A stretch of 64,000 nt of DNA, taken from NCBI RefSeq assembly GCF_036347135.1, contig NZ_CP108938.1, positions 8,804,001 through 8,868,000 on the forward strand, written 5' to 3'. The DNA comes from Streptomyces sp. NBC_00775. GTDB lineage: Bacteria; Actinomycetota; Actinomycetes; Streptomycetales; Streptomycetaceae. The notes below the pieces were generated by a model that made no database searches, was not told the DNA's origin, and was given only the letters and a program-made list of their open reading frames with translations. Below are positions 1 through 64,000 of this stretch, in pieces. Numbering within the stretch: position 1 is the first letter of the stretch; each line of letters opens with the position of its first letter. The position numbers and the translations under genes are program-made.

Positions 1-1
1 C

Positions 2-478
2 CGTGAGGCGCGCAAGAACCAGGCGCACACGGTCATCAAGGAAATGAAGCTCCGGCCGAAGATCGACCCGCACGACTACGACACCAAAAAGGGTCACGTC
101 GTCCGGTTCCTCAAGCAGGGCGACAAGGTCAAGATCACGATCATGTTCCGTGGTCGCGAGCAGTCCCGGCCCGAGCTGGGCTACCGACTGCTGCAGCGTC
201 TCGCGTCGGACGTCGAGGACCTCGGGTTCATCGAGTCGAACCCGAAGCAGGACGGCCGGAACATGATCATGGTTCTCGGTCCGCACAAGAAGAAGACCGA
301 GGCGATGGCCGAGGCCCGTGAGGCTCAGGCGGCTCGCAAGGCAGAAGCGAAGGCCAACCCGGGCAAGTCGCAGAACGCCGCGGAGACCGACATCGTCGAC
401 GAGGACATCGCCGACGAGGCCGAGACCGCCGAGGTCGAGACCGCCGAGGCTCCGGCCGAGGCATCTGCCGAGGCCTGA
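2..478 (+). CDS. infC: Translation initiation factor IF-3 (C-terminal part, 5' end outside window)
   Basis: IF-3 binds the 30S subunit, keeps it apart from 50S and checks the start codon and initiator tRNA. The frame is open from base 2, so the gene begins upstream of the window. About 158 codons are visible. They hold the end of the linker helix ([15 protein letters not shown]) and the whole C-terminal 30S-binding domain ([19 protein letters not shown], later [15 protein letters not shown]). A tail rich in Ala and Glu follows the domain from about base 345 to the stop, as is common in actinobacterial IF-3. It is followed in the same direction by L35 and L20, the usual infC-rpmI-rplT operon. 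The unusual start codon and any leader lie outside the window and cannot be judged. Confidence 0.97.
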
Positions 479-520
479 TCCCAGGGCTCACGCCCCGGGA
501 TGGCAATCCATACATATGAC

Positions 521-558
521 GTTCCACCGTGCCCGGTTTCACGACCGGGCACCGGAAC
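521..558 (+). promoter_or_regulatory. Long hairpin in the infC-rpmI gap
   Basis: A 9-bp perfect inner stem (GTGCCCGGT at 529-537 with ACCGGGCAC at 544-552, loop TTCACG) is extended by GTTCC (521-525) pairing with GGAAC (554-558) across small bulges. It ends 26 bases before the rpmI start. It is not followed by T residues and lies inside a co-transcribed operon. A processing or ribosomal-protein feedback site is therefore as likely as partial termination; the role is inferred only. Confidence 0.5.
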
Positions 559-584
559 GCCACTGACGAGGAGAGAACGGCGCT

Positions 585-779
585 ATGCCGAAGAACAAGT
601 CGCACAGCGGTGCCAGCAAGCGCTTCAAGATCACCGGCTCCGGCAAGGTGCTCCGTGAGCGCGCCGGCAAGCGCCACCTGCTCGAGCACAAGTCGTCCCG
701 CGTGACGCGCCGCCTGACCGGCAACGCCGAGATGGCCCCGGGCGACGCCGCGAAGATCAAGAAGCTTCTCGGCAAGTGA
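585..779 (+). CDS. rpmI: Large-subunit ribosomal protein bL35
   Basis: This is a 64-residue, very basic protein of the 50S subunit. It matches the bL35 family in length and in its N-terminal pattern [20 protein letters not shown], followed by the Arg/Lys-rich stretch around residues 25-45 and the closing KIKKLLGK. The ATG start is supported by a strong ribosome-binding site (GAGGAGAGAA) ending about six bases upstream. It sits between infC and rplT, 106 bases after infC and 110 bases before rplT, as in most bacteria. Expression is expected to be tied to that of L20. Confidence 0.98.
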
Positions 780-844
780 CGTATCGGCGCCTGATCATTT
801 GATCGCCGCGCGCCGTATGTCTGGACCGGGACCCCATCGATTTC

Positions 845-870
845 GGGCCGTGTGACGATCACCACGGCCC
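845..870 (+). promoter_or_regulatory. Hairpin just upstream of the rplT ribosome-binding site
   Basis: GGGCCGTG (845-852) pairs perfectly with CACGGCCC (863-870) around a 10-base loop. It ends six bases before the AAGGAG ribosome-binding site of rplT. The position suggests a possible site of L20 feedback on its own translation, a control known from other bacteria, but nothing in the sequence proves it here. Confidence 0.4.
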
Positions 871-889
871 CGCTACAAGGAGTTAACAA

Positions 890-1273
890 GTGGCACGCGT
901 CAAGCGGGCAGTCAACGCCCACAAGAAGCGCCGGGCGATCCTCGAGGCCGCCTCTGGCTACCGCGGTCAGCGCTCGCGCCTGTACCGCAAGGCCAAGGAG
1001 CAGGTCACCCACTCGCTGGTCTACAACTACAACGACCGCAAGAAGCGCAAGGGCGACTTCCGTCAGCTGTGGATCCAGCGCATCAACGCCGCTGCCCGCC
1101 AGAACGGCATGACGTACAACCGCCTCATCCAGGGTCTGAAGGCCGCCAACATCGAGGTGGACCGCAAGATCCTCGCGGAGCTGGCCGTCAACGACGCCAA
1201 CGCGTTCGCCGCGCTCGTCGAGGTCGCGCAGAAGGCGCTGCCGTCGGACGTCAACGCGCCGAAGGCTGCGTGA
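890..1273 (+). CDS. rplT: Large-subunit ribosomal protein bL20
   Basis: This is a 127-residue protein that binds 23S rRNA early in 50S assembly and, in several bacteria, represses its own operon. The N-terminus [20 protein letters not shown] and the long basic helix that follows are typical of bL20, as is the C-terminal globular half ([20 protein letters not shown], then a region rich in Ala). The start is GTG at 890, with AAGGAG eight bases upstream. It is the last gene of the infC-rpmI-rplT operon; a strong hairpin follows 37 bases after the stop. Confidence 0.98.
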
Positions 1274-1310
1274 CGCTGCGCTGGCCTTGAGCCGGATGTA
1301 GCTGTGGCTG

Positions 1311-1342
1311 TGGACCCGCTTGCCTCTTGGCTTGCGGGTCCA
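1311..1342 (+). terminator. Transcription terminator of infC-rpmI-rplT
   Basis: TGGACCCGC (1311-1319) pairs with GCGGGTCCA (1334-1342). Inside it, GCC (1322-1324) pairs with GGC (1329-1331) around a TCTT loop. There is no T tract, as is usual for Streptomyces terminators. It lies 37 bases after the rplT stop codon. Confidence 0.75.
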
Positions 1343-1430
1343 TGTGCGTTTCCGCACGCGCTGCCGCCCAGTACGACCGCGCCGTAGGGGTTTCGGCCGT
1401 TCAGTGGCCACCGGTCGATCGTGGCTGGTC

Positions 1431-1460
1431 GCGCAGTTCCCCGCGCCCCTTACGGGGCGC
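1431..1460. repeat. Dispersed Streptomyces intergenic repeat, short form, copy 1
   Basis: GCGCAGTTCCCCGCGCCCCT is followed by a small loop and GGGGCGC, giving a hairpin at 1443-1460. The same element, in either orientation, recurs at 7601-7630, 49946-49981 and 53275-53310, always between genes. The 1274-1577 gap otherwise holds only the operon terminator and the start region of the next gene. Confidence 0.75.
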
Positions 1461-1577
1461 TGCCACCCGCGACCCCGCCACGCGAGCCCCCTACGTAGCC
1501 GGGAGCGCTTCCGCCGTCGCTTCGGCTCGGCGCGGCGGACACCGAACAACCCTCCGTAACCCTCCGAAGGTGAACCC

Positions 1578-2435
1578 ATGGCTGCCGCACCCGAGTTGAT
1601 CTCCCCGCGCTCGCCTCGCGTCTCTGCCGCGCGGCGGCTGGCGAGGCGGAACTTCCGGGGCAAGGAGCGGCTCTTCCTGGCCGAGGGGCCGCAGGCCGTG
1701 CGGGAGGCGGCGGCGCATCGGCCCGACGGCGTCCCCACTCTCGTCGAGCTCTTCGCGACCGTCGAGGCCGCGGAGCGTTACGCCGACATCATCGGGGAGG
1801 CCCAAGACGCCGGAGCCCGGGTGCACCTCGCCGAAGAGGACGTGATCGCCGACATCTCGACGACCGTCACCCCGCAGGGGCTCGTCGGGATCTGCCGCTT
1901 CCTGGACACCTCGTTCGAGGACATCCTCAAGGCCGGGCCCAAGCTCGTCGCCGTACTCGCGCATGTCCGGGACCCCGGGAACGCCGGGACCGTGCTGCGC
2001 TGCGCGGACGCCGCCGGTGCCGAGGCCGTCGTGCTCACCGACGCGTCCGTCGATCTCTACAACCCCAAGGCCGTACGGGCCTCGGTCGGGTCCTTGTTCC
2101 ATCTGCCCGTTGCCGTCGGTGTGCCCGTCGAGCGGGCCGTCCAGGGGCTCAAGGACGCGGGCGTACGGATTCTCGCGGCGGACGGCGCCGGCGACGACGA
2201 CCTCGACGACGAACTCGACAAGGGGACCATGGGCGGGCCCACGGCCTGGGTGTTCGGGAACGAGGCGTGGGGGCTTCCGGAGGAGACGCGCGCGCTGGCC
2301 GATGCCGTCGTGCGCGTACCGATTCACGGAAAGGCCGAGAGTCTGAACCTGGCCACGGCCGCGGCCGTATGTCTCTACGCATCCGCCCGTGCGCAGCGCG
2401 CCTCCGGAGGGTGCCGTTCCGTCACCGACAGCTAG
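1578..2435 (+). CDS. TrmH/SpoU-family RNA 2'-O-ribose methyltransferase
   Basis: The 285-residue protein transfers a methyl group from SAM to a ribose 2'-OH, most likely of 23S rRNA. Residues 1-110 resemble the SpoU substrate-binding domain (RNFRGKERLFLAEGPQAV). Residues 120-275 form the knotted SPOUT catalytic domain, with its three motifs visible: RDPGNAGTVLRCADAAGA (motif 1), VFGNEAWGLPEE (motif 2) and VRVPIHGKAESLNLATAAAV (motif 3, forming the knot). It stands between the ribosomal protein operon and pheST, fitting a role in translation. The exact nucleotide modified cannot be read from sequence. The ATG start has only a modest ribosome-binding site (CGAAGGTG) upstream. Confidence 0.88.
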   Translation: MAAAPELISPRSPRVSAARRLARRNFRGKERLFLAEGPQAVREAAAHRPDGVPTLVELFATVEAAERYADIIGEAQDAGARVHLAEEDVIADISTTVTPQGLVGICRFLDTSFEDILKAGPKLVAVLAHVRDPGNAGTVLRCADAAGAEAVVLTDASVDLYNPKAVRASVGSLFHLPVAVGVPVERAVQGLKDAGVRILAADGAGDDDLDDELDKGTMGGPTAWVFGNEAWGLPEETRALADAVVRVPIHGKAESLNLATAAAVCLYASARAQRASGGCRSVTDS

Positions 2436-2488
2436 TAGGGTGACGGGCTCGGGGGCCCTCGGCGCCAGACGAGAGGTGGGGTACGGGG

Positions 2489-3718
2489 ATGACTGTCGGC
2501 ACGAGCGGTGCGCAGAAGGCGCCGCGAGCACGGGACGTGCGCGGCACCACCGCGTCCCCGTCCCGGCGCGGTGATCTCGCCGCCGCGGCCGAAGCCGACC
2601 TCGGAGCCGAATCCGGAGTGGACCCCGCGGCCGGGCTCGGAGCGCTGGGCATCGACCCCGACGACCTCCCCGACGGACTCGTCGTCGCCGACGAACACGG
2701 CCGGGTGATCTGCTTCAACGCCGCCGCGGCCCGTATCACCGCCGTCCCCGCCTCCGAAGCCCTCGGGCGCCGCCTGGAGTCGGCGCTCCCTTTAGAGGAT
2801 CTTGAGGGTCGCAGGTGGTGGCAGCTGACCGACCCGTACGGCGGTCTCGCGATCCGCAACGGTCAGCCCGAGCGCAATCTGCTGCTGCACGGAGGCCGTG
2901 AGGTCCTCGTCTCGGCGCGCTATGTGCGGACGAAGCCCACCGGTCCCGTCCACCGCGTGGTCGTCTCACTGCGCGACACCGAGGCCCGCCGCCGCACCGA
3001 GCGCAGCCACGCCGAGCTGATCGCCACGGTCGCCCATGAACTGCGCTCGCCGCTCACCTCGGTCAAGGGCTTCACGGCCACCCTGCTCGCCAAGTGGGAA
3101 CGCTTCACCGACGACCAGAAGAAGCTCATGCTGGAGACCGTCGACGCCGACGCGAACCGTGTGACGCGGCTCATCGCCGAGCTGCTCGACATCTCCCGCA
3201 TCGACTCCGGGCGCCTCGAAGTGCGCCGCCAGCCCGTCGACATCGGCGCGGCCGTCGGCCGTCACATCCAGGCGTACGTCACCTCGGGCCAGCCCGCCGA
3301 CCGCTTCCTGCTGCGCATCGAGCAGCCGCTGCCCGCGCTGTGGGCCGACCCCGACAAGATCGACCAGGTGCTCAGCAACCTGCTCGAAAATGCCGTGCGC
3401 CACGGCGAGGGAACCGTCACCATCGACGTCACGCCCTCGGCGTCACCGCGTGAGCGGGACGACGATCAAAACGCTGTCAACGCTGCTACGTCGGTCACCG
3501 TGAGCGACGAGGGCACCGGCATCCCGGAGGAATCCATGAACCGCGTCTTCACCCGCTTCTGGCGGGGCAGCAAGCGCGGCGGGACCGGTCTCGGGCTCTA
3601 CATCGTCAAGGGCATCGTCGAGGCCCACGGCGGCAGCATCACGGTCGGCCGCGCCCCCGGCGGCGGCGCCGAGTTCCGATTTACGTTGCCCGTGGGCACC
3701 CCGGCGTATCTCCAGTAG
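2489..3718 (+). CDS. Orphan cytoplasmic PAS-domain sensor histidine kinase with a TTA codon
   Basis: The 409-residue protein has no membrane segment. A disordered N-terminus (1-50) is followed by a PAS-like sensor (about 55-165), a HisKA dimerisation domain with the phospho-accepting His183 in VAHELRSPLTSVKG, and a HATPase_c domain (N box QVLSNLLENAVRHG, G1 DEGTGIP, G2 GGTGLGLYIV). No response regulator is adjacent, so its partner is unknown. Codon 102 (bases 2792-2794) is TTA, read in Streptomyces only by the bldA tRNA. Translation would then be confined to late growth. Bases 2791-2810 around it are also AT-richer than the rest. The start is ATG at 2489 behind GAGGTGGGG. It sits between the rRNA methyltransferase and pheS. 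Confidence 0.85.
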   Translation: MTVGTSGAQKAPRARDVRGTTASPSRRGDLAAAAEADLGAESGVDPAAGLGALGIDPDDLPDGLVVADEHGRVICFNAAAARITAVPASEALGRRLESALPLEDLEGRRWWQLTDPYGGLAIRNGQPERNLLLHGGREVLVSARYVRTKPTGPVHRVVVSLRDTEARRRTERSHAELIATVAHELRSPLTSVKGFTATLLAKWERFTDDQKKLMLETVDADANRVTRLIAELLDISRIDSGRLEVRRQPVDIGAAVGRHIQAYVTSGQPADRFLLRIEQPLPALWADPDKIDQVLSNLLENAVRHGEGTVTIDVTPSASPRERDDDQNAVNAATSVTVSDEGTGIPEESMNRVFTRFWRGSKRGGTGLGLYIVKGIVEAHGGSITVGRAPGGGAEFRFTLPVGTPAYLQ

Positions 3719-3795
3719 CGCCGAACAGGCCCCACGGGCGCATTCGTACCGGGGCCTCCCGTGGACACCAGTCCGGGGCAGGGCCCCACCCCCGT

Positions 3796-3906
3796 TAGAC
3801 TCGGCCTTTGGCACCTTTGCGTCCCCGTTTCACGTTTCAGGGACGATGCGCGTCCCCCGAGTCGGGACGGGGACCATCCGCCAGCCAACCGGAAGCACGG
3901 GAAGAG
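3796..3906 (+). promoter_or_regulatory. Putative pheST promoter and leader with alternative hairpins
   Basis: TAGACT (3796-3801) is a good Streptomyces -10 box, with transcription expected near 3808. In the leader, CGTCCC (3851-3856) can pair either with GGGACG upstream (3840-3845) or with GGGACG downstream (3864-3869). GTCCCC can also pair with GGGGAC (3869-3874). These pairings exclude each other, the layout of an attenuator or translational switch. The stretch just before them contains two Phe codons in the pheS frame (CGT TTC ACG TTT). No separate stop-terminated leader peptide is evident, so the regulatory role is a guess. Confidence 0.4.
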
Positions 3907-5031
3907 ATGTCGGCACCGAATAAGTCGTACGACCCTGTAGAGGTCGAGGCCTTGAAACCGGAAGAGATCGAGCGCATGCGGGACGAGGCGCTCGCCGCCT
4001 TCGCGGCCGCCGGTGACCTCGACGCGCTCCAGGAGGCCAAGGTCGCCCACACCGGCGGCACCTCGCCGCTGGCCCTCGCCAACCGCGAGATCGGCGCCCT
4101 GCCCCCGCACGCCAAGGCCGCCGCCGGCAAGGTGGTCGGCCAGGCCCGCGGCGCGGTCAACAAGGCCCTCGCCACCCGCCAGGCCGAGCTGGAGGCCGAG
4201 CGCGACGCCCGGGTGCTGGTCGAGGAGGCGGTGGACGTCACGCTGCCCTACGACCGTGTACCGGCCGGCGCCCGCCACCCGCTGACCACGTTCATGGAGC
4301 GTGTCGCGGACGTCTTCGTGTCCATGGGATACGAGGTCGCCGAGGGCCCCGAGGTCGAGGCGGAGTGGCTCAACTTCGACGCCCTGAACTTCACGCCCGA
4401 CCACCCGGCCCGGCAGATGCAGGACACCTTCTTCGTCCAGGGGCCCACGGGCGACCACGGCGAGTCCGGTGTCGTGCTGCGCACCCACACCTCCCCGGTG
4501 CAGGCCCGCGCCATGCTCGACCGTGAGCCGCCCGTCTACATCGTGTGCCCCGGCCGCGTGTACCGCACGGACGAGCTGGACGCCACGCACACCCCGGTCT
4601 TCCACCAGATCGAGCTCCTCGCCGTCGACGAGGGCCTGACCATGGCCGACCTCAAGGGCACCCTCGACCACATGGTCCAGTCGCTCTTCGGCGCCGACAT
4701 GAAGACCCGGCTGCGCCCGGCCTACTTCCCCTTCACCGAGCCGTCCGCCGAGATGGACATGCTCTGCTACGTCTGCAAGGGCGAGTCCGTCGGCAACCCC
4801 GACCGCCCCTGCCGGACCTGCTCGTCCGAGGGCTGGATCGAGCTGGGCGGCTGCGGCATGGTCAACCCGCGGGTGCTGGTCGCCTGTGGCGTCGACCCGG
4901 AGAAGTACAGCGGATTCGCCTTCGGGTTCGGCATCGAGCGGATGCTGATGTTCCGCCACAACGTCGAAGACATGCGAGACATGGTCGAGGGTGACGTCCG
5001 GTTCACCCGGCCGTTCGGGATGGAGATCTGA
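3907..5031 (+). CDS. pheS: Phenylalanyl-tRNA synthetase alpha subunit
   Basis: This is the catalytic alpha chain of the alpha2-beta2 enzyme that charges tRNA-Phe. It has 374 residues, beginning [20 protein letters not shown] at the ATG at 3907. The frame is open further upstream to 3808, but that extension lacks family character. Residues 1-100 form the coiled-coil tRNA-binding arm. The class II core follows, with motif 2 around [10 protein letters not shown] and motif 3 [12 protein letters not shown]. Two Cys pairs (CYVC and CRTC, about residues 288-308) could bind zinc; similar pairs occur in many bacterial PheS. The stop codon overlaps the start of pheT by one base, so the two subunits are translationally coupled. 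Confidence 0.97.
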
Positions 5032-7535
5032 TGCGGGTCCCGCTTTCTTGGCTGCGGGAGTACGTCGACCTGCCGGCGACGGAGACCGGCCGCGACGTCC
5101 AGGCCAAGCTCATTTCGGCAGGCCTTGAGGTCGAGACCGTCGAGCACCTCGGCGCCGACCTCAAGGGCCCCCTGGTCGTCGGCCAGGTGCTGACCATCGA
5201 GGAGCTGACGGAGTTCAAGAAGCCCATCCGCTTCTGCACCGTCGACGTCGGCACCGCCAACGGCACCGGTGAGCCCCAGGAGATCGTCTGCGGCGCCCGC
5301 AACTTCGCCGTCGGCGACAAGGTCGTCGTGGTGCTGCCGGGCGCCGTCCTGCCCGGCAACTTCGCGATCGCCGCGCGCAAGACGTACGGCAAGACCTCGC
5401 ACGGCATGATCTGCTCCGGCGACGAGCTGGGCATGGGCGACGACGGCAGCGGCGGCATCATCGTCCTGCCGCCCGAGCACGAGGTCGGCACCGACGCCAT
5501 CGAGCTGCTCCAGCTCGTCGACGAGGTCCTCGACATCGCCGTCACGCCCGACCGTGGCTACGCCCTGTCGATCCGCGGCGTGGCCCGCGAGGCCGCCACC
5601 GCGTACGGCCTGCCGCTGCGCGACCCCGCGCTGCTCGACGTACCGGCCCCGAACGCCTTCGGCTACCCGGTGCAGATCTCCGACCCGATGGGCTGCGACC
5701 GCTTCACCGCGCGCACGGTGACGGGTCTCGACCCCGAGGCACACTCCCCGATCTGGCTCAAGCGCCGCCTGCAGAAGGCGGGCATGCGCCCGATCTCGCT
5801 CGCCGTCGACATCACCAACTACGTGATGCTGGAGCTGGGCCAGCCGCTGCACGCGTACGACCGCACCCGCGTCCAGGGCGCGATCGGCGTGCGCCGGGCC
5901 GGGCAGGGCGAGAAGCTCACCACCCTGGACGGCGTCAAGCGCACGCTCGACGCCGAGGACCTGGTGATCACCGACGACCGCGGCCCCATCGGCCTCGCGG
6001 GCGTCATGGGCGGTGCCAACACCGAGATCGACGACACCGAGGGCACCACCACCGAGGTCGTCATCGAGGCCGCGCACTTCGACGCGCTCTCCATCGCCCG
6101 CACCGCCCGCCGTCACAAGCTGGCCTCCGAGGCGTCCAAGCGCTTCGAGCGCGGCGTCGACCCGCAGGCCGCGTCCGCCGCCGCCCAGCGCACGGTCGAC
6201 CTCCTCGTGCTCCTCGCCGGCGGCACCGCCGACGCCGGGGTCACCGAGGTCATCGCGCCCTCCGCGCCGCACACCATCACCATCCCGGCGAACCACCCGG
6301 ACAAGGTGGCCGGTGTCGACTACGGCCGCGAGACCGTCGTACGCCGTCTCCAGCAGGTCGGCTGCGACGTCTACGGGCAGGACGAGCTGATCGTCACCGT
6401 GCCGTCCTGGCGGCCCGACCTGACCGACCCGAACGACCTGGCCGAAGAGGTCATCCGCCTGGAGGGCTACGAGAACCTGCCCTCCACGCTCCCCAAGCCC
6501 CCCGCGGGCCGGGGCCTCACCGACCGGCAGCGGCTGCACCGCCGTTTCGGCCGCGCGCTGGCCGGTGCCGGATACGTCGAGGCGCTGAACTACCCGTTCA
6601 TCGGCGAGCACGTCTTCGACCAGCTCGGCCTGGCCGCCGACGACCCGAAGCGCAAGGTCGTCAAGCTGGTCAACCCGCTCTCCGACGAGGAGCCCGCGCT
6701 CCGTACGACGCTGCTGCCGGGCCTGCTTCACGCCCTGCGCCGCAACGACGGCCGCGGCAGCCACGACCTCGCGCTCTTCGAGACGGGCCTGGTCTTCCAG
6801 CCGCAGGACGAACTGCGCGTCGCGGGCCGGCTGCCCGTCGACCGCCGTCCCACCGACGAGGAGATCGCGTCCCTCACGGCCGCGCTCCCCGTCCAGCCCC
6901 GGCACGCCGCCGTCGTCCTCGCGGGCGCCCGTGAGCAGGCCGGCTGGTGGGGCAAGGGCCGCCCGGCCGACTGGGCCGACGCGATCGAGGCCGCGCGCTC
7001 CCTGGCCCGCGAGGCGGGGACCGAACTCCTCGTCCGCTCCGGCCAGTACGGGCCGTGGCACCCGGGCCGCTGCGCCGAACTCGCGGTCGTCGTCGACGGT
7101 ACGGAGAAGGTCATCGGGTACGCCGGTGAGCTGCACCCCGGCGTCCTGAAGACCCTGGGCCTGCCCGTGCGCACCTGCGCGATGGAGCTGGACCTGGACG
7201 CGCTGGAGCAGGCGAGCGCGGGCGTCCCCAAGGGCCCGAAGATCTCGACCTTCCCGGTCGCGACCCAGGACGTGGCCCTGGTCGTCGACAAGACCCTCCC
7301 GCACACGGACGTCGAGGCCGCGCTGCGCGAGGGTGCGGGTGAACTCCTCGAGTCCATCCGGCTGTTCGACGTCTACGAGAACAGCGAGCAGCTCGGCGAG
7401 GACAAGAAGTCGCTGGCGTACGCGCTGCGGTTCCGTGCCGACGACCGGACGCTGACCGTGGACGAGGCGTCGGCCGCTCGCGACGCGGCGGTGGCGCTGG
7501 CCGCTGAGCGCACGGGAGCGGTGTTGCGGGGCTAG
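5031..7535 (+). CDS. pheT: Phenylalanyl-tRNA synthetase beta subunit
   Basis: The 834-residue beta chain completes the tetrameric synthetase and edits Tyr-tRNA-Phe. In order, it has the N-terminal B1 segment ([15 protein letters not shown]), an EMAP-like tRNA-binding domain (about 40-150, [14 protein letters not shown]), the B3/B4 editing domain (about 210-370, [20 protein letters not shown]), B5 (about 410-480), the inactive class II-like core, and the C-terminal ferredoxin-fold anticodon-binding domain (about 740-834, [22 protein letters not shown] region). The ATG shares its A with the pheS stop codon. Length and domain order are normal for the family. Confidence 0.97.
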
Positions 7536-7600
7536 CCCCCCCGGCTGGGAGTACCGGGGAACTGTGCGTCGTTGGTCGGCTGCGGATTGGACGTGGCTGG

Positions 7601-7675
7601 GCGCGCAGTTCCCCGCGCCCCTTTAGGGGCCCCTAGCGGGGCCCCTATTGGGGCCTCCTTTGGGGCGCTTCCCCC
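7601..7675. repeat. Dispersed intergenic repeat (copy 2) extended by a run of GGGGCCCC-type palindromes
   Basis: The common short-form element GCGCAGTTCCCCGCGCCCCT lies at 7603-7622. It continues into several close copies of GGGGCCCCTA-like units (7625-7675), each self-complementary. The block can fold in many registers. It follows pheT by 65 bases and probably ends the pheST transcript. The rest of the 7536-7833 gap shows nothing else clear. Confidence 0.6.
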
Positions 7676-7833
7676 GACCCCCACCTGCATAAATGCGGGT
7701 GTCCGACGGTGGCTCACTCATTCGGGTGACAACTCCGGGCGATCTGGCCCGATCGGGGCATGTGGTCGACAGAATCGGACCGGCCTCTTGGAGGCCGTCT
7801 GCGTTGTCAGGGCCTATTGGGGGGCCAATCGGC

Positions 7834-9063
7834 ATGATCCGTATCAAGGCTGGGGCTCCCTGCAGGGCAACGCCCCGGAGGCATTCGCGGGTGCTGGCCC
7901 GGGCGGGCCTCGGGCCGCGCGGCCGGGGCGACGGCCTGCGGGCCGGGCTCACTCGGGCGGTGCGCGGCGGAAGTCCCCGGACGAGGCGGAGACGTGGCCC
8001 GCGCGTCGTCCTCGACCGACCGCTGCGCCGGGCCGAACGCAGGCCGTTGCGCCGGGCGCTGAGCATTACTCTGCCCATCGCCTGGGGCGCGATGGCGATC
8101 ACGTACAAAATGGCCTGCCCGCTCGCGCAGCAGAACGGGCTCGGCGCCCGGATCGTCACCAGCGCCGTCTTCTTCGCTGTCGGTACGGGCCTGATACTCC
8201 ACGTCAGGAGGGCGCTGCTGGGAGAGCTCAGACAGCTCCGCAAGGTCGCGGGCGCCGCCCAGAACGTACTGCTGAGGCCGCTGCCCCCGCGCATCGGCGG
8301 GCTGAGCATCGCCGCGGCCCAGCTCTCGGCGGACCGTGGCGCGAGTGTCGGTGGTGACCTGTACGAGGTGATCGCCACCGAGCACGGCGTACGGATCGTC
8401 ATGGGTGATGTCCGCGGGCATGGACTCGGCGCCATCGCAACCGTCGCCGCCGTCCTCGGCAGCTTCCGCGAAGCCGTGCACGACGAGCCCGAACTCGGCT
8501 CCGTCCTCAAGCGGCTGGAGCGCGCGCTGGCCCGGCATCTGCGGGAGCGGGCCCGTGCCGAGCACCCCTCGACGGGGCTCGACCCCGACAGCCCGGTCGC
8601 CGAGGAGTTCGTCACCGTGCTGCTCCTGGAGATCCGCCGCGACGGCGACGTGTATGCCCTCAACTGCGGGCATCCCTCGCCGTATCTGCTCAGCACCGGC
8701 CGCGTGGAACCGCTCACCGGCGCTGAACCACTGCCTCCGCTCGGCCCGTTCCCCCTCCCGGCCGAACTGACGGCCACCCACTGCGGCCAACTCCTCCCTG
8801 GCGAGACCCTGTTCCTGCACACCGACGGAGTCGAGGACGCCCGCGACACCCAGGGCCGCTTCTTCCCGCTGCCGGTCGTTCTCGCCGAGGCGGCCCGCAC
8901 CCAGCCGGTCTCACCTCAGTCGGTTCTGCGGGCGGTCCTCACCCAAGTCCTGCGCCACTCGGGCGGAAGACCGACGGACGACGTGGCCGTACTGGTCCTT
9001 CGTAACGACCGCACCCGAGTCCCGATGCAGCACGGCCACTCCGTAACCCATCAGGTCACGTAG
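7834..9063 (+). CDS. PP2C/SpoIIE-type Ser/Thr phosphatase with two membrane segments
   Basis: From the ATG at 7834, preceded by a G-rich ribosome-binding site, the protein has 409 residues. The frame is open back to 7693, but that part is not protein-like. An Arg-rich N-terminus precedes two hydrophobic segments, ALSITLPIAWGAMAITYK and SAVFFAVGTGLILHV, which should anchor it in the membrane. The SpoIIE/RsbU-type phosphatase domain faces the cytoplasm. Metal-binding motifs are intact: GGDLYEV, MGDVRGHGLGA, LNCGHPSPYLL, LFLHTDGVEDARD and RPTDDVAVLVL. Such enzymes usually dephosphorylate anti-anti-sigma factors; no partner gene is adjacent, so the target is unknown. Confidence 0.82.
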   Translation: MIRIKAGAPCRATPRRHSRVLARAGLGPRGRGDGLRAGLTRAVRGGSPRTRRRRGPRVVLDRPLRRAERRPLRRALSITLPIAWGAMAITYKMACPLAQQNGLGARIVTSAVFFAVGTGLILHVRRALLGELRQLRKVAGAAQNVLLRPLPPRIGGLSIAAAQLSADRGASVGGDLYEVIATEHGVRIVMGDVRGHGLGAIATVAAVLGSFREAVHDEPELGSVLKRLERALARHLRERARAEHPSTGLDPDSPVAEEFVTVLLLEIRRDGDVYALNCGHPSPYLLSTGRVEPLTGAEPLPPLGPFPLPAELTATHCGQLLPGETLFLHTDGVEDARDTQGRFFPLPVVLAEAARTQPVSPQSVLRAVLTQVLRHSGGRPTDDVAVLVLRNDRTRVPMQHGHSVTHQVT

Positions 9064-9086
9064 GCACCAGCGCCCCGCTTTCAGTC

Positions 9087-9165
9087 TTTTAGGGGCGCGG
9101 GGCTGCGACATTCTGCGGCTCCGCCGCGTGGGCGCGCCCAGCCCCAACGCACCCGCACCAGGCAA
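9087..9165. repeat. Dispersed Streptomyces intergenic repeat, long form, copy A
   Basis: The element reads TTTTAGGGGCGCGGGGCTGC, then a GCGGCTCCGCCGCGTGGGCG palindrome, then the CCAGCCCC complement of its start. A second long-form copy lies in the opposite orientation at 31555-31627. It follows the phosphatase stop codon by about 25 bases and may serve as its terminator. Confidence 0.7.
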
Positions 9166-9387
9166 CGAACCGCGAGCTTTCCGGCTCAGCCCAGCAGAGC
9201 GAACCGGCGGAGCCGTCCGCCCCGCCACGGAGTGTCGGGCAGGCAGCTGGGCGGACGGCGCGGATTCGGGCCGCCGCACTGTACGAGGGGGAGCCGGCGG
9301 CCCGGCCGGCCTCTTGCGAGGCATTTCAGTCAACAGGCCAGAAACGCTCTGCGACAGTGCGCGTACTGCCCGGATACGAGCACTCGT

Positions 9388-9421
9388 TTCACACCCCGTG
9401 TGAATCGGGACGCACTAGTCT
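9388..9421 (+). promoter_or_regulatory. Promoter with palindromic operator ahead of the XRE/TPR regulator
   Basis: TTCACAC (9388-9394) and GTGTGAA (9398-9404) form a perfect 7-bp inverted repeat with a 3-base spacer. TAGTCT (9416-9421) matches a Streptomyces -10 box about 30 bases before the gene start. The palindrome covers the expected -35 and spacer region, a place suited to repression, possibly by the gene product itself. The rest of the 9166-9387 gap shows no feature I can name. Confidence 0.55.
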
Positions 9422-9450
9422 GACGGCACCGAGCCACCCGGGGGGCCTCC

Positions 9451-10791
9451 ATGCAGCCCAACACTCTGCTCGACGCGATTCTTGACGAGGCCGGCATCTC
9501 GCACGCGGGACTCGCCGCCCACGTCAACCAGGCGGGGAGGGCGCGCGGTCTCGCGCTCAGGTACGAACACACCGCCGTGGCACGCTGGTTGAAGGGCCAG
9601 CGGCCGCGCGGCCAGGTGCCCGACCTGATCTGCGAGGTGCTCGCCGGCCGACTCCACCGGCCCGTCACACTCGACGACATCGGCCTCGGTGTGCCCGGCG
9701 AGCCGTCCGCCCCGCACGGCACCTCGCTGTCCGGCTTTGTCGAGCGTGCCACCGCCCTGTGGCGCTCCGACGAGCAGCAGCGCCCGCACATCCTCGGTGC
9801 CCCGGCCGTCACCGGAACACCCGCCGTGATGCCCGTGTGGGAGTGGGAGAACCCGCCCGAGGACGTGGACGTCTCCCGCGGCGGACGCCACCTCGTGAGC
9901 ATGGCCGACATCGACATGCTGCGCGCGGCCCGCGCCCACTACGAGCAGATGTACCGCAAGGCGGGCGGCATAGCGACCCGCACCCGGATCGTCGGCTTCC
10001 TCAACTCGGAGACGGCGCCACTGCTGCGCGGCAGCTACACCGACGCCACCGGCCGCCAACTCCACCGCGCCACCGGCGGGTTGGTCGCCATCGCGGGCAT
10101 CTGCGCCTATGACTCCGACGCGCACGGACTCGCCCAGCGCTACTTCCACCAGGCGCTGCGGCTGGCGAAGGCCAGTGGGGACCGGGGCCTCGGGGCGTAC
10201 GTCATAGCCCTGCTCGTCAACCAGTCGCTGTTCATGCGCGAGCACCGGCAGGCGGTCGCCTTCGCCGAGGCCGCACTGCGCGCCGCCGGGCGGCACATCA
10301 CCCCGGCGCTCGCCTCCGACCTCTACGCGATGCAGGCCAAGGCGTACGCACACCTCGGCGACGGCAGCAGCGCGCTGTCCTGCATCCGGCGTGCCGAACA
10401 GGCCGCAGAGCGCATCCGGCGCGGCTACGAGCCGGACGAGACCGGCTATGTCCAGCCGGGCCTGGTCAATGTCCAGGTGGCGGAGGCGTTGCTGAGCCTG
10501 GGCGACCTCGTGGCCGCGGCGGAGCACGCCACGGCCGCCGTCGGCAACCCGGCCCACGACCGGGGGCGGGTGCACCGGCTCGCCATGCTGAGCCAGATCG
10601 AACTGCGGCAGGGCAACGCCGACAAGGCGGTGGCCACCGCGGTCCAAATGGCCGAGCAGGCACGTGGGATGGAGTCCCAGCGCCTGCGCGACAGACTCCG
10701 CGCGGTACGCGAGCACCTGGTGCGCAGCGGCTGCGCGGGTACGACCGCGGCCGCCGAACTCATCGACGGCGCACTGCGCGTACCGCTCTAG
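9451..10791 (+). CDS. XRE-like regulator with TPR-type helical repeats (NsdA-like architecture)
   Basis: The 446-residue protein has a divergent helix-turn-helix at residues 1-60 (LLDAILDEAGISHAGLAAHV, then AVARWLKGQRPRGQVPDLIC). A linker follows, then a long alpha-helical part (about 165-440) with TPR-like repeats such as YFHQALRLAKASGDRGLGAY and AVAFAEAALRAAGRHITPAL. This layout is shared by a Streptomyces group of developmental and antibiotic regulators that includes NsdA. Which process it controls is not visible. The start is ATG at 9451 after a GGGGGG ribosome-binding site. The last two codons and the stop lie inside the first unit of a 25-bp tandem repeat. Confidence 0.7.
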   Translation: MQPNTLLDAILDEAGISHAGLAAHVNQAGRARGLALRYEHTAVARWLKGQRPRGQVPDLICEVLAGRLHRPVTLDDIGLGVPGEPSAPHGTSLSGFVERATALWRSDEQQRPHILGAPAVTGTPAVMPVWEWENPPEDVDVSRGGRHLVSMADIDMLRAARAHYEQMYRKAGGIATRTRIVGFLNSETAPLLRGSYTDATGRQLHRATGGLVAIAGICAYDSDAHGLAQRYFHQALRLAKASGDRGLGAYVIALLVNQSLFMREHRQAVAFAEAALRAAGRHITPALASDLYAMQAKAYAHLGDGSSALSCIRRAEQAAERIRRGYEPDETGYVQPGLVNVQVAEALLSLGDLVAAAEHATAAVGNPAHDRGRVHRLAMLSQIELRQGNADKAVATAVQMAEQARGMESQRLRDRLRAVREHLVRSGCAGTTAAAELIDGALRVPL

Positions 10792-10907
10792 AAACCGCAC
10801 CGGCACACCGCTCTAGAAACCGCACCGTCACACCGCTCTGGAAACCGCTCCAGCGCACCGCTCTGGAAACCGCTCCAGCGCACCGCTCTGGAAAGCTGCG
10901 CACCGCT
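10788..10907. repeat. Tandem repeat array, 25-bp unit, 4.8 copies
   Basis: Units start at 10788, 10813, 10838 and 10863 (25 bases each), and a shortened fifth at 10888 (20 bases). Each begins CTRGAAACCGC and ends CACCGCT. Units 3 and 4 are identical and contain CTGGA pairing with TCCAG, so each can form a small hairpin. The first unit supplies the stop codon of the upstream regulator gene. The array fills the gap before the NUDIX gene. Confidence 0.9.
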
Positions 10908-11019
10908 CTACGACACTGTGCCTGCCGCCGCCGCTGCACTGCGCCCCGACCCTGTGAGCCTGCTGTCAGGACGCTCCTGCTGCGATATTGCCATCTACTC
11001 GGCGGAAGGTGGCAGAACC

Positions 11020-11565
11020 GTGCAGTGGACGAAACAGAACGAACAAACTGTGTATGCAAACCGCTGGTTCAGCGTCAATCTCGCGGATGTGGAGCTGCCG
11101 GACGGTCGGCACCTCGATCACTTTTTGATACGCCTGCGGCCCGTTGCCGTGGCCACTGTGGTGAATGAGGCCAACGAGGTGCTGCTCCTGTGGCGGCACC
11201 GCTTCATCACCGACAGCTGGGGATGGGAACTCGCGGCGGGCGTCGTCGAGGACGGCGAGGACATCGCCGTCGCGGCGGCCCGCGAACTGGAGGAGGAGAC
11301 CGGCTGGCGGCCGGGACCGTTACGGCATCTGATGACGGTCGAGCCCTCCAATGGGCTCACCGACGCTCGGCACCACATCTTCTGGGCCGACGAGGGCACG
11401 TACATCGGACACCCCGTGGACGACTTCGAGTCGGACCGAAGGGAGTGGGTTCCCTTGAAACTCGTCCCCGACATGGTCGCCCGCGGCGAGGTCCCGGCCG
11501 CCAACATGGCTGCCGCACTGCTCCTTCTGCACCATCTCAGGCTCGGGCAGGACGCGTTGCCCTGA
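11020..11565 (+). CDS. NUDIX hydrolase (ADP-ribose/ADP-sugar pyrophosphatase type) with a TTA codon
   Basis: From GTG at 11020 (GGAAGG upstream) the protein has 181 residues; the frame is open back to 10918 without family character. The Nudix box is complete: GVVEDGEDIAVAAARELEEE continues into TGW, giving G-x5-E-x7-REL-x-EE-x-G-W. The surrounding fold (VATVVNEANEVLLLWRHRF before it, MTVEPSNGLTDARHHIFWA after it) resembles ADP-ribose diphosphatases. Codon 101 (bases 11320-11322) is TTA, making expression dependent on the bldA tRNA. The substrate cannot be fixed from sequence. The gene follows the tandem repeat array and stands alone. Confidence 0.85.
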   Translation: MQWTKQNEQTVYANRWFSVNLADVELPDGRHLDHFLIRLRPVAVATVVNEANEVLLLWRHRFITDSWGWELAAGVVEDGEDIAVAAARELEEETGWRPGPLRHLMTVEPSNGLTDARHHIFWADEGTYIGHPVDDFESDRREWVPLKLVPDMVARGEVPAANMAAALLLLHHLRLGQDALP

Positions 11566-11591
11566 TCCATCCCCCCACAGCGTCCAGGGGC

Positions 11592-11849
11592 CTAACGGCC
11601 CAGAGCCTGCCAGACCGCCACGGTGAGTGCGCCCACGGCTGTGAGGGCCGCGATCGCGGGCAGTGGCCAGCGGGTGTGTTCCAGTGCGACGACCCGATCG
11701 CTCAGGTCGTCGACCTCCTTGGCGGTCTGTTCGGCACGGTGACTGAGCAGGGCCTGTCCTCCCTCGACGCGGGCGTACGCCACGTCGAGACGACGGCGTA
11801 ACTCTGCGAGTTCTCCATGAACCACGGGATGCTCCGGGTCGGCGGTCAC
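11592..11849 (-). CDS. Small coiled-coil protein with one C-terminal membrane helix
   Basis: The protein has 85 residues from GTG at 11849, with a very good ribosome-binding site (GGAAAGGAG) seven bases upstream. The frame extends further upstream but without coding character. Residues 10-60 form an amphipathic, charged helix suited to a coiled coil (LAELRRRLDVAYARVEGG, AKEVDDLSDRVVALEH). The C-terminus is one hydrophobic segment (PAIAALTAVGALTVAVWQAL), so it is probably tail-anchored with the coiled coil in the cytoplasm. I do not recognise a family with a known function. It converges with the NUDIX gene. Confidence 0.7.
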   Translation of the reverse strand: MTADPEHPVVHGELAELRRRLDVAYARVEGGQALLSHRAEQTAKEVDDLSDRVVALEHTRWPLPAIAALTAVGALTVAVWQALGR

Positions 11850-11978
11850 TTGTCCGCTCCTTTCCGTAGTCGTCACATCCCTTACATGCGCACGGAAAGT
11901 CAACTCGCCTGGTGGACAGGTGGGGAGCGTGTGCGAGGGGCATATGCGAGCCCGGCGCGCACACGGTGTGTGAATGGT

Positions 11979-12012
11979 GCGGGCCCGGCACCGAGACAGG
12001 TGCCGGGCCCGC
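11979..12012. terminator. Strong bidirectional hairpin terminator
   Basis: A perfect 14-bp stem (GCGGGCCCGGCACC, 11979-11992, with its complement at 11999-12012) surrounds a GAGACA loop. It lies 43 bases beyond the 3' end of the leftward hydroxybutyryl-CoA dehydrogenase gene and should end its transcript before the small coiled-coil gene. Confidence 0.85.
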
Positions 12013-12054
12013 GCAAGCCCAAGGCTCACGATGTGTAATCAGGCGGAGGTGTGA

Positions 12055-12915
12055 TCAGGCGTACGTATAGAAGCCCGAGCCCGACTTCCGGCCGAGCCGT
12101 CCCGCGTCCACCATGCGCTGCAGCAGCGGGGGAGCGGCGTACAGCGGCTCCTTGTACTCCTCGTACATGCTGAACGCGACCGAGGCCACCGTGTCGAGGC
12201 CGATCAGGTCGGACAGCTTGAGCGGGCCCATCGGGTGGGCGCAGCCCAGCTCCATGCCGTTGTCGATGTCCTCGCGGCTCGCGATGCCCGACTCGAACAT
12301 CCGGATCGCCGACAGGAGATACGGGATCAGCAGCGCGTTGACCACGAAGCCCGAGCGGTCCTGGGCACGGATCGCGTGCTTGCCGAGGGCCTTCTCGGCG
12401 AACAGCTGGGCGCGGCTGAGGGTGCCCTCGGAGGTGGTCAGCGCCGGGATCAGCTCGACGAGCTGCTGCACCGGGGCCGGGTTGAAGAAGTGGATGCCGA
12501 TGACCTGGTCGGGACGCGAGGTGGCGACGGCGAGCTTCACCAGCGGAATCGAGGAGGTGTTGGAGGCGAGGATCGCGTCCTGCCGGGTCACCACCTGGTC
12601 GAGCACCTGGAAGATCTCGGTCTTCACCTGCTCGTTCTCGACGACGGCCTCGATCACCAGGTCGCGGTCGGCGAACTCGCCGAGGTCCGTGGTGAAGCTG
12701 AGCCGGTCCTGGGTGGCCTTGAGCTCCTCCGCGGAGATCTTTCCGCGCTCGGCAGCCTTGGAGAGGGAGTTGAAGAGCCGGGTACGGCCGATCTCCAGGG
12801 CTTCGCCGGTGGTCTCGGCGACCTTGACGTCCAGACCGGCGCGGGCGCACACCTCGGCAATGCCCGCTCCCATCTGGCCGCAGCCCACCACTCCGACGCG
12901 TTCGATGTCGGTCAC
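12055..12915 (-). CDS. 3-hydroxybutyryl-CoA dehydrogenase
   Basis: The 286-residue NAD(P)-dependent enzyme interconverts acetoacetyl-CoA and 3-hydroxybutyryl-CoA in butyrate-type metabolism and C4-C5 precursor supply. The N-terminal Rossmann fold starts with VGVVGCGQMGAGIAEVCARA. The catalytic region holds LASNTSSIP and the active-site His in GIHFFNPAPVQQLVELIPA. The C-terminal dimerisation domain carries ALLIPYLLSAIRMFESGIAS and MGPLKLSDLIGLD. The start is GTG at 12915, with AAGGGG five bases upstream. A strong hairpin follows the gene. Length is normal for the Hbd/FadB2 family; substrate chain-length preference cannot be read from sequence. Confidence 0.92.
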   Translation of the reverse strand: MTDIERVGVVGCGQMGAGIAEVCARAGLDVKVAETTGEALEIGRTRLFNSLSKAAERGKISAEELKATQDRLSFTTDLGEFADRDLVIEAVVENEQVKTEIFQVLDQVVTRQDAILASNTSSIPLVKLAVATSRPDQVIGIHFFNPAPVQQLVELIPALTTSEGTLSRAQLFAEKALGKHAIRAQDRSGFVVNALLIPYLLSAIRMFESGIASREDIDNGMELGCAHPMGPLKLSDLIGLDTVASVAFSMYEEYKEPLYAAPPLLQRMVDAGRLGRKSGSGFYTYA

Positions 12916-13084
12916 ATCGTCCCCTTCGCTGATCTACGACCTCCGCAGGACCCCCGTTGTCCGGTGCCTGCTCCGATCGTGCACGTTACTCCGAAGTATC
13001 GATGATCGATCGTGCGGGTCGGGCATGCTGTGCGGGGAGACGGTCCGTGACGGTGCGGATCCGGAGCGTAGTAGGGGTGCGGAG

Positions 13085-14362
13085 ATGGGGCGACTGTCAC
13101 GTCGGGCGTTTGCCGTGGCCGCTGTGGCGACGCTTTCGGGGCTCGCGACGGCGGGGGACGGTGTTGCCTCGCCGGGTCCGGCCTCCCGGGGTCCGGCTTC
13201 CCCGGGTGCCGCGTCCCCGGGCCGGGCGCGGGCGGTGCGTGAGCTGCGCGGGATGTGGCTGGCGGCCGTCTCCAACCGCGACTGGCCTTCGAGCCCGGGC
13301 CTGTCCGCCAGCCAGCAGCGTGCCGAGCTGCTCGATCATCTCGACACGGCCGTACGTCTTCGCCTCAACACCGTGATCTTGCAGGTGCGCCCCACGGCCG
13401 ACGCGCTGTGGCCGTCGCCGTACGAGCCGTGGTCCCAGTACCTGACCGGGGTCCAGGGCAGGGACCCCGGCTGGGACCCGCTGGGCACCGCTGTGCGGGA
13501 GGCCCACGCGCGCGGCCTGGAGCTGCACGCCTGGTTCAATCCGTACCGTGTCGCGGGCCACACGGACCTGACGAGGCTCGCCCCCTCGCACCCCGCCCGC
13601 AGGCACCCCGACTGGGTCGTGCGCTACGGCGGGAAGCTCTACTACGACCCCGGGCTGCCCCAGGTCCGGAAGTTCGTCCAGACCGCGATGCTCGACGCGG
13701 TGCGGAAGTACAAGATCGACGCCGTGCACTGGGACGACTACTTCTACCCGTATCCGGTCGCCGGCCAGGTCTTCGACGACGACGCGACGTACGCGGCCCA
13801 CGGCGCGGGCTTTTCGAGCAGGGCCGCCTGGCGACGCGACAACATCGACCGCCTGGTCCTGGAGATGGCGGCCCGTATCAAGGAGATCCGGCCCGGGACG
13901 CGCTTCGGGATCAGCCCCTTCGGGGTGTGGCGCAACGCCACCACCGACCCGCTCGGCTCGCCGACCAAGGCCGGGGTGCAGACGTACGACCACCTGTACG
14001 CCGACACCAGGAAATGGGTCCGGGAGCACTGGATCGACTACATCTGCCCGCAGCTGTACTGGCACATCGGCTTCACCGCCGCCGACTACGCGCGGCTGCT
14101 GCCCTGGTGGGCCAAGGTCGCCGAGGGCACGGGCACACAGCTGTACATCGGGGAGGCGCTGTACAAGGCGGGCGATCCGGCGCAGGCCGCGGTCTGGCAG
14201 GACCCCGCCGAACTCTCCCGGCACCTGACCCTCGCACGCGGCTTGCCGCAGGTGCGCGGGCATGCCTTCTTCTCCGGCACAGAGGTCGCCGCGGACCGCA
14301 TCGGCGCGATGGCGCGGGTCGTCGCCGACCACTATCAGCGGCCGGCGAAACCGCCGCGCTGA
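13085..14362 (+). CDS. Tat-exported glycosyl-hydrolase-like GHL10 family protein
   Basis: The protein has 425 residues from ATG at 13085; the long upstream extension of the frame only mirrors the gene on the other strand. The N-terminus RLSRRAFAVAAVATLSGLA is a twin-arginine signal (SRRAF) followed by a Pro/Ser/Ala linker. The rest is a GHL10 (DUF187) TIM-barrel: RELRGMWLAAVSNRDWPS, LHAWFNPYRVAGH, DAVHWDDYFYPYPV, FGISPFGVWRN and DYICPQLYWHIGF. Members act on, or are predicted to act on, cell-wall or extracellular glycans; the substrate is not known. It is divergent from the dehydrogenase gene, with 169 bases between the start codons. Confidence 0.85.
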   Translation: MGRLSRRAFAVAAVATLSGLATAGDGVASPGPASRGPASPGAASPGRARAVRELRGMWLAAVSNRDWPSSPGLSASQQRAELLDHLDTAVRLRLNTVILQVRPTADALWPSPYEPWSQYLTGVQGRDPGWDPLGTAVREAHARGLELHAWFNPYRVAGHTDLTRLAPSHPARRHPDWVVRYGGKLYYDPGLPQVRKFVQTAMLDAVRKYKIDAVHWDDYFYPYPVAGQVFDDDATYAAHGAGFSSRAAWRRDNIDRLVLEMAARIKEIRPGTRFGISPFGVWRNATTDPLGSPTKAGVQTYDHLYADTRKWVREHWIDYICPQLYWHIGFTAADYARLLPWWAKVAEGTGTQLYIGEALYKAGDPAQAAVWQDPAELSRHLTLARGLPQVRGHAFFSGTEVAADRIGAMARVVADHYQRPAKPPR

Positions 14363-14387
14363 GCTCGGGGGCGATCCCCGGGCCCGG

Positions 14388-14588
14388 CTAGTGCATGGTG
14401 CCGGTGTCCTTGTGCCGGATTTCGGTGTCGGGGCCCGGAGAGCACACTCCCTCGTGCCCGTCCTCGAACTTCACGCGGTACGGCGGAGTGCCTTCCGGCC
14501 CCAGGACCTCGGTGATCTTCCCGACCTTGTCGTGCTGGCCGACAATCCTGCCGTGCTGCACAATCTGGTCGCCCTCGGATGCGCGCAT
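14388..14588 (-). CDS. DUF1918 domain protein
   Basis: This is a 66-residue protein from ATG at 14588 with GAGGAG nine bases upstream. It consists of one small beta-barrel of the DUF1918 type (MRASEGDQIVQHGRIVGQHD, then GKITEVLGPEGTPPYRVKFE and HEGVCSPGPDTEI). The fold resembles KOW/Tudor-like barrels, but no function has been established. It is a single-gene unit transcribed leftward and converges with the GHL10 gene. Confidence 0.85.
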   Translation of the reverse strand: MRASEGDQIVQHGRIVGQHDKVGKITEVLGPEGTPPYRVKFEDGHEGVCSPGPDTEIRHKDTGTMH

Positions 14589-14680
14589 CTGAACGGTCTC
14601 CTCGTCATATACGGGAGTAGCGGTCCGTGGCCGCAAGTCTACGGCTGGTGGCGCCGGTTGGCCCGGCCCGTGCGTACCGG

Positions 14681-15700
14681 TCAGCCGCGCGCCCGTTGGG
14701 TGAGCGCGATGCAGACCAGAACGGCGGCGGCCGTCAGGGGTGCGGCCGGTGTGAGCTGCTCGCCAAGGAGCAGTACCGACCACACCAGTGTGAGCAGCGG
14801 CTGCGCCAGCTGCAACTGGCTGGCCTTCGGAATCCCGATCGACGCCATGCCGCGGTACCAGACGAGCAGGCCGAGGAACTGCGAACCGGCCGCCACCCAG
14901 AGCAGCCCTGCCACGCTGTGCGCGGTCAGCCGCACGGGTTCGAACGACAGCGCGACCAGCGTGCCCGGCAGCGTCAGCGGCAGACACAGGACCAGCGCCC
15001 AGCCGATGACCTGCCAGCCCGGCATGACACGGGCGAGCCGGCCGCCCTCGGTGTAGCCCGCCGCGCAGACCAGCAGCGCCCCGAAGAGGTACGCGTCCGC
15101 GCCGGTCAGGGCGCCACCGCTCTGCTGCACCGTGAACGCGATCACCGCGGCCGCGCCCGCGAGAGCCGCCGTCCAGAACATCCGTGAGGGCCGTGCTCCG
15201 GTGCGCAGCGCCGACAGCAGCGCCGTCGTCAGCGGCAGCAGCCCGACGACCACGGCCGCGTGGGCGGTCGTCGACGTCTGAAGAGCGAGCGTCGTCAGCA
15301 TCGGGAACCCGAGCACGACGCCCGCGGCGACGACGGCGAGCCCCGCCCAGTGCCGACGGCCCGGCACGGGAACACGCAGCGCCAGCAGACAGCCGCCCGC
15401 GATGACCGCCGCCAGCCCACTGCGCACGGCCACCAGGGACCAGGGACCGAAGCCCTCCAGACCCCAGGCGGTGGCCGGGAAGGTGAGCGAGAAGGCGGTG
15501 ACACCGAGGGCGGCCTGGAGGGTGCCCGAGCGGCGCTCGGCGCGGAGGCGGGGGTCTCCGGCGGCCTGGGGGTGGGCGGCGCGCGAACCAGGGGCCCCGT
15601 CCTCGTGGTGGTCCTCGTGGTGAGCCGGGTCGGTACGGAGGCTGTCCTGCGTGCTGACCGCTATCCCCGTGTGGGCAGTAGCGCTACTCTTTGCTCTCAT
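14681..15700 (-). CDS. EamA/DMT-family membrane transporter
   Basis: The 339-residue protein has about ten predicted membrane helices in two EamA halves (residues 60-190 and 195-335), for example ALGVTAFSLTFPATAWGLEG and FGALLVCAAGYTEGGRLARV. Such proteins export amino acids or other small metabolites. A hydrophilic N-terminus of about 55 residues contains the cluster HHEDHHED, unusual for the family. The ATG at 15700 overlaps the start codon of the divergent MocR-type regulator gene within one palindrome, so both transcripts are probably leaderless and the regulator probably controls this transporter. The substrate is unknown. Confidence 0.85.
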   Translation of the reverse strand: MRAKSSATAHTGIAVSTQDSLRTDPAHHEDHHEDGAPGSRAAHPQAAGDPRLRAERRSGTLQAALGVTAFSLTFPATAWGLEGFGPWSLVAVRSGLAAVIAGGCLLALRVPVPGRRHWAGLAVVAAGVVLGFPMLTTLALQTSTTAHAAVVVGLLPLTTALLSALRTGARPSRMFWTAALAGAAAVIAFTVQQSGGALTGADAYLFGALLVCAAGYTEGGRLARVMPGWQVIGWALVLCLPLTLPGTLVALSFEPVRLTAHSVAGLLWVAAGSQFLGLLVWYRGMASIGIPKASQLQLAQPLLTLVWSVLLLGEQLTPAAPLTAAAVLVCIALTQRARG

Positions 15701-15707
15701 GCATGAG
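15677..15707. promoter_or_regulatory. Shared divergent promoter/operator with two 12-bp palindromes and overlapping start codons
   Basis: AGTAGCGCTACT (15677-15688) and CTCATGCATGAG (15696-15707) are perfect palindromes. The second contains the ATG of the MocR gene (15699-15701, rightward) and of the EamA gene (15700-15698, leftward). TACTCT (15685-15690) is a good -10 box nine bases before the MocR ATG. TACGCT on the other strand lies five bases before the EamA ATG. Both genes would be read from leaderless mRNAs, and a protein bound to either palindrome would block both. Confidence 0.65.
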
Positions 15708-17126
15708 CGTAGCAGTGGCGATGAGCTGGCGAATCAGCTGCGGCGAGAGCTGGACCGCTACTCGCCGGGTGGAAAGCTGCCGTCGAGCCGGGCGCTGGTC
15801 GAGCGGTTCCGGGTGAGCCCGGTGACCGTGTCGCGGGCGCTGGCGCAGCTCGCCGCCGAGGGGCTGGTGGTCACCCGGCCCGGCGCCGGCGCGTTCCGGG
15901 CGCAGCCGCGCAGTGCCATCACACCGACTGGGGACACCTCCTGGCAGGAGGTCGCGCTCAGCGCGGACGCCGCCACCGAACTCGTACCGCGCACGGTGGA
16001 CGCGTCCGGCGTCCTCGTCTCGCTCGCCGCGCCGCCGCCCGGGGTCATCGAGTTCAACGGCGGCTATCTGCACCCGTCGCTCCAGCCGGAGCGGGCGATG
16101 GGCGCGGCCCTGGCCCGGGCCGGGCGCCGCCCGGGTGCCTGGTCCCGGCCACCCATGGAGGGGCTCACGGAACTGCGCGAGTGGTTCGCGCGGGGCATCG
16201 GCGGCGCGATCACCGCGGCCGAGGTGCTCATCGCGGCGGGCGGGCAGTCCGCGCTCACCACGGCGCTGCGGGCCCTCGCCCCGCCGGGCGCCCCGGTCCT
16301 GGTCGAGTCGCCCACATACCCCGGAATGCTGGCGATCGCCCGCGCGGCCGGTCTCAGGCCGGTACCCGTGCCGGTGGACGCGGACGGGGTGAAGCCCGCC
16401 CTGCTCGCCGACGCGTTCAAGGCGACCGGCGCCCGGGTCTTCGTCTGCCAGCCGCTGTTCCAGAACCCGACCGGCGCCGTGCTGGCCCCCGAGCGGCGCG
16501 CCGAGGTGCTGCGGATCGCGCGCGAGGCGGGCGCGTTCGTGATCGAGGACGACTTCGTACGCCATCTCGTGCACGAGGACGCGGGCCCGCTGCCGCGACC
16601 GCTGGCCGCCGAGGACCCCGACGGGGTCGTCGTGCATGTCGGCTCGCTGACCAAGGCGACCTCGCCGAGCTTCCGGGTGAGCGCACTGGCCGCGCGCGGA
16701 CCGGTACTTGAGCGGCTGCGCGCCATCCAGGTCGTCGACTCCTTCTTCGTACCGCGCCCGCTCCAGGAGGCCGCCCTCGAACTCGTCGGCTCGCCCGCCT
16801 GGCCCCGCCATCTCCGCGCCGTGTCCGCCGAGTTGAAGTCCCGCCGTGACACCATGACCGCCGCGCTGCGCCTGAACCTCCCCGAACTCGCCCTGCCCCA
16901 CATCCCGTTCGGCGGCTACCACCTGTGGCTCCGCCTGCCCGACGGCGCCGACGAGAACGCCCTGGTCGCCGCCGCGCTCCGGGCAGGCGTCGCAGTCACC
17001 CCCGGCCGCCCCTACTTCAGCGCCGAACCCCCTGCCGCCCACCTCCGGTTGAGCTTCGCGGCGGTCGCGGGGACGGAGGAGATCACGGAGGGTGTACGGA
17101 GACTGCGGGAGGCGTGCGCCTTTTAG
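15699..17126 (+). CDS. MocR-type transcription factor (GntR winged helix fused to PLP aminotransferase domain)
   Basis: The 475-residue protein starts at ATG 15699. Residues 1-75 are a GntR-type winged helix (DELANQLRRELDRYSPGGKL, then SPVTVSRALAQLAAEGLVV). Residues about 110-475 form a fold-type I aminotransferase-like effector domain. It has the PLP-anchoring Lys in HVGSLTKATSPSFRVS, the aspartate region VIEDDFVRHL and the substrate-pocket region VCQPLFQNPTGAVL. MocR proteins sense PLP or amino-acid adducts and often control the adjacent transporter or enzyme gene, here the overlapping divergent EamA exporter. The effector ligand is not predictable. Confidence 0.9.
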   Translation: MHERSSGDELANQLRRELDRYSPGGKLPSSRALVERFRVSPVTVSRALAQLAAEGLVVTRPGAGAFRAQPRSAITPTGDTSWQEVALSADAATELVPRTVDASGVLVSLAAPPPGVIEFNGGYLHPSLQPERAMGAALARAGRRPGAWSRPPMEGLTELREWFARGIGGAITAAEVLIAAGGQSALTTALRALAPPGAPVLVESPTYPGMLAIARAAGLRPVPVPVDADGVKPALLADAFKATGARVFVCQPLFQNPTGAVLAPERRAEVLRIAREAGAFVIEDDFVRHLVHEDAGPLPRPLAAEDPDGVVVHVGSLTKATSPSFRVSALAARGPVLERLRAIQVVDSFFVPRPLQEAALELVGSPAWPRHLRAVSAELKSRRDTMTAALRLNLPELALPHIPFGGYHLWLRLPDGADENALVAAALRAGVAVTPGRPYFSAEPPAAHLRLSFAAVAGTEEITEGVRRLREACAF

Positions 17127-17141
17127 CCCGTCCCGCGCATT

Positions 17142-17180
17142 GCAGCCCGTCCGGCGTTTGAGGACGAGGCCGGGGGCGAA
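17142..17180. repeat. Dispersed Streptomyces intergenic repeat, second family
   Basis: GCAGCCCGTCCGGCGTTTGA, continuing GGACGAGGCCGGG, is a sequence found between genes in many Streptomyces chromosomes. It lies 15 bases after the MocR stop codon. One copy only is seen in this window. Confidence 0.65.
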
Positions 17181-17228
17181 CCCGAAAACCGTTCGCTCCG
17201 CAACGCCCTCACCTGCGACGATCCCCGC

Positions 17229-17666
17229 ATGACCGATGCGCACAGCCTCCCCGAGGGCTACGAGATCTCCGCCGACACCTCCCGTATCGACGTCGACCGG
17301 GTCCACCACTGGCTCTCCACCGACGCGTACTGGGCCCTCGGCCGCCCGCGCGACAAGCAGCGGCGCGCGATCGCCGGCTCGCTCAACTTCGGTGTGTACG
17401 ACAACACTTCGGGCGAGCAAGTGGCGTACGCGCGCATCGTCACCGACGAGGCCACCTTCGCCTGGCTGTGCGACGTCTACGTCGCCCCGTCGGTACGCGG
17501 CAAGGGCCTCGGCACCGCCCTGGTCGCAGCCGCGCGCGACCACCTCGAACCGCTCGGCCTGCGCCGCATCCTGCTCGCCACGCACGACGCCCACGGCGTC
17601 TACGCGAAGCTGGGTTTCGAGCCGCTCGCCCGCCCCGACCAGTGGATGGCGCTCACCCGCCACTGA
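17229..17666 (+). CDS. GNAT-family N-acetyltransferase
   Basis: This is a 145-residue acetyl-CoA-dependent transferase. The GNAT fold is recognised by the beta4-alpha3 CoA-binding segment CDVYVAPSVRGKGLGTALVA (motif A, R/Q-x-x-G-x-G/A as RGKGLG) and by the C-terminal LLATHDAHGVYAKLGFEPL. The N-terminal half (VHHWLSTDAYWALGRPRDKQ) is typical of a small group that is often annotated only as GNAT. The acceptor substrate is unknown. It is preceded by the intergenic repeat and followed by the histidine-phosphatase-like gene 76 bases later. Confidence 0.88.
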   Translation: MTDAHSLPEGYEISADTSRIDVDRVHHWLSTDAYWALGRPRDKQRRAIAGSLNFGVYDNTSGEQVAYARIVTDEATFAWLCDVYVAPSVRGKGLGTALVAAARDHLEPLGLRRILLATHDAHGVYAKLGFEPLARPDQWMALTRH

Positions 17667-17742
17667 GTCCGCTCCAGTGAGCCCGCATGTACCCTGCGTA
17701 ACACCCCTTGACCAGCGGAGTCCCGCACTCCACGATCTCCGC

Positions 17743-18327
17743 ATGCATCTTCGGGTCACGTTCGTAGCCGCCGCGCGCAGCTCCTCGCTGCTCGCCGAGC
17801 GCTTCGAGGACGACCGGCCTCTCGACCAGGCCGGCTGGGACGAAGTGCAGCGCGCCGCCGCCGAGCTGGTGCCGCTGGCGGCGGCCGAGCTGCGCTACTG
17901 CTCGCCGACGCCCCGCAGCCGGGCCACCGGCGACGCGCTGGGCTACGGGCCGCTCGTCCAGCTCGCGCTGCGCGACTGCGACATGGGCCGGTGGCGCGGC
18001 TTCACGCTGGGCGAGGCGATGGCCCGCGAACCCGAGGCCGTCGACGCCTGGCTCGCCGATCCGCGCTCGGCGCCGCACGGCGGTGAGTCCCTGATGTCCT
18101 TCATCTCCCGAGTCGGCGGCTGGCTCGACACCCGCCCCGCCGACGACGGCAGCCGCATCGTCGCCGTGGCCGAACCGTCCGTGGTGCGGGCCGCCCTGGT
18201 CTACGCGCTCAAGGCCCAGCCGTCGACGTACTGGAACATCGATGTGCGCCCCCTGTCGACGGTCACCCTCACCGGGAACAACAGACGCTGGAATCTCCGG
18301 CTGGAGGCCGGGCTGGAGCGCGTCTAG
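17743..18327 (+). CDS. Histidine-phosphatase-like protein lacking the catalytic histidines
   Basis: From ATG at 17743 the protein has 194 residues; the frame is open from 17236 but that part only shadows the GNAT gene. The order of segments matches the histidine phosphatase (phosphoglycerate mutase) superfamily: RYCSPTPRSRATGDAL (core Arg region), GRWRGFTLGEAMAREPEAVD, PHGGESLMSFISRVGGWLD and IVAVAEPSVVRAALVYALK. However, the N-terminal catalytic RHG motif is replaced by FVAAARSSSLL. The second catalytic His is also replaced, where a GHGG-like motif would be AEPSVVRA. It may therefore be a non-enzymatic binding protein. The family assignment is by pattern only. Confidence 0.65.
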   Translation: MHLRVTFVAAARSSSLLAERFEDDRPLDQAGWDEVQRAAAELVPLAAAELRYCSPTPRSRATGDALGYGPLVQLALRDCDMGRWRGFTLGEAMAREPEAVDAWLADPRSAPHGGESLMSFISRVGGWLDTRPADDGSRIVAVAEPSVVRAALVYALKAQPSTYWNIDVRPLSTVTLTGNNRRWNLRLEAGLERV

Positions 18328-18333
18328 GCCTGT

Positions 18334-18810
18334 TCAGCAGGAGTCGCCGGACCCGTGCCGGCGCACGCGCGCGTAGTCGGTCGTCAGGACGAGGTCCTTG
18401 GCCGGCCCGCCGACGCGCCACACCGTGCGCCAGCGGTCTTCCGTGTACACCGTGAACTCGCCCCGGTAGAGGTCCGCCGAGCAGGGATGGTGGGCGATGT
18501 GCCGCCCGCTGCTCAGGTCGAGGTCGTGGAAGGGCCGGCCGTCCGAGAACTCGACGAGGGCCGTACCCGCAGCCGGCCCCCGCAGGAACCGCAGCGTCCG
18601 CTCGGCGGGCCGTGCGACGCCCTGCCAGATGAACGTGCCGGATTCGTGGTGCAGAAGCCCCGCTTCCTGCGGATCTTCCAGTGGTCCGAAAACCGTCGTG
18701 CCGGTGAAGCGCCCCTCCGCGTCACTCGCCAGATCCCGCACGGCACGCTCGACCCGCCAGCTCCCGGCTAGGTATGTCAGCACGTCCGCGACTGGCCAGA
18801 ACTCGCCCAT
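18334..18810 (-). CDS. DUF6314 family protein (small beta-barrel)
   Basis: This is a 158-residue protein from ATG at 18810, with GGAGAG about nine bases upstream. The frame is open further upstream, into the AT-rich promoter region of the arabinofuranosidase gene, without coding character. The pattern YLAGSWRVERAV at the N-terminus, then GTTVFGPL, LLHHESGTFIWQGVARPAER and a run of alternating hydrophobic strands, matches the DUF6314 family, which looks lipocalin-like. No catalytic motif is visible. It converges with the phosphatase-like gene, with six bases between the stop codons. Confidence 0.7.
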   Translation of the reverse strand: MGEFWPVADVLTYLAGSWRVERAVRDLASDAEGRFTGTTVFGPLEDPQEAGLLHHESGTFIWQGVARPAERTLRFLRGPAAGTALVEFSDGRPFHDLDLSSGRHIAHHPCSADLYRGEFTVYTEDRWRTVWRVGGPAKDLVLTTDYARVRRHGSGDSC

Positions 18811-18850
18811 GCCGTCCCGCTCTCCGTCCCGTCCGATGCTGCGTGACCCA

Positions 18851-18917
18851 TTGACGCACTCTGGCCCCCTCCCTATCTTGCCGTTCGAAGTATTGATCGA
18901 TGTCTGATATTTCGAAC
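18851..18917 (+). promoter_or_regulatory. Promoter and inverted-repeat operator of the arabinofuranosidase gene
   Basis: TTGACG (18851-18856) and TATCTT (18874-18879) are spaced by 17 bases, a good vegetative sigma-70 promoter. GTTCGAA (18883-18889) and TTCGAAC (18911-18917) form an inverted repeat centred at 18900, just downstream of the -10 box and over the expected start point. A LacI- or GntR-type repressor site is likely. The regulator is not encoded next to it. Confidence 0.65.
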
Positions 18918-18951
18918 AACTCCACACTAACTACAGAGCCGCGGAGTATCC

Positions 18952-21435
18952 ATGTCACCCACCCGCACCCGCTGGAGACTCGGACTCACGGCCACCGCAC
19001 TCCTGGTGGCCTCCACCGTCGTTCCCGGGACCGCTCCGGCGAACGCCGCCGCCGATGTCACCGACTACGCGATCACCGTCGACCCGAAGGGCTCGGGCGC
19101 GAAGATCGACGACACGATGTACGGCGTCTTCTTCGAGGACATCAACCGCGCCGCCGACGGCGGCCTGTACGCGGAGCTCGTACAGAACCGGTCGTTCGAG
19201 TACAGCACCGCCGACAACGCGTCCTATACGCCGCTGACCTCCTGGACCGTCTCCGGTACCGCGCAGGCCGCGAGCGACGACGGCCGCCTCAACGCCCGCA
19301 ACCGCACCTACCTCTCCCTGGACGGCGGCTCGTCCGTCACCAACTCCGGTTACAACACCGGGATTTCGGTCGAGAGCGGCAAGGCGTACGACTTCTCGGT
19401 CTGGGCCCGCGCCGATGCCGCGTCGCCCCTGACCCTGACGCTCCAGGACGCCGAGGGCACGCTCGCCGAGGCCCGTCAGGTCACCGCGCGCGGCGGCTGG
19501 GCCAAGTACCGGGCGACGTTCACCGCGACCCGCACCAGCACTACCGGCCGCCTCACCGTCGCCGCGGGCAACCCCGTCGCGCTCGACATGATCTCGCTGA
19601 TCCCCCGGGACACTTACAAGGGCCACGGCCTGCGCAAGGACCTCGCCGAGAAGATCGCCGCCCTCCACCCGGGCTTCGTACGCTTCCCGGGCGGCTGCCT
19701 GGTCAACACTGGCAGCATGCAGGGATATGACGAGGCGTCGGGCTACCAGCGCAAGCGCTCGTACCAGTGGAAGGACACCGTCGGCCCGGTCGAGCAGCGC
19801 GCCACCAACTCCAACTTCTGGGGCTACAACCAGAGTTACGGGCTCGGCTACTACGAGTACTTCCAGTTCGCCGAGGACATCGGCGCGATGCCGCTGCCCG
19901 TCGTGCCCGCGCTCGTCACCGGCTGCGGCCAGAACAAGGCCACCGACGACGACGCGCTGCTCAAGCGGCACATCCAGGACACCCTCGATCTCATCGAGTT
20001 CGCCAACGGCCCGGTGACCAGCGAATGGGGCAAGAAGCGCGCCCAGATGGGCCACCCCAAGCCCTTCCACCTCACGCACCTCGAAGTGGGCAACGAGGAG
20101 AACCTCCCCGAGGCGTTCTTCTCGCGCTTCACCCAGTTCCGCGCCGCCATCGAGGCCAAGTACCCGGACGTCACGGTGATTTCGAACGCCGGCCCGGACG
20201 ACTCGGGCACCACCTTCGACACGGCCTGGAAGCTCAACAAGGACGCCGGTGTCGACATGGTCGACGAGCACTACTACAACAGCCCGCAGTGGTTCCTGCA
20301 GAACAACGACCGCTATGACTCGTACGACAGGAACGGCCCGAAGGTCTTCCTCGGCGAGTACGCCTCGGGCGGCAACACCTTCAAGAACGCCCTCTCCGAA
20401 GCCGCGTACATGACCGGCCTGGAACGCAACGCGGACGTCGTGAAGCTCGCCTCGTACGCCCCGCTGCTCGCCAACGAGGACTACGTGCAGTGGCGCCCGG
20501 ACATGATCTGGTTCAACAACCACGCCTCGTGGAACTCGGCCGACTACGAGGTGCAGAAGCTCTTCATGAGCAACGTCGGCGACCGGGTGGTGCCCAGCAG
20601 CGCCACCACCACACCGTCGCTGAGCGCGCCGATCTCGGGCGCCGTCGGCCTGTCGACCTGGGCGACCACGGCGGCGTACGACGATGTCTTGGTCACCGGT
20701 GCGGACGGGACCACACTGCTCAGCGACGACTTCAGCGGTGACGCCTCGCAGTGGACCCACACGGGCACCGGGAGCTGGAGCCTCCAGGACGGGCAGTACG
20801 TGCAGACCGACGAGGCCGCGACCAACACCATGGTCCAGGCGGGCGACCCGGCCTGGCACGATTACGACCTCCACGTGAAGGCCACCAAGAAGTCCGGCAA
20901 GGAAGGCTTCCTCGTCGCCTTCGGAGTCAAGGACACCGGCAACTACTACTGGTGGAACCTCGGCGGCTGGAACAACACCACCTCCGCCGTCGAACAGGCC
21001 GTGGACGGCGGCAAGTCGACGCTGATCTCCAAGGCCGGCTCGATCGAGACGGGCAAGGCGTACGACATCGACGTCAAGGTACGAGGCCGTCAGGTCACCC
21101 TCTACCTGGACGGCCAGGAGTGGGGGAGCTTCACCGACGACAAGCCCGCGGAGCCGTTCCGTCAGGTCGTCACGCGGGACGCGAAGACCGGTGACCTCAT
21201 CGTCAAGGTCGTCAACGCCCAGTCCGCGGACGCCCGTACCGCGATCGACCTGGGCGGGGCGAAGGTGGGACACAAGGCCGCCGTCACCACGCTCCAGGCC
21301 GCGCCCGACGCGGTGAACACGGAGGCGGCCACCGCGGTCGCCCCGGTGAAGTCCACCTTCGAGGGGGTCGCCGACACGTTCACGTACACCTTCCCGGCGA
21401 ACTCCGTGACGTTCCTGAGGATCAAGAAGAGGTAG
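18952..21435 (+). CDS. Secreted alpha-L-arabinofuranosidase (GH51-like) with CBM and an inserted laminin-G-like domain
   Basis: The 827-residue protein carries a Sec signal (residues 1-33, LGLTATALLVASTVVPGTAP) and should release arabinose from arabinoxylan or arabinan outside the cell. A GH51 start (SGAKIDDTMYGVFFEDINRA) is followed by a CBM4_9-like domain (about 95-220) and the catalytic barrel. The acid/base Glu382 is in LEVGNEENL and the nucleophile Glu469 in VFLGEYASGGN. A concanavalin-like domain of about 135 residues (about 585-720, LLSDDFSGDASQWTHTGTGS onward) interrupts the C-terminal beta-domain, which closes with TFTYTFPANSVTFLRIKKR. The ATG at 18952 has GCGGAG upstream. Its 3' end overlaps the convergent gene by 14 bases. 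Confidence 0.9.
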   Translation: MSPTRTRWRLGLTATALLVASTVVPGTAPANAAADVTDYAITVDPKGSGAKIDDTMYGVFFEDINRAADGGLYAELVQNRSFEYSTADNASYTPLTSWTVSGTAQAASDDGRLNARNRTYLSLDGGSSVTNSGYNTGISVESGKAYDFSVWARADAASPLTLTLQDAEGTLAEARQVTARGGWAKYRATFTATRTSTTGRLTVAAGNPVALDMISLIPRDTYKGHGLRKDLAEKIAALHPGFVRFPGGCLVNTGSMQGYDEASGYQRKRSYQWKDTVGPVEQRATNSNFWGYNQSYGLGYYEYFQFAEDIGAMPLPVVPALVTGCGQNKATDDDALLKRHIQDTLDLIEFANGPVTSEWGKKRAQMGHPKPFHLTHLEVGNEENLPEAFFSRFTQFRAAIEAKYPDVTVISNAGPDDSGTTFDTAWKLNKDAGVDMVDEHYYNSPQWFLQNNDRYDSYDRNGPKVFLGEYASGGNTFKNALSEAAYMTGLERNADVVKLASYAPLLANEDYVQWRPDMIWFNNHASWNSADYEVQKLFMSNVGDRVVPSSATTTPSLSAPISGAVGLSTWATTAAYDDVLVTGADGTTLLSDDFSGDASQWTHTGTGSWSLQDGQYVQTDEAATNTMVQAGDPAWHDYDLHVKATKKSGKEGFLVAFGVKDTGNYYWWNLGGWNNTTSAVEQAVDGGKSTLISKAGSIETGKAYDIDVKVRGRQVTLYLDGQEWGSFTDDKPAEPFRQVVTRDAKTGDLIVKVVNAQSADARTAIDLGGAKVGHKAAVTTLQAAPDAVNTEAATAVAPVKSTFEGVADTFTYTFPANSVTFLRIKKR

Positions 21436-21886
21436 CTCCGGCCGTGGGCTGCTGCTCGACCGGCAGCAGCCCACGCTCGCCGAAGACCTTCTTCGCGACC
21501 AGGGTCGCGTTCATGGCCTTCGGTATGCCGCAGTACACCGCCGAGTGCAGCAGCGCCTCGACGATCTGCTCCGACGAAAGTCCCACGTTCAGTGCGGCGT
21601 TGACGTGCACCTCCAGCTGGGTCTCGCAGCCGCCGAGCGCCGTGAGCATGCCGAGTGTCACCAACTGGCGGTCGCGCGGGGCGAGTCCGGGCCGGTCGTA
21701 GATGTCGCCGAAGGCCCAGGCCACGATCTGGTGGCCCAGTTCGGGGTTGATGTCGGAGAGCGCGTCGACCACGCGCTGCCCGGCCTCGCCGTCCACGCGC
21801 TGAAGGATCTTCAGGCCGTGCTCGAAGCGCTCCTCGCGGGTGGTGGCGTTGTCCATGGGGGCGTTGTCGATGAGGGCGTCGCTCAT
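21422..21886 (-). CDS. Carboxymuconolactone decarboxylase (PcaC/AhpD-like) family protein
   Basis: The 154-residue all-helical protein has the family core GLAPRDRQLVTLGMLTALGG, CETQLEVHVNAALNVGLSSE and VEALLHSAVYCGIPKAMNA. The CxxC pair of true AhpD peroxidases is absent: there is one Cys in GGCETQLEVH and another in VYCG. A PcaC-like or uncharacterised role is therefore more likely than peroxidase. Its ATG overlaps the MerR stop codon (ATGA), so the pair is one operon, and MerR-family control by a small electrophile or aromatic compound is plausible. Confidence 0.82.
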   Translation of the reverse strand: MSDALIDNAPMDNATTREERFEHGLKILQRVDGEAGQRVVDALSDINPELGHQIVAWAFGDIYDRPGLAPRDRQLVTLGMLTALGGCETQLEVHVNAALNVGLSSEQIVEALLHSAVYCGIPKAMNATLVAKKVFGERGLLPVEQQPTAGATSS

Positions 21887-22302
21887 GAGAGGTCGTCCGA
21901 TCCCGGCTGGTCGAGCAGCCGTTCGTAGTGGTCGATCTTGACGTCGAGGGCGGCCGCGTTGCGGCGCAGGGCGCGGATCCGGTCCGCGAGGTCGGCGCGA
22001 TGCTCCCGGAGCAACGCGAGCCGCTCGGGGACCGAGACGTCGCCCCGTGCCCGCAGCTCCGCGAACCGCTGCATGTCCGCGATCGACATGCCCGTCTCGC
22101 GCAGCCGGATCAGGAACTCCAGCCAGGCCAGGTCGGCCAGCTCGTAACGCCGCTGGTTCCCGGTGGTCCGGCCGACCCGTTCGATCAGGCCGGCCTTCTC
22201 GTAGTACCGCAGCGTGTCGTGCGAGAGTCCGGTGTGCTCGACGACCTGGGCGATCGTGAGCGTCGGCTCCTGGCTGTGCGGGTGGGGCTGTCCGCTGGTC
22301 AT
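21883..22302 (-). CDS. MerR-family transcriptional regulator
   Basis: From ATG at 22302 the protein has 139 residues; the frame is open 15 codons further but that would run through the promoter. It has an N-terminal winged helix (LTIAQVVEHTGLSHDTLRYY, then EKAGLIERVGRT and YELADLAWLEFLIRLRETGM), followed by a coiled-coil dimerisation helix (ERLALLREHRADLADRIRAL). The C-terminus is short, with no metal-binding Cys, which argues against a metal sensor. The promoter is of MerR type, with a 19-base spacer, and places the start point on the ATG. It is co-transcribed with the carboxymuconolactone decarboxylase-like gene. Confidence 0.9.
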   Translation of the reverse strand: MTSGQPHPHSQEPTLTIAQVVEHTGLSHDTLRYYEKAGLIERVGRTTGNQRRYELADLAWLEFLIRLRETGMSIADMQRFAELRARGDVSVPERLALLREHRADLADRIRALRRNAAALDVKIDHYERLLDQPGSDDLS

Positions 22303-22309
22303 GACAAGA

Positions 22310-22340
22310 ACGGTAGAACCTGGAGTGCGCTCCAGGTCAA
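22310..22340 (-). promoter_or_regulatory. MerR-type promoter with 19-bp spacer and palindromic operator
   Basis: On the minus strand, TTGACC (22340-22335) and TACCGT (22315-22310) are separated by 19 bases, the long spacer typical of MerR-activated promoters. The palindrome ACCTGGAG-TGCG-CTCCAGGT (22318-22337, 8-bp perfect arms) fills the spacer. Seven bases lie between the -10 box and the MerR ATG, which points to a leaderless transcript. Confidence 0.85.
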
Positions 22341-22387
22341 GCCTCACCGGCGAGCACGCCGCGAAGAGCCTTCAGGGCGGCCGACGA

Positions 22388-23626
<1,239 letters not shown>

Positions 23627-23679
23627 TCACCTCTCACGGGTTGTTCGCTGGGTGTCTCACGGGTTGGTGCACTTTTTGC

Positions 23680-23704
23680 CGTGAGGGACGCTAGGCGTCC
23701 TCAC
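23680..23704. promoter_or_regulatory. Inverted repeat in the SufS/CGNR divergent promoter region
   Basis: GGACGC (23686-23691) and GCGTCC (23695-23700) flank TAG. With one bulged G the arms extend to GTGAG...CTCAC. It lies just upstream of TAGCAT (23721-23726), a -10 box seven bases before GTG 23734, and so covers the -35 region of the CGNR gene. It is a likely operator. Confidence 0.5.
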
Positions 23705-23733
23705 GGAGAATCGCAAGCGTTAGCATGAGACGC

Positions 23734-24333
23734 GTGGAACACCGCGTGGAGCACGAAGCCCCCCACTACCTGCATCAGCCGGGGGTCCCCGGCGAGGAGC
23801 GCTATGTCTCGCTGGCCCTGGTCAACACGCGTTTCGCGCTGAGCCATGGCCCGGTCGACCTGCTCGACGACACCGAGGCCGCGCACCTCTGGCTCGTACG
23901 GCATGAGCTGCTGCCGGACCGGGTGGCGCTGAACGGCCGGCAGTTCGGCCGGCTTCTCGGCCTGCGCGAGGCGCTGCGCTCGCTCTTCGAGGCACGCGAG
24001 GCCCGTTCCGTACCGCCGCGCGAGAGCCTCGACACCCTGAACTCCGCGCTGGCCGCGGCCCCTGCGACGCCCCGCCTCGCCTGGACCGCGGACGGCCCGC
24101 ACCGCGCCGACGAACCCGACACCGGCAACCCGGCGGGCGCCGCCCTCTCCCTCCTCGCCGACGACGCGGCCGAACTCCTCACGGGCCCGGAATCCCCGCA
24201 GCTCGCCCCGTGCGCGGCCGACGGCTGTACGCGCTGGTTCCTCCGCTCCCACGCGGCCCGGCGCTGGTGCACGACGAAGTGCGGCAACCGGGTGCGGGCG
24301 GCACGCGCCTACGCGGCACGCAAGACGCGGTAA
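23734..24333 (+). CDS. ABATE/CGNR zinc-finger putative transcription regulator
   Basis: From GTG 23734 the protein has 199 residues (an in-frame ATG at 23725 would lie inside the -10 box). The N-terminal ABATE domain (YVSLALVNTRFALSHGPVDL, HLWLVRHELLPDRVALNGRQ) precedes a C-terminal CGNR zinc finger. The finger has CAADGCTRWFLRSHAARRWC followed by TTKCGNRVRAARAYA, i.e. four Cys and the CGNR signature. Such proteins are thought to be stress-related regulators that bind nucleic acid; no target is known. It is divergent from the SufS-like gene. Confidence 0.85.
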   Translation: MEHRVEHEAPHYLHQPGVPGEERYVSLALVNTRFALSHGPVDLLDDTEAAHLWLVRHELLPDRVALNGRQFGRLLGLREALRSLFEAREARSVPPRESLDTLNSALAAAPATPRLAWTADGPHRADEPDTGNPAGAALSLLADDAAELLTGPESPQLAPCAADGCTRWFLRSHAARRWCTTKCGNRVRAARAYAARKTR

Positions 24334-24387
24334 CCGCGGGGTGCCGTCGTATCCGAGGTGCGGTGGTGTCGTACCTGAGGTGCGGGG

Positions 24388-25188
24388 TTACGAGTGGCGG
24401 CGAGGCTTGCCGCGCTTGGCGCCGCCCTTGGGGCCACCGGAACCACTGCCGCGGGGGTTCTTGCCGCCCGCCTTGCCGGCCGTGGACTTGCGCCGTGCGC
24501 CGCCGCCCGCGTCCGACCGCTGGGGCGTGGCCTTGGCCTTGGACTTGGCCTTCTGCCCGTCGGCGGCCGGGGTCTGGGAACGTCCCCGGGTGCTGTTGAC
24601 CGTCCGGCCGCGGACGATCCCGATGAAGTCCTCCACCTGGTCGGTGGTCTTCTCCTCGGGCCAGGACAGTGCGACACGCGACTCGGGGGCGTCCGTGACC
24701 GTCCGGTAGGTGAGGTCCTTGCGGTGGTGGAGGCGGGCCAGGGACTGCGGGACGACGAGGACGCCGATGCCCGCCGCGACGAGCTCGACGGCATCCTCGG
24801 TGGTGGCGGGGCGCTCCAGCGCGGGCTTCCCCGGCAGGCGCTCCCAGTCGAGGGTGTCGTCCAGGGGGTGCAGCACGATGTCGTCGGCGAGATCCTCCGT
24901 GGAGACCTGCTCGACCGCCGCCACGATGTGGTCCTTGGGGACCATGACGACCGTCGTCTCGGTGTACAGGGGGATCGCGCTGAGGTCGGTCCGGTCGACC
25001 GGCAGCCGTACGAAGCCCGCGTCGGCGCCACCGCTGCGCAGCAGGCCGAACGCCTCGTCGGCGGAGACCGCGACGAGGGTCAGCGGGATGCCGGAGAACC
25101 GCTCGTTCCAGATCCGCACCCACTTGGCGGGCGTGACCCCCGGGACGTACGCGAGCCGGAACGCGGAGGGTGCTTCGGAGCCAGTCAC
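24388..25188 (-). CDS. LysR-type substrate-binding domain protein without DNA-binding domain, Lys/Arg-rich tail
   Basis: The 266-residue protein begins at GTG 25188. Residues 8-190 match the periplasmic-binding-protein-like effector domain of LysR regulators (FRLAYVPGVTPAKWVRIWNE, ADAGFVRLPVDRTDLSAIPL, VVMVPKDHIVAAVEQV, VAAGIGVLVVPQSLARLHHR). There is no N-terminal helix-turn-helix. Instead, residues 190-266 are a low-complexity tail of Lys, Arg, Gly, Ser and Ala (KAKSKAKATPQR, GSGSGGPKGGAKRGKPRRHS) that could bind DNA or RNA non-specifically. The same architecture is common in Streptomyces, but its function is not known. It is convergent with the CGNR gene. Confidence 0.8.
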   Translation of the reverse strand: MTGSEAPSAFRLAYVPGVTPAKWVRIWNERFSGIPLTLVAVSADEAFGLLRSGGADAGFVRLPVDRTDLSAIPLYTETTVVMVPKDHIVAAVEQVSTEDLADDIVLHPLDDTLDWERLPGKPALERPATTEDAVELVAAGIGVLVVPQSLARLHHRKDLTYRTVTDAPESRVALSWPEEKTTDQVEDFIGIVRGRTVNSTRGRSQTPAADGQKAKSKAKATPQRSDAGGGARRKSTAGKAGGKNPRGSGSGGPKGGAKRGKPRRHS

Positions 25189-25214
25189 TTCGTCAGGTTA
25201 CCGGTCATGGTCAC

Positions 25215-25310
25215 GGGTGCCGCACCGCGACCTTGGCCGGGTGCCGCACCGCGACCTTGACCGGGTGCCGCGCCGTGACCACGACCGGATGCCGCACCCG
25301 TGACGTCGCC
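25215..25310. repeat. Tandem repeat array, 24-bp unit, 4 copies
   Basis: Units start at 25215, 25239, 25263 and 25287, each 24 bases with the pattern GGGTGCCGCACCGCGACC. Units 1 and 2 differ at one base; units 3 and 4 are more diverged. The array occupies the gap between the two divergent genes, upstream of both, where copy number could change promoter spacing. Confidence 0.85.
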
Positions 25311-25363
25311 TCCCGAACACGTGATGGTCGGCGGTGGCTCACATGCTCGATACCCTTGACACC

Positions 25364-25756
25364 ATGACGTCGCACCAGACCACCCAGACGATGAAGCCCG
25401 CGACAGCGGCGAAGAAGCTGGGTGTGTACCTCGAGGCCACCCCCGCCGAGTTCCAGGAGGGTGTCGTCTCGCGTGCCGAGCTGACTGCGCTGCAGGCCGA
25501 CCCGCCCGAGTGGCTCCAGGAGCTGCGCCGCAACGGCCCGCACCCCCGTCCGGTGGTCGCGGCCAAGCTGGGCGTGTCCATCGCCGGGCTCGCCCGGGGC
25601 GGGGTCACCGAGGCCCTCACCACCGAGCAGATCGAGGCCCTCAAGACGGAGAACCCCGCCTGGCTGCGGCGCGAGCGCTCCACCCAGGCCGACGTCCGCA
25701 AGGAATCGGTCCGCATCAAGGAGAAGAACGCGGAGCGGTCCGCCAAGCGTTCCTGA
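25364..25756 (+). CDS. DUF5997 family protein
   Basis: From ATG at 25364 the protein has 130 residues. TACCCT lies about seven bases upstream, so a leaderless start is likely; the frame is open to 25334. It is a helical protein with KPATAAKKLGVYLEATPAEF, VSRAELTALQADPPEWLQEL, RRNGPHPRPVVAAKLGVSIA and ENPAWLRRERSTQADVRKES, ending in a Lys/Arg/Glu-rich helix. This matches DUF5997, an actinobacterial family without a known function. It is divergent from the LysR-like gene across the 24-bp tandem array, and the two are often neighbours in Streptomyces as far as I recall. Confidence 0.8.
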   Translation: MTSHQTTQTMKPATAAKKLGVYLEATPAEFQEGVVSRAELTALQADPPEWLQELRRNGPHPRPVVAAKLGVSIAGLARGGVTEALTTEQIEALKTENPAWLRRERSTQADVRKESVRIKEKNAERSAKRS

Positions 25757-25875
25757 CCGCCTCCCACGTCCTCGCGCGGCGGTGTGGCGGGTTCTCGCCC
25801 AGTGGTGTGGCGGGTCCGTCGCGATCCGTGAAAGCGGCCGACGGCGCCCCGCTGCCGCCACTATCGTCGATGGTC

Positions 25876-26517
25876 ATGGACACCGATGACGACGCTCTGG
25901 TGGCGGAGCAGATCGCGTACTACCGGGCCCGTGCCTTCGAGTACGACCGGGTCTATGCCGAGCACGAGGACCTGCGCGAGCTGGTGACGGCGGTCGACGA
26001 GCTCCCCATCGCCGGAGACGTGCTGGAGCTCGCCTGCGGAACGGGCCAGTGGACCGGAAGGCTGGCCGCACGAGCACACTCGATGACGGCCGTCGACTCG
26101 TCGCCCGAGGTCCTGGGCATCGCGCGGGCGCGGACCGCCTCCGCCGATGTCGAGTTCGTCCAGGCCGACGTCTTCACCTGGCAGCCCCCACGCCGCTACG
26201 ACACCGTGTTCTTCGCCTTCTGGCTCTCCCACGTCCCACTGTCCCGGATGGGCCAGTTCTGGAACACCGTCGCCGCCGCCCTCACCCCGCACGGCAGAGC
26301 GATCTTCATCGACGAGGGCCCCGCGGAGGCCGCCCGCGAGGAGGTCGCCGTGGAACTGCGCCACCTCGACGACGGAAGCCAGTACCGCATCGTCAAGATC
26401 TTCCACGACCCCACCACCCTCACCGACGATCTCGCCACCCTCGGCTGGTCGGCCGATGTCCGCCCCCTGGGCAACTTCATCGTCGGAATCGCCACACCCC
26501 CGACGGCCTCCGGCTGA
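25876..26517 (+). CDS. SAM-dependent class I methyltransferase
   Basis: The protein has 213 residues from ATG at 25876 (215 from the ATG at 25870). TATCGT at 25862-25867 places the transcription start near 25874-25876, so the mRNA is probably leaderless. The Rossmann fold shows motif I VLELACGTGQWTGRL, the acidic end of beta2 in MTAVDSSPEVLGIA, motif II/III VEFVQADVFTWQPPRRYDTV and HGRAIFIDEG. The substrate is unknown. The gene stands alone between DUF5997 and the arginine operon. Confidence 0.85.
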   Translation: MDTDDDALVAEQIAYYRARAFEYDRVYAEHEDLRELVTAVDELPIAGDVLELACGTGQWTGRLAARAHSMTAVDSSPEVLGIARARTASADVEFVQADVFTWQPPRRYDTVFFAFWLSHVPLSRMGQFWNTVAAALTPHGRAIFIDEGPAEAAREEVAVELRHLDDGSQYRIVKIFHDPTTLTDDLATLGWSADVRPLGNFIVGIATPPTASG

Positions 26518-26580
26518 GCGACCTCGCCTGCTGGCTCTCACCCCTTCCGTTCCGTCGCCTCCGGCCCACCGATGCCGAGA

Positions 26581-28824
<2,244 letters not shown>

Positions 28825-28828
<4 letters not shown>

Positions 28829-29766
28829 GCGATTCGACCGACAACTCGACCGACAAGACGAGCACGACCAGGAAGCACACCGCGCTGCCCAAGGCCCGGA
28901 TCCTCATCGAGGCGCTGCCCTGGCTGACCCGCCACAACGGCAAGACCGTCGTCATCAAGTTCGGCGGAAACGCCATGGTGAACGAGGAGCTGAAGGCCGC
29001 CTTCGCGCAGGACGTCGTCTTCCTGCGGCAGGCCGGTCTCAGGCCCGTCGTGGTGCACGGCGGCGGCCCGCAGATCAGCGCCGCCCTCGACAAGCACGGC
29101 ATCGTCAGCGAGTTCAAGGCGGGCCTGCGGGTCACCACCGAGGACGCCATGGACGTCGTACGCATGGTCCTGGCCGGGCAGGTGCAGCGCGAGCTGGTCG
29201 GGCTGCTCAACCAGCACGGGCCGCTCGCCGTCGGCATGACCGGCGAGGACGCGCACACCATCACCGCCACCAAGCACCAGCCCGAGATCGACGGCGAGCT
29301 CGTCGACATCGGCAGGGTCGGCGAGATCACCGCGATCGACACCGGCGCCATCGAGGCGCTGCTCTCCGACGGCCGCATCCCGGTCGTCTCCTCGATCGCC
29401 CGCTCCCAGGACGACGGACATGTCTACAACGTCAATGCTGATACGGCGGCTGCGGCACTCGCTGCGGCACTTGGCGCCGAAACCCTCATGGTCCTCACGG
29501 ACGTCGAGGGCCTCTACGAGGACTGGCCCAACAGCGACGAGGTGATCAGTCGCCTCACCGCTTCCCAGCTGGAGAAACTGCTCCCCGAGCTGGCCAGCGG
29601 CATGGTGCCGAAGATGGAGGGCTGCCTGCACGCCGTGCGCAACGGCGTCACCACGGCCCGCGTCATCGACGGCCGGGTCCAGCACTCGATCCTGCTGGAG
29701 ATCTTCACCGACGAGGGGATCGGCACGATGGTCGTGCCGGACGAGGAAGAGGGGGATGCCGTATGA
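28825..29766 (+). CDS. argB: N-acetylglutamate kinase
   Basis: The protein has 313 residues from ATG at 28825, which overlaps the argJ stop (ATGA). It phosphorylates N-acetylglutamate. The amino-acid kinase fold shows [31 protein letters not shown], the adenine loop [20 protein letters not shown] and [18 protein letters not shown]. An N-terminal helix of about 25 residues precedes the kinase core, the feature of hexameric kinases inhibited by arginine, so feedback control is likely. Its stop overlaps the argD start by four bases. Confidence 0.97.
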
Positions 29767-30980
29767 CCGCGAACCAGGGCGTGACCGGCAACGAAGAGCT
29801 CACCCAGCGGTGGGAGGGCTCGCTCATGGACAACTACGGCACCCCGCGGCTGCCGCTCGTCCGCGGCGAGGGCACCAAGCTGTGGGACGCGGACGGCAAG
29901 CAGTACCTCGACTTCGTCGGCGGGATCGCGGTCAACGCACTCGGGCACGCCCACCCCGCGATCGTCGAGGCCGTGAGCAAGCAGATCGCCTCCCTCGGCC
30001 ATGTCTCCAACCTCTTCATCGCCGAGCCGCCCGTCACGCTCGCCGAACGGCTGCTCCGGCTCTTCGGGCGCGAGGGCCGGGTGTACTTCTGCAACTCGGG
30101 CGCCGAGGCCAACGAGGGCGCTTTCAAGATCGGCCGGCTCACCGGCCGGACGCACATGGTCGCCACCACCGGTGGCTTCCACGGCCGGACCATGGGCGCC
30201 CTCGCGCTCACCGGCCAGCCCGCCAAGCAGGAGCCGTTCCTGCCGCTGCCCGGCGACGTCACGCATGTCCCGAACGGCGACGCGCAGGCGCTGGCCGCCG
30301 CGGTCACCGAGGAGACGGCCCTCGTCATCATCGAGCCGATCCAGGGTGAGAACGGGGTCGTGGTCCCGCCCGCCGGATATCTGAAGGCGGCTCGTGCCAT
30401 CACCGCCGCCACCGGATCGCTGCTGGTTCTCGACGAGGTGCAGACCGGAATCGGCCGGACCGGACACTGGTTCGAGTACCAGGCCCACGAGGGCGTCCTG
30501 CCCGACATCGTCACGCTCGCCAAGGGCCTCGGCGGCGGACTGCCGCTCGGCGCCACCGTCGCCTTCGGCCGGGCCGCCGGGCTGCTGAAGCCCGGACACC
30601 ACGGCACGACCTTCGGCGGCAACCCGGTCGTCTGCGCCGCCGGACTCGCCGTGCTCGACACGATCGAGTCCGAGGGACTCCTGGAGAACGTGAAGCGCTC
30701 GGGCGAGAAGCTGCGGGACGGAATCGAGAGCGCCTGCGGCAGTTCCGGCCACCCTCTGGTCGACCATGTCCGGGGTGCGGGACTGCTCCTGGGTATCGTG
30801 CTCACCGAGCCGCTCGCGCCCCAGGTGCAGCAGGCGGCTCAGGACGCCGGTTTCCTGGTGAACGCGCCCGCCCCCGATGTCGTACGGCTGATGCCGCCGC
30901 TGAACATCGGCGACGACGAGGTGGACGCGTTCCTCCAGGCCCTTCCCGGCATCCTCGACGCAGCCAACGGGGACGGATGA
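29763..30980 (+). CDS. argD: Acetylornithine aminotransferase
   Basis: The 405-residue PLP enzyme converts N-acetylglutamate semialdehyde and glutamate into N-acetylornithine. Class III aminotransferase motifs are clear: [72 protein letters not shown], and the Schiff-base Lys in [19 protein letters not shown], with the phosphate loop [19 protein letters not shown] at 29763 overlaps the argB stop, and the stop overlaps argR. Enzymes of this type may also serve in lysine synthesis as succinyl-diaminopimelate aminotransferase. Confidence 0.97.
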
Positions 30981-31540
30981 TCTCGGGAAATGGGACGACG
31001 ACGATGAGTCAGGCGCAGGATCACGAGCACGCAGGGCCTGCCGTGCCGCAGACCCGCACCGCACGCCACCGCCGGATCGTGGACATCCTCAACCGGCAAC
31101 CGGTGCGCTCGCAGAGCCAGTTGGCGAAGCTTCTCGCCGACGACGGGCTGAGCGTCACCCAGGCGACGCTCTCCCGGGACCTGGACGAGCTGAACGCGGT
31201 GAAGATCCGCAACAACGACGGCGACCTGATCTACGCGGTGCCGAGCGAGGGCGGGTTCCGTACGCCGCGCGCTCCGCTGGGGGAGTCGGCGAAGGAGGAG
31301 CGGATGCGGCGGCTGTCCGCGGAGCTGCTGATCTCCGCGGAGGCTTCTGCGAATCTCGTGGTCTTGCGTACGCCTCCGGGCGCTGCGCAGTTCTTGGCCT
31401 CGGCTATTGATCAGGCTGAGCTGCAGGACATTCTTGGCACCATTGCCGGGGATGACACGTTGCTGTTGATCAGTCGGAATCCCACGGGAGGTCAGGCTTT
31501 GGCCGATCACTTGTTGCGGTTGGCTCAGAACAACCATTGA
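30977..31540 (+). CDS. argR: Arginine repressor
   Basis: The hexameric regulator binds ARG boxes when arginine is abundant. The 187-residue frame starts at ATG 30977, overlapping the argD stop; an internal ATG at 31004 ([20 protein letters not shown]) may be the true start. Residues 30-95 are the winged-helix domain ([40 protein letters not shown]). Residues 110-187 form the oligomerisation and arginine-binding domain ([36 protein letters not shown]). The last 75 or so codons use far more T-ending and TTG codons than the rest of the operon. It represses argCJBDR and probably argG and argH. Confidence 0.96.
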
Positions 31541-31554
31541 GGTTGTCGGTCGGG

Positions 31555-31627
31555 TGCGGGGCGGTGGGGGCTGGTCGCGCCCACGCGGCGGAGCCGCATA
31601 GGCGACACAGCCCCGCGCCCCTAAAAG
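31555..31627. repeat. Dispersed Streptomyces intergenic repeat, long form, copy B (reverse)
   Basis: This is the reverse complement of the element at 9087-9165: GGGGCTGGTCGCGCCCACGC, then the GGCGGAGCCGC palindrome, then CAGCCCCGCGCCCCTAAAAG. It separates the convergent argR and apbE genes and can fold into a long stem, so it probably terminates both transcripts. Confidence 0.75.
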
Positions 31628-31634
31628 ATGACAC

Positions 31635-32423
31635 TCACCCCAGGCGTTGAGCCAAGCCCCCGGTGCACCTGACCTCATCTCCCGCCGTGATCAGCAGGGC
31701 CTCGATGTCCGGGAGCGACTCCAGCCAGTCCAAGGCCTGGCGGGAGCCCATCGCGAAAGCCGCTGTTGCCCAGGAGTCCACCCAGGTCAGGTGGGGGCCC
31801 ACCACGGTCACCGCCACCAGGTCGGTGACCGCGGACTTGCCGGTGCTCGGGTCGACGATGTGGGCGCCGCGCTCGACTGTGCCGGAGGTGGCCACGGCCA
31901 GTTCGTCGACGCCGGCCGCGGAGACCACGGCCGCGAGTGAGCCCGGGCGGAGCGGGTCCGAGATGCCGACCCGCCAGGGCCGGTGCGATCCGGGCACGCC
32001 GTACAGCTGGACGTCGCCGCCGCCGTTGACGCTCACTCCGCTCGCCCCGGCGGCGGCGAGGTGCCGGGCCGCGCGCTCCGTCGCCCAGCCCTTCACGATC
32101 CCCGTCGGGTCGAGCCGTCCCTCGTACCTCGTGCTGAACCAGCCCTCGCTCAGCCGCTCGGCCTCCGCGCCCAGACCGAGCACCTCGGCGACCTCGGGAT
32201 CGCACTGCTCGACGCTCAGTTCACCGCGCGCCAGCCGCGAGATCTGGCTGTCCTCGCGGTAGGTGCTGAACACCTCGTCCACGCGGTGGAGTTGGGCGAT
32301 CGCCTCCTCCAACGCCGCCTGGACAGGGCCCGGTTCTCCTCCCCGTACGTCGAAGGAGAAGACCGTGCCCATGACCTCCTCGGCGTGGCGCAGCGCGGGC
32401 GGCGCCTCCGCGGACTCAGCCAC
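31635..32423 (-). CDS. apbE: FAD:protein FMN transferase (ApbE)
   Basis: The 262-residue enzyme moves FMN from FAD onto a Thr of an exported flavoprotein, in a magnesium-dependent reaction. Family motifs are present: VMGTVFSFDVRG, HRVDEVFSTYREDSQISRLA, LDPTGIVKGWATERAA, GVSVNGGGDVQLYG and RGAHIVDPSTGKSAV. No signal peptide or lipobox is seen at the chosen GTG start at 32423, unlike many ApbE proteins, so the modification may take place before export, or the true start differs. It is the last gene of the flavin electron-transfer operon and overlaps the FMN-binding protein gene by eight bases; its substrates are surely those two neighbours. Confidence 0.92.
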   Translation of the reverse strand: MAESAEAPPALRHAEEVMGTVFSFDVRGGEPGPVQAALEEAIAQLHRVDEVFSTYREDSQISRLARGELSVEQCDPEVAEVLGLGAEAERLSEGWFSTRYEGRLDPTGIVKGWATERAARHLAAAGASGVSVNGGGDVQLYGVPGSHRPWRVGISDPLRPGSLAAVVSAAGVDELAVATSGTVERGAHIVDPSTGKSAVTDLVAVTVVGPHLTWVDSWATAAFAMGSRQALDWLESLPDIEALLITAGDEVRCTGGLAQRLG

Positions 32424-33246
32424 CGGCCTTGTCCAGGGCCGACTGGAGGGACTGCTTGTAGCCGCCGCTGGTGTAGGTGGCGCCGGAGACGGCGTCGATG
32501 TCGGCGCTCCCGGCCGCGACGGCTTCCTGGTTGAGCTTGGGTACGGCCAGCGCCGTCTTCTGGCTGCTGGTGCCGCCGCTGGGTGCCTGGACCGCCTCGG
32601 CCTTGGTGATCTTGTCGCCGCTCAGGGTGATGCGGACCTGGACCGGCCCGTACTGGGTCTGGGCGACGCTTCCGGTGATGATGCGGGCCTGCGTGGCGGG
32701 GGCCTGGGTGGCCGGTGCCTGGGGCGACGAGGACGAGCCCGAGGACCCGGCGGCCGACCCCGAGGATCCCGACGTACCGCTGCCCGCGGTCTTGGCCTTG
32801 TCCAGGGCCGACTGGAGGGACTGCTTGTAGCCGCCGCTGGTGTAGGTCGCCCCCGAGACCGCGTCGATGTCCGCGCTCTGTGCGGCGACGGCCTCCTCGT
32901 TGAGTTTGGGGATGGCCAGGGCGGTCTTCTGGTCGCTGGTGCCGCCCGCGGGCGCCTGGACGGCCTCCGCTTTGGTGATCTTGCCGCCGCTCATGGTGAG
33001 CCGTACCTGGACGGGCCCGTACTGGGTCTGGGTGACGCTTCCGGTGACGGTCTGCGAGCCCGTCTGTGACGCGTTGCCGCCCTGGGGCGACTCCTGCCCG
33101 GCCGCCGTCTGCTGGGGCGCCGTTCCGCCCTGCGCCGACGCGGCGGCCGGATCGGACGCGGGCTTCAGCGACAGCAGCAGGACGATCCCGGACACGGTGG
33201 CGGCGGTGGCGAGCACGACGCGCCGAATGGGGTGGCTCTTCTTCAT
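32416..33246 (-). CDS. Exported protein with two tandem FMN-binding domains
   Basis: The 276-residue protein has an N-terminal membrane anchor or signal (RRVVLATAATVSGIVLLLSL), then a Gln/Ser/Gly linker. Two FMN-binding domains follow (about 65-147 and 188-274), separated by a Ser/Gly/Ala/Pro-rich linker. Each domain carries the ApbE target motif in DAVSGATYTSGGY; the Thr after GA should carry covalent FMN. The domains are 71 of 80 residues identical, so the duplication is recent. The protein probably passes electrons between the neighbouring membrane reductase and an outside acceptor. It lies between the first ferric-reductase gene and apbE. Confidence 0.9.
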   Translation of the reverse strand: MKKSHPIRRVVLATAATVSGIVLLLSLKPASDPAAASAQGGTAPQQTAAGQESPQGGNASQTGSQTVTGSVTQTQYGPVQVRLTMSGGKITKAEAVQAPAGGTSDQKTALAIPKLNEEAVAAQSADIDAVSGATYTSGGYKQSLQSALDKAKTAGSGTSGSSGSAAGSSGSSSSPQAPATQAPATQARIITGSVAQTQYGPVQVRITLSGDKITKAEAVQAPSGGTSSQKTALAVPKLNQEAVAAGSADIDAVSGATYTSGGYKQSLQSALDKAGG

Positions 33247-33265
33247 CGCTCCTGACTCCCGTCGC

Positions 33266-34645
33266 TCACATCTCGAACGACTCGTGATGGATGCGGCGGG
33301 CGGGGACCCCCGCGCCGCGCAGTGCTTCGTACACCTCTTGGGCGAAGCCGGGCGGCCCGCACATGAAGACGTCGTGGCGGTCGATGTCCGGCAGCTTGCG
33401 GCGCAACGTTTCCGCCGAGATGTCCGGGCGCTCCCCGCCGGGGCTGTTGACCGCGTACATCAGCCGGGCCCCGCGCTCCTTGGAGATGACGGCGAGCTCG
33501 TCCCACAGCGCCAGGTCCTGGGTGCTGTTGGCCCGGTACAGCAGCGTCAGGTCGCCGGACGCGCCGGGCAGCGTCTCGAACAGCGCCCGCATCGGCGTGA
33601 TCCCGACGCCGCCCGCCACCAGCAGCACCTTGCCGCGGCTGCGCTTGCCCGCCGTCAGCGCCCCGTAGGGGCCCTCGGCCCAGACCCGGGTGCCCGGCTC
33701 CAGGTCACGCAGCGCGGAACTGTGGTCGCCGATCGCCTTCACAGTGATACGCAGCATGGTGGGGCGGGGCGCCGCCGACAGCGAGTACGGGTGCGAGCTC
33801 AGCCGCATGCCCGGCGCCAGGAAGCGCCAACGGAAGAACTGCCCGGCCTCGGCGCCCATCCGGTGCAGCTTCCGCCCGCTGATCAGCACCGACACGATCC
33901 CGGGCGTCTCCTCGATCACCGCCTCGACCCGCATCCGGTGCTTCAGGTTGAGCCGGATCGGCGAGAGGATCCGGTACCAGACGACGAGCGCGGTCACCGA
34001 CCCGTACAGCCCGTACCAGACCGTCTTCGCGGTGGGCTCGACGGCGAAGTCGTTGCCGGTGGACAGCTGGTGCCAGAACGTCAGGAACACGGCGGCGTAC
34101 GTCAGCAGGTGGACGTGGTACCAGGTGTCGTACGGGATCAGCCGGCGGACACCGCCGATGGAGATGAACCCGATGAGCACCAGCAGACCCGTGCCGATCG
34201 CGGCCTTGCCCATGTCGGGCAGCTGGTTGACCGAGTCGATGGTCTGCTGGACGATCCCGCCGAGCCCCTTGCCGGACTGCAGGGCGTAGCCCCACATGGT
34301 CAGGAAGAGATGGGCCAGGACCAGACAGATCGTGTACCGGCCGCTCATGGCGTGCCAGCGGGCGACCCGGTCGGAGCCCACCCGGCGTTCCAGGGCGGGC
34401 ACCCGGGCCATCTGCAGCACCACGAGCGCCATCAGATAACCGGCGAGCAGCCCGGTGATCCGGCCCGCGTTGAGGATCTTGCTGTTGTCGTCCGCGATGG
34501 ACGGGGTGTTGTTCCACCACAGCCAGATGACCCCGGCCGCGCCCGCCCAGACGGCGAGCAACAACGGGACGGCGGGCGAGCGGCGTGGGCGAATACGGCG
34601 CATGGTCTGGCGCCGCGCGGCGCGACCACCGGCGATCGTGGACAC
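33266..34645 (-). CDS. Ferric-reductase-like membrane flavoprotein, copy 1
   Basis: The protein has 459 residues from GTG at 34645, with GGAGG upstream; the frame runs on to 34969 only as a shadow of the next gene. About six membrane helices with paired His residues (RVARWHAMSGRYTICLVLAH and WYHVHLLTYAAVFLTFWHQL) should hold two b hemes. They are followed by an FAD-binding barrel (QFFRWRFLAPGMRLSSHPYS) and an NAD(P)H domain (VLLVAGGVGITPMRALFETL, FMCGPPGFAQEVYEAL). The enzyme should move electrons from cytoplasmic NAD(P)H across the membrane to the flavinylated partners or to Fe(III). The acceptor is inferred from context. Confidence 0.88.
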   Translation of the reverse strand: MSTIAGGRAARRQTMRRIRPRRSPAVPLLLAVWAGAAGVIWLWWNNTPSIADDNSKILNAGRITGLLAGYLMALVVLQMARVPALERRVGSDRVARWHAMSGRYTICLVLAHLFLTMWGYALQSGKGLGGIVQQTIDSVNQLPDMGKAAIGTGLLVLIGFISIGGVRRLIPYDTWYHVHLLTYAAVFLTFWHQLSTGNDFAVEPTAKTVWYGLYGSVTALVVWYRILSPIRLNLKHRMRVEAVIEETPGIVSVLISGRKLHRMGAEAGQFFRWRFLAPGMRLSSHPYSLSAAPRPTMLRITVKAIGDHSSALRDLEPGTRVWAEGPYGALTAGKRSRGKVLLVAGGVGITPMRALFETLPGASGDLTLLYRANSTQDLALWDELAVISKERGARLMYAVNSPGGERPDISAETLRRKLPDIDRHDVFMCGPPGFAQEVYEALRGAGVPARRIHHESFEM

Positions 34646-34728
34646 GGTTCCTCCGTGTGTCGTCCGTGGGGACGGGGCGAGGGGAGTGGCCCCCTGGCCC
34701 AGAGATACGGTCCCCGACGGCCGTGCGT

Positions 34729-35235
34729 TCAGAGGCCCGCAGAGTCCAGTGCCGACTGGAGGGACTGCTTGTACCCGTCGCTGGTGTACGTGGCCCCCGA
34801 GACGGAGTCGATCTGCGCGCTCTGGGCCGCCAGCGCCTCCCGCCTGAGCTGCGGAATCGCGTAGCTGTTGATCTCCTGGTCCTTCGGGTTGTCGGTCGGG
34901 TAGGCGACCGCCGTGACATCGGTGATCCTGCCGTTCTTCACCGTCACGCGCACCTGGACGGGGCCCCAACGGGTCTGGACGGTGTCGCCGGTGACCGTCT
35001 TGGTACCCGTGCTCTTCGTGGTTCCGGAGCTGCTGGGGGAGCCGCTCGGGGAGCTTCCGGATGTGCTTCCTGATGAGCTTCCGGAGGACGAGGACTGGCC
35101 CGACGACGAGGACGCCTGGACCACGGTCGGCGGCGTGTGCGGCTTCAGCGACAGCAACAGGACGACACCGGTGACGGTGGTCGCGGCGGCCAGCGTCACT
35201 CGCCGCAGCGGACGGTTCTTCTTCAGGGCGTGCAA
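34729..35235 (-). CDS. Exported FMN-binding domain protein, single domain
   Basis: The 168-residue protein starts at TTG 35235, seven bases after the stop of the second ferric-reductase gene. An N-terminal hydrophobic segment (RRVTLAAATTVTGVVLLLSL) is followed by a Ser/Gly-rich linker of about 40 residues and one FMN-binding domain (about 80-167). The flavinylation motif is in DSVSGATYTSDGY, and the C-terminus YKQSLQSALDSAG is nearly identical to those of the two-domain protein. It is anchored at the outer face of the membrane. Together with the reductase genes it forms a reductase/FMN-protein pair that occurs twice in this operon. Confidence 0.9.
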   Translation of the reverse strand: MHALKKNRPLRRVTLAAATTVTGVVLLLSLKPHTPPTVVQASSSSGQSSSSGSSSGSTSGSSPSGSPSSSGTTKSTGTKTVTGDTVQTRWGPVQVRVTVKNGRITDVTAVAYPTDNPKDQEINSYAIPQLRREALAAQSAQIDSVSGATYTSDGYKQSLQSALDSAGL

Positions 35236-35242
35236 GGCGGCC

Positions 35243-36604
35243 TCACAGCTCGAACGACTCGTGGTGGATACGGCGGTCGGGGACCCCCGCGGCGCGCAGC
35301 GCCTCGTACAGGTCCCGCGCCATCGCGGGCGGGCCGCAGAGGTAGATGTCGTGCCCGGCGATGTCCGGCACGGCCTCGCGCAGGGATTCGGCGGTGAACC
35401 GCGGACGCGTTCCGTCGGCGCCGTTGACCGCGTACAGGACGCGCGCCCCGCGCCACTTCGCGATGGCCTCCAGCTCGGCGCCCAGCGCGAGGTCTTCGGC
35501 CGTCCGCGCCCGGTAGAGCAGCGTGAGGTCGCCGGGCAGCTCCTCGAACAGGGCGCGCAGCGGGGTGATGCCGACGCCGCCCGCGATCAGCAGCGCCTTG
35601 GGCGCGGTGCTCCGCTCGGCGGTCAGCGCGCCGTACGGGCCCTCCGCCCACACCCGGGTGCCGGGCCGCAGCAGCCCCACGGCGGCGCTGTGGTCGCCGA
35701 GTGCCTTCACGGTGATCCGCATCAGATCGGGGCGCGGCGGCGCCGACAGCGAGTACGGCGTGGAGGTCCACCGCATCCCCTCGGCGAGGAACCGCCAGCG
35801 GAAGAACTGCCCGGCCTGGGCCTTCAGTTCGTCCAGCCGCTCCCCGCGTACGACGATGGAGAAGACGCCCGGCGCCTCGCGGTACACGGACTCGACGCGC
35901 AGCTTGTGCCGCAGGTTCAGCCGCACCGGCGCGAGCAGCCGGAACCACACCACCAGCGCGGCCGTGCCCAGATAGAGCACGTACCAGGCGGCCCGGGCGG
36001 CGGCGCTGCCGACGAAGTCGGAGCCGAGCGCGAGCTGGTGGAAGAAGGCGAGGAACACGGCCACGTAGGTGAGCAGGTGCACGTAGTACCAGAACTCGTG
36101 GCTGATCCGGCGGCGGGCCACGCGCGCCGAAGTGATCCCGACGGCGAAGAGGATGAGCGTGCCGATCGTGGCCTTGAGCATGTCCGGGTAGTCGAACACC
36201 ACGCTCAGCGTCTCGTCCACGATGCCCGACCCGTCCTGGGCGGCGTACCCGAAGAGGATCAGCGTGACGTGCGCGACGAGCAGGCAGACCGTGTACCGGC
36301 CCGCCATGGCGTGCCAGCGGGCCACCCGGTCGGAGCCGATGCGCCGCTCCAGGAGCGGGACCCGGGCCATCAGCGCCACCAGGATCGCGCAGCTGTAGCC
36401 GCACAGCAGCCCGCAGATCCTCCCGGCGTCCGTCAGCCAGCCGCCGAGGCCCACCACCGACCGGGTGTCGTACCACCACAGGGCGACGACCGCGGCGGCG
36501 CCGGCCCACAGCAGGGCCAGCAGCGGCCCGGCGGGGGAGGGCCGGGGGCGTCGGCGCCCTCGTGCAGGGCGCGGGAGGGCCGCCCGCTCGTACGTCGTGG
36601 TCAT
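35243..36604 (-). CDS. Ferric-reductase-like membrane flavoprotein, copy 2
   Basis: The 453-residue protein is the first gene of the leftward operon and a paralogue of the protein at 33266-34645. Membrane helices with heme-ligand His pairs (RWHAMAGRYTVCLLVAHVTL, FWYYVHLLTYVAVFLAFFHQ) precede an FAD domain (AQAGQFFRWRFLAEGMRWTS, TPYSLSAPPRPDLMRITVKA) and an NAD(P) domain (LLIAGGVGITPLRALFEELP, YLCGPPAMARDLYEALRAAG). Both paralogues end in the same motif, RRIHHESFE followed by L or M. The ATG at 36604 lies about 50 bases from a pair of direct repeats thought to bind the divergent response regulator. Confidence 0.88.
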   Translation of the reverse strand: MTTTYERAALPRPARGRRRPRPSPAGPLLALLWAGAAAVVALWWYDTRSVVGLGGWLTDAGRICGLLCGYSCAILVALMARVPLLERRIGSDRVARWHAMAGRYTVCLLVAHVTLILFGYAAQDGSGIVDETLSVVFDYPDMLKATIGTLILFAVGITSARVARRRISHEFWYYVHLLTYVAVFLAFFHQLALGSDFVGSAAARAAWYVLYLGTAALVVWFRLLAPVRLNLRHKLRVESVYREAPGVFSIVVRGERLDELKAQAGQFFRWRFLAEGMRWTSTPYSLSAPPRPDLMRITVKALGDHSAAVGLLRPGTRVWAEGPYGALTAERSTAPKALLIAGGVGITPLRALFEELPGDLTLLYRARTAEDLALGAELEAIAKWRGARVLYAVNGADGTRPRFTAESLREAVPDIAGHDIYLCGPPAMARDLYEALRAAGVPDRRIHHESFEL

Positions 36605-36650
36605 ATGTCCGTCCTTCCGGATGTCCGGGAGGAAACTGTGCGTCCGGAAC

Positions 36651-36728
36651 TTCTGAGGACGCTCTGAACGGATGCGCGACGCCGCCCCACGGCGGACCGC
36701 TCACCGAGGACTCAGAGAAAACTCAGAG
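36651..36728. promoter_or_regulatory. Divergent promoter region with two pairs of TCAGAG direct repeats
   Basis: Rightward, TCAGAG occurs at 36712-36717 and again at 36723-36728, 11 bases apart. Leftward, TCAGAG (36667-36662) and TCAGAA (36656-36651) are also 11 bases apart. Tandem repeats with an 11-base period are the binding pattern of OmpR/PhoB-family response regulators, the type encoded at 36777. One pair faces the reductase operon, the other the regulator's own gene. Confidence 0.6.
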
Positions 36729-36776
36729 GCGGGAGGGGGCGGCGCGACCTCGCCGAGGGGTGATCCTGGAGAGGAC

Positions 36777-37529
36777 ATGAACACTCCCCGCTCCCGAGGC
36801 AACGGCCGGCTCGCGCTCACCCGGCCCGACGGCACCCCTGTACGCGTCCTCGTCGTCGACGACGACCCGGATCTCGCCGAGGTGCTCTCCGGGGCCCTGC
36901 GCTATGAGGGCTGGGAGGTGCGCACGGCGGGCGACGGGGCCTCGGCCGTCACCGAGGCCCGGGAACTGCTGCCCGACGCCGTCGTCCTCGACGTGATGCT
37001 CCCGGACACCGACGGTTTCGCCGTGCTGCGCCAACTGCACACCGTGAAGCCCGACGTCTGCGTCCTCTTCCTCACCGCGCGGGATGCCGTCGAGGACCGG
37101 ATCGCCGGCATCACCGCGGGCGGCGACGACTACGTCACCAAGCCGTTCAGCCTGGAGGAGGTCGTCGCCCGGCTGCGCGGACTGCTGCGCCGCGCGGGCA
37201 TGGCCCGGCAGCTGGACGAGGGGCCCCGGCTCACCGTCGGCGACCTGGTCATGGACGAGGAGGCCCGCGAGGTGACCCGCGGCGGCGAGCTGATCGAGCT
37301 GTCGCCGACCGAGTTCGAACTCCTGCGCTTCCTGATGCGCAATCCGCGTCGCGTCCTCAGCAAGGCGCAGATCCTCGACCGTGTGTGGTCGTACGACTTC
37401 GGCGGCCAGGCCCATGTAGTCGAGCTCTACATCTCGTACCTGCGCAAGAAGGTGGACGCGGGGCGCGAACCCATGATCCACACGGTGCGGGGCGCCGGCT
37501 ATGTGATCAAGCCGGTGGCGGGACGATGA
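36777..37529 (+). CDS. OmpR/PhoB-family response regulator
   Basis: The protein has 250 residues from ATG at 36777, with GGAGAGG just upstream; the frame is open back to 36672. The receiver domain (about 20-135) has the acidic pair VLVVDDDPDLAEVL, the phospho-accepting Asp72 in AVVLDVMLPDTDG, and Lys in YVTKPFSLEEVVARL. The C-terminal winged helix (about 155-248) contains ELIELSPTEFELLRFLMRNP and HVVELYISYLRKKVDAGREP. It overlaps the kinase gene by four bases. It is divergent from the flavin/ferric-reductase operon, and the shared promoter region holds matching direct repeats, so control of that operon is the likely job. Confidence 0.92.
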   Translation: MNTPRSRGNGRLALTRPDGTPVRVLVVDDDPDLAEVLSGALRYEGWEVRTAGDGASAVTEARELLPDAVVLDVMLPDTDGFAVLRQLHTVKPDVCVLFLTARDAVEDRIAGITAGGDDYVTKPFSLEEVVARLRGLLRRAGMARQLDEGPRLTVGDLVMDEEAREVTRGGELIELSPTEFELLRFLMRNPRRVLSKAQILDRVWSYDFGGQAHVVELYISYLRKKVDAGREPMIHTVRGAGYVIKPVAGR

Positions 37530-39070
37530 CACCGCGGCGGTGGGCGTGGGTGACGCGGCCGTGGGCGTGGGTGAGGCGGCGATCGCCGTGGCTGGGAGCG
37601 GGCCTGCGCGGGCTGCCGCGCCCGCGCACGATGCGGGCCCGGCTCACCGCCGGGCTCGTGGTGCTGCTCGCCGTCAGCTGCGCCGCCGTCGGGGTGGCCG
37701 CCGTGTACGAACTGAACGGCTTCCTCACCGGGCGCCTCGACCAGCAGCTGTACGACGTGGGAGCGCGGTACCCCGCGAGCCTGGAGCACCCGTCCGGCAC
37801 GCCGAAGTCGGACCACGACGGCGACGAACACGGCGACACCCGCAAGCAGAGCCCGGGCACCTTCGGCGCCCGGCTGGTGGGCGGCGAGGTGACCAACGCC
37901 GCGGTGGTCCCCTCCGGCGCGGTTGCCGGCGATCAGAACGTGCCCCTGACCGCCGGCGACAAGAAGGCCCTGGCCGGCGTTCCGGCCGACGGCCGCGCCC
38001 ACACCATCTGCGTCTCGGGCCTGGGCGACTACCGGGTGCTGGCGACGAAGGGACTGGACGGCGACGTCCTGATCACCGGGTTGCCGATGGAACCGGTCCA
38101 GGCCGCGGTGCACCGTCTCGAACTGGTCGCCTCCTGCGTGTTCGGCGCGGCCCTGGCGATCGCCGGTGTAGCCGGAGCCTTCTGGGTGCGCTGGTCGCTG
38201 CGCCCGCTGAGCCGTGTCGCCGCTACCGCCACCCGGGTCAGTGAACTCCCGCTCGCCAGTGGTGAGGTGGCGTTGCCGCCGCGCGCGCCCGAGTCCGACC
38301 CGCGCAGCGAGGTGGGCCGTGTCGCCGGTGCCTTCAACCGCATGCTCGGCCATGTCGAGGACGCGCTGACCAAGCGGCACGCGAGCGAGGAACGGCTGCG
38401 CAGCTTCGCCGCCGACGCCAGCCATGAGCTGCGCACCCCGGTCGCCTCGGTCCGCGGCCACGCGGAACTGGCCCTGCTGCACCCGGGCCCGGTGCCCCCC
38501 AAGGTGACCCGTGCCCTGGAACGCATCGCCGCCGAGTCGGCCCGCATGGGCGAGATGGTCGACGACCTGCTGCTGCTCGCCCGCCTCGACGCGGGCCGCC
38601 CCCTCGAACAGCTTCCCGTGGACCTCACCCACCTCGTCCTCGACTCGGTCACCGACGCACGGGCCGCCGGCCCCGACCGCCGCTGGACCCTGGAGCTCGC
38701 GGAGGAGCCGGTCACGGTGACGGGCGACGCACACCGACTCCAACAGGTGTTGGCCAACCTGTTGGCCAACGCACGTTTGCACACACCCGTTGACACCAAG
38801 GTCACGGTGTCACTGGAGGTCGACGACACGACGGCCGTCCTGACGGTCCACGACGACGGCCCGGGAGTCCCGGAGGACGTCCAGCCCGGCGTCTTCGAAC
38901 GCTTCACCCGAGCCGATCGCCGCCGCACCGGGGGCGCGGGCGGTGGCGCGGGGCTGGGCCTGTCGATCGTGGCGGCGGTGGTGGAGGCGCACGGCGGCAC
39001 CGTTACGCTGGAGAGCCGGCCAGGAGCCACGGCCTTCACGGTCCGGCTGCCCGTCGCCGTAACCGAGTAG
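37526..39070 (+). CDS. Membrane sensor histidine kinase with a His/Asp-rich extracytoplasmic loop
   Basis: The 514-residue partner of the response regulator has an Arg/Trp-rich cytoplasmic start (RRWAWVTRPWAWVRRR), membrane helices at about 40-62 and 212-234, and an extracytoplasmic sensor between them. The sensor includes KSDHDGDEHGDTRKQSPG, a cluster of His, Asp and Glu suited to metal binding. A HAMP domain (about 235-285), HisKA with His300 in FAADASHELRTPVASVRG and a HATPase_c domain (QQVLANLLANARLHTPV, DDGPGVPEDV, GLGLSIVAAVVEAHGGTV) follow. ATG at 37526 overlaps the regulator stop. The signal may be iron, copper or redox state, inferred from the loop and the neighbouring reductases. 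Confidence 0.9.
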   Translation: MTPRRWAWVTRPWAWVRRRSPWLGAGLRGLPRPRTMRARLTAGLVVLLAVSCAAVGVAAVYELNGFLTGRLDQQLYDVGARYPASLEHPSGTPKSDHDGDEHGDTRKQSPGTFGARLVGGEVTNAAVVPSGAVAGDQNVPLTAGDKKALAGVPADGRAHTICVSGLGDYRVLATKGLDGDVLITGLPMEPVQAAVHRLELVASCVFGAALAIAGVAGAFWVRWSLRPLSRVAATATRVSELPLASGEVALPPRAPESDPRSEVGRVAGAFNRMLGHVEDALTKRHASEERLRSFAADASHELRTPVASVRGHAELALLHPGPVPPKVTRALERIAAESARMGEMVDDLLLLARLDAGRPLEQLPVDLTHLVLDSVTDARAAGPDRRWTLELAEEPVTVTGDAHRLQQVLANLLANARLHTPVDTKVTVSLEVDDTTAVLTVHDDGPGVPEDVQPGVFERFTRADRRRTGGAGGGAGLGLSIVAAVVEAHGGTVTLESRPGATAFTVRLPVAVTE

Positions 39071-39136
39071 GCCATGCCGAAAAGCGAGGAGCAGCCCCTG
39101 CCGAAGCCCGAGCAAGCCTCTGCTGAACCGCTCAGG

Positions 39137-39748
39137 TCAGCCCGCGGAGCCGCAAGAGGATTCGGGCGTCATGGACGTCACCGCGTCGCGGTCCAGCGTG
39201 ACGCTTCCGCTCCCGCCGTCCGTCAGGCGAAGGATGACCCCACCGGGCCCCAGGCCGAGCAATTCCCCGCACTTGTCTCCGCTCGGCGTCGTGACGCGGA
39301 CCAGATGGTCCGGCAGCGTGTCGGCCGTCGTCCAGAAGATGCCGATCGCCACGGCGACGAGCGCGATCCCGCCGACGCAGCACACCGACGCGTACCGGAG
39401 GAAGCGAGTCACCCGGACCACCTCGGTATCGGTCCATCGGCGCAGCGCCTGCCCGGCCAGCAGGAGACGGCGCCCAGGATTCCCATGCGCCGCTCGCACG
39501 GCGAGGACGGAACCGATGACGAGCAGCAGGAAGGCCCCGGCGAGGAGTGCCGTTGCCGTGTGGCGTGCGGCTGAAGGAAGTTGGTCGAGGCTGTCCCGAC
39601 CCTTCAGAGTGACCAGGACGGCGACGAGTGCGGTCAGACCGGTGAGCCCGGTGCGCCAGCCCTCGGCCTGTCGTCGCAGCTCGGGCAGTTGGGTGAACTC
39701 CAGCTCACGCGCGAGCTGTGCCCATCTCCTGTCCGACTGGGCGCTCAC
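39137..39748 (-). CDS. Multi-spanning membrane protein coupled to the caspase/GHKL gene
   Basis: The 203-residue protein begins at GTG 39748, overlapping the stop of the upstream small gene. A charged N-terminal helix (RRWAQLARELEFTQLPELRR) precedes three hydrophobic segments (WRTGLTGLTALVAVLVTL, TALLAGAFLLLVIGSVLAVR, VCCVGGIALVAVAIGIFW). The C-terminal 60 residues look like a small beta-domain (LVRVTTPSGDKCGELLGLGP). I recognise no family. As the third gene of a coupled operon with the caspase-like giant protein, it could be a membrane effector or an anchor. This is inference from position only. Confidence 0.7.
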   Translation of the reverse strand: MSAQSDRRWAQLARELEFTQLPELRRQAEGWRTGLTGLTALVAVLVTLKGRDSLDQLPSAARHTATALLAGAFLLLVIGSVLAVRAAHGNPGRRLLLAGQALRRWTDTEVVRVTRFLRYASVCCVGGIALVAVAIGIFWTTADTLPDHLVRVTTPSGDKCGELLGLGPGGVILRLTDGGSGSVTLDRDAVTSMTPESSCGSAG

Positions 39749-40125
39749 GGCGCGTCATCCTTTGTGAGTGTGGACACGCGCCAGCTCGCTCCGCAGCCTA
39801 TGGGGCTCGCGTCCGAGGGGATGTTCGGATGGGGGTGGCTGCATTCGCAGTAGTGCACCTCAAGTTTCAGCACAGCGACGTCGGAATCGATGTCTGGGGC
39901 CGTCTCCGCGGCCTTCAGCCAGGAGAGCAGCCCCTTGGTCCCGCTGCCGGGCAGTCCGTGCCCGTATTCGCTGGCCGTTCTGCCGTGACAGCGGGGGCAG
40001 TTGCCCTCGACGACGACGCTGCCGTCCGCGTACGAGCGCCCCCGGAAGGGGGTGGGCACCTCGCCCATGTGCTCTTCGGCGTAGACGGCGTCGAAGTCGT
40101 GGGGTGGGTGAACCGGGTTAGTCAT
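39745..40125 (-). CDS. Small Cys-rich (zinc-ribbon-like) protein coupled to the caspase/GHKL gene
   Basis: The 126-residue protein starts at ATG 40125, inside the last eight bases of the giant gene. Cys/His groups CPRCHG (about residue 43), HYCECSHPHP (about 92) and GCGASW (about 110) could form one or two zinc sites. The N-terminal part is acidic and may be flexible. I recognise no named family; adaptor or nucleic-acid-binding roles are possible. The tight overlap on both sides shows that it belongs to the three-gene operon. Confidence 0.72.
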   Translation of the reverse strand: MTNPVHPPHDFDAVYAEEHMGEVPTPFRGRSYADGSVVVEGNCPRCHGRTASEYGHGLPGSGTKGLLSWLKAAETAPDIDSDVAVLKLEVHYCECSHPHPNIPSDASPIGCGASWRVSTLTKDDAP

Positions 40126-43100
40126 GGTCCTTGTCCAGGTGTAGGTCGAACATCGTGGCGTACAGGCGCAGTCGGCTTCGGATCCACGCCTCGCACTCGC
40201 CGGTCGCGTCAGCGGCGAGCGTGACGTGGCGCGGTGACATAAGGCCTTCGACGGCGGGGAGTCTGCCGTCGAGGTGCTCGGTGAGGAGGATGAGGTCCTG
40301 CCAGAGAGGGATGGTGTTCGGGGTGGGCGGCAGCACGCTCGCCGTGGGCCACAGGGGGAGGTAGGGCTCGATACGGCGGACGGTTTCGGGGAGCGGTTCC
40401 CCGAGCCTGCCCGCGAGGCTGACCAGGTCGAGGGGGCTGGGCGGTTCCTCCTCGTCGGTCAACCGGTGCTCTGAGGAGAGGGCCACGAGGTCGTGGCCGC
40501 TCGGGACCGCCCTGGGCAGCGCGTCGAGTGCTTCTCGCGGCAGATCCGGCACCAAAGCGCCGAGGGGGCGCAGCGCGGCGAGGCGTTCGTAGGCGGTGCG
40601 CGTGTCGATCTCGGAATCCTTGGCGTAGGCCGCGAGAGCCGCAGGTGTCAGCGACTTCCATGCGTAAGGGAGGTACTCGCCGTTGGCATCGAGCGTTTGA
40701 TACGTCAGAGCCAGGCATTCGCGGTGGGTGGGGCGGTACTGCGCGAACTCGTGCGGAAGTGGGGGCACGGCCAGTCCGAAGCGGTCGGCGTCCCGGCGGG
40801 CGATCTCCCACACCTCCTGGAGGGCTTCGTGAAGAAACTCGGCGGATTGGAAGAGCGCAGCCGTGGTCAGATACTCCGCAGGGCAGTCCTCGGAGCTGTA
40901 GGAGAGGTCCTTGCCGGAAAGGACGTACCGACTGCGCAGCGGCAGATCCGCCCACGCGAAGATGATGTCGATGTTCTCCGGAAGGCTGACACCCGCCGTC
41001 TGCAGTTCGTTGACAGCACCGGGGAGCTCTGCGTCCTTCTCCGTCACATGGGCGGCATAGGCGAGTTCGTTCAGACGGACACCGTCCTCCAGTGGGCAGT
41101 CGTACTCGGCAAGTTCTCCCACGAGTTCCACCGCCCGAGCGGAGGGGACCAGATGCCGGCCCTGGGAACCGTGTGTGTAGCGGCGTTCATGCACCATGTC
41201 CATGCTCGTGGCGATCCGCGCCAACTCTTCCTCGGCTTCGCCGAGGTCCGCTCCCAGGCGCTCGGCCATGGCGAAGGTAGCGGCCCACGGCAGCACTCGC
41301 CGTCCGTCGGGCCCGACCCAGGTGAAGGACTTGAGGACGGCGAAGGCATCCTCGTCGAGCTTTATCCATGCGTCGACTTCCGCGGCGGCGGGGGTGGTCC
41401 AGCCGAGCCATTCGAACCGGGTCAGTGTGTCGAGGATCTCCGAGACCGGCGCATGGGTGCTTTCGCTGACCGCGCGTACGTCCTCCGGTCCACTCACACG
41501 CCGTACGGAAGGGGTGAACGGTTGGGAGATCAGTAGATGTGCGATATCCCTTGCTGTGCACACGTAGTTCTCGTGATGGGTCGGGACGTCCGGAAAAGGC
41601 GCCACGCGCAGCGGCGCGTACCGCGCGCAACGCCCGATGACCTCTCCCAGCGGCATTCCCAACTGTTGCGAGGCGAGAACCAAGTTCCCAAGTTCATCGG
41701 GGTGTCTGCTGGCGTCGGCCACCCAGCCAAGGTTTTCGGCGGTGTCCAGCCGACGGGTGATGGCTCTGTCGAACTCGTCGGGAACCCACGACGGATCTTC
41801 CCCCGTCACGGGCGGCGGGCCTTCGCTGGTGTGGGCGATGCGCAGTCGACGCTGGCGTCTGACCACGTCACGCACCGTCTGGCCGTGATCCGCTGCGTGT
41901 CTCACGACCTTCCACCACATTTGCTGGGTGTCCGTGGGCAGGGACGCGTCGCCCGGTCCCGGCACCGGATAGCCTTCCAGGCTCAGGGGGGCGGACGAGG
42001 CGAAGGAGCCGTGCCTCATTCCCAGGGCGGCGTAGCGCCACGGCGCGAGCTGAGGGCGCTCGACGTTCGATCTCTTCGACTGGGCACTGGAAATGTACGC
42101 ATTGTCGAGGTGGAACCACCCCTCGATGTCGAGTGCGTGCGACTCCTGCATGCCACGGCGTACGGCGATGCCCCGGCCACGCCACTCGTCGTGGAGTACC
42201 TCGGCGACGGGCCGGTTGCGCCGGTCCAACTGCCACAGCCACTCCATGGTCAACTGCGGCCAGTCGACGAGTGCGGCCGCCCCCTTGCGCCAGTTCTCCT
42301 CCGCCCAGTCGGCATCGAAGTCCTGGAGCTCTTTGCGGCTCACGCTGAGGCGCCCCGCGTGCGGGCCGGTGAGATTGAGTACGAAGCCGAACGGCTTCTG
42401 GTCCGTCATGATGCCGTCGCACAGCACCGCGCCCTCGCCGGGCACCCACCACAGCACATCGCGCACGGCTTCCAGCGGCTCACCGTCGGTGCTGTCGGGT
42501 GCAGGCTGCAGGACGTCCGGCGTCCACATGTGCGGAACGCCCGCAGAGTCGCTCACCTCCAGGCTGAACTCGCTGACCCTGATGAGCTTCCGCAGGGCGT
42601 TGACACAGGACAGACCCTCCGCCACCACGTTGCTGCGGAGATACAGCCTTACCCGCGTGCCGCCTCTGGCCATGCCGTCACCAGAACCGTCATGGCGCTG
42701 GATGCGAAACAGGCTGCCACTGCTCGGGATGTCCACCTGGAGGGCGTGTTTCGCCGGAATGCCCTCGGTGCTCACCTGGCGGGTCACGATGGTCATCTCG
42801 TCGGCGAGCATGAAGTAGCTGAACACACCGATGCCGAAGCGGCTGTTGGGGTATAGCCGCAGCGCGGAGTCGTGACGCAGCCACCGGGACTGTTCGCGAC
42901 GGAACGCCTTCGACTGCTCGAATCGGCTTCCCGCGCGCGTGAAGGTGTACTTGAGCTGCTCCGCGCTCATGCCCACGCCGTTGTCCCGGCACTCGACGTA
43001 ATGCCCGCGCTCGTCCTGGCCCTGGGTGATGACGATCTGGCCCGACCAGTTGTCCGGATCCGAGCCCGTGTTCCGCAGATAGGACCAGCGCATCGCACGG

Positions 43101-45067
43101 TAGCGGCAGGCGTCCATGGCGTTCTGATAGAGCTCGCGCAGCGCCAACTGCGGTTCACCGCCGTACAGTTGCTCGCCCATCAGCAGCTCACGCACTTCGG
43201 TCTGCGCGAGGTGGAAGCGGAGCAGTGGGATCTCGTACGAAGGTCCGCGTGACGTCCGTCGTGGGCGGACGTCACGAGCCGTCACCTTGGTGGGTACCCC
43301 CACGAGCAGGGCGGCCTCGGGTTCCGGCAGGCTCTTGGCCAGTCCCGCGATCTGCTCGGCGTGCTGGTGGCCCTGCTCGGCGATCTCGGTGAGTGCCGCG
43401 TGCAGCGCTTGATGCGGGCAAGGCGCGTCCAGATGGAGGGCGTCACCGTCACGTGCCCAGCTCAGCCTGCGGGCGATGCCGATGACCTCCTGCGGCAGGA
43501 CGGGGTCGGTGACTGCCAAGTGCTCGGCCACCACGTCCGGGAAGGACCGCACGTCCACGGCCAGGGTGGCCGCGAGACGCAGTAACCGCGTCAACGGACG
43601 TATCCGGAAGCACTGATGGCCATCCGGCAGGAGCACCTTGCTCAGGGCGTGGGTCTCCTCGCCGTCCGGCGGTTCCTCGCCCCCGATGGCTGCCGCCGTG
43701 GCCCGCAGGAGGTCCGCGAGTTCGTGCACCCGGTCGTCGGCGACCGCGTCGCGCGCGCCGAGTAGAGACTTCGCGAGCGTATGGGCCGGCTCGGAGGGCA
43801 CCGCCGCGTCGTCCGTTTCGAACCGTTCTGCGATCCAGCGGTGCACCAGCCACATTGTCACGGCGGTGACGTCCTGATCACGGTCCCGCGCACGGCACTC
43901 GGTCACCTTGCGTGCCACGCGCGCGTGCTGGTCGACGATCTGCTCGTAGTGTCTGCGGTGGGCACCCCCGTCCGAGCGCCGTTCCAGGTCGTACGGGGTG
44001 GCCTCCACCGCCTGGCTCAGTCGGTTCGCCCAGGCGGCCTCGTGGAGGAAGGGAGCCGCGACCAGGGCCGCAGCCTCGATCGCCGAGAGTGTGGCGGACT
44101 CGGGCATCAGCTGAGGCAGCCGGTCCTGCAGCAGGCGCACCGGAAAAGCGTCGTCGTTCCACGGATCCGGAGCGGGTAGCCGGTCCTGCGCCAGATACAG
44201 CGTTCGCGCGCATTGCTCCACGAGAGCGTCCAAGGACCCCTGGAAACGGGACACGCTTCTCTGGTCGCTCGCGACGACGCGTTGCCACAGCGGAGTCTTG
44301 TGCACGGCATCGCGCCAGGATTCGAGGAGTTCGCGACCGGTGCAGATCTCCCTGCCCCGGGTTTCCTCCTCGGAGTTTGTTCCATACCGGATCGTCGGCG
44401 TCTGGGTCAGACCGCGGAGGCGGCGAGCCCCTTCGTGCGTCTTCGCGCGCGCCATGTCGAAGACCTGTTGGACCGTCCGCGCCGGCGTCATCGGTCCCAA
44501 TGCGTCGGCGAGGGAGCGGGTGAAGAAGCTGCCCTCCGATGTGTAGCCGCTGCGCTCGCCGGCGGAGCAGCCCATCATCACGGCGAAGCCACTGCCCGGC
44601 GGGCCGTTGTCGCTGCTGTTGCCGAACGGATCACCGCCTGCGGTCATATCGGTGCGGCATGCGTCGATCAGCCACAGGACGGTGTCCGCCTTGCACTCCT
44701 TGAGGAGCGGGCTGATTTTCGCGGACAGCAACGAATCTACGTAGGGTCCTTGCCAGTTCCCGTCGCTTGGCGGTGTGACGTCCGCCGGGACCAGGAAGTC
44801 CTCAGTGCCGACTCGGACACCGTGGCCGGTGAAGTACACCAGGAGGGTGCCGCCGACGGGTACCTCGCGGGCCACTTCGTAGAGCCTCGTACTGATCTTG
44901 GACTTCACCGCGTCCAACAGCGTTTCGACCTCGTACCCCGCCCCCTGGAGTGCCGTGTCCATTAACTGGAGATCGGTCGCGACCACGGTGTCGAGAGGCT
45001 CTGTCAGACCGGGTGCCGAGGGCACGTTTCCGACACCGATCAAGAGAGCCCTGTGTGCCTGTTGCAT
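40118..45067 (-). CDS. Giant caspase-like peptidase / Hsp90-GHKL ATPase / winged-helix-repeat protein (putative conflict system)
   Basis: The protein has 1649 residues from ATG 45067, with GGGAGGGG upstream. Residues 1-230 are a caspase-like (C14) domain with His82 in VYFTGHGV and Cys137 in WLIDACRTD. Residues about 240-600 are helical (perhaps an inactive HD-type module). Residues about 605-900 are an Hsp90/GHKL ATPase: LALRELYQNAMDA with Glu645 and Asn649, CRDNGVGM (693-700) and RFGIGVFSYFML (743-754). From about 1060 to the end there are repeated winged-helix-like units such as SESTHAPVSEILDTLTRFEW, AMAERLGADLGEAEEELARI and LAGRLGEPLPETVRRIEPYL. Codons 35 and 495 are TTA, so bldA dependence is expected. 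The GC content looks lower than in neighbouring genes. Known caspase fusions of this style are thought to act in phage defence or programmed death; substrate and trigger are unknown. Confidence 0.85.
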   Translation of the reverse strand: MQQAHRALLIGVGNVPSAPGLTEPLDTVVATDLQLMDTALQGAGYEVETLLDAVKSKISTRLYEVAREVPVGGTLLVYFTGHGVRVGTEDFLVPADVTPPSDGNWQGPYVDSLLSAKISPLLKECKADTVLWLIDACRTDMTAGGDPFGNSSDNGPPGSGFAVMMGCSAGERSGYTSEGSFFTRSLADALGPMTPARTVQQVFDMARAKTHEGARRLRGLTQTPTIRYGTNSEEETRGREICTGRELLESWRDAVHKTPLWQRVVASDQRSVSRFQGSLDALVEQCARTLYLAQDRLPAPDPWNDDAFPVRLLQDRLPQLMPESATLSAIEAAALVAAPFLHEAAWANRLSQAVEATPYDLERRSDGGAHRRHYEQIVDQHARVARKVTECRARDRDQDVTAVTMWLVHRWIAERFETDDAAVPSEPAHTLAKSLLGARDAVADDRVHELADLLRATAAAIGGEEPPDGEETHALSKVLLPDGHQCFRIRPLTRLLRLAATLAVDVRSFPDVVAEHLAVTDPVLPQEVIGIARRLSWARDGDALHLDAPCPHQALHAALTEIAEQGHQHAEQIAGLAKSLPEPEAALLVGVPTKVTARDVRPRRTSRGPSYEIPLLRFHLAQTEVRELLMGEQLYGGEPQLALRELYQNAMDACRYRAMRWSYLRNTGSDPDNWSGQIVITQGQDERGHYVECRDNGVGMSAEQLKYTFTRAGSRFEQSKAFRREQSRWLRHDSALRLYPNSRFGIGVFSYFMLADEMTIVTRQVSTEGIPAKHALQVDIPSSGSLFRIQRHDGSGDGMARGGTRVRLYLRSNVVAEGLSCVNALRKLIRVSEFSLEVSDSAGVPHMWTPDVLQPAPDSTDGEPLEAVRDVLWWVPGEGAVLCDGIMTDQKPFGFVLNLTGPHAGRLSVSRKELQDFDADWAEENWRKGAAALVDWPQLTMEWLWQLDRRNRPVAEVLHDEWRGRGIAVRRGMQESHALDIEGWFHLDNAYISSAQSKRSNVERPQLAPWRYAALGMRHGSFASSAPLSLEGYPVPGPGDASLPTDTQQMWWKVVRHAADHGQTVRDVVRRQRRLRIAHTSEGPPPVTGEDPSWVPDEFDRAITRRLDTAENLGWVADASRHPDELGNLVLASQQLGMPLGEVIGRCARYAPLRVAPFPDVPTHHENYVCTARDIAHLLISQPFTPSVRRVSGPEDVRAVSESTHAPVSEILDTLTRFEWLGWTTPAAAEVDAWIKLDEDAFAVLKSFTWVGPDGRRVLPWAATFAMAERLGADLGEAEEELARIATSMDMVHERRYTHGSQGRHLVPSARAVELVGELAEYDCPLEDGVRLNELAYAAHVTEKDAELPGAVNELQTAGVSLPENIDIIFAWADLPLRSRYVLSGKDLSYSSEDCPAEYLTTAALFQSAEFLHEALQEVWEIARRDADRFGLAVPPLPHEFAQYRPTHRECLALTYQTLDANGEYLPYAWKSLTPAALAAYAKDSEIDTRTAYERLAALRPLGALVPDLPREALDALPRAVPSGHDLVALSSEHRLTDEEEPPSPLDLVSLAGRLGEPLPETVRRIEPYLPLWPTASVLPPTPNTIPLWQDLILLTEHLDGRLPAVEGLMSPRHVTLAADATGECEAWIRSRLRLYATMFDLHLDKDHD

Positions 45068-45162
45068 ATGTTGTTGTCCCCTCCCGCCAACAGCAGGTAC
45101 ATGATGGCACCGTGCGGCGCAGGTGGGGCGGTTGCGGCGGCTTCCGCGTCCGTCGACCTGGC

Positions 45163-45750
45163 TTAGACCGTGGACGGCGGCAACGGAAGCGGCAACCCAG
45201 GCAACCCATCCAGGCTCGTAGCCACGTGATCCTTCTTCGTGAAGTACTCGCTCAGCGAGACGTCGTCCTCACGCGCGAACCGCTTCCCGTGCAGATCGCG
45301 ATCCTCCTCGTACGACATGAACGGCACCGCATAGCCGCAGGTGTCCCGAACAAGCTCGGCCGTCACGACGATGATCGCGCGCAGACCGTGCGGGGTCGGG
45401 TCGATGGAAGGGAAGTGACCGAGCAGCCCCTCGAAGCGCGGGTCGTCACGGAAGACCGGCTCGCCACGGCCGTGCACCCGCACGATGTTCGGCGGGCCCT
45501 GGAAGGCACACCACATGAGGGTGATCCGGCCGTTCTCCCTCAGATGCGCGATGGTCTCGGCGTTGCTTCCGGCGAAGTCCAGGTAGGCCACGGTCAGTTC
45601 GTCGATCACGGCGAACGAACCGGTGAGTCCCTTGGGGGAGAGGTTGACCGTGCCGTCCCCGGACAGGGGTGCGGTCGCGGTGAAGAAGAGGGGCTGCGCC
45701 TCGATGAATGTACGCAGTCTGCCGTCTATGCGCTCATAGGTCTTTCCCAT
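45163..45750 (-). CDS. Pyridoxamine 5'-phosphate oxidase-like (split-barrel) flavoprotein
   Basis: The 195-residue protein has the split beta-barrel of FMN- or F420-binding oxidoreductases: IEAQPLFFTATAPLSGDGTV, NLSPKGLTGSFAVIDELTVA, YLDFAGSNAETIAHLRENGR and ITLMWCAFQGPPNIVRVHGR. The C-terminal 60 residues (CGYAVPFMSYEEDRDLHGKR) are characteristic of a group usually annotated as a pyridoxamine 5'-phosphate oxidase family protein, which is rarely the true PdxH. The cofactor and substrate are unknown. The ATG at 45750 lies close to a likely -10 region (TAATCG on the minus strand), so the mRNA may have a very short or no leader. Confidence 0.85.
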   Translation of the reverse strand: MGKTYERIDGRLRTFIEAQPLFFTATAPLSGDGTVNLSPKGLTGSFAVIDELTVAYLDFAGSNAETIAHLRENGRITLMWCAFQGPPNIVRVHGRGEPVFRDDPRFEGLLGHFPSIDPTPHGLRAIIVVTAELVRDTCGYAVPFMSYEEDRDLHGKRFAREDDVSLSEYFTKKDHVATSLDGLPGLPLPLPPSTV

Positions 45751-45797
45751 GTCTAACGATTATTGAGGAAAGTCGTTCGCCCGTCTAAGGAATTAAA

Positions 45798-45842
45798 GGT
45801 TCCGTGGCCGACGGTTCCGTGGTCGACGGTTCCGTGGCCGCC
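45798..45842. repeat. Tandem repeat, 15-bp unit, 3 copies
   Basis: GGTTCCGTGGCCGAC at 45798, GGTTCCGTGGTCGAC at 45813 and GGTTCCGTGGCCGCC at 45828. It lies in the 138-base gap upstream of the split-barrel flavoprotein gene and downstream of the repeat-protein gene. Confidence 0.85.
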
Positions 45843-45888
45843 CCGGCCGGCGCGCGGGGCGGTCACGGAGTCCGTCATGCGCCGTCCG

Positions 45889-46728
45889 TCACTTGTTGAG
45901 CGTGCAGGTGGCGAGCGAGTCCAGGCCCTGCGGCTTGGCCGCGGTGCGTCCGATGGAGATGGCGATGCGGTCGATGGTGGAGACCCGCTTGTCCTTCAGG
46001 GGGCCGAGGATCGCGTTCTGGACGAAGTTCGGTCCGCCCTGCCCGACGGTGTTCGCCAGTCGCGTGTTGGCCTCGGAGATCTGGGTGTTCAGTAGCGCCA
46101 GATTGCGGTCGACCTCGGCTTTCGCGGAGGCGGGAATCGCCGGCAGCTTCGACGCGACGTCCGGGCAGCTGATGGTGCCGGCGGCGGTCGAGCCGCTCGC
46201 GGTGCCGGCGGCACCACTCGCCTGCGCGGTCGCCGCGGCACTCGCGCTCGCGGTCGGCGTCGCGGCGGCGGCACCCCCCACCGCGTTCAGCGTGCACGGG
46301 GCGAGCGAGTCCAGACCCTGCGGCTTGGCCGCGGTGCGCCCGATGGCCGTGGCGATGCGATTGATCGTGGCGACCCGCTTGTCCTTGAGGGGGCCGAGGA
46401 TCGCGTTCTGGATGAAGTTCGGTCCGCCCTGGCCGACCGTGTCGACGAGCCGCTTGTTGGCCTCGGAGATCTGGGTGTTCAGCAGCGTGAGGTTGCGGTC
46501 GACCTCGGCCTTGGCGGAGGCGGGGATCGCGGGCAGGCTCGGCGCGACGGCCGGGCAGTTCACGGTGCCCGGGGACGCGGCCTTCGTCGTGGCGTTCTGC
46601 GTGCCGCTCTTGGATGTCTCCCCGGCCAAGGCGTTGCCGGCGATCACCGCTCCGGACAGCACCACTGCGGCGGCGCCGCCGATCATCACGACGCGGCGCT
46701 TGTTGTACTTCGGAAGGGCCCTGGACAT
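45889..46728 (-). CDS. Secreted or membrane-anchored protein made of two near-identical 91-residue repeats
   Basis: The 279-residue protein has a basic N-terminus and a hydrophobic signal (RRVVMIGGAAAVVLSGAVIA, then GNALAG). Two repeats follow (about 58-148 and 188-278), separated by an Ala/Ser/Thr/Gly linker. Each begins with CP (CPAVAPSLPAIP or CPDVASKLPAIP), ends with a second Cys in CTLN, and contains TQISEAN and NAILGPLKDKRV. The repeats share 78 of 91 residues. The Cys pair at the repeat ends suggests one disulfide per repeat. I do not recognise a characterised family. It is divergent from argG. The ATG at 46728 has GTGAGG upstream. Confidence 0.75.
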   Translation of the reverse strand: MSRALPKYNKRRVVMIGGAAAVVLSGAVIAGNALAGETSKSGTQNATTKAASPGTVNCPAVAPSLPAIPASAKAEVDRNLTLLNTQISEANKRLVDTVGQGGPNFIQNAILGPLKDKRVATINRIATAIGRTAAKPQGLDSLAPCTLNAVGGAAAATPTASASAAATAQASGAAGTASGSTAAGTISCPDVASKLPAIPASAKAEVDRNLALLNTQISEANTRLANTVGQGGPNFVQNAILGPLKDKRVSTIDRIAISIGRTAAKPQGLDSLATCTLNK

Positions 46729-46750
46729 GCGGAAGCCTCACTTGGTCAGG

Positions 46751-46795
46751 AGTGGGTGCACGGGAAGTGGGTGCACGGGAAGCGGGTGTACAAAC
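46751..46795. repeat. Tandem repeat, 15-bp unit, 3 copies, in the leader of the repeat protein gene
   Basis: AGTGGGTGCACGGGA occurs at 46751 and 46766 without change, then a diverged copy (AGCGGGTGTACAAAC) at 46781. It is upstream of the leftward repeat-protein gene and about 120 bases before the argG promoter. Confidence 0.85.
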
Positions 46796-46917
46796 GCGGC
46801 GCCTGCGTTCGGGGGGAAGTACGGGAAAGCGATTTCCTGCGTTCAATCACCGCTGAGATTTTCGAATCGGCGGCTCCCGGCGCCCCGCCCGGGCGCCCCG
46901 CCCTGACGGCCCCTCGA

Positions 46918-46967
46918 TTGACGAATCATGCAGAGTGCTGCATACTCATGCATATCAGCGAATGCAG
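46918..46967 (+). promoter_or_regulatory. argG promoter covered by two ARG boxes
   Basis: TTGACG (46918-46923) and CATACT (46941-46946) are spaced by 17 bases. ATGCAG-AGTG-CTGCAT (46928-46943) is a perfect palindrome inside the promoter. ATGCAT (46948-46953) with ATGCAG (46962-46967) forms a second box just downstream. The layout, two ArgR boxes over the promoter, is the classical arginine-repressed arrangement. Confidence 0.85.
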
Positions 46968-46982
46968 TGTGAGGAGAAACCC

Positions 46983-48176
46983 GTGACCGAGCGCGTCGTA
47001 CTCGCCTACTCAGGCGGTCTGGACACCTCCGTCGCCATCGGCTGGATCGCCGAGGAGACGGGCGCCGAGGTCATCGCTGTCGCGGTCGACGTCGGCCAGG
47101 GCGGCGAGGACCTGGACGTCATCCGTAAGCGCGCGCTCGCCTGCGGTGCCGTCGAGGCCGAGGTCGCGGACGCCAAGGACGAGTTCGCCGACGAGTACTG
47201 TCTCCCGGCGATCAAGGCCAACGCCCTCTACATGGACCGCTACCCGCTGGTCTCCGCCCTCTCCCGCCCGACGATCGTCAAGCACCTCGTCGCCGCCGCT
47301 CAGAAGCACGGCGCCACCACGGTCGCCCACGGCTGCACCGGCAAGGGCAACGACCAGGTCCGCTTCGAGGCCGGCATCGTCGCCCTCGCCCCCGACCTCA
47401 AGTGCATCGCCCCGGTCCGTGACTACGCGATGACCCGGGACAAGGCGATCGCCTTCTGCGAGGAGAAGCAGCTCCCGATCGCCACCACCAAGAAGTCCCC
47501 GTACTCCATCGACCAGAACGTCTTCGGGCGCGCGGTCGAGACGGGCTTCCTGGAGGACATCTGGAACGCGCCGATCGAGGACATCTACGAGTACACCTCG
47601 AACCCGGCCACCCCACGCGAGGCCGACGAGGTCGTCATCTCCTTCAAGGAGGGCGTCCCGGTCGCCATCGACGGCAAGCCCGTCACCGTCCTCCAGGCCA
47701 TCCAGCAGCTCAACGAGCGCGCGGGTGCCCAGGGCATCGGCCGGATCGACATGGTCGAGGACCGGCTCGTGGGCATCAAGTCCCGCGAGGTGTACGAGGC
47801 TCCGGGCGCGATCGCGCTCATCACGGCCCACCAGGAGCTGGAGAACGTCACCGTCGAGCGCGAACTGGCCCGCTACAAGCGGCAGGTCGAGCAGCGCTGG
47901 GGTGAACTGGTCTACGACGGCCAGTGGTTCTCCCCGCTCAAGCGCGCCCTGGACGGCTTCATCAACGAGGCCAACCAGCACGTCAATGGCGACATCCGGA
48001 TGACCCTGCACGGCGGACGCGCGGTCGTCACCGGCCGGCGCTCCGACACCTCGCTCTACGACTTCAACCTCGCGACGTACGACACGGGCGACTCGTTCGA
48101 CCAGGCCGCGGCCAAGGGCTTCATCGACATCTACAGCCTGTCGTCGAAGATCGCCGCGAAGCGGGACCTGGCGTAA
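46983..48176 (+). CDS. argG: Argininosuccinate synthase
   Basis: The 397-residue enzyme joins citrulline and aspartate with ATP, the seventh step of arginine synthesis. The ATP pyrophosphatase loop [20 protein letters not shown] starts at residue 6. Further motifs are [40 protein letters not shown] and [23 protein letters not shown] at 46983 has GAGGAGAAACCC upstream; the frame extends to 46935 through the ARG boxes, which rules out that longer start. Unlike in S. coelicolor, where I recall argG lying far away, it here stands directly before argH. ArgR repression is expected. Confidence 0.97.
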
Positions 48177-49940
<1,764 letters not shown>

Positions 49941-49945
49941 GGGAA

Positions 49946-49981
49946 GCGCCCCGAAAGGGGCGCGGGGAATTGCGCGAGCAA
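49946..49981. repeat. Dispersed intergenic repeat, short form, copy 3 (argH terminator)
   Basis: GCGCCCC (49946-49952) pairs with GGGGCGC (49957-49963) around GAAA, then CGGGGAATTGCGCGAGCAA follows. It begins five bases after the argH stop codon and is the best terminator candidate for argH. Confidence 0.75.
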
Positions 49982-50093
49982 CCCCCACAATCCCGCACTC
50001 GCCAAATCACCGCACGACCGAGCACTGAGGCGAAGGTCATCGCGGGTTACGTTGGTCAGGAGCCGCACCGGAGCCGACCGAACGGAGCCCGCG

Positions 50094-51065
50094 ATGCCCT
50101 TCGCCCGTCTCGCGACCGCCACGACGCCCACCTGCCACATCGGCCTGGGCCTCGCCGCAGTAGGCCGCCCGGGTTACATCAACCTCGGTCGAGACCATGA
50201 CCTCGGAGAGAATCGCAGCGTCGACGCCCTGCGCGAGCGCACCCACGAGCTCCTCGAAGCCGCCTACGCCCAGGGCGTGCGCTACTTCGACGTCGCCCGG
50301 TCCTACGGCCGCTCCGAGGAGTTCCTCGCCGACTGGCTGGGCGGCCGGCCCGACATCGACGACGTCGTGGTCGGCAGCAAATGGGGCTACACCTACACGG
50401 CGGACTGGCGGACCGACGCCGAGGCGCACGAGGTCAAGGACCACAGTGTCGCCACCTACGAGCGGCAGCGCGCCGAGACGGCCGAGCTGCTCGACGACCG
50501 GCTCGACCTCTACCAGATCCACTCGCTGACCCCGGACAGCCCGGCCCTCACCGACAAGGAACTCCACGCCAAGCTCGCCGAAGCGGCCGCGCAGGGCCTC
50601 TCCATCGGCTTCTCCACCAGCGGTCCCGCCCAGGCCGACGCCATCCGCGCCGCGCTCGCCGTGACGGTCGAGGGTGAGCCCCTCTTCCGTACCGTCCAGT
50701 CCACCTACAACGTGCTGGAGACCTCGGCCGCGCCCGCGCTGGCCGAGGCCCATGACGCCGGACTCACGGTGATCGTCAAGGAGGGCATGGCGAACGGCCG
50801 GCTCGCGGATCCCTATGCGCCTGACGCGCTGAAGGCCATCGCCGCGGAGACCACCCTGGGCTGCGACGCCGTGGCCCTCGCGCTGATCCTGCGGCAGCCC
50901 TGGGCGGGCGTCGTGCTGTCCGGCGCGGCCACCGCGGGCCAGCTCGCCTCGAACCTGCATGCGGCGGTCGTCGACCTCGACGACGACCAGCTGTCCCGGC
51001 TCGCGGCCCTGGCCGAGGACCCGCGCGCGTACTGGGAGCGGCGCGGACAGCTGCCCTGGCACTGA
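50094..51065 (+). CDS. Aldo/keto reductase
   Basis: The protein has 323 residues from ATG at 50094; the frame runs back to 50052. The NADPH-dependent TIM-barrel shows the family tetrad: Asp and Tyr in GVRYFDVARSYGRSEEFLAD, Lys in VVVGSKWGYTYT and His in LDLYQIHSLTPDSPALTDKE. Later motifs TVQSTYNVLETSAAPALAEA and VVLSGAATAGQLASNLHAAV are those of the group that includes pyridoxal and L-galactose dehydrogenases. The substrate is unknown. Its stop codon lies within the first unit of a short repeat that forms hairpins. The TetR/MFS operon follows in the same direction. Confidence 0.88.
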   Translation: MPFARLATATTPTCHIGLGLAAVGRPGYINLGRDHDLGENRSVDALRERTHELLEAAYAQGVRYFDVARSYGRSEEFLADWLGGRPDIDDVVVGSKWGYTYTADWRTDAEAHEVKDHSVATYERQRAETAELLDDRLDLYQIHSLTPDSPALTDKELHAKLAEAAAQGLSIGFSTSGPAQADAIRAALAVTVEGEPLFRTVQSTYNVLETSAAPALAEAHDAGLTVIVKEGMANGRLADPYAPDALKAIAAETTLGCDAVALALILRQPWAGVVLSGAATAGQLASNLHAAVVDLDDDQLSRLAALAEDPRAYWERRGQLPWH

Positions 51066-51112
51066 GCGCCCCGTGAACAGGGAGTACTGAGCCCCCCCCC
51101 GTGAACACGGGG
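51061..51112 (+). terminator. Repeated hairpin after the aldo/keto reductase gene, with a run of nine C
   Basis: Two related units, each starting ACTGAG and containing CCCGTGAACA, begin at 51061 and 51086. The second has C9 (51092-51100) and the near-palindrome CCCCGTG-AA-CACGGGG (51097-51112), a strong stem. The first ACTGAG contains the TGA stop codon of the upstream gene. Termination is likely, and the C run may vary in length. Confidence 0.6.
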
Positions 51113-51142
51113 CACTGAGAGACATCGCAAGCAGGGAGTGCA

Positions 51143-51200
51143 TGAGACTCTCGCGCGTCTGGTGAGACAATGATGTCTCACATGGTCTATTCTTGTCTCA
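51143..51200. promoter_or_regulatory. Nested palindromic operator and promoter of the tetR-MFS operon
   Basis: TGAGAC occurs at 51143-51148 and 51163-51168, and its complement GTCTCA at 51175-51180 and 51195-51200. Both pairs are symmetric about 51171.5 and their half-sites are 20 bases (two helical turns) apart. TATTCT (51188-51193) is a likely -10 box, seven bases before the tetR ATG, with TGAGACA as a poor -35 box 18 bases upstream. Autorepression by the TetR protein is expected, and the mRNA is probably leaderless. Confidence 0.75.
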
Positions 51201-51751
51201 TGGCTGTCGACCGCGAACACGTGCTGCGCAGCGCAGCCGCCCTGCTCACCCGCAAATCCACCGCCACCATGGACGAGGTCGCCAAGGCGGCCGGGATCAG
51301 CCGGGCCACGCTGCACCGCCAGTTCGCGGGGCGTGACGCACTCGTACGGGCGCTGGAGGCGCTCGGCATCGAGGAGTGCGAGGCGGCCCTCGATGCCGCC
51401 CGCCCCGACGAGGGCGCCGCCCAGGAAGCCGTACGCCGCCTGGTGAAGGAGCTGGAGAAGGCGGCCGGCCTGCTCGCCTTCCTCTACACCGAGAACCAGC
51501 TGTTCGAGGGCGAGGAACAGAACGAGGGCTGGGCGCGGATAGACGCCCGGATCGCCGCACTGTTCCGGCGCGGCCAGGACAGCGGCGAGTTCCGCATCGA
51601 CCTCACCCCGGCCTGGCTCACCGAAGCGCTCTACGGGCTCATGGCCTCGGGGGCGTGGGCGGTGACCGAGGGCCGGGTCGCCGGCAAGGACTTCCACCAC
51701 ATGATCGTCGAGCTGCTGCTCGGCGGCGCACTACGGAGAGAGGAATCATGA
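51200..51751 (+). CDS. TetR-family transcriptional repressor
   Basis: The protein has 183 residues from ATG at 51200; the frame is open back to 51170 through the operator. The N-terminal helix-turn-helix reads VLRSAAALLTRKSTATMDEV, then AKAAGISRATLHRQFAGRDA. The C-terminal ligand-binding part is helical (LEKAAGLLAFLYTENQLFEG, LTEALYGLMASGAWAVTEGR). Its stop overlaps the exporter start (ATGA). It should repress its own operon until a substrate of the exporter binds. The ligand is unknown. Confidence 0.93.
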   Translation: MAVDREHVLRSAAALLTRKSTATMDEVAKAAGISRATLHRQFAGRDALVRALEALGIEECEAALDAARPDEGAAQEAVRRLVKELEKAAGLLAFLYTENQLFEGEEQNEGWARIDARIAALFRRGQDSGEFRIDLTPAWLTEALYGLMASGAWAVTEGRVAGKDFHHMIVELLLGGALRREES

Positions 51752-53286
51752 CCAGCACCCTGCAGCCGGCTGTCGCGGCGGAGGTGGAGAAGCGCCCGGA
51801 CCGTTGGGTCGCGCTCTCCGTCCTCGTCCTCGCCGTGCTGTTGGTGGCCGTCGACGCGACCGTCCTCGGCCTCGCGACCCCGTACATCAGCGAGGACTTG
51901 AAGCCCTCGGGCACGCAGCTCCTGTGGATCGGTGACGTCTACTCGTTCGTCATCGCCGGTCTGCTCGTCTCCATGGGCAGCCTCGGCGACCGCATCGGCC
52001 GCAAGAAGCTGCTGCTCGTCGGCGCCACCGCGTTCGGCCTGATATCGGTGCTCAACGCCTTTGCCACGACACCGGAGTTGATGATCCTGGCGCGGGCGCT
52101 GCTCGGTGTCGCGGGCGCGACCCTGATGCCCGCCACACTCGCCCTGATCCGCAACATCTTCCACGACCCGCGCGAGCGCAGCTTCGCCATCGGCATCTGG
52201 GGCGCAACGGCCTCCGCCGGTACGGCGGTCGGCCCGGTCGCGGGTGGCTTCCTGCTCGAACACTTCTGGTGGGGCTCCGTCTTCCTCATCAACCTTCCGG
52301 TGATGGTGGTCCTCGTCCTCGTCGGCATCAGGCTGCTGCCCGAGTCGAAGAACCCGAACCCCGGCCCGTGGGACCTGACCAGCGTCACCCTCTCGCTCGT
52401 CGGTGTGATCGGCGTCGTGTACGCGGTGAAGGAGGCCGCCGCGCACGGGCTCTCCTGGGAGCCGACGGCCGCGGGCCTGCTCGGCGCCGCCGCCCTGTAC
52501 TGGTTCGTGCGACGTCAACTCACGCTGCCCGCACCGCTGTTGGACGTACGGCTGTTCCGCAACCGGGGCTTCTCCGGAGCGGTGCTCGCCGACCTGTTCA
52601 CCGTCCTCGGCATGTCCGGGCTCGTCTTCTTCCTCTCCCAGTACCTGCAACTCGTGCAGGGCAGGGGGCCGTTCGAGGCCGGGCTCGCCGAAGTCCCCGC
52701 AGCCGTGGGCGCGGTGGCGGCGGGTCTGGTCGCAGGCTCGGTCGCCCGGCGGTTCTCGGTGCGTGCCGTGGTCACCGGCGGTCTCGCCGCGGTGGGGCTG
52801 GCGCTCGGTGCGCTCACCCTGCTGAGCCAGTCCACCGGCTATCCGCTGCTCGGCGCCGCCCTGCTGTTCGTCGGCATCGGCGCGGGCTTCTCGTTCACCG
52901 TCACCGCCGACGTGATCCTCTCCAGCGTGCCCAAGGAGCAGGCGGGCGCCGCGTCCGCGGTCTCCGAGACGGCGTACGAACTGGGCGCCGCCCTCGGCAT
53001 CGCCCTGCTCGGCTCCATCGTCACCGGCGTCTATGCGGGCTTCCCCGGCCCGGCGGGCACCCCGGCCGAGGCCCATGAGTCATTGGGCGGCGCGGTGGAG
53101 GCGGCAAAGGGTCTTTCGGCACACACCTCCGAGCCCATGCTCAGCGCGGCCCGGGAGTCCTTCGTCGACGGCCTCACCCTCGCGTCGGGCGGGGGAGCGC
53201 TGGTGCTGCTGGCCACGGCGGTGGCGGCATGGTTCCTGCTGAGAGGGCAGAGGTTGGAAACGGGGCTGGAGGAGGCGCCCCTTTAG
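51748..53286 (+). CDS. MFS drug exporter, DHA2 (14-helix) family
   Basis: This is a 512-residue membrane protein with about 14 predicted helices. Motif A is GSLGDRIGRKKLLLVGA (loop 2-3) and motif C is WGATASAGTAVGPVAGGFLLE. The N-terminus RWVALSVLVLAVLLVAVDATV with its Asp is typical of DHA2 exporters, which expel drugs or dyes with proton uptake. It is translationally coupled to the TetR gene. ATG at 51748 has GGAGAGAGG upstream. The last codons and the TAG stop fall inside a dispersed intergenic repeat, whose hairpin probably also terminates transcription. Confidence 0.93.
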   Translation: MTSTLQPAVAAEVEKRPDRWVALSVLVLAVLLVAVDATVLGLATPYISEDLKPSGTQLLWIGDVYSFVIAGLLVSMGSLGDRIGRKKLLLVGATAFGLISVLNAFATTPELMILARALLGVAGATLMPATLALIRNIFHDPRERSFAIGIWGATASAGTAVGPVAGGFLLEHFWWGSVFLINLPVMVVLVLVGIRLLPESKNPNPGPWDLTSVTLSLVGVIGVVYAVKEAAAHGLSWEPTAAGLLGAAALYWFVRRQLTLPAPLLDVRLFRNRGFSGAVLADLFTVLGMSGLVFFLSQYLQLVQGRGPFEAGLAEVPAAVGAVAAGLVAGSVARRFSVRAVVTGGLAAVGLALGALTLLSQSTGYPLLGAALLFVGIGAGFSFTVTADVILSSVPKEQAGAASAVSETAYELGAALGIALLGSIVTGVYAGFPGPAGTPAEAHESLGGAVEAAKGLSAHTSEPMLSAARESFVDGLTLASGGGALVLLATAVAAWFLLRGQRLETGLEEAPL

Positions 53287-53310
53287 GGGCGCGGGGAACT
53301 GCGCGAGCAA
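53275..53310. repeat. Dispersed intergenic repeat, short form, copy 4 (contains the MFS stop codon)
   Basis: GCGCCCC (53275-53281) pairs with GGGGCGC (53286-53292) around a TTTA loop, followed by GGGGAACTGCGCGAGCAA. The loop and stem supply the CTT TAG end of the exporter gene. It separates the convergent exporter and acyltransferase genes. Confidence 0.75.
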
Positions 53311-53383
53311 CCCACGAACAGCCGCACACGCCGAACGGCAGATGCCCAACGGCGCTGTGCGGTCTTCCCTTTCCGCTGCGCGC

Positions 53384-54055
53384 CTACGCGGCTTTCGCCT
53401 TCGTGGCGTACATGTCCACGTACTCCTGCCCCGACAGCCGCATGACCTCGGTCATCACCGAGTCGGTCACGGCCCGCAGCACATACCGGTCACGGTCCAT
53501 ACCCTCGTACCGCGAGAACTCCATGGCCTCACCGAAGCGAACCGTGACACGACCCGGCCGCGGCATACCCGCACCCCCGGGCTGGATCTTGTCCGTGCCG
53601 ATGATGGCGAACGGGACGACGGGCGCGCCGGTCATCATGGCCAGCCGGGCGATACCCGTACGGCCGCGGTAGAGCCGGCCGTCGGGGGAGCGGGTGCCCT
53701 CCGGGTAGATGCTGAAGACCTTGCCCTCCTCCAGCACCCGGCGGCCGGTCATCAGCGCCGCGACACCGCCGCGGCCGCCGTCCCGGTCGACCGGGATCAT
53801 GCCGCAGCCGGTGAAGAACCAGGCCATCAGGCGGCCCTTGACGCCCTTGCCGGTGACGTACTCGTCCTTGCCGATGAAGAAGACCTGGCGGTCGCAGAAG
53901 AGCGGCATGATCATCGAGTCGATGAACGTGAGATGGTTGCCGGCCAGGATGACCGGACCGTCGCCCGGGATGTGCTCCACGCCCTCCACCCGTGGGCGGA
54001 ACATCAGGCGCATGATCGGTCCGAGCACTGCCTTGATGAGCGCGAAGCGGGACAA
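53384..54055 (-). CDS. 1-acyl-glycerol-3-phosphate acyltransferase (PlsC-like)
   Basis: From TTG at 54055, with GGAGGG upstream, the protein has 223 residues; the frame continues upstream to 54349 without family character. The four acyltransferase blocks are present: I VILAGNHLTFIDSMIMPL (H-x4-D as NHLTFID), II GMIPVDRDGGRGGVAALMTG, III SIYPEGTRSPDGRLYRGRTG and IV APVVPFAIIGT. The N-terminal helix (ALIKAVLGPIMRLMFRPRVE) should lie on the membrane. It probably makes phosphatidic acid from lysophosphatidic acid. It is divergent from the glycerophosphodiesterase gene, another lipid-related gene. Confidence 0.9.
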   Translation of the reverse strand: MSRFALIKAVLGPIMRLMFRPRVEGVEHIPGDGPVILAGNHLTFIDSMIMPLFCDRQVFFIGKDEYVTGKGVKGRLMAWFFTGCGMIPVDRDGGRGGVAALMTGRRVLEEGKVFSIYPEGTRSPDGRLYRGRTGIARLAMMTGAPVVPFAIIGTDKIQPGGAGMPRPGRVTVRFGEAMEFSRYEGMDRDRYVLRAVTDSVMTEVMRLSGQEYVDMYATKAKAA

Positions 54056-54445
54056 CGGGCCCTCCGGTGTCAAGGGATCGGTATGGAAGTCTGTGCAGGT
54101 GAGGACGATACTCGCGGCCGCCGGGTGATTGCACATCGGGTTCACCGACTGGATACGCACTGTTGACGCAGGTTTACCTGCGGTGGCGCGCCAGTGGGCG
54201 GCCGACATGCGGGCGACACGATGTGACGGACATCGCGCGCCGCACCTGGCGAACGGGTGAACCCGTCCTCGCTGACCGCCTACCCGCCCCTCTCGCTTCG
54301 AAGCCGACGGACCGTCATATTCCGCATTCCGTACGACATCCAGGGTCACCCGCGTGTTCGACCGCAGGTCTCCCTCCCGTCATGGGAGGGCACCTACGAT
54401 CGTCCCGCTTTGACACGCGGGGGCACTACGGCGGGAGGAGCGCTC
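54056..54445. promoter_or_regulatory. 390-base divergent gap between plsC-like and glpQ-like genes
   Basis: No gene is seen. The region holds three short palindromes: GCAGGT-TT-ACCTGC (54168-54181), ACGGGT-GA-ACCCGT (54253-54266) and CCCTCCC/GGGAGGG (54372-54378 with 54384-54390, loop GTCAT). TACGAT (54395-54400) is a possible -10 box for the phosphodiesterase gene. GGTTCACC (54139-54146) and GGTCACCC (54344-54351) resemble single PHO-box units, but I see no clean pair of 11-base repeats. Confidence 0.4.
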
Positions 54446-55639
54446 ATGGGGGCGCAGCAGTCGCACGAGTCGCAGGAGTCGAACGGACAGGAGCGGGGCA
54501 CGGCGCGCCGGGCCCTGCTCGGGGCCGCGGTGCTCGGGGCCGGCGGAGCCGTCCTCGGACTGCCCGGCACGGCGAGAGCCGACGAGCGGCAAGGGGGCGG
54601 CAGCTCCTCCGGTGGTTACCGGAGCCTGCCCAAGCCCACCGTCATCGGGCACCGCGGGGCCAGCGGCTACCGGCCGGAGCACACCTTCGGCTCCTACCAG
54701 CTGGCCCTCGACCTGGGCGCGGACGTCGTCGAGGCGGGCGACCTGGTGCCCACCAAGGACGGCCACCTCGTATGCCGTCACGAGCCGGAAATCGGCGGGA
54801 CCACGGATGTCTCGGCGCACCCCGAGTTCGCCGGCCGCAAGACGACCAAGACGCTCGACGGGGTCGCCGTCACCGGCTGGTTCACCGAGGACTTCACGCT
54901 CGCCGAGCTGAAGACCCTGCGCGCCGTCGAGCGCATCCCGGCCAACCGCCCGCACAACACCCTCTACGACGGCCGCTGGGAGATCCCCACCTTCGAAGAG
55001 GTGCTCCGCTGGCAGGACGAGCAGACCCGCAAGCGCGGCAAGCAGGTCTGGATCTACCCCGAGACCAAGCACCCCACCTACTTCCGCAAGCTGGGCCTCG
55101 GCCTGGAGGAGCGGGTCGCGGGGCTGCTGCGCAAGTACGGCAAGGACAAGAGGAACTCGCCCGTCATCCTGCAGTCCTTCGAGCCGAGCAGCATCCAGCG
55201 CCTGAACAAGCTGGTCGGCAACCCGCTCGTCGTGCTGCTCTCCGCCGCGAGCACCCGCCCCTGGGACTTCGTGGAGGCGGGCGACCCGCGCACGGTCGCC
55301 GACCTCATCACTCCGAAGGGCCTCGCCGAGATCGCCTCGTACGCGCAGGGCATCGGCCCGACCCTCGACCTGGTCATCCCGAAGGACGCGAGCGGCAGCC
55401 TCCTCACGCCGACCACGCTCGTCGACGACGCGCACGACGCGGGCCTGATCCTGCACCCGTACACCATGCGCAACGAGAACCCCTTCCTGCCCGCGGACTT
55501 CCGCAAGGGCACCGACCCGACCGCGTACGGCGACGTCTTCGGCGCGTTCAAGACGTACTTCGCGACCGGCATCGACGGTGTCTTCTCCGACAACGCGGAC
55601 ACCGCGGTGCTCGCCCGCGCGGACTTCGTCAACGGATGA
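54446..55639 (+). CDS. Tat-exported glycerophosphodiester phosphodiesterase (GlpQ type)
   Basis: The protein has 397 residues from ATG at 54446, with GGGAGGAG upstream. The N-terminus RGTARRALLGAAVLGAGGAV is a twin-arginine signal. The GDPD barrel starts with the first catalytic His in VIGHRGASGYRPEHTFGSYQ. The metal region VVEAGDLVPTKDGHLVCRHE has Glu and Asp spaced one residue further apart than in E. coli GlpQ, with the second His following. IYPETKHPTYFRKLGLGLEE is also conserved. The enzyme releases glycerol 3-phosphate from deacylated phospholipids or teichoic acids outside the cell. The S. coelicolor counterpart in this chromosomal place is, as I recall, PhoP-controlled. Confidence 0.9.
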   Translation: MGAQQSHESQESNGQERGTARRALLGAAVLGAGGAVLGLPGTARADERQGGGSSSGGYRSLPKPTVIGHRGASGYRPEHTFGSYQLALDLGADVVEAGDLVPTKDGHLVCRHEPEIGGTTDVSAHPEFAGRKTTKTLDGVAVTGWFTEDFTLAELKTLRAVERIPANRPHNTLYDGRWEIPTFEEVLRWQDEQTRKRGKQVWIYPETKHPTYFRKLGLGLEERVAGLLRKYGKDKRNSPVILQSFEPSSIQRLNKLVGNPLVVLLSAASTRPWDFVEAGDPRTVADLITPKGLAEIASYAQGIGPTLDLVIPKDASGSLLTPTTLVDDAHDAGLILHPYTMRNENPFLPADFRKGTDPTAYGDVFGAFKTYFATGIDGVFSDNADTAVLARADFVNG

Positions 55640-55666
55640 CCCCGCCACCCCGGTTGGGGTGACAGT

Positions 55667-55700
55667 CGGCCGCCCCGGCAACCTCGCGCCGGGGCGGCCG
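55667..55700 (+). terminator. Strong hairpin terminator after the glycerophosphodiesterase gene
   Basis: A perfect 13-bp stem (CGGCCGCCCCGGC, 55667-55679, with its complement at 55688-55700) has an 8-base loop. It begins 28 bases after the stop codon and ends only four bases before the first possible start codon (GTG 55705) of the next gene. Confidence 0.85.
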
Positions 55701-55704
55701 CGTC

Positions 55705-56208
55705 GTGCCGCATATGACACACGACATGGTCGCCACGCTCCGCCCGCTCCTCGCCGCCGAGGCCTCGGCCGAGGCCTATGCGTCCGGAGCCGAGCAGAGC
55801 GATCTGGAACAGGCCGTCTGGCTGCGCCTCCTGGAGCGACTCGACGCGGGCGGCCCGCCCGTCGACCCGCAGGGGTGGGTGCGCCGCGCCGTACGCTCCG
55901 AGGCCCGCCGCAGCCGCCGTACGGCCCGCATCGAACTGCCCTACGCCGCCGAGCCCGCCGACGACCGCGGGCCCGGCCCCGAGCAGCAGGCGATGACCGC
56001 CGACCGCCGTCGCGCCCTGCACGCCGCGGTGCGCCGGCTGCCCGGCCGCTGCCCGAGCCTGATGGCGGCGCTGCTCGCTCCGGAGGACCTCACCTACCGG
56101 GAGATCGCGGGGGAGTTGGGTATCTCACAGGGCAGTCTTGGTCCGGAACGCTCCAGATGTCTGGGATGTCTGCGTCGATTGCTCGCGGTGGAGGTTGCGG
56201 CCCGCTGA
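55705..56208 (+). CDS. Short sigma-70-family (ECF-like) sigma factor
   Basis: The protein has up to 167 residues. GTG 55705 is the first start, but ATG 55714 or 55726 is more likely because a terminator hairpin ends at 55700. The region-2-like part is weak (EQSDLEQAVWLRLLERLDAG, then DPQGWVRRAVRSEARRSRRT). Region 4 is clear: RRALHAAVRRLPGRCPSLMA, then LTYREIAGELGISQGSLGPE with a helix-turn-helix. No anti-sigma gene is adjacent. Regulon and signal are unknown. It may be translated from readthrough RNA or from a promoter hidden in the preceding gene. Confidence 0.75.
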   Translation: MPHMTHDMVATLRPLLAAEASAEAYASGAEQSDLEQAVWLRLLERLDAGGPPVDPQGWVRRAVRSEARRSRRTARIELPYAAEPADDRGPGPEQQAMTADRRRALHAAVRRLPGRCPSLMAALLAPEDLTYREIAGELGISQGSLGPERSRCLGCLRRLLAVEVAAR

Positions 56209-56266
56209 CGACGGGGATAGGAGTGAGGGACGACCGGCGGAACAGGTGAGCGGGAGGCATGCACAC

Positions 56267-56770
56267 ATGGGCATGAGCGTGACCATCTCGGCGGCGACCG
56301 AGCAGGACGCCGAGCAGATCCTCAAGCTGCAGTACCTCTGCTACCAGAGCGAGGCCGAGCTGTACGGCGACTACGCCATCGAGCCGCTCACGCAGCCGCT
56401 CGACTCCCTCAGGGCGGAACTGGCGGGCGGCACCGTCCTGGTGGCCCGGCTCGGAGAAGAGGTGGTGGCCTCGGTCCGCGGCGCGGTGGACGCCGACGGC
56501 ACGGCCCGCATCAACAAGCTCATCGTCCACCCGCGCATGCAGAGCCACGGCCTCGGCGGACGTCTGCTCGCCGCGATCGAGGCACAACTCGGCGCGGACG
56601 GTGCGGCCAAGTCCTTCCAGCTCTTCACCGGCCACCGCAGCGAGCGCAACCTGCGCCTGTACCGCAAGCACGGCTACGCGCCGGTCTCCCGGGAACAGGT
56701 CGACGAGCGGCTCACCCTGGTGACCCTGGCGAAGGGCGCCGACGCGGGCGCGCTCGCGGCCAGCGCATAG
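56267..56770 (+). CDS. GNAT-family N-acetyltransferase
   Basis: The protein has 167 residues from ATG at 56267, with GGGAGG upstream; the frame is open back to 56138 over the end of the sigma gene. The GNAT core contains EVVASVRGAVDADGTARINK, the CoA motif LIVHPRMQSHGLGGRLLAAI and the late segment FTGHRSERNLRLYRKHGYAP. The substrate is unknown. It follows the sigma factor gene by 58 bases in the same direction and could be co-transcribed with it. Confidence 0.88.
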   Translation: MGMSVTISAATEQDAEQILKLQYLCYQSEAELYGDYAIEPLTQPLDSLRAELAGGTVLVARLGEEVVASVRGAVDADGTARINKLIVHPRMQSHGLGGRLLAAIEAQLGADGAAKSFQLFTGHRSERNLRLYRKHGYAPVSREQVDERLTLVTLAKGADAGALAASA

Positions 56771-56793
56771 CGCTCACCGAGCGGCCGTACGTC

Positions 56794-57240
56794 TTACCGG
56801 GCGGCCGTACGGGCCTTGCGCAGCCAGTACATCGCCGACAGCGGCAGCAGCACCGGGATGAACAGATAGCCCATCCCGTAGTCCGACCACACCGTGGCGT
56901 CGGGGAAGGCGGACGGCTCCACCAGCGTCCAGGTCCCGACGATCAGCACACCCGCGAGCTCGGCGGCGCAGCACATCAGCGCCGCCCTGCGGGCCGTCTC
57001 GCCGCCGCGTACGAGCGAGTACGTGATGAAGCCGTAGACGACACCAGCGACCGCGGACAGCGAGTAGGCGAGCGGCGCCTTGTCGAACTCCGTCGAGATC
57101 TGCACGGCGGACCGCGAGACCGCGCCGACGACCATCACGCCGTACAGCCAGAGCAGCAGCATGCCCGGGCCGCTGATGAGCCGCGTCCGCTTCTTCCGCG
57201 TCTCGCCGGGCGCGATCCCGTTCTCCTCCGTGGCCGTCAT
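56794..57240 (-). CDS. Four-helix integral membrane protein
   Basis: The protein has 148 residues from ATG at 57240, one base after the stop codon of the upstream gene. A charged N-terminus of about 25 residues is followed by four hydrophobic segments (LLLWLYGVMVVGAVSRSAVQ, PLAYSLSAVAGVVYGFITYS, ALMCCAAELAGVLIVGTWTL, GYLFIPVLLPLSAMYWL). It is conserved-looking but without a known function to me. It forms a two-gene operon with the next membrane protein. Confidence 0.78.
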   Translation of the reverse strand: MTATEENGIAPGETRKKRTRLISGPGMLLLWLYGVMVVGAVSRSAVQISTEFDKAPLAYSLSAVAGVVYGFITYSLVRGGETARRAALMCCAAELAGVLIVGTWTLVEPSAFPDATVWSDYGMGYLFIPVLLPLSAMYWLRKARTAAR

Positions 57241-57241
57241 C

Positions 57242-57601
57242 TCAGCCTCCCCAGATGTCATAGAGCCGCACCTCAAGGACGGCGAGGACGATTCCGCCGG
57301 CCGCCACCGTGACCGAACCCCAGCGGGTGCGCTCCGCCAGCGACATGAAGCCCACGGCCGGAACGCACGCGAAGGCGCCGAGCAGATACGCCACGAAGAT
57401 CGTCGTGCCCTGCTCCGCCTTCTCGCCACGCGCCAGCTGCACGATGCCGATCACCAGCTGGACCGCGGCGAGCAGCGACACCACGGCCATGCCGATGAAG
57501 TGCCAGTCCTTCGTGGGCTGATCACGGTAGGCGGCCCAGCCGCACCAGGCGGCGAGCGCGAGCGCGGCGACGGCAGTGGCAACCGTCAGGGCATCAAGCA
57601 T
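57242..57601 (-). CDS. Four-helix small integral membrane protein
   Basis: The 119-residue protein consists almost only of four membrane helices (TVATAVAALALAAWCGWAAY, IGMAVVSLLAAVQLVIGIVQ, TIFVAYLLGAFACVPAVGFM, VTVAAGGIVLAVLEVRLYD). It resembles small actinobacterial membrane proteins without assigned function. The ATG at 57601 begins the operon; the second membrane gene starts one base after its stop, so translation is coupled and the two may form a complex. Confidence 0.78.
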   Translation of the reverse strand: MLDALTVATAVAALALAAWCGWAAYRDQPTKDWHFIGMAVVSLLAAVQLVIGIVQLARGEKAEQGTTIFVAYLLGAFACVPAVGFMSLAERTRWGSVTVAAGGIVLAVLEVRLYDIWGG

Positions 57602-57651
57602 GCCGCGACCCTATTACGGCCCAAAAGACCCGGTGCCCTCGCCCCCGGCCG

Positions 57652-57969
57652 TCAGGCGGTCGCCTCGTCGGCGACGAGCCCGGCGTTCGCGGCCCGCCGC
57701 CACAATGTGTGGTGCCACTCGTTGGCGTCGGACGCGGGCCGGCCGGTGAGCACCGGGTTCGGGCCGGTCTCGATGAGATGCAGCAATGTCCACGCGACGC
57801 CGTAGCAGTCGTCCGGCCCGAAGCAGCCCACCAGCGCTCCGGCTTCCTCGGCCGTGACAGGTCGCGTGATCGCCTCCAACTGCCGCACCCGCCGGTCGAT
57901 CTCGTCCTCGTCGGCGTCCCAGTCGGGCAGCGGCCCGTCGCTCACGAAGGCCTGTACTTCGGGTCTCAT
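57652..57969 (-). CDS. Small conserved-looking protein of unknown function
   Basis: This is a 105-residue acidic protein (MRPEVQAFVSDGPLPDWDAD, then ITRPVTAEEAGALVGCFGPD and CYGVAWTLLHLIETGPNPVL). It looks helical and soluble. The start at ATG 57969 lacks a ribosome-binding site, so a leaderless start or another start is possible. I do not recognise a family. It is divergent from the HAD phosphatase gene, with 64 bases between start codons. Confidence 0.65.
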   Translation of the reverse strand: MRPEVQAFVSDGPLPDWDADEDEIDRRVRQLEAITRPVTAEEAGALVGCFGPDDCYGVAWTLLHLIETGPNPVLTGRPASDANEWHHTLWRRAANAGLVADEATA

Positions 57970-58033
57970 GCCAGGAGGATCGACGCCGGTGGTCCCGTCC
58001 GGCAAGTTCCGGCAGCCCCGTAGGGTCGACGGC

Positions 58034-58681
58034 ATGAAGATCCACGCTGAAGCCCTCCTGTTCGACAACGACGGAACGCTCGTCTCATCCCTGGCGTCGG
58101 TGAACCGGTGCTGGACCCGATGGGCGCGGGAGTACGGCATCACGGCCGAGGACTTCGCCCGGATCGAACTGCACGGCCGGCCCGCCGTCGAGATAGCCGC
58201 CGACCTGCTGCCCGCCGACATCGTCCCGCAGGCCCTCGCGCGCATCGAGCAGCTGGAGGTCGACGACGTACCCGGCGGAGTCCAGGCGCTGCCCGGCACC
58301 CTCGCGCTGCTCGACTCCCTGCCCGCCGAGCGCTGGGCCGTGGTGACCTCCGCCACCCGGCGGCTGGCCGAGGCACGGCTCGACGAAGTCGGCATCCGTC
58401 CCAAGACGATGATCGCCGCCGACGACATCACCCGCGGCAAGCCCGACCCCGAGCCCTACCTCCTCGCCGCCCGCGAACTGGGCGTCGACCCGGCCCGCTG
58501 CGTCGTCTTCGAGGACGCCCCCGCCGGGCTCCAGGCGGGCCGCGCCGCCGGTATGACCACCGTGGCGTTGGCCACAACCCATCAGGCCCACGAGCTGGAC
58601 GCCGACCTCGTGGTCAAGGACCTCTCCGCCCTGTCCGTACTGGTCACGCGTACCGGAGTGGAGATCTCCGCCCGCGACTGA
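58034..58681 (+). CDS. HAD-superfamily phosphatase (subfamily IA)
   Basis: The protein has 215 residues from ATG at 58034. TAGGGT at 58021-58026 is a -10 box seven bases before the ATG, so the mRNA is probably leaderless. Motif I is ALLFDNDGTLVSSLASV with nucleophile Asp and acid Asp, motif II VVTSATRRLAEARL, motif III and IV around AADDITRGKPDPEPYLLAAR and CVVFEDAPAGLQAGRAAGMT. The cap is helical, as in phosphoglycolate or sugar-phosphate phosphatases of the Gph/YniC kind. The substrate cannot be fixed. A very strong hairpin follows the stop by seven bases. Confidence 0.92.
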   Translation: MKIHAEALLFDNDGTLVSSLASVNRCWTRWAREYGITAEDFARIELHGRPAVEIAADLLPADIVPQALARIEQLEVDDVPGGVQALPGTLALLDSLPAERWAVVTSATRRLAEARLDEVGIRPKTMIAADDITRGKPDPEPYLLAARELGVDPARCVVFEDAPAGLQAGRAAGMTTVALATTHQAHELDADLVVKDLSALSVLVTRTGVEISARD

Positions 58682-58688
58682 AAGGCGT

Positions 58689-58719
58689 CCACCACTGTCC
58701 GCATAGCGGACAGTGGTGG
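58689..58719 (+). terminator. Hairpin terminator of the HAD phosphatase gene
   Basis: A perfect 14-bp stem (CCACCACTGTCCGC, 58689-58702, with its complement at 58706-58719) surrounds an ATA loop. It begins seven bases after the HAD stop codon. Confidence 0.85.
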
Positions 58720-58754
58720 CAGGCTCCACCTGTGGTTCTGCTTTACTTGAACCC

Positions 58755-58841
58755 ATGACCACGACGAGCAGCCGCATCCTTGCGACCGAGGCGACCATGA
58801 CGCCCGGTGCTCGTTGTATGTGTCGAATGTGCGCCTTCTAG
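58755..58841 (+). CDS. Cys/Met-rich leader peptide ahead of metNIQ
   Basis: A 28-codon frame reads MTTTSSRILATEATMTPGAR followed by CMCRMCAF and a stop. The C-terminal eight residues hold three Cys and two Met codons (TGT ATG TGT CGA ATG TGC). TTACTT (58743-58748) lies seven bases before the ATG, so the mRNA is probably leaderless. Short frames ending in clustered Cys codons are known as cysteine-sensing attenuators in mycobacteria. Here the downstream operon imports methionine, so ribosome stalling at these codons when Cys or Met is scarce should raise metNIQ expression. The role is inferred from the codons and position. Confidence 0.75.
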   Translation: MTTTSSRILATEATMTPGARCMCRMCAF

Positions 58842-58864
58842 AGGGCCCCTGCACCACCGCCTGA

Positions 58865-58884
58865 TCCCGCGCCCCGAAGCGGGA
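58865..58884 (+). promoter_or_regulatory. Hairpin between the leader peptide and metN
   Basis: TCCCGC (58865-58870) and GCGGGA (58879-58884) form a stem around an 8-base loop, 24 bases after the leader-peptide stop. It is the nearest candidate for the terminator or ribosome-blocking stem that the stalled ribosome would control. GGGCCCC at 58843-58849 could pair in competing ways. The rest of the gap up to 59059 shows no further clear element. Confidence 0.45.
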
Positions 58885-59059
58885 CCGCCGCGCCCTGTGT
58901 CCGTACCGCGTACGTGACCGGGCTGCCCCGCGCACAAGTTCTCCCCCCGGATACCTCCGGTTCCATCGCCACCGCGAGAACCGTGCCGCGTTCCCGACCG
59001 AATGCACCCGTGCCCGGCGCACACCCACGCCCCGCACTCGACAGTGACGGAATACCCCA

Positions 59060-60094
59060 GTGATCACGACAACGGGCCTGACCAAGGTCTACCGCTCGCG
59101 CGGCCGTGAAGTGACCGCCCTCGACGGCGTCGATCTGCACGTCCGCGAAGGCGAGGTGTACGGCGTCATCGGCCAGTCCGGCGCCGGCAAGTCCTCGCTC
59201 ATCCGCTGCGTCAACCTCCTGGAGCGTCCCACCTCCGGCACGGTCACCGTCGCCGGACAGGACCTCACTGCCCTCGCCGGCCGCGGACCGCGCGCGGGCA
59301 GGGAACTCCGCAAGGCGCGCAGCCACATCGGGATGGTCTTCCAGCACTTCAACCTGCTGTCCTCGCGCACCGTCCAGGACAACGTCGAGCTGCCGCTCGA
59401 AATCCTCGGCGTCTCCGGCAAGGAGCGCTCCCGCAAGGCACTCGAACTCCTCGACCTGGTCGGCCTCTCCGACAAGGCCAAGGTCTACCCGGCCCAGCTC
59501 TCCGGCGGCCAGAAGCAGCGCGTCGGCATCGCACGCGCCCTCGCCGGCGACCCGAAGGTGCTGCTCTCCGACGAGGCGACCAGCGCCCTCGACCCGGAGA
59601 CCACCCGCTCCATCCTCCAGCTGCTGCGCGACCTAAACCGGCAGCTGGGCCTGACCGTCCTGCTCATCACCCACGAGATGGACGTCGTCAAGACCATCTG
59701 CGACTCGGCCGCCCTCATGGAGAACGGCCGGATCGTCGAGTCCGGCACCGTCAGCGAACTGCTCGCGACGCCCGGCTCCGAACTGGCCTCCGCGCTCTTC
59801 CCGGTCAGCGGCGACGCCACCGGCGACGACCGCACGGTCATCGACGTCACCTTCCACGGCGAGGCGGCGACCCAGCCCGTCATCTCGCAGCTCTCGCGCA
59901 CGTACAACATCGACATCTCGATCCTCGGCGCCGCGATGGACACCGTCGCGGGCAAGCAGGTCGGCCGGATGCGCATCGAACTGCCCGGCCGCTACGAGGA
60001 CAACGTCGTGCCGATCGGATTCCTGCGCGAGCAGGGCCTGCAGATCGACATTCAGGGCCAGGAGCCCGTACTGGTCAAGGAAGGTGCCAAGTGA
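59060..60094 (+). CDS. metN: Methionine ABC transporter ATP-binding protein
   Basis: The 344-residue ATPase drives methionine uptake by MetNIQ. Walker A is GQSGAGKSSLIRCVNLLERP, the Q loop VFQHFNLLSSRTVQDNVELP, the signature QLSGGQKQRVGIARAL and Walker B VLLSDEATSALDPETTRSIL, with the switch His in LLITHEMDVVKTI. The C-terminal NIL domain (about 265-340, GRMRIELPGRYEDNVVPIGF) binds methionine and inhibits transport when it is abundant. GTG 59060 follows the leader-peptide region. Its stop overlaps metI by four bases. Confidence 0.96.
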   Translation: MITTTGLTKVYRSRGREVTALDGVDLHVREGEVYGVIGQSGAGKSSLIRCVNLLERPTSGTVTVAGQDLTALAGRGPRAGRELRKARSHIGMVFQHFNLLSSRTVQDNVELPLEILGVSGKERSRKALELLDLVGLSDKAKVYPAQLSGGQKQRVGIARALAGDPKVLLSDEATSALDPETTRSILQLLRDLNRQLGLTVLLITHEMDVVKTICDSAALMENGRIVESGTVSELLATPGSELASALFPVSGDATGDDRTVIDVTFHGEAATQPVISQLSRTYNIDISILGAAMDTVAGKQVGRMRIELPGRYEDNVVPIGFLREQGLQIDIQGQEPVLVKEGAK

Positions 60095-60840
60095 CCTGGT
60101 CCGAGATGCAGCCGCTGCTGTCCCAGGCGTGTTGGGACACGCTCTACATGGTCGGCTGGTCCACCCTCATCGCGATCGTCGGCGGTCTCCCGCTCGGCAT
60201 CCTGCTGGTCCTCACCGACCGCGGCGGACTCCTCCAGAACGTCCTCGCGAACAAGGTGATCGGGCAGGTCGTGAACATCGCCCGCTCGATGCCGTTCATC
60301 ATCCTGATGGTCGCGCTGATGAACTTCACGCGCACCATCACGGGTACGACGATCGGCCGCGAGGCCGCCATCGTGCCGCTCGCGATCGGGGCGATCCCGT
60401 TCTTCGCCCGCCTTGTCGAGACGGCTGTCCGCGAAGTGGACGGCGGGCTCGTCGAGGCCGTGCAGTCGATGGGCGGCAACACCTGGACCGTCGTCCGCAA
60501 GGTCCTCGTACCGGAGTCCCTGCCGTCGCTGATCTCCTCCGCGACCACCACGATCGTCGCCCTCATCGGCTACTCGGCGATGGCCGGCACGGTCGGCGCC
60601 GGAGGCCTCGGCGACATCGCGATCCGCTACGGCTACCAGCGCTTCGAGACCGGACTGATGTGGATCACCGTGGCCATCCTCGCCGTGGTCATCTCCGTCA
60701 TCCAGTTCGCCGGCGACTACGCCGCCCGACGACTGCACCGCCGCGGCGGGCACTCCGGTGCCGCGCCGAAGCTGAGGCTGCTCAAGGCCAAGGCCCCCGC
60801 CGCGGAAGCGGCCACGGCCGAGGTGAGCAAGGCCGCCTGA
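60091..60840 (+). CDS. metI: Methionine ABC transporter permease
   Basis: This is a 249-residue membrane protein with five helices, including MVGWSTLIAIVGGLPLGILL and VALIGYSAMAGTVGAGGLGD. The EAA coupling loop VEAVQSMGGNTWTVVRKVLV contacts MetN. A hydrophilic tail of about 35 residues ends the protein. GTG 60091 overlaps the metN stop (GTGA), so the pair is translationally coupled. The binding-protein genes follow. Confidence 0.96.
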   Translation: MTWSEMQPLLSQACWDTLYMVGWSTLIAIVGGLPLGILLVLTDRGGLLQNVLANKVIGQVVNIARSMPFIILMVALMNFTRTITGTTIGREAAIVPLAIGAIPFFARLVETAVREVDGGLVEAVQSMGGNTWTVVRKVLVPESLPSLISSATTTIVALIGYSAMAGTVGAGGLGDIAIRYGYQRFETGLMWITVAILAVVISVIQFAGDYAARRLHRRGGHSGAAPKLRLLKAKAPAAEAATAEVSKAA

Positions 60841-60939
60841 GCCTCCCCCGCGTCTCCCGGCTTCCCACCCGCTTCCCACCCGCAGATTTCCCCGCACCAC
60901 CCAACGCGGGGCGCTCCACCACATGGAAAGGCACTTTTC

Positions 60940-61770
60940 GTGCGTAACACCGCCAAGATCACCACCGCCGTCCTCGCCGCCGGAGCCCTCACCTTCGGGC
61001 TCACCGCCTGCGGCTCGGACAAGGACTCCGCCTCCTCCGACACCAGCGGTCCGCTGATCGTCGCCGCGAGCCCGACCCCGCACGCCGAGATCCTGAACTT
61101 CGTCAAGAAGAACCTGGCGAAGAAGGCGGGCCTCGACCTGGAGGTCAAGGAGTTCACCGACTACGTGACGCCGAACACGGCGACCGAGGACGGCTCCGTG
61201 GGCGCCAACTACTTCCAGAACCAGCCGTACCTCGACGACTTCAACAAGAAGAACGGCACCCACATCGTGCCCGTCGTCACGGTTCACCTGGAGCCGCTCG
61301 GCCTCTACTCCCACAAGGTCAAGAGCGCCGACGCCCTGAAGAGCGGTGCGACGATCGCCGTCCCGAACGACAGCGTCAACGAGGCCCGTGCCCTCAAGCT
61401 GCTCGCAGCCAACGGACTCATCACGCTCAAGGACGGCGCGGGCAACGAAGCGACCCCCGCGGACATCACCAAGAACCCGAAGAACCTCAAGTTCAAGGAG
61501 CTGGAGGCGGCCCAGACCCCGCGCTCCCTGGACGACGTCGACGCCGCGGTGATCAACGGCAACTACGCCATCGAGGCCGACCTCAAGCCCGCCAAGGACG
61601 CCCTCGTCCTGGAGTCCGCGACGAACAACCCGTACGGCAACTTCCTCGCCGTCAAGAAGGGCAACGAGGACGACCCGCGCGTCAAGAAGCTCGCCAAGCT
61701 CCTCACCTCGCGCGAGGTCAAGAAGTTCATCGAGGACAAGTACGCCGGCTCCGTCATCCCGTCCTTCTAG
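60940..61770 (+). CDS. metQ: MetQ-type methionine-binding lipoprotein, copy 1
   Basis: The 276-residue protein has a lipoprotein signal (TTAVLAAGALTFGLTACGSD, lipobox LTAC) and the NlpA/MetQ fold: IVAASPTPHAEILNFVKKNL, KEFTDYVTPNTATEDGSVGA, NYFQNQPYLDDFNKKNGTHI and VAVPNDSVNEARALKLLAAN. It captures methionine (L- or D-, or its sulfoxide) outside the cell for MetNI. The GTG at 60940 is preceded by GGAAAGG. It lies 99 bases after metI and 38 before a paralogue. Confidence 0.95.
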   Translation: MRNTAKITTAVLAAGALTFGLTACGSDKDSASSDTSGPLIVAASPTPHAEILNFVKKNLAKKAGLDLEVKEFTDYVTPNTATEDGSVGANYFQNQPYLDDFNKKNGTHIVPVVTVHLEPLGLYSHKVKSADALKSGATIAVPNDSVNEARALKLLAANGLITLKDGAGNEATPADITKNPKNLKFKELEAAQTPRSLDDVDAAVINGNYAIEADLKPAKDALVLESATNNPYGNFLAVKKGNEDDPRVKKLAKLLTSREVKKFIEDKYAGSVIPSF

Positions 61771-61808
61771 TCGCCGGTCGGTCCAAACGTTCCGAGGGGG
61801 AGAACGCG

Positions 61809-62642
61809 ATGCGCAAGCACGTCATATCCGCGGCGGCCGCCGCACTGGCACTCGGGCTCGGCGTCACCGCCTGTGGCTCGGGCTCGGACTCCGGCGGCGG
61901 GGGTGGTGACGACGACGCCCTGGTCGTCGGCGCCACCGCCGTCCCGGCCGGCGAGGTCCTGTCGTACATCAAGAAGGACCTCGCCGAGAAGGCCGGCCTC
62001 AAGCTGGAGATCAAGGAGTTCACGGACTACGTCCTGCCGAACACCGCGCTCCAGGAGGGCACGCTCGACGCGAACCTGTACCAGAACCAGCCGTTCCTGG
62101 ACGAGTTCAACAAGTCCAAGGGCACCGACCTCGTGTCGGTCGTCAAGGCGTACCTGCCGCCCATGGGCGTGTACTCGAAGAAGATCACGGACATCGCGAA
62201 GCTTGCCGACGGAGCCACCGTCGCCGTGCCGAACGAGACCACCAACGAGGGCCGCGCCCTCAAACTCCTCGCCTCCAAGGGCCTGATCACGCTCAAGGAG
62301 GGGACGGGAACGACCGCGTCCCCGGCGGACATCACGGCCAACCCGAAGCACCTGAAGTTCAAGGAGCTGGACCCCGCTCAGCTGCCGCGCTCGCTCGACG
62401 ACGTGACGGCCGCGGTCATCAACAACAACTACGCCCAGGACGCGGGCCTCAGCCCCGCCCAGGACGCGATCCTCCTGGAGTCCGCGAAGGACAACCCCTA
62501 CGCGAACCTCCTGGCCGTCAAGAAGGGCAACGAGGACGACCCGCGGGTCAAGAAGCTCGCGACGCTTCTCACTTCGTCCGAGGTGAAGAAGTTCATCGAG
62601 GACAAGTACAAGGGCTCGGTCCTGCCGGTCATCTCCGGCTGA
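61809..62642 (+). CDS. metQ: MetQ-type methionine-binding lipoprotein, copy 2
   Basis: This 277-residue paralogue of the preceding gene has lipobox VTAC in AAALALGLGVTACGSGSDSG. It shares the core KEFTDYVLPNTALQEGTLDA, NLYQNQPFLDEFNKSKGTDL and VAVPNETTNEGRALKLLASK and a nearly identical C-terminus (KKGNEDDPRVKKLATLLTSS). ATG 61809 has GAGGGGGAGAA upstream. Having two binding proteins with one transporter suggests different ligands or affinities, for example methionine stereoisomers or sulfoxides. A long terminator hairpin follows. Confidence 0.95.
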   Translation: MRKHVISAAAAALALGLGVTACGSGSDSGGGGGDDDALVVGATAVPAGEVLSYIKKDLAEKAGLKLEIKEFTDYVLPNTALQEGTLDANLYQNQPFLDEFNKSKGTDLVSVVKAYLPPMGVYSKKITDIAKLADGATVAVPNETTNEGRALKLLASKGLITLKEGTGTTASPADITANPKHLKFKELDPAQLPRSLDDVTAAVINNNYAQDAGLSPAQDAILLESAKDNPYANLLAVKKGNEDDPRVKKLATLLTSSEVKKFIEDKYKGSVLPVISG

Positions 62643-62658
62643 CGCCCGCTCCCGTTAC

Positions 62659-62704
62659 CGCACGGGGTCCACTCCATTACCCGGTGTGGACCCCGTTGTG
62701 CGGT
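62659..62704 (+). terminator. Terminator of the metNIQ operon
   Basis: CCGCAC-GGGGTCCAC (62659-62673) pairs with GTGGACCCC (62687-62695) and, after a GTT bulge, GTGCGG (62699-62704). The loop is 13 bases. It starts 17 bases after the second metQ stop. Confidence 0.8.
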
Positions 62705-62791
62705 TCAGTGGTTTCATGCTGCATGCTGGGCAGTTCAGCGGGCCCGACGGTTTCCGAGGGCCCGAAGTCCCCGACGGTTACGGAGCGGCGC

Positions 62792-63430
62792 ATGACGAGC
62801 ACCTTCCCCAACATCTCCATCAGTACGGAGCGGTTGGTCCTGCGCGCGCTCGACGAGGACGACGTACCCGCCCTGGCCGAGATGATGAACGACGAGATGG
62901 TGGCGGCCTGGACGTCGGTGCCCCAGCCCTTCACCGAGGACGGCGCCCGCACCTGGATCACCGAGTACGCGCCCACGGAGCGCGCGGAGGGCCGCGGACT
63001 CGACCTCGCCGTCACCGAGTTCCTCACTCAGCGACTGGTCGGCATCATCCAGCTCGGCAAGACGAACTGGCATGTGCGGTCCACCGAACTCTCGTACATC
63101 ATCGCCCCCTGGGCACGCGGCGAGGGCTACGCCTCCGAGGCGGCGCTCGCCACCGCCCAATGGCTCTTCGGCGACCAGAAGTTCGAGCGCATCGAACTGC
63201 GTACGGCGGCCGACAACACCGCCTCGCAGCAGGTCGCCCAGAAGATCGGCTGCATCAGCGAGGGAGTGCTGCGCAACGCCTGCATAGCGCGCACCCGCAC
63301 CGAGGACGGGACCTGGGTCGACCTGCGCACCGACTTCATCGTGTGGAGCCTGCTGCCGGAGGACCTCGACGGCGTCGGCGAGCAGTTCGCCGACAGCGGC
63401 GGTTTCACGTCGTTCTCCGACTGGAACTGA
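62792..63430 (+). CDS. GNAT-family N-acetyltransferase (RimJ/RimL type)
   Basis: The protein has 212 residues from ATG at 62792, with CGGAG upstream; the frame is open back to 62684 across the terminator. RimJ/L-type features: ISTERLVLRALDEDDVPALA at the start, LAVTEFLTQRLVGIIQLGKT, the CoA-binding IIAPWARGEGYASEAALATA and the late IELRTAADNTASQQVAQKIG. Such enzymes acetylate protein N-termini or small amines; the substrate is unknown. It lies between metNIQ and the cobalamin gene. Confidence 0.9.
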   Translation: MTSTFPNISISTERLVLRALDEDDVPALAEMMNDEMVAAWTSVPQPFTEDGARTWITEYAPTERAEGRGLDLAVTEFLTQRLVGIIQLGKTNWHVRSTELSYIIAPWARGEGYASEAALATAQWLFGDQKFERIELRTAADNTASQQVAQKIGCISEGVLRNACIARTRTEDGTWVDLRTDFIVWSLLPEDLDGVGEQFADSGGFTSFSDWN

Positions 63431-63635
63431 GCACCACGGGAGCCTCACACAGGCGCCCCCGGAGCCACAGGAGTCTTCGGTACGGGCCCCGGAAGCACCG
63501 TGGCGGAATCCGCGGGACCGCTCCCACCCGCCGGAGCCCGTCGCGGCGCCGCCCCGGCCGCACCAGGTACCCTCACGGAGCCCGCCCATGGGCTGCCCCT
63601 GACGACCTGCGAAAACCTTCTGGAGACTGACGACG

Positions 63636-64000
63636 ATGGCCGACCGGGTCACGGTGATCGGCTGGGACGGCTCGCCACTGACCGCCGCGGCGCGCTCCGC
63701 ACTCGGTGCCGCCACGCTGGTGGCCGGCGCGGCCCACCACCTCGCACTCCCCGAGGTGCCCGCGACCGCCGAACGCGTCCGCCTCGGCAGCGTCGGCCTC
63801 GCCGCCCGCCGGATCGCGAGCCACCGGGGCACCGCCGTCGTCCTCGCCGACGGAGACCCGGGCTTCTTCGGCGTCGTCCGCACCCTGCGGAGCCGCGAGT
63901 TCGGCCTGGAGGTCGAAGTGGTGCCCGCGGTCTCCTCGGTGGCCGCCGCCTTCGCCCGCGCCGGTATGCCCTGGGACGACGCACAGGTGGTCGTCGCACA
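63636..64000 (+). CDS. Precorrin-6Y C5,15-methyltransferase (CbiE part), 3' end outside window
   Basis: The first 121 codons are visible, from ATG at 63636 with GGAGA upstream. The tetrapyrrole methylase fold begins RVTVIGWDGSPLTAAARSAL, continues with TLVAGAAHHLALPEV and has the conserved GDPGFFGVVRTLRSREF loop (GDP-x-FFG) and EVVPAVSSVAAAFARAGMPW. This matches the CbiE or CobL N-terminal half, which methylates the corrin ring in cobalamin synthesis. Whether it is the fused CobL (with the CbiT decarboxylase half) cannot be seen. I find no cobalamin riboswitch in the 205-base gap before it, which holds a possible TACCCT -10 box near 63570. Confidence 0.85.
   Translation, partial: MADRVTVIGWDGSPLTAAARSALGAATLVAGAAHHLALPEVPATAERVRLGSVGLAARRIASHRGTAVVLADGDPGFFGVVRTLRSREFGLEVEVVPAVSSVAAAFARAGMPWDDAQVVVA

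Follow-up and report, generated by a model that had tools for sequence, protein, structure and literature searches.

The locus raises the question of what a bacterial protein of 1649 residues combining a caspase, an Hsp90-type ATPase and an array of winged helices may do, and whether it works alone. The protein is encoded in the window, that is, the whole 64,000-nucleotide stretch of the Streptomyces sp. NBC_00775 genome analysed here. An earlier sequence-only reading of this DNA had treated the protein by itself as the system, a candidate for programmed death or phage defence. The protein is real, a single open reading frame on the minus strand (40118..45067) with every residue named at that time found in its place, but a conserved operon of three genes, in which it is followed by a zinc-ribbon-like protein (Cys) and a membrane protein (TM), had been missed. 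What is new, as far as our searches reach, is the operon of three genes together with the Cys-TM cassette and its recurrence. Many multicellular bacteria have caspase-like proteins, though the targets of few are known; a recurrent two-gene cassette supplies a specific candidate for such a target or effector, and one that common Streptomyces strains would allow to be tested.

Domain composition of the giant protein

In silico analysis of the giant revealed the following parts, all on the minus strand: (i) a caspase domain (Peptidase_C14) at residues 6-227 (44387..45052; Pfam E 6e-16, 59.2 bits against a cut-off of 21.4), with H82 encoded at 44822-44824 and C137 at 44657-44659; (ii) an iHD-CE domain at residues 251-602 (43262..44317; PF24401, E 1.5e-90, 304 bits against a cut-off of 27), with HD-CE (PF24391, E 1.9e-27) likewise above its cut-off; (iii) an Hsp90-type N domain with part of a middle domain at residues about 612-937 (42257..43234), including E645 (43133-43135), N649 (43121-43123) and R911 (42335-42337); (iv) a winged helix-turn-helix (wHTH) array at residues about 1051-1637 (40157..41917), recognised by the wHTH-HSP90_Na-assoc family (PF24410, 59.5 bits against a cut-off of 23), by an iterated profile that places wHTH copies at 1094-1151, 1520-1569 and 1585-1637, and by a mostly confident helical model. 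The winged-helix-like repeats seen previously are borne out by PF24410 and these copies, and what had been called a helical linker is the iHD-CE domain.

The giant matches the Peptidase C14 profile and carries the His/Cys dyad, H82 and C137 being invariant in 52/52 caspase-bearing family members, and is a predicted caspase, as had been proposed from the same two residues. The Pfam HATPase models all stay under their cut-offs on the giant; residues about 622-814 match HtpG/Hsp90 models and Hsp90 structures, and the structural similarity of the giant's model to Hsp90 reaches residue 937. By its motifs (ExxxN, DxGxG, glycine-rich lid) the predicted ATPase pocket of the N domain is of Hsp90 type, and its residues E645, N649, D695 and G697 are kept in 78/78 giant-family ATPases. 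The Hsp90/GHKL nucleotide-binding part described earlier was therefore correctly recognised but incomplete, as a piece of the middle domain with an invariant Arg911 (76/76 giant-family proteins with a letter at that column) also belongs to it; this residue is the putative counterpart of the catalytic Arg of yeast Hsp90. Judged by the HtpG equivalog model (44.8 bits versus 371), the giant is Hsp90-like yet no HtpG chaperone. No STAND NTPase match was found in Pfam at E 1, and an Hsp90-type ATPase occupies that role.

The array, as a sensor would be expected to, evolves faster than any other part of the protein: among 35 proteins its mean pair identity is 0.24-0.28, and that of the ATPase is 0.585. 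The logic that had been read into the fusion, protease, NTP-driven switch and repeat array, agrees with this rate and with the strict conservation of both catalytic centres. The architecture can no longer be called undescribed, since iHD-CE, HD-CE and wHTH-HSP90_Na-assoc, three families within one giant, are already in Pfam; taken alone, the giant is, by its domain matches, a member of a known, undercharacterised family. In the literature that our search covered, mostly outside subscription journals, no paper describing the iHD-CE family was found.

The three-gene operon, its partners and its sites

The giant gene comes first and is followed by the Cys gene (39745..40125, minus strand), which encodes 126 residues and shares its first 8 bases with the end of the giant gene, and by the TM gene (39137..39748, minus strand), which starts with GTG, encodes 203 residues and has 4 bases in common with the Cys gene. 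For comparison, 80 loci were fetched, making 81 sequences with the window, and genes were called with a small codon-based caller. Giant-family proteins, 80 in number, were obtained from 79/81 sequences; no giant was called in L118 and L119, the latter containing giant fragments. A copy of the window (L125) and one protein scoring under 160 (L094) were set aside, and the remaining 78 were used for the counts. A caspase is present in 52 and absent from 26, which have other N-termini, some of them read as helix-turn-helix-like; among these, the protein called in L116 is short, and a fragment of a caspase adjoins it.

Neighbour clustering identified Cys and TM as the most common conserved partners of the giants. 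The order giant-Cys-TM occurs in 27 loci, with a giant-Cys gap of at most 19 bases and a Cys-TM gap of at most 8, mostly 4-base overlaps; L111 and the second giant of L057 have all three genes in another order and stand outside the 27. Of 29 Cys proteins found, 19 were aligned, and CPxC, CxC, H and GCGA do not vary among these rows. The TM protein has a QAEG.R + KG core, invariant across 34 rows, and three hydrophobic stretches in an alignment of 73 rows, from which L164 and L165 (under 40 bits) were left out. Its model (pLDDT 85.7) predicts three long helices and a small C-terminal beta domain, which in the long form bears a conserved Cys pair; a short form without this domain has gaps at both Cys columns in 11/34 C14-type rows.

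Searches of the Pfam and NCBIfam libraries gave no consistent Pfam family for either protein (34 TM and 19 Cys members scanned) and no NCBIfam match (three members of each). The Pfam candidates TgpA_N, PepSY_TM, a holin family and others were rejected as inconsistent, each matching only 1-3/34 TM members; S_4TM (E 0.054) stayed below its cut-off. KcsA-like PDB hits of the TM profile are regarded as noise, since none was better than E 0.03 and beta-lactamases were interspersed among them. Among 314 TM homologues, the 120 listed are nameless, hypothetical, DUF3806-containing or annotated as integral membrane protein. No paper on the Cys-TM cassette was found either, in a search that lay mostly outside the subscription literature and so does not imply absence from print.

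A TM partner accompanies 35/52 caspase-bearing and 0/26 caspase-less giants, two of the 35 (both in L057) sharing a single cassette. The other 17/52 caspase-bearing giants include 14 with a Pepco gene (PF24393), a separate 5' gene never found together with TM, and 3 with neither. Pepco was confirmed by Pfam in 16/16 aligned rows (16 of 17 candidates, that of L052 being left out as a poor match), and the paralogue of the giant in the window's own genome (L065) carries it. When a tree was built from iHD-CE plus ATPase, giants of the TM type fell into one clade, 35/36 rows with L079 as the exception, so that the 35 count as about one acquisition of the cassette; the Fisher p values computed for the association take no account of this kinship. 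It would thus have been gained about once inside the giant family and kept over deep divergence, and independent support comes from the other chassis described below. Evolutionary distances of TM correlate with those of the giant's domains at 0.88-0.93, and those of Cys at 0.67-0.72.

The presence/absence comparison proposed in the sequence-only reading gave a patchy picture, with PF24401 in 62/392 genomes of the same genus (the window's own counted in), which argues against vertical inheritance in all Streptomyces. A draw of 296 genomes from the phylum contained it in two, namely the window's own genome and another from the same genus; this draw was thin, as same-core relatives later turned up in five other genera.

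In the window the operon is flanked by histidine kinase and PNPOx genes, PNPOx being the 5' neighbour of the giant, and it lies between genes read as argR and argG, as it does in L054, L066, L071 and L084. In L057, where a second giant is present, the operon again has this kinase and PNPOx as neighbours, and other copies adjoin genes read as gltBD. The names argG, argR, gltBD, ferric reductase, translation factor and helix-turn-helix-like were read from sequence, outside any family search. The operon is absent at argG in 8/8 relatives fetched there, several of which have other genes in the stretch. No match to the TM protein was found in phage or plasmid collections, neither a known defence neighbour nor a mobile context was found around the examined loci, whose neighbours were read as metabolic, and PADLOC reported only its generic caspase model at the locus. 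Given the recurrent chromosomal sites and the missing phage and plasmid matches, the operon has the appearance of an accessory system of the chromosome, passed down within clades and frequently lost, with no sign of a mobile element. The anti-phage role suggested before finds no direct support in these results.

Linkage of the Cys-TM cassette to caspase-clan proteases

The TM profile matches 66/392 genomes of the same genus in 76 rows, 37 of them weak. After 36 of the 37 weak rows and the missing strong ones had been fetched, 75/76 rows were examined (G356 was left out). Within 4 kb, a C14 caspase accompanies 34 of the 75 TM genes, a CHAT protease 26, and neither 15. Distances in this and the two later sets were measured between stop-to-stop open frames, whose length can be considerable in such DNA. 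All 34 C14 neighbours carry the giant core, and a Cys gene adjoins 72/75 TM genes. Large neighbours proved to be CHAT proteins above the Pfam cut-off in 8/8 scanned cases, with TPR listed in 4/8. A CHAT profile was built from these 8 first-set loci, and the remaining CHAT calls are by profile alone, except L188; a simple pattern applied to whole frames found both CHAT dyad-like motifs in only 28/37 CHAT partners. In 17/26 CHAT loci the cassette lies on the strand opposite to the protease. The background is low: outside giant genes, one CHAT hit and one C14 fragment occur in the 761 kb of 46 fetched loci that lack TM, and the 8 argG regions taken as a control hold no proteases of these types.

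A held-out set of 26 new TM hits was taken from an order-wide draw, with a forecast fixed before fetching: a protease in at least 70%, Cys in at least 85%, strong hits leading to a giant and weak hits to CHAT. A protease was found in 21/26 (10 C14, 9 of them with the giant core, and 11 CHAT) and Cys in 25/26. Strong hits led to a giant in 9/10, and weak hits to CHAT in 11/16, to a caspase-helicase in 1 and to neither in 4. A scan of named genomes, which demands QAEG[WY]R[NT], thereby pre-selects caspase-type TM and overlaps the first set, yielded 75 loci with C14 in 69, the giant core in 68, Cys in 74 and no protease in 6. TM genes occur in Streptomyces, Kitasatospora, Streptacidiphilus, Acrocarpospora, Micromonospora, Actinomadura and Virgisporangium.

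Three clear chassis of caspase-clan proteases thus have the cassette beside them, namely caspase-iHD-CE-Hsp90-wHTH, CHAT, and a caspase-helicase with TPR-CHAT. The last is found in L188, in one gene run with Cys-TM and with matches over the Pfam cut-offs. A fourth, in Virgisporangium (L246), is made up of caspase, NTPase and WD40 hits, none of which reaches its Pfam cut-off (C14 18.9 versus 21.4 bits); the caspases of L188 and L246 both show GHG and DCC motifs. TM genes with no protease detected nearby (15/75 in the first set, 5/26 in the held-out set) include loci that look decayed: L129 has a short frame resembling the giant's end by eye, L119 fragments and L126 the Cys-TM pair alone. In L130-L133 Cys-TM is present and no protease was found.

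These data bear directly on whether Cys-TM merely hitch-hikes beside protease genes with no functional link. In its favour are the single clade within the giant family and the 15/75 TM genes with no protease found nearby; against it stand the overlapping genes kept over deep divergence, the outcome of the held-out test, and the finding of the cassette again with CHAT and with further caspase chassis. Hitch-hiking is rejected on these grounds as very improbable.

Possible function of the system

On balance, it is probable that the three genes constitute a caspase-controlled conflict system, causing cell death or growth arrest, which acts through Cys-TM at the membrane. The C-terminal wHTH array, the most variable part, would recognise the trigger. 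The Hsp90-type N and middle domains would then close on ATP, giving a conformational or oligomeric change that the iHD-CE domain would pass on, and the N-terminal caspase would be switched on. The caspase may cleave, or otherwise release, the TM protein or its zinc-ribbon-like Cys partner, though no cleavage site was found; the freed membrane protein could damage or depolarise the membrane. This order of events, like a benefit against phage, is conjectural. The same cassette beside proteases with different sensors and switches is what would be expected if the cassette were a shared output. Were the scheme true, an Hsp90-type clamp would serve as an immune-type switch, and a further parallel would be drawn to animal caspase pathways ending at the membrane.

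In Craspase TPR-CHAT and in bacterial gasdermin systems, the target of a caspase-clan protease is encoded alongside it. The chassis of the Cys-TM cassette likewise include CHAT proteins; no gasdermin or CRISPR family is among the Pfam matches of Cys and TM. The Canu systems are caspase-nuclease and trypsin-nuclease pairs, repeatedly acquired by unrelated immune systems, for which experiments established this logic of a shared output (PMC12799240). A protease with a partner unit recurring in unrelated settings is common to both cases, and the giant's caspase matches MALT1 at E 0.007 where the Canu caspase is MALT1-like (PMC12799240). In contrast to the MBL-fold pro-nuclease of Canu (PMC12799240), the partners here are predicted membrane and zinc-ribbon-like proteins with no MBL match. 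EACC1 is a protein with a single TM helix, encoded by a 5' gene partnered with a caspase and proposed as the caspase activator (Kaur et al. 2020, PMC7159879). Both systems join an actinobacterial N-terminal caspase to a small membrane protein, whereas the TM gene is third and its product has three long helices (cf. PMC7159879). The EACC1-type caspase model of NCBIfam scores 45 on the giant against a cut-off of 140, and the giant's 5' gene is PNPOx, not EACC1.

The linkage data also fit the main alternative, in which TM is an input or anchor and Cys an adaptor, and various caspase-clan proteases would be activated by sensing or docking at the membrane. EACC1 is a precedent for such membrane input (Kaur et al., PMC7159879), and the Cys pair in the beta domain of long TM forms fits an exported domain. 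The pair in L126 persists where no giant was found, which suggests that cells can tolerate the cassette by itself, but an effector dependent on activation would leave orphan cassettes as well. The short TM form is common (11/34), and the chassis bear different sensor-like parts (wHTH, some TPR, helicase, WD40-like), which makes a shared sensor less expected than a shared output; membrane input through TM is accordingly considered unlikely.

A role in developmental or stress-linked cell death or in proteostasis of multicellular actinobacteria, with no part against phage, is possible, if somewhat doubtful. The recurrent sites by genes read as arg and glt, the lack of phage or plasmid matches and the generic PADLOC hit would suit it. 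The confinement of iHD-CE to 62/392 genomes and of the operon at argG to 0/8 relatives does not, and the fast-evolving array and exchanged chassis suggest an arms race.

Within the favoured reading of a caspase-controlled conflict system, the predicted TM structure resembles NINJ1 (ninjurin) by a model structure match only, which is kept as a suggestive lead. By analogy, and not by descent, Cys-TM could be a general plug-in executioner for actinobacterial caspase-clan proteases, with NINJ1-like membrane rupture and an Hsp90-type clamp replacing the NLR; this broader picture is quite improbable. In L057 two different giants flank one cassette, as expected of two sensors sharing one effector.

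The N-terminus of the giant family

Among the 78 retained proteins of the giant family (caspase, iHD-CE, Hsp90-type ATPase and wHTH array), no caspase was called in 26, those of loci L046, L049, L051, L058, L059 and L064 being examples of this caspase-less clade. Because the caspase-less members begin with other segments, the N-terminus of the family is, from sequence, a module open to exchange. Many of these proteins start either in a short segment of the GGTRNVVxGG..VVQAGSI type or in what looks by eye like a helix-turn-helix stretch. Streptomyces sp. NBC_00775 itself encodes a second giant caspase-iHD-CE protein (L065:6558-11090, corresponding to C1 ~5931557-5936089), recovered as a match to the window protein; it belongs to the type partnered by the Pepco gene and lacks the Cys-TM cassette, the pair of a zinc-ribbon-like Cys gene and a three-helix TM gene.

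Cassettes and their neighbouring proteins

In locus L057 (5395-16417) a single Cys-TM pair is flanked by two different giants, all on the same strand; this arrangement is one cassette common to two sensors. The gene run of L188 (8646-16308) includes a caspase-helicase, a TPR-CHAT protein, Cys and TM, and is one cassette with two caspase-clan proteases. In Virgisporangium (L246:7001-11454) the TM gene adjoins a protein matching caspase, NTPase and WD40, every match lying below the Pfam cut-off.

Incomplete and exceptional loci

The only giant of the TM clade without a TM gene is that of L079 (6357-15460). It is adjoined by a 1313-aa protein with weak likeness to our own CHAT profile; a Pfam search of this protein at E 0.01 gave zero matches. 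No giant was found near the TM or Cys-TM genes of L126, L127 and L128, and these genes may be either decay products or a hint that the cassette alone is harmless. Beside the Cys-TM pairs of L130, L131, L132 and L133 no protease was detected. A gene of 383-394 aa, starting alike among the loci, adjoins the pair in all four, and in L130-L132 a further neighbour of ~670 aa reads as translation-factor-like.

Elsewhere in the window, a ferric-reductase-like gene and a small FMN-binding-like gene are duplicated in tandem (32416-36604) and adjoined by a two-component system, all named by eye.
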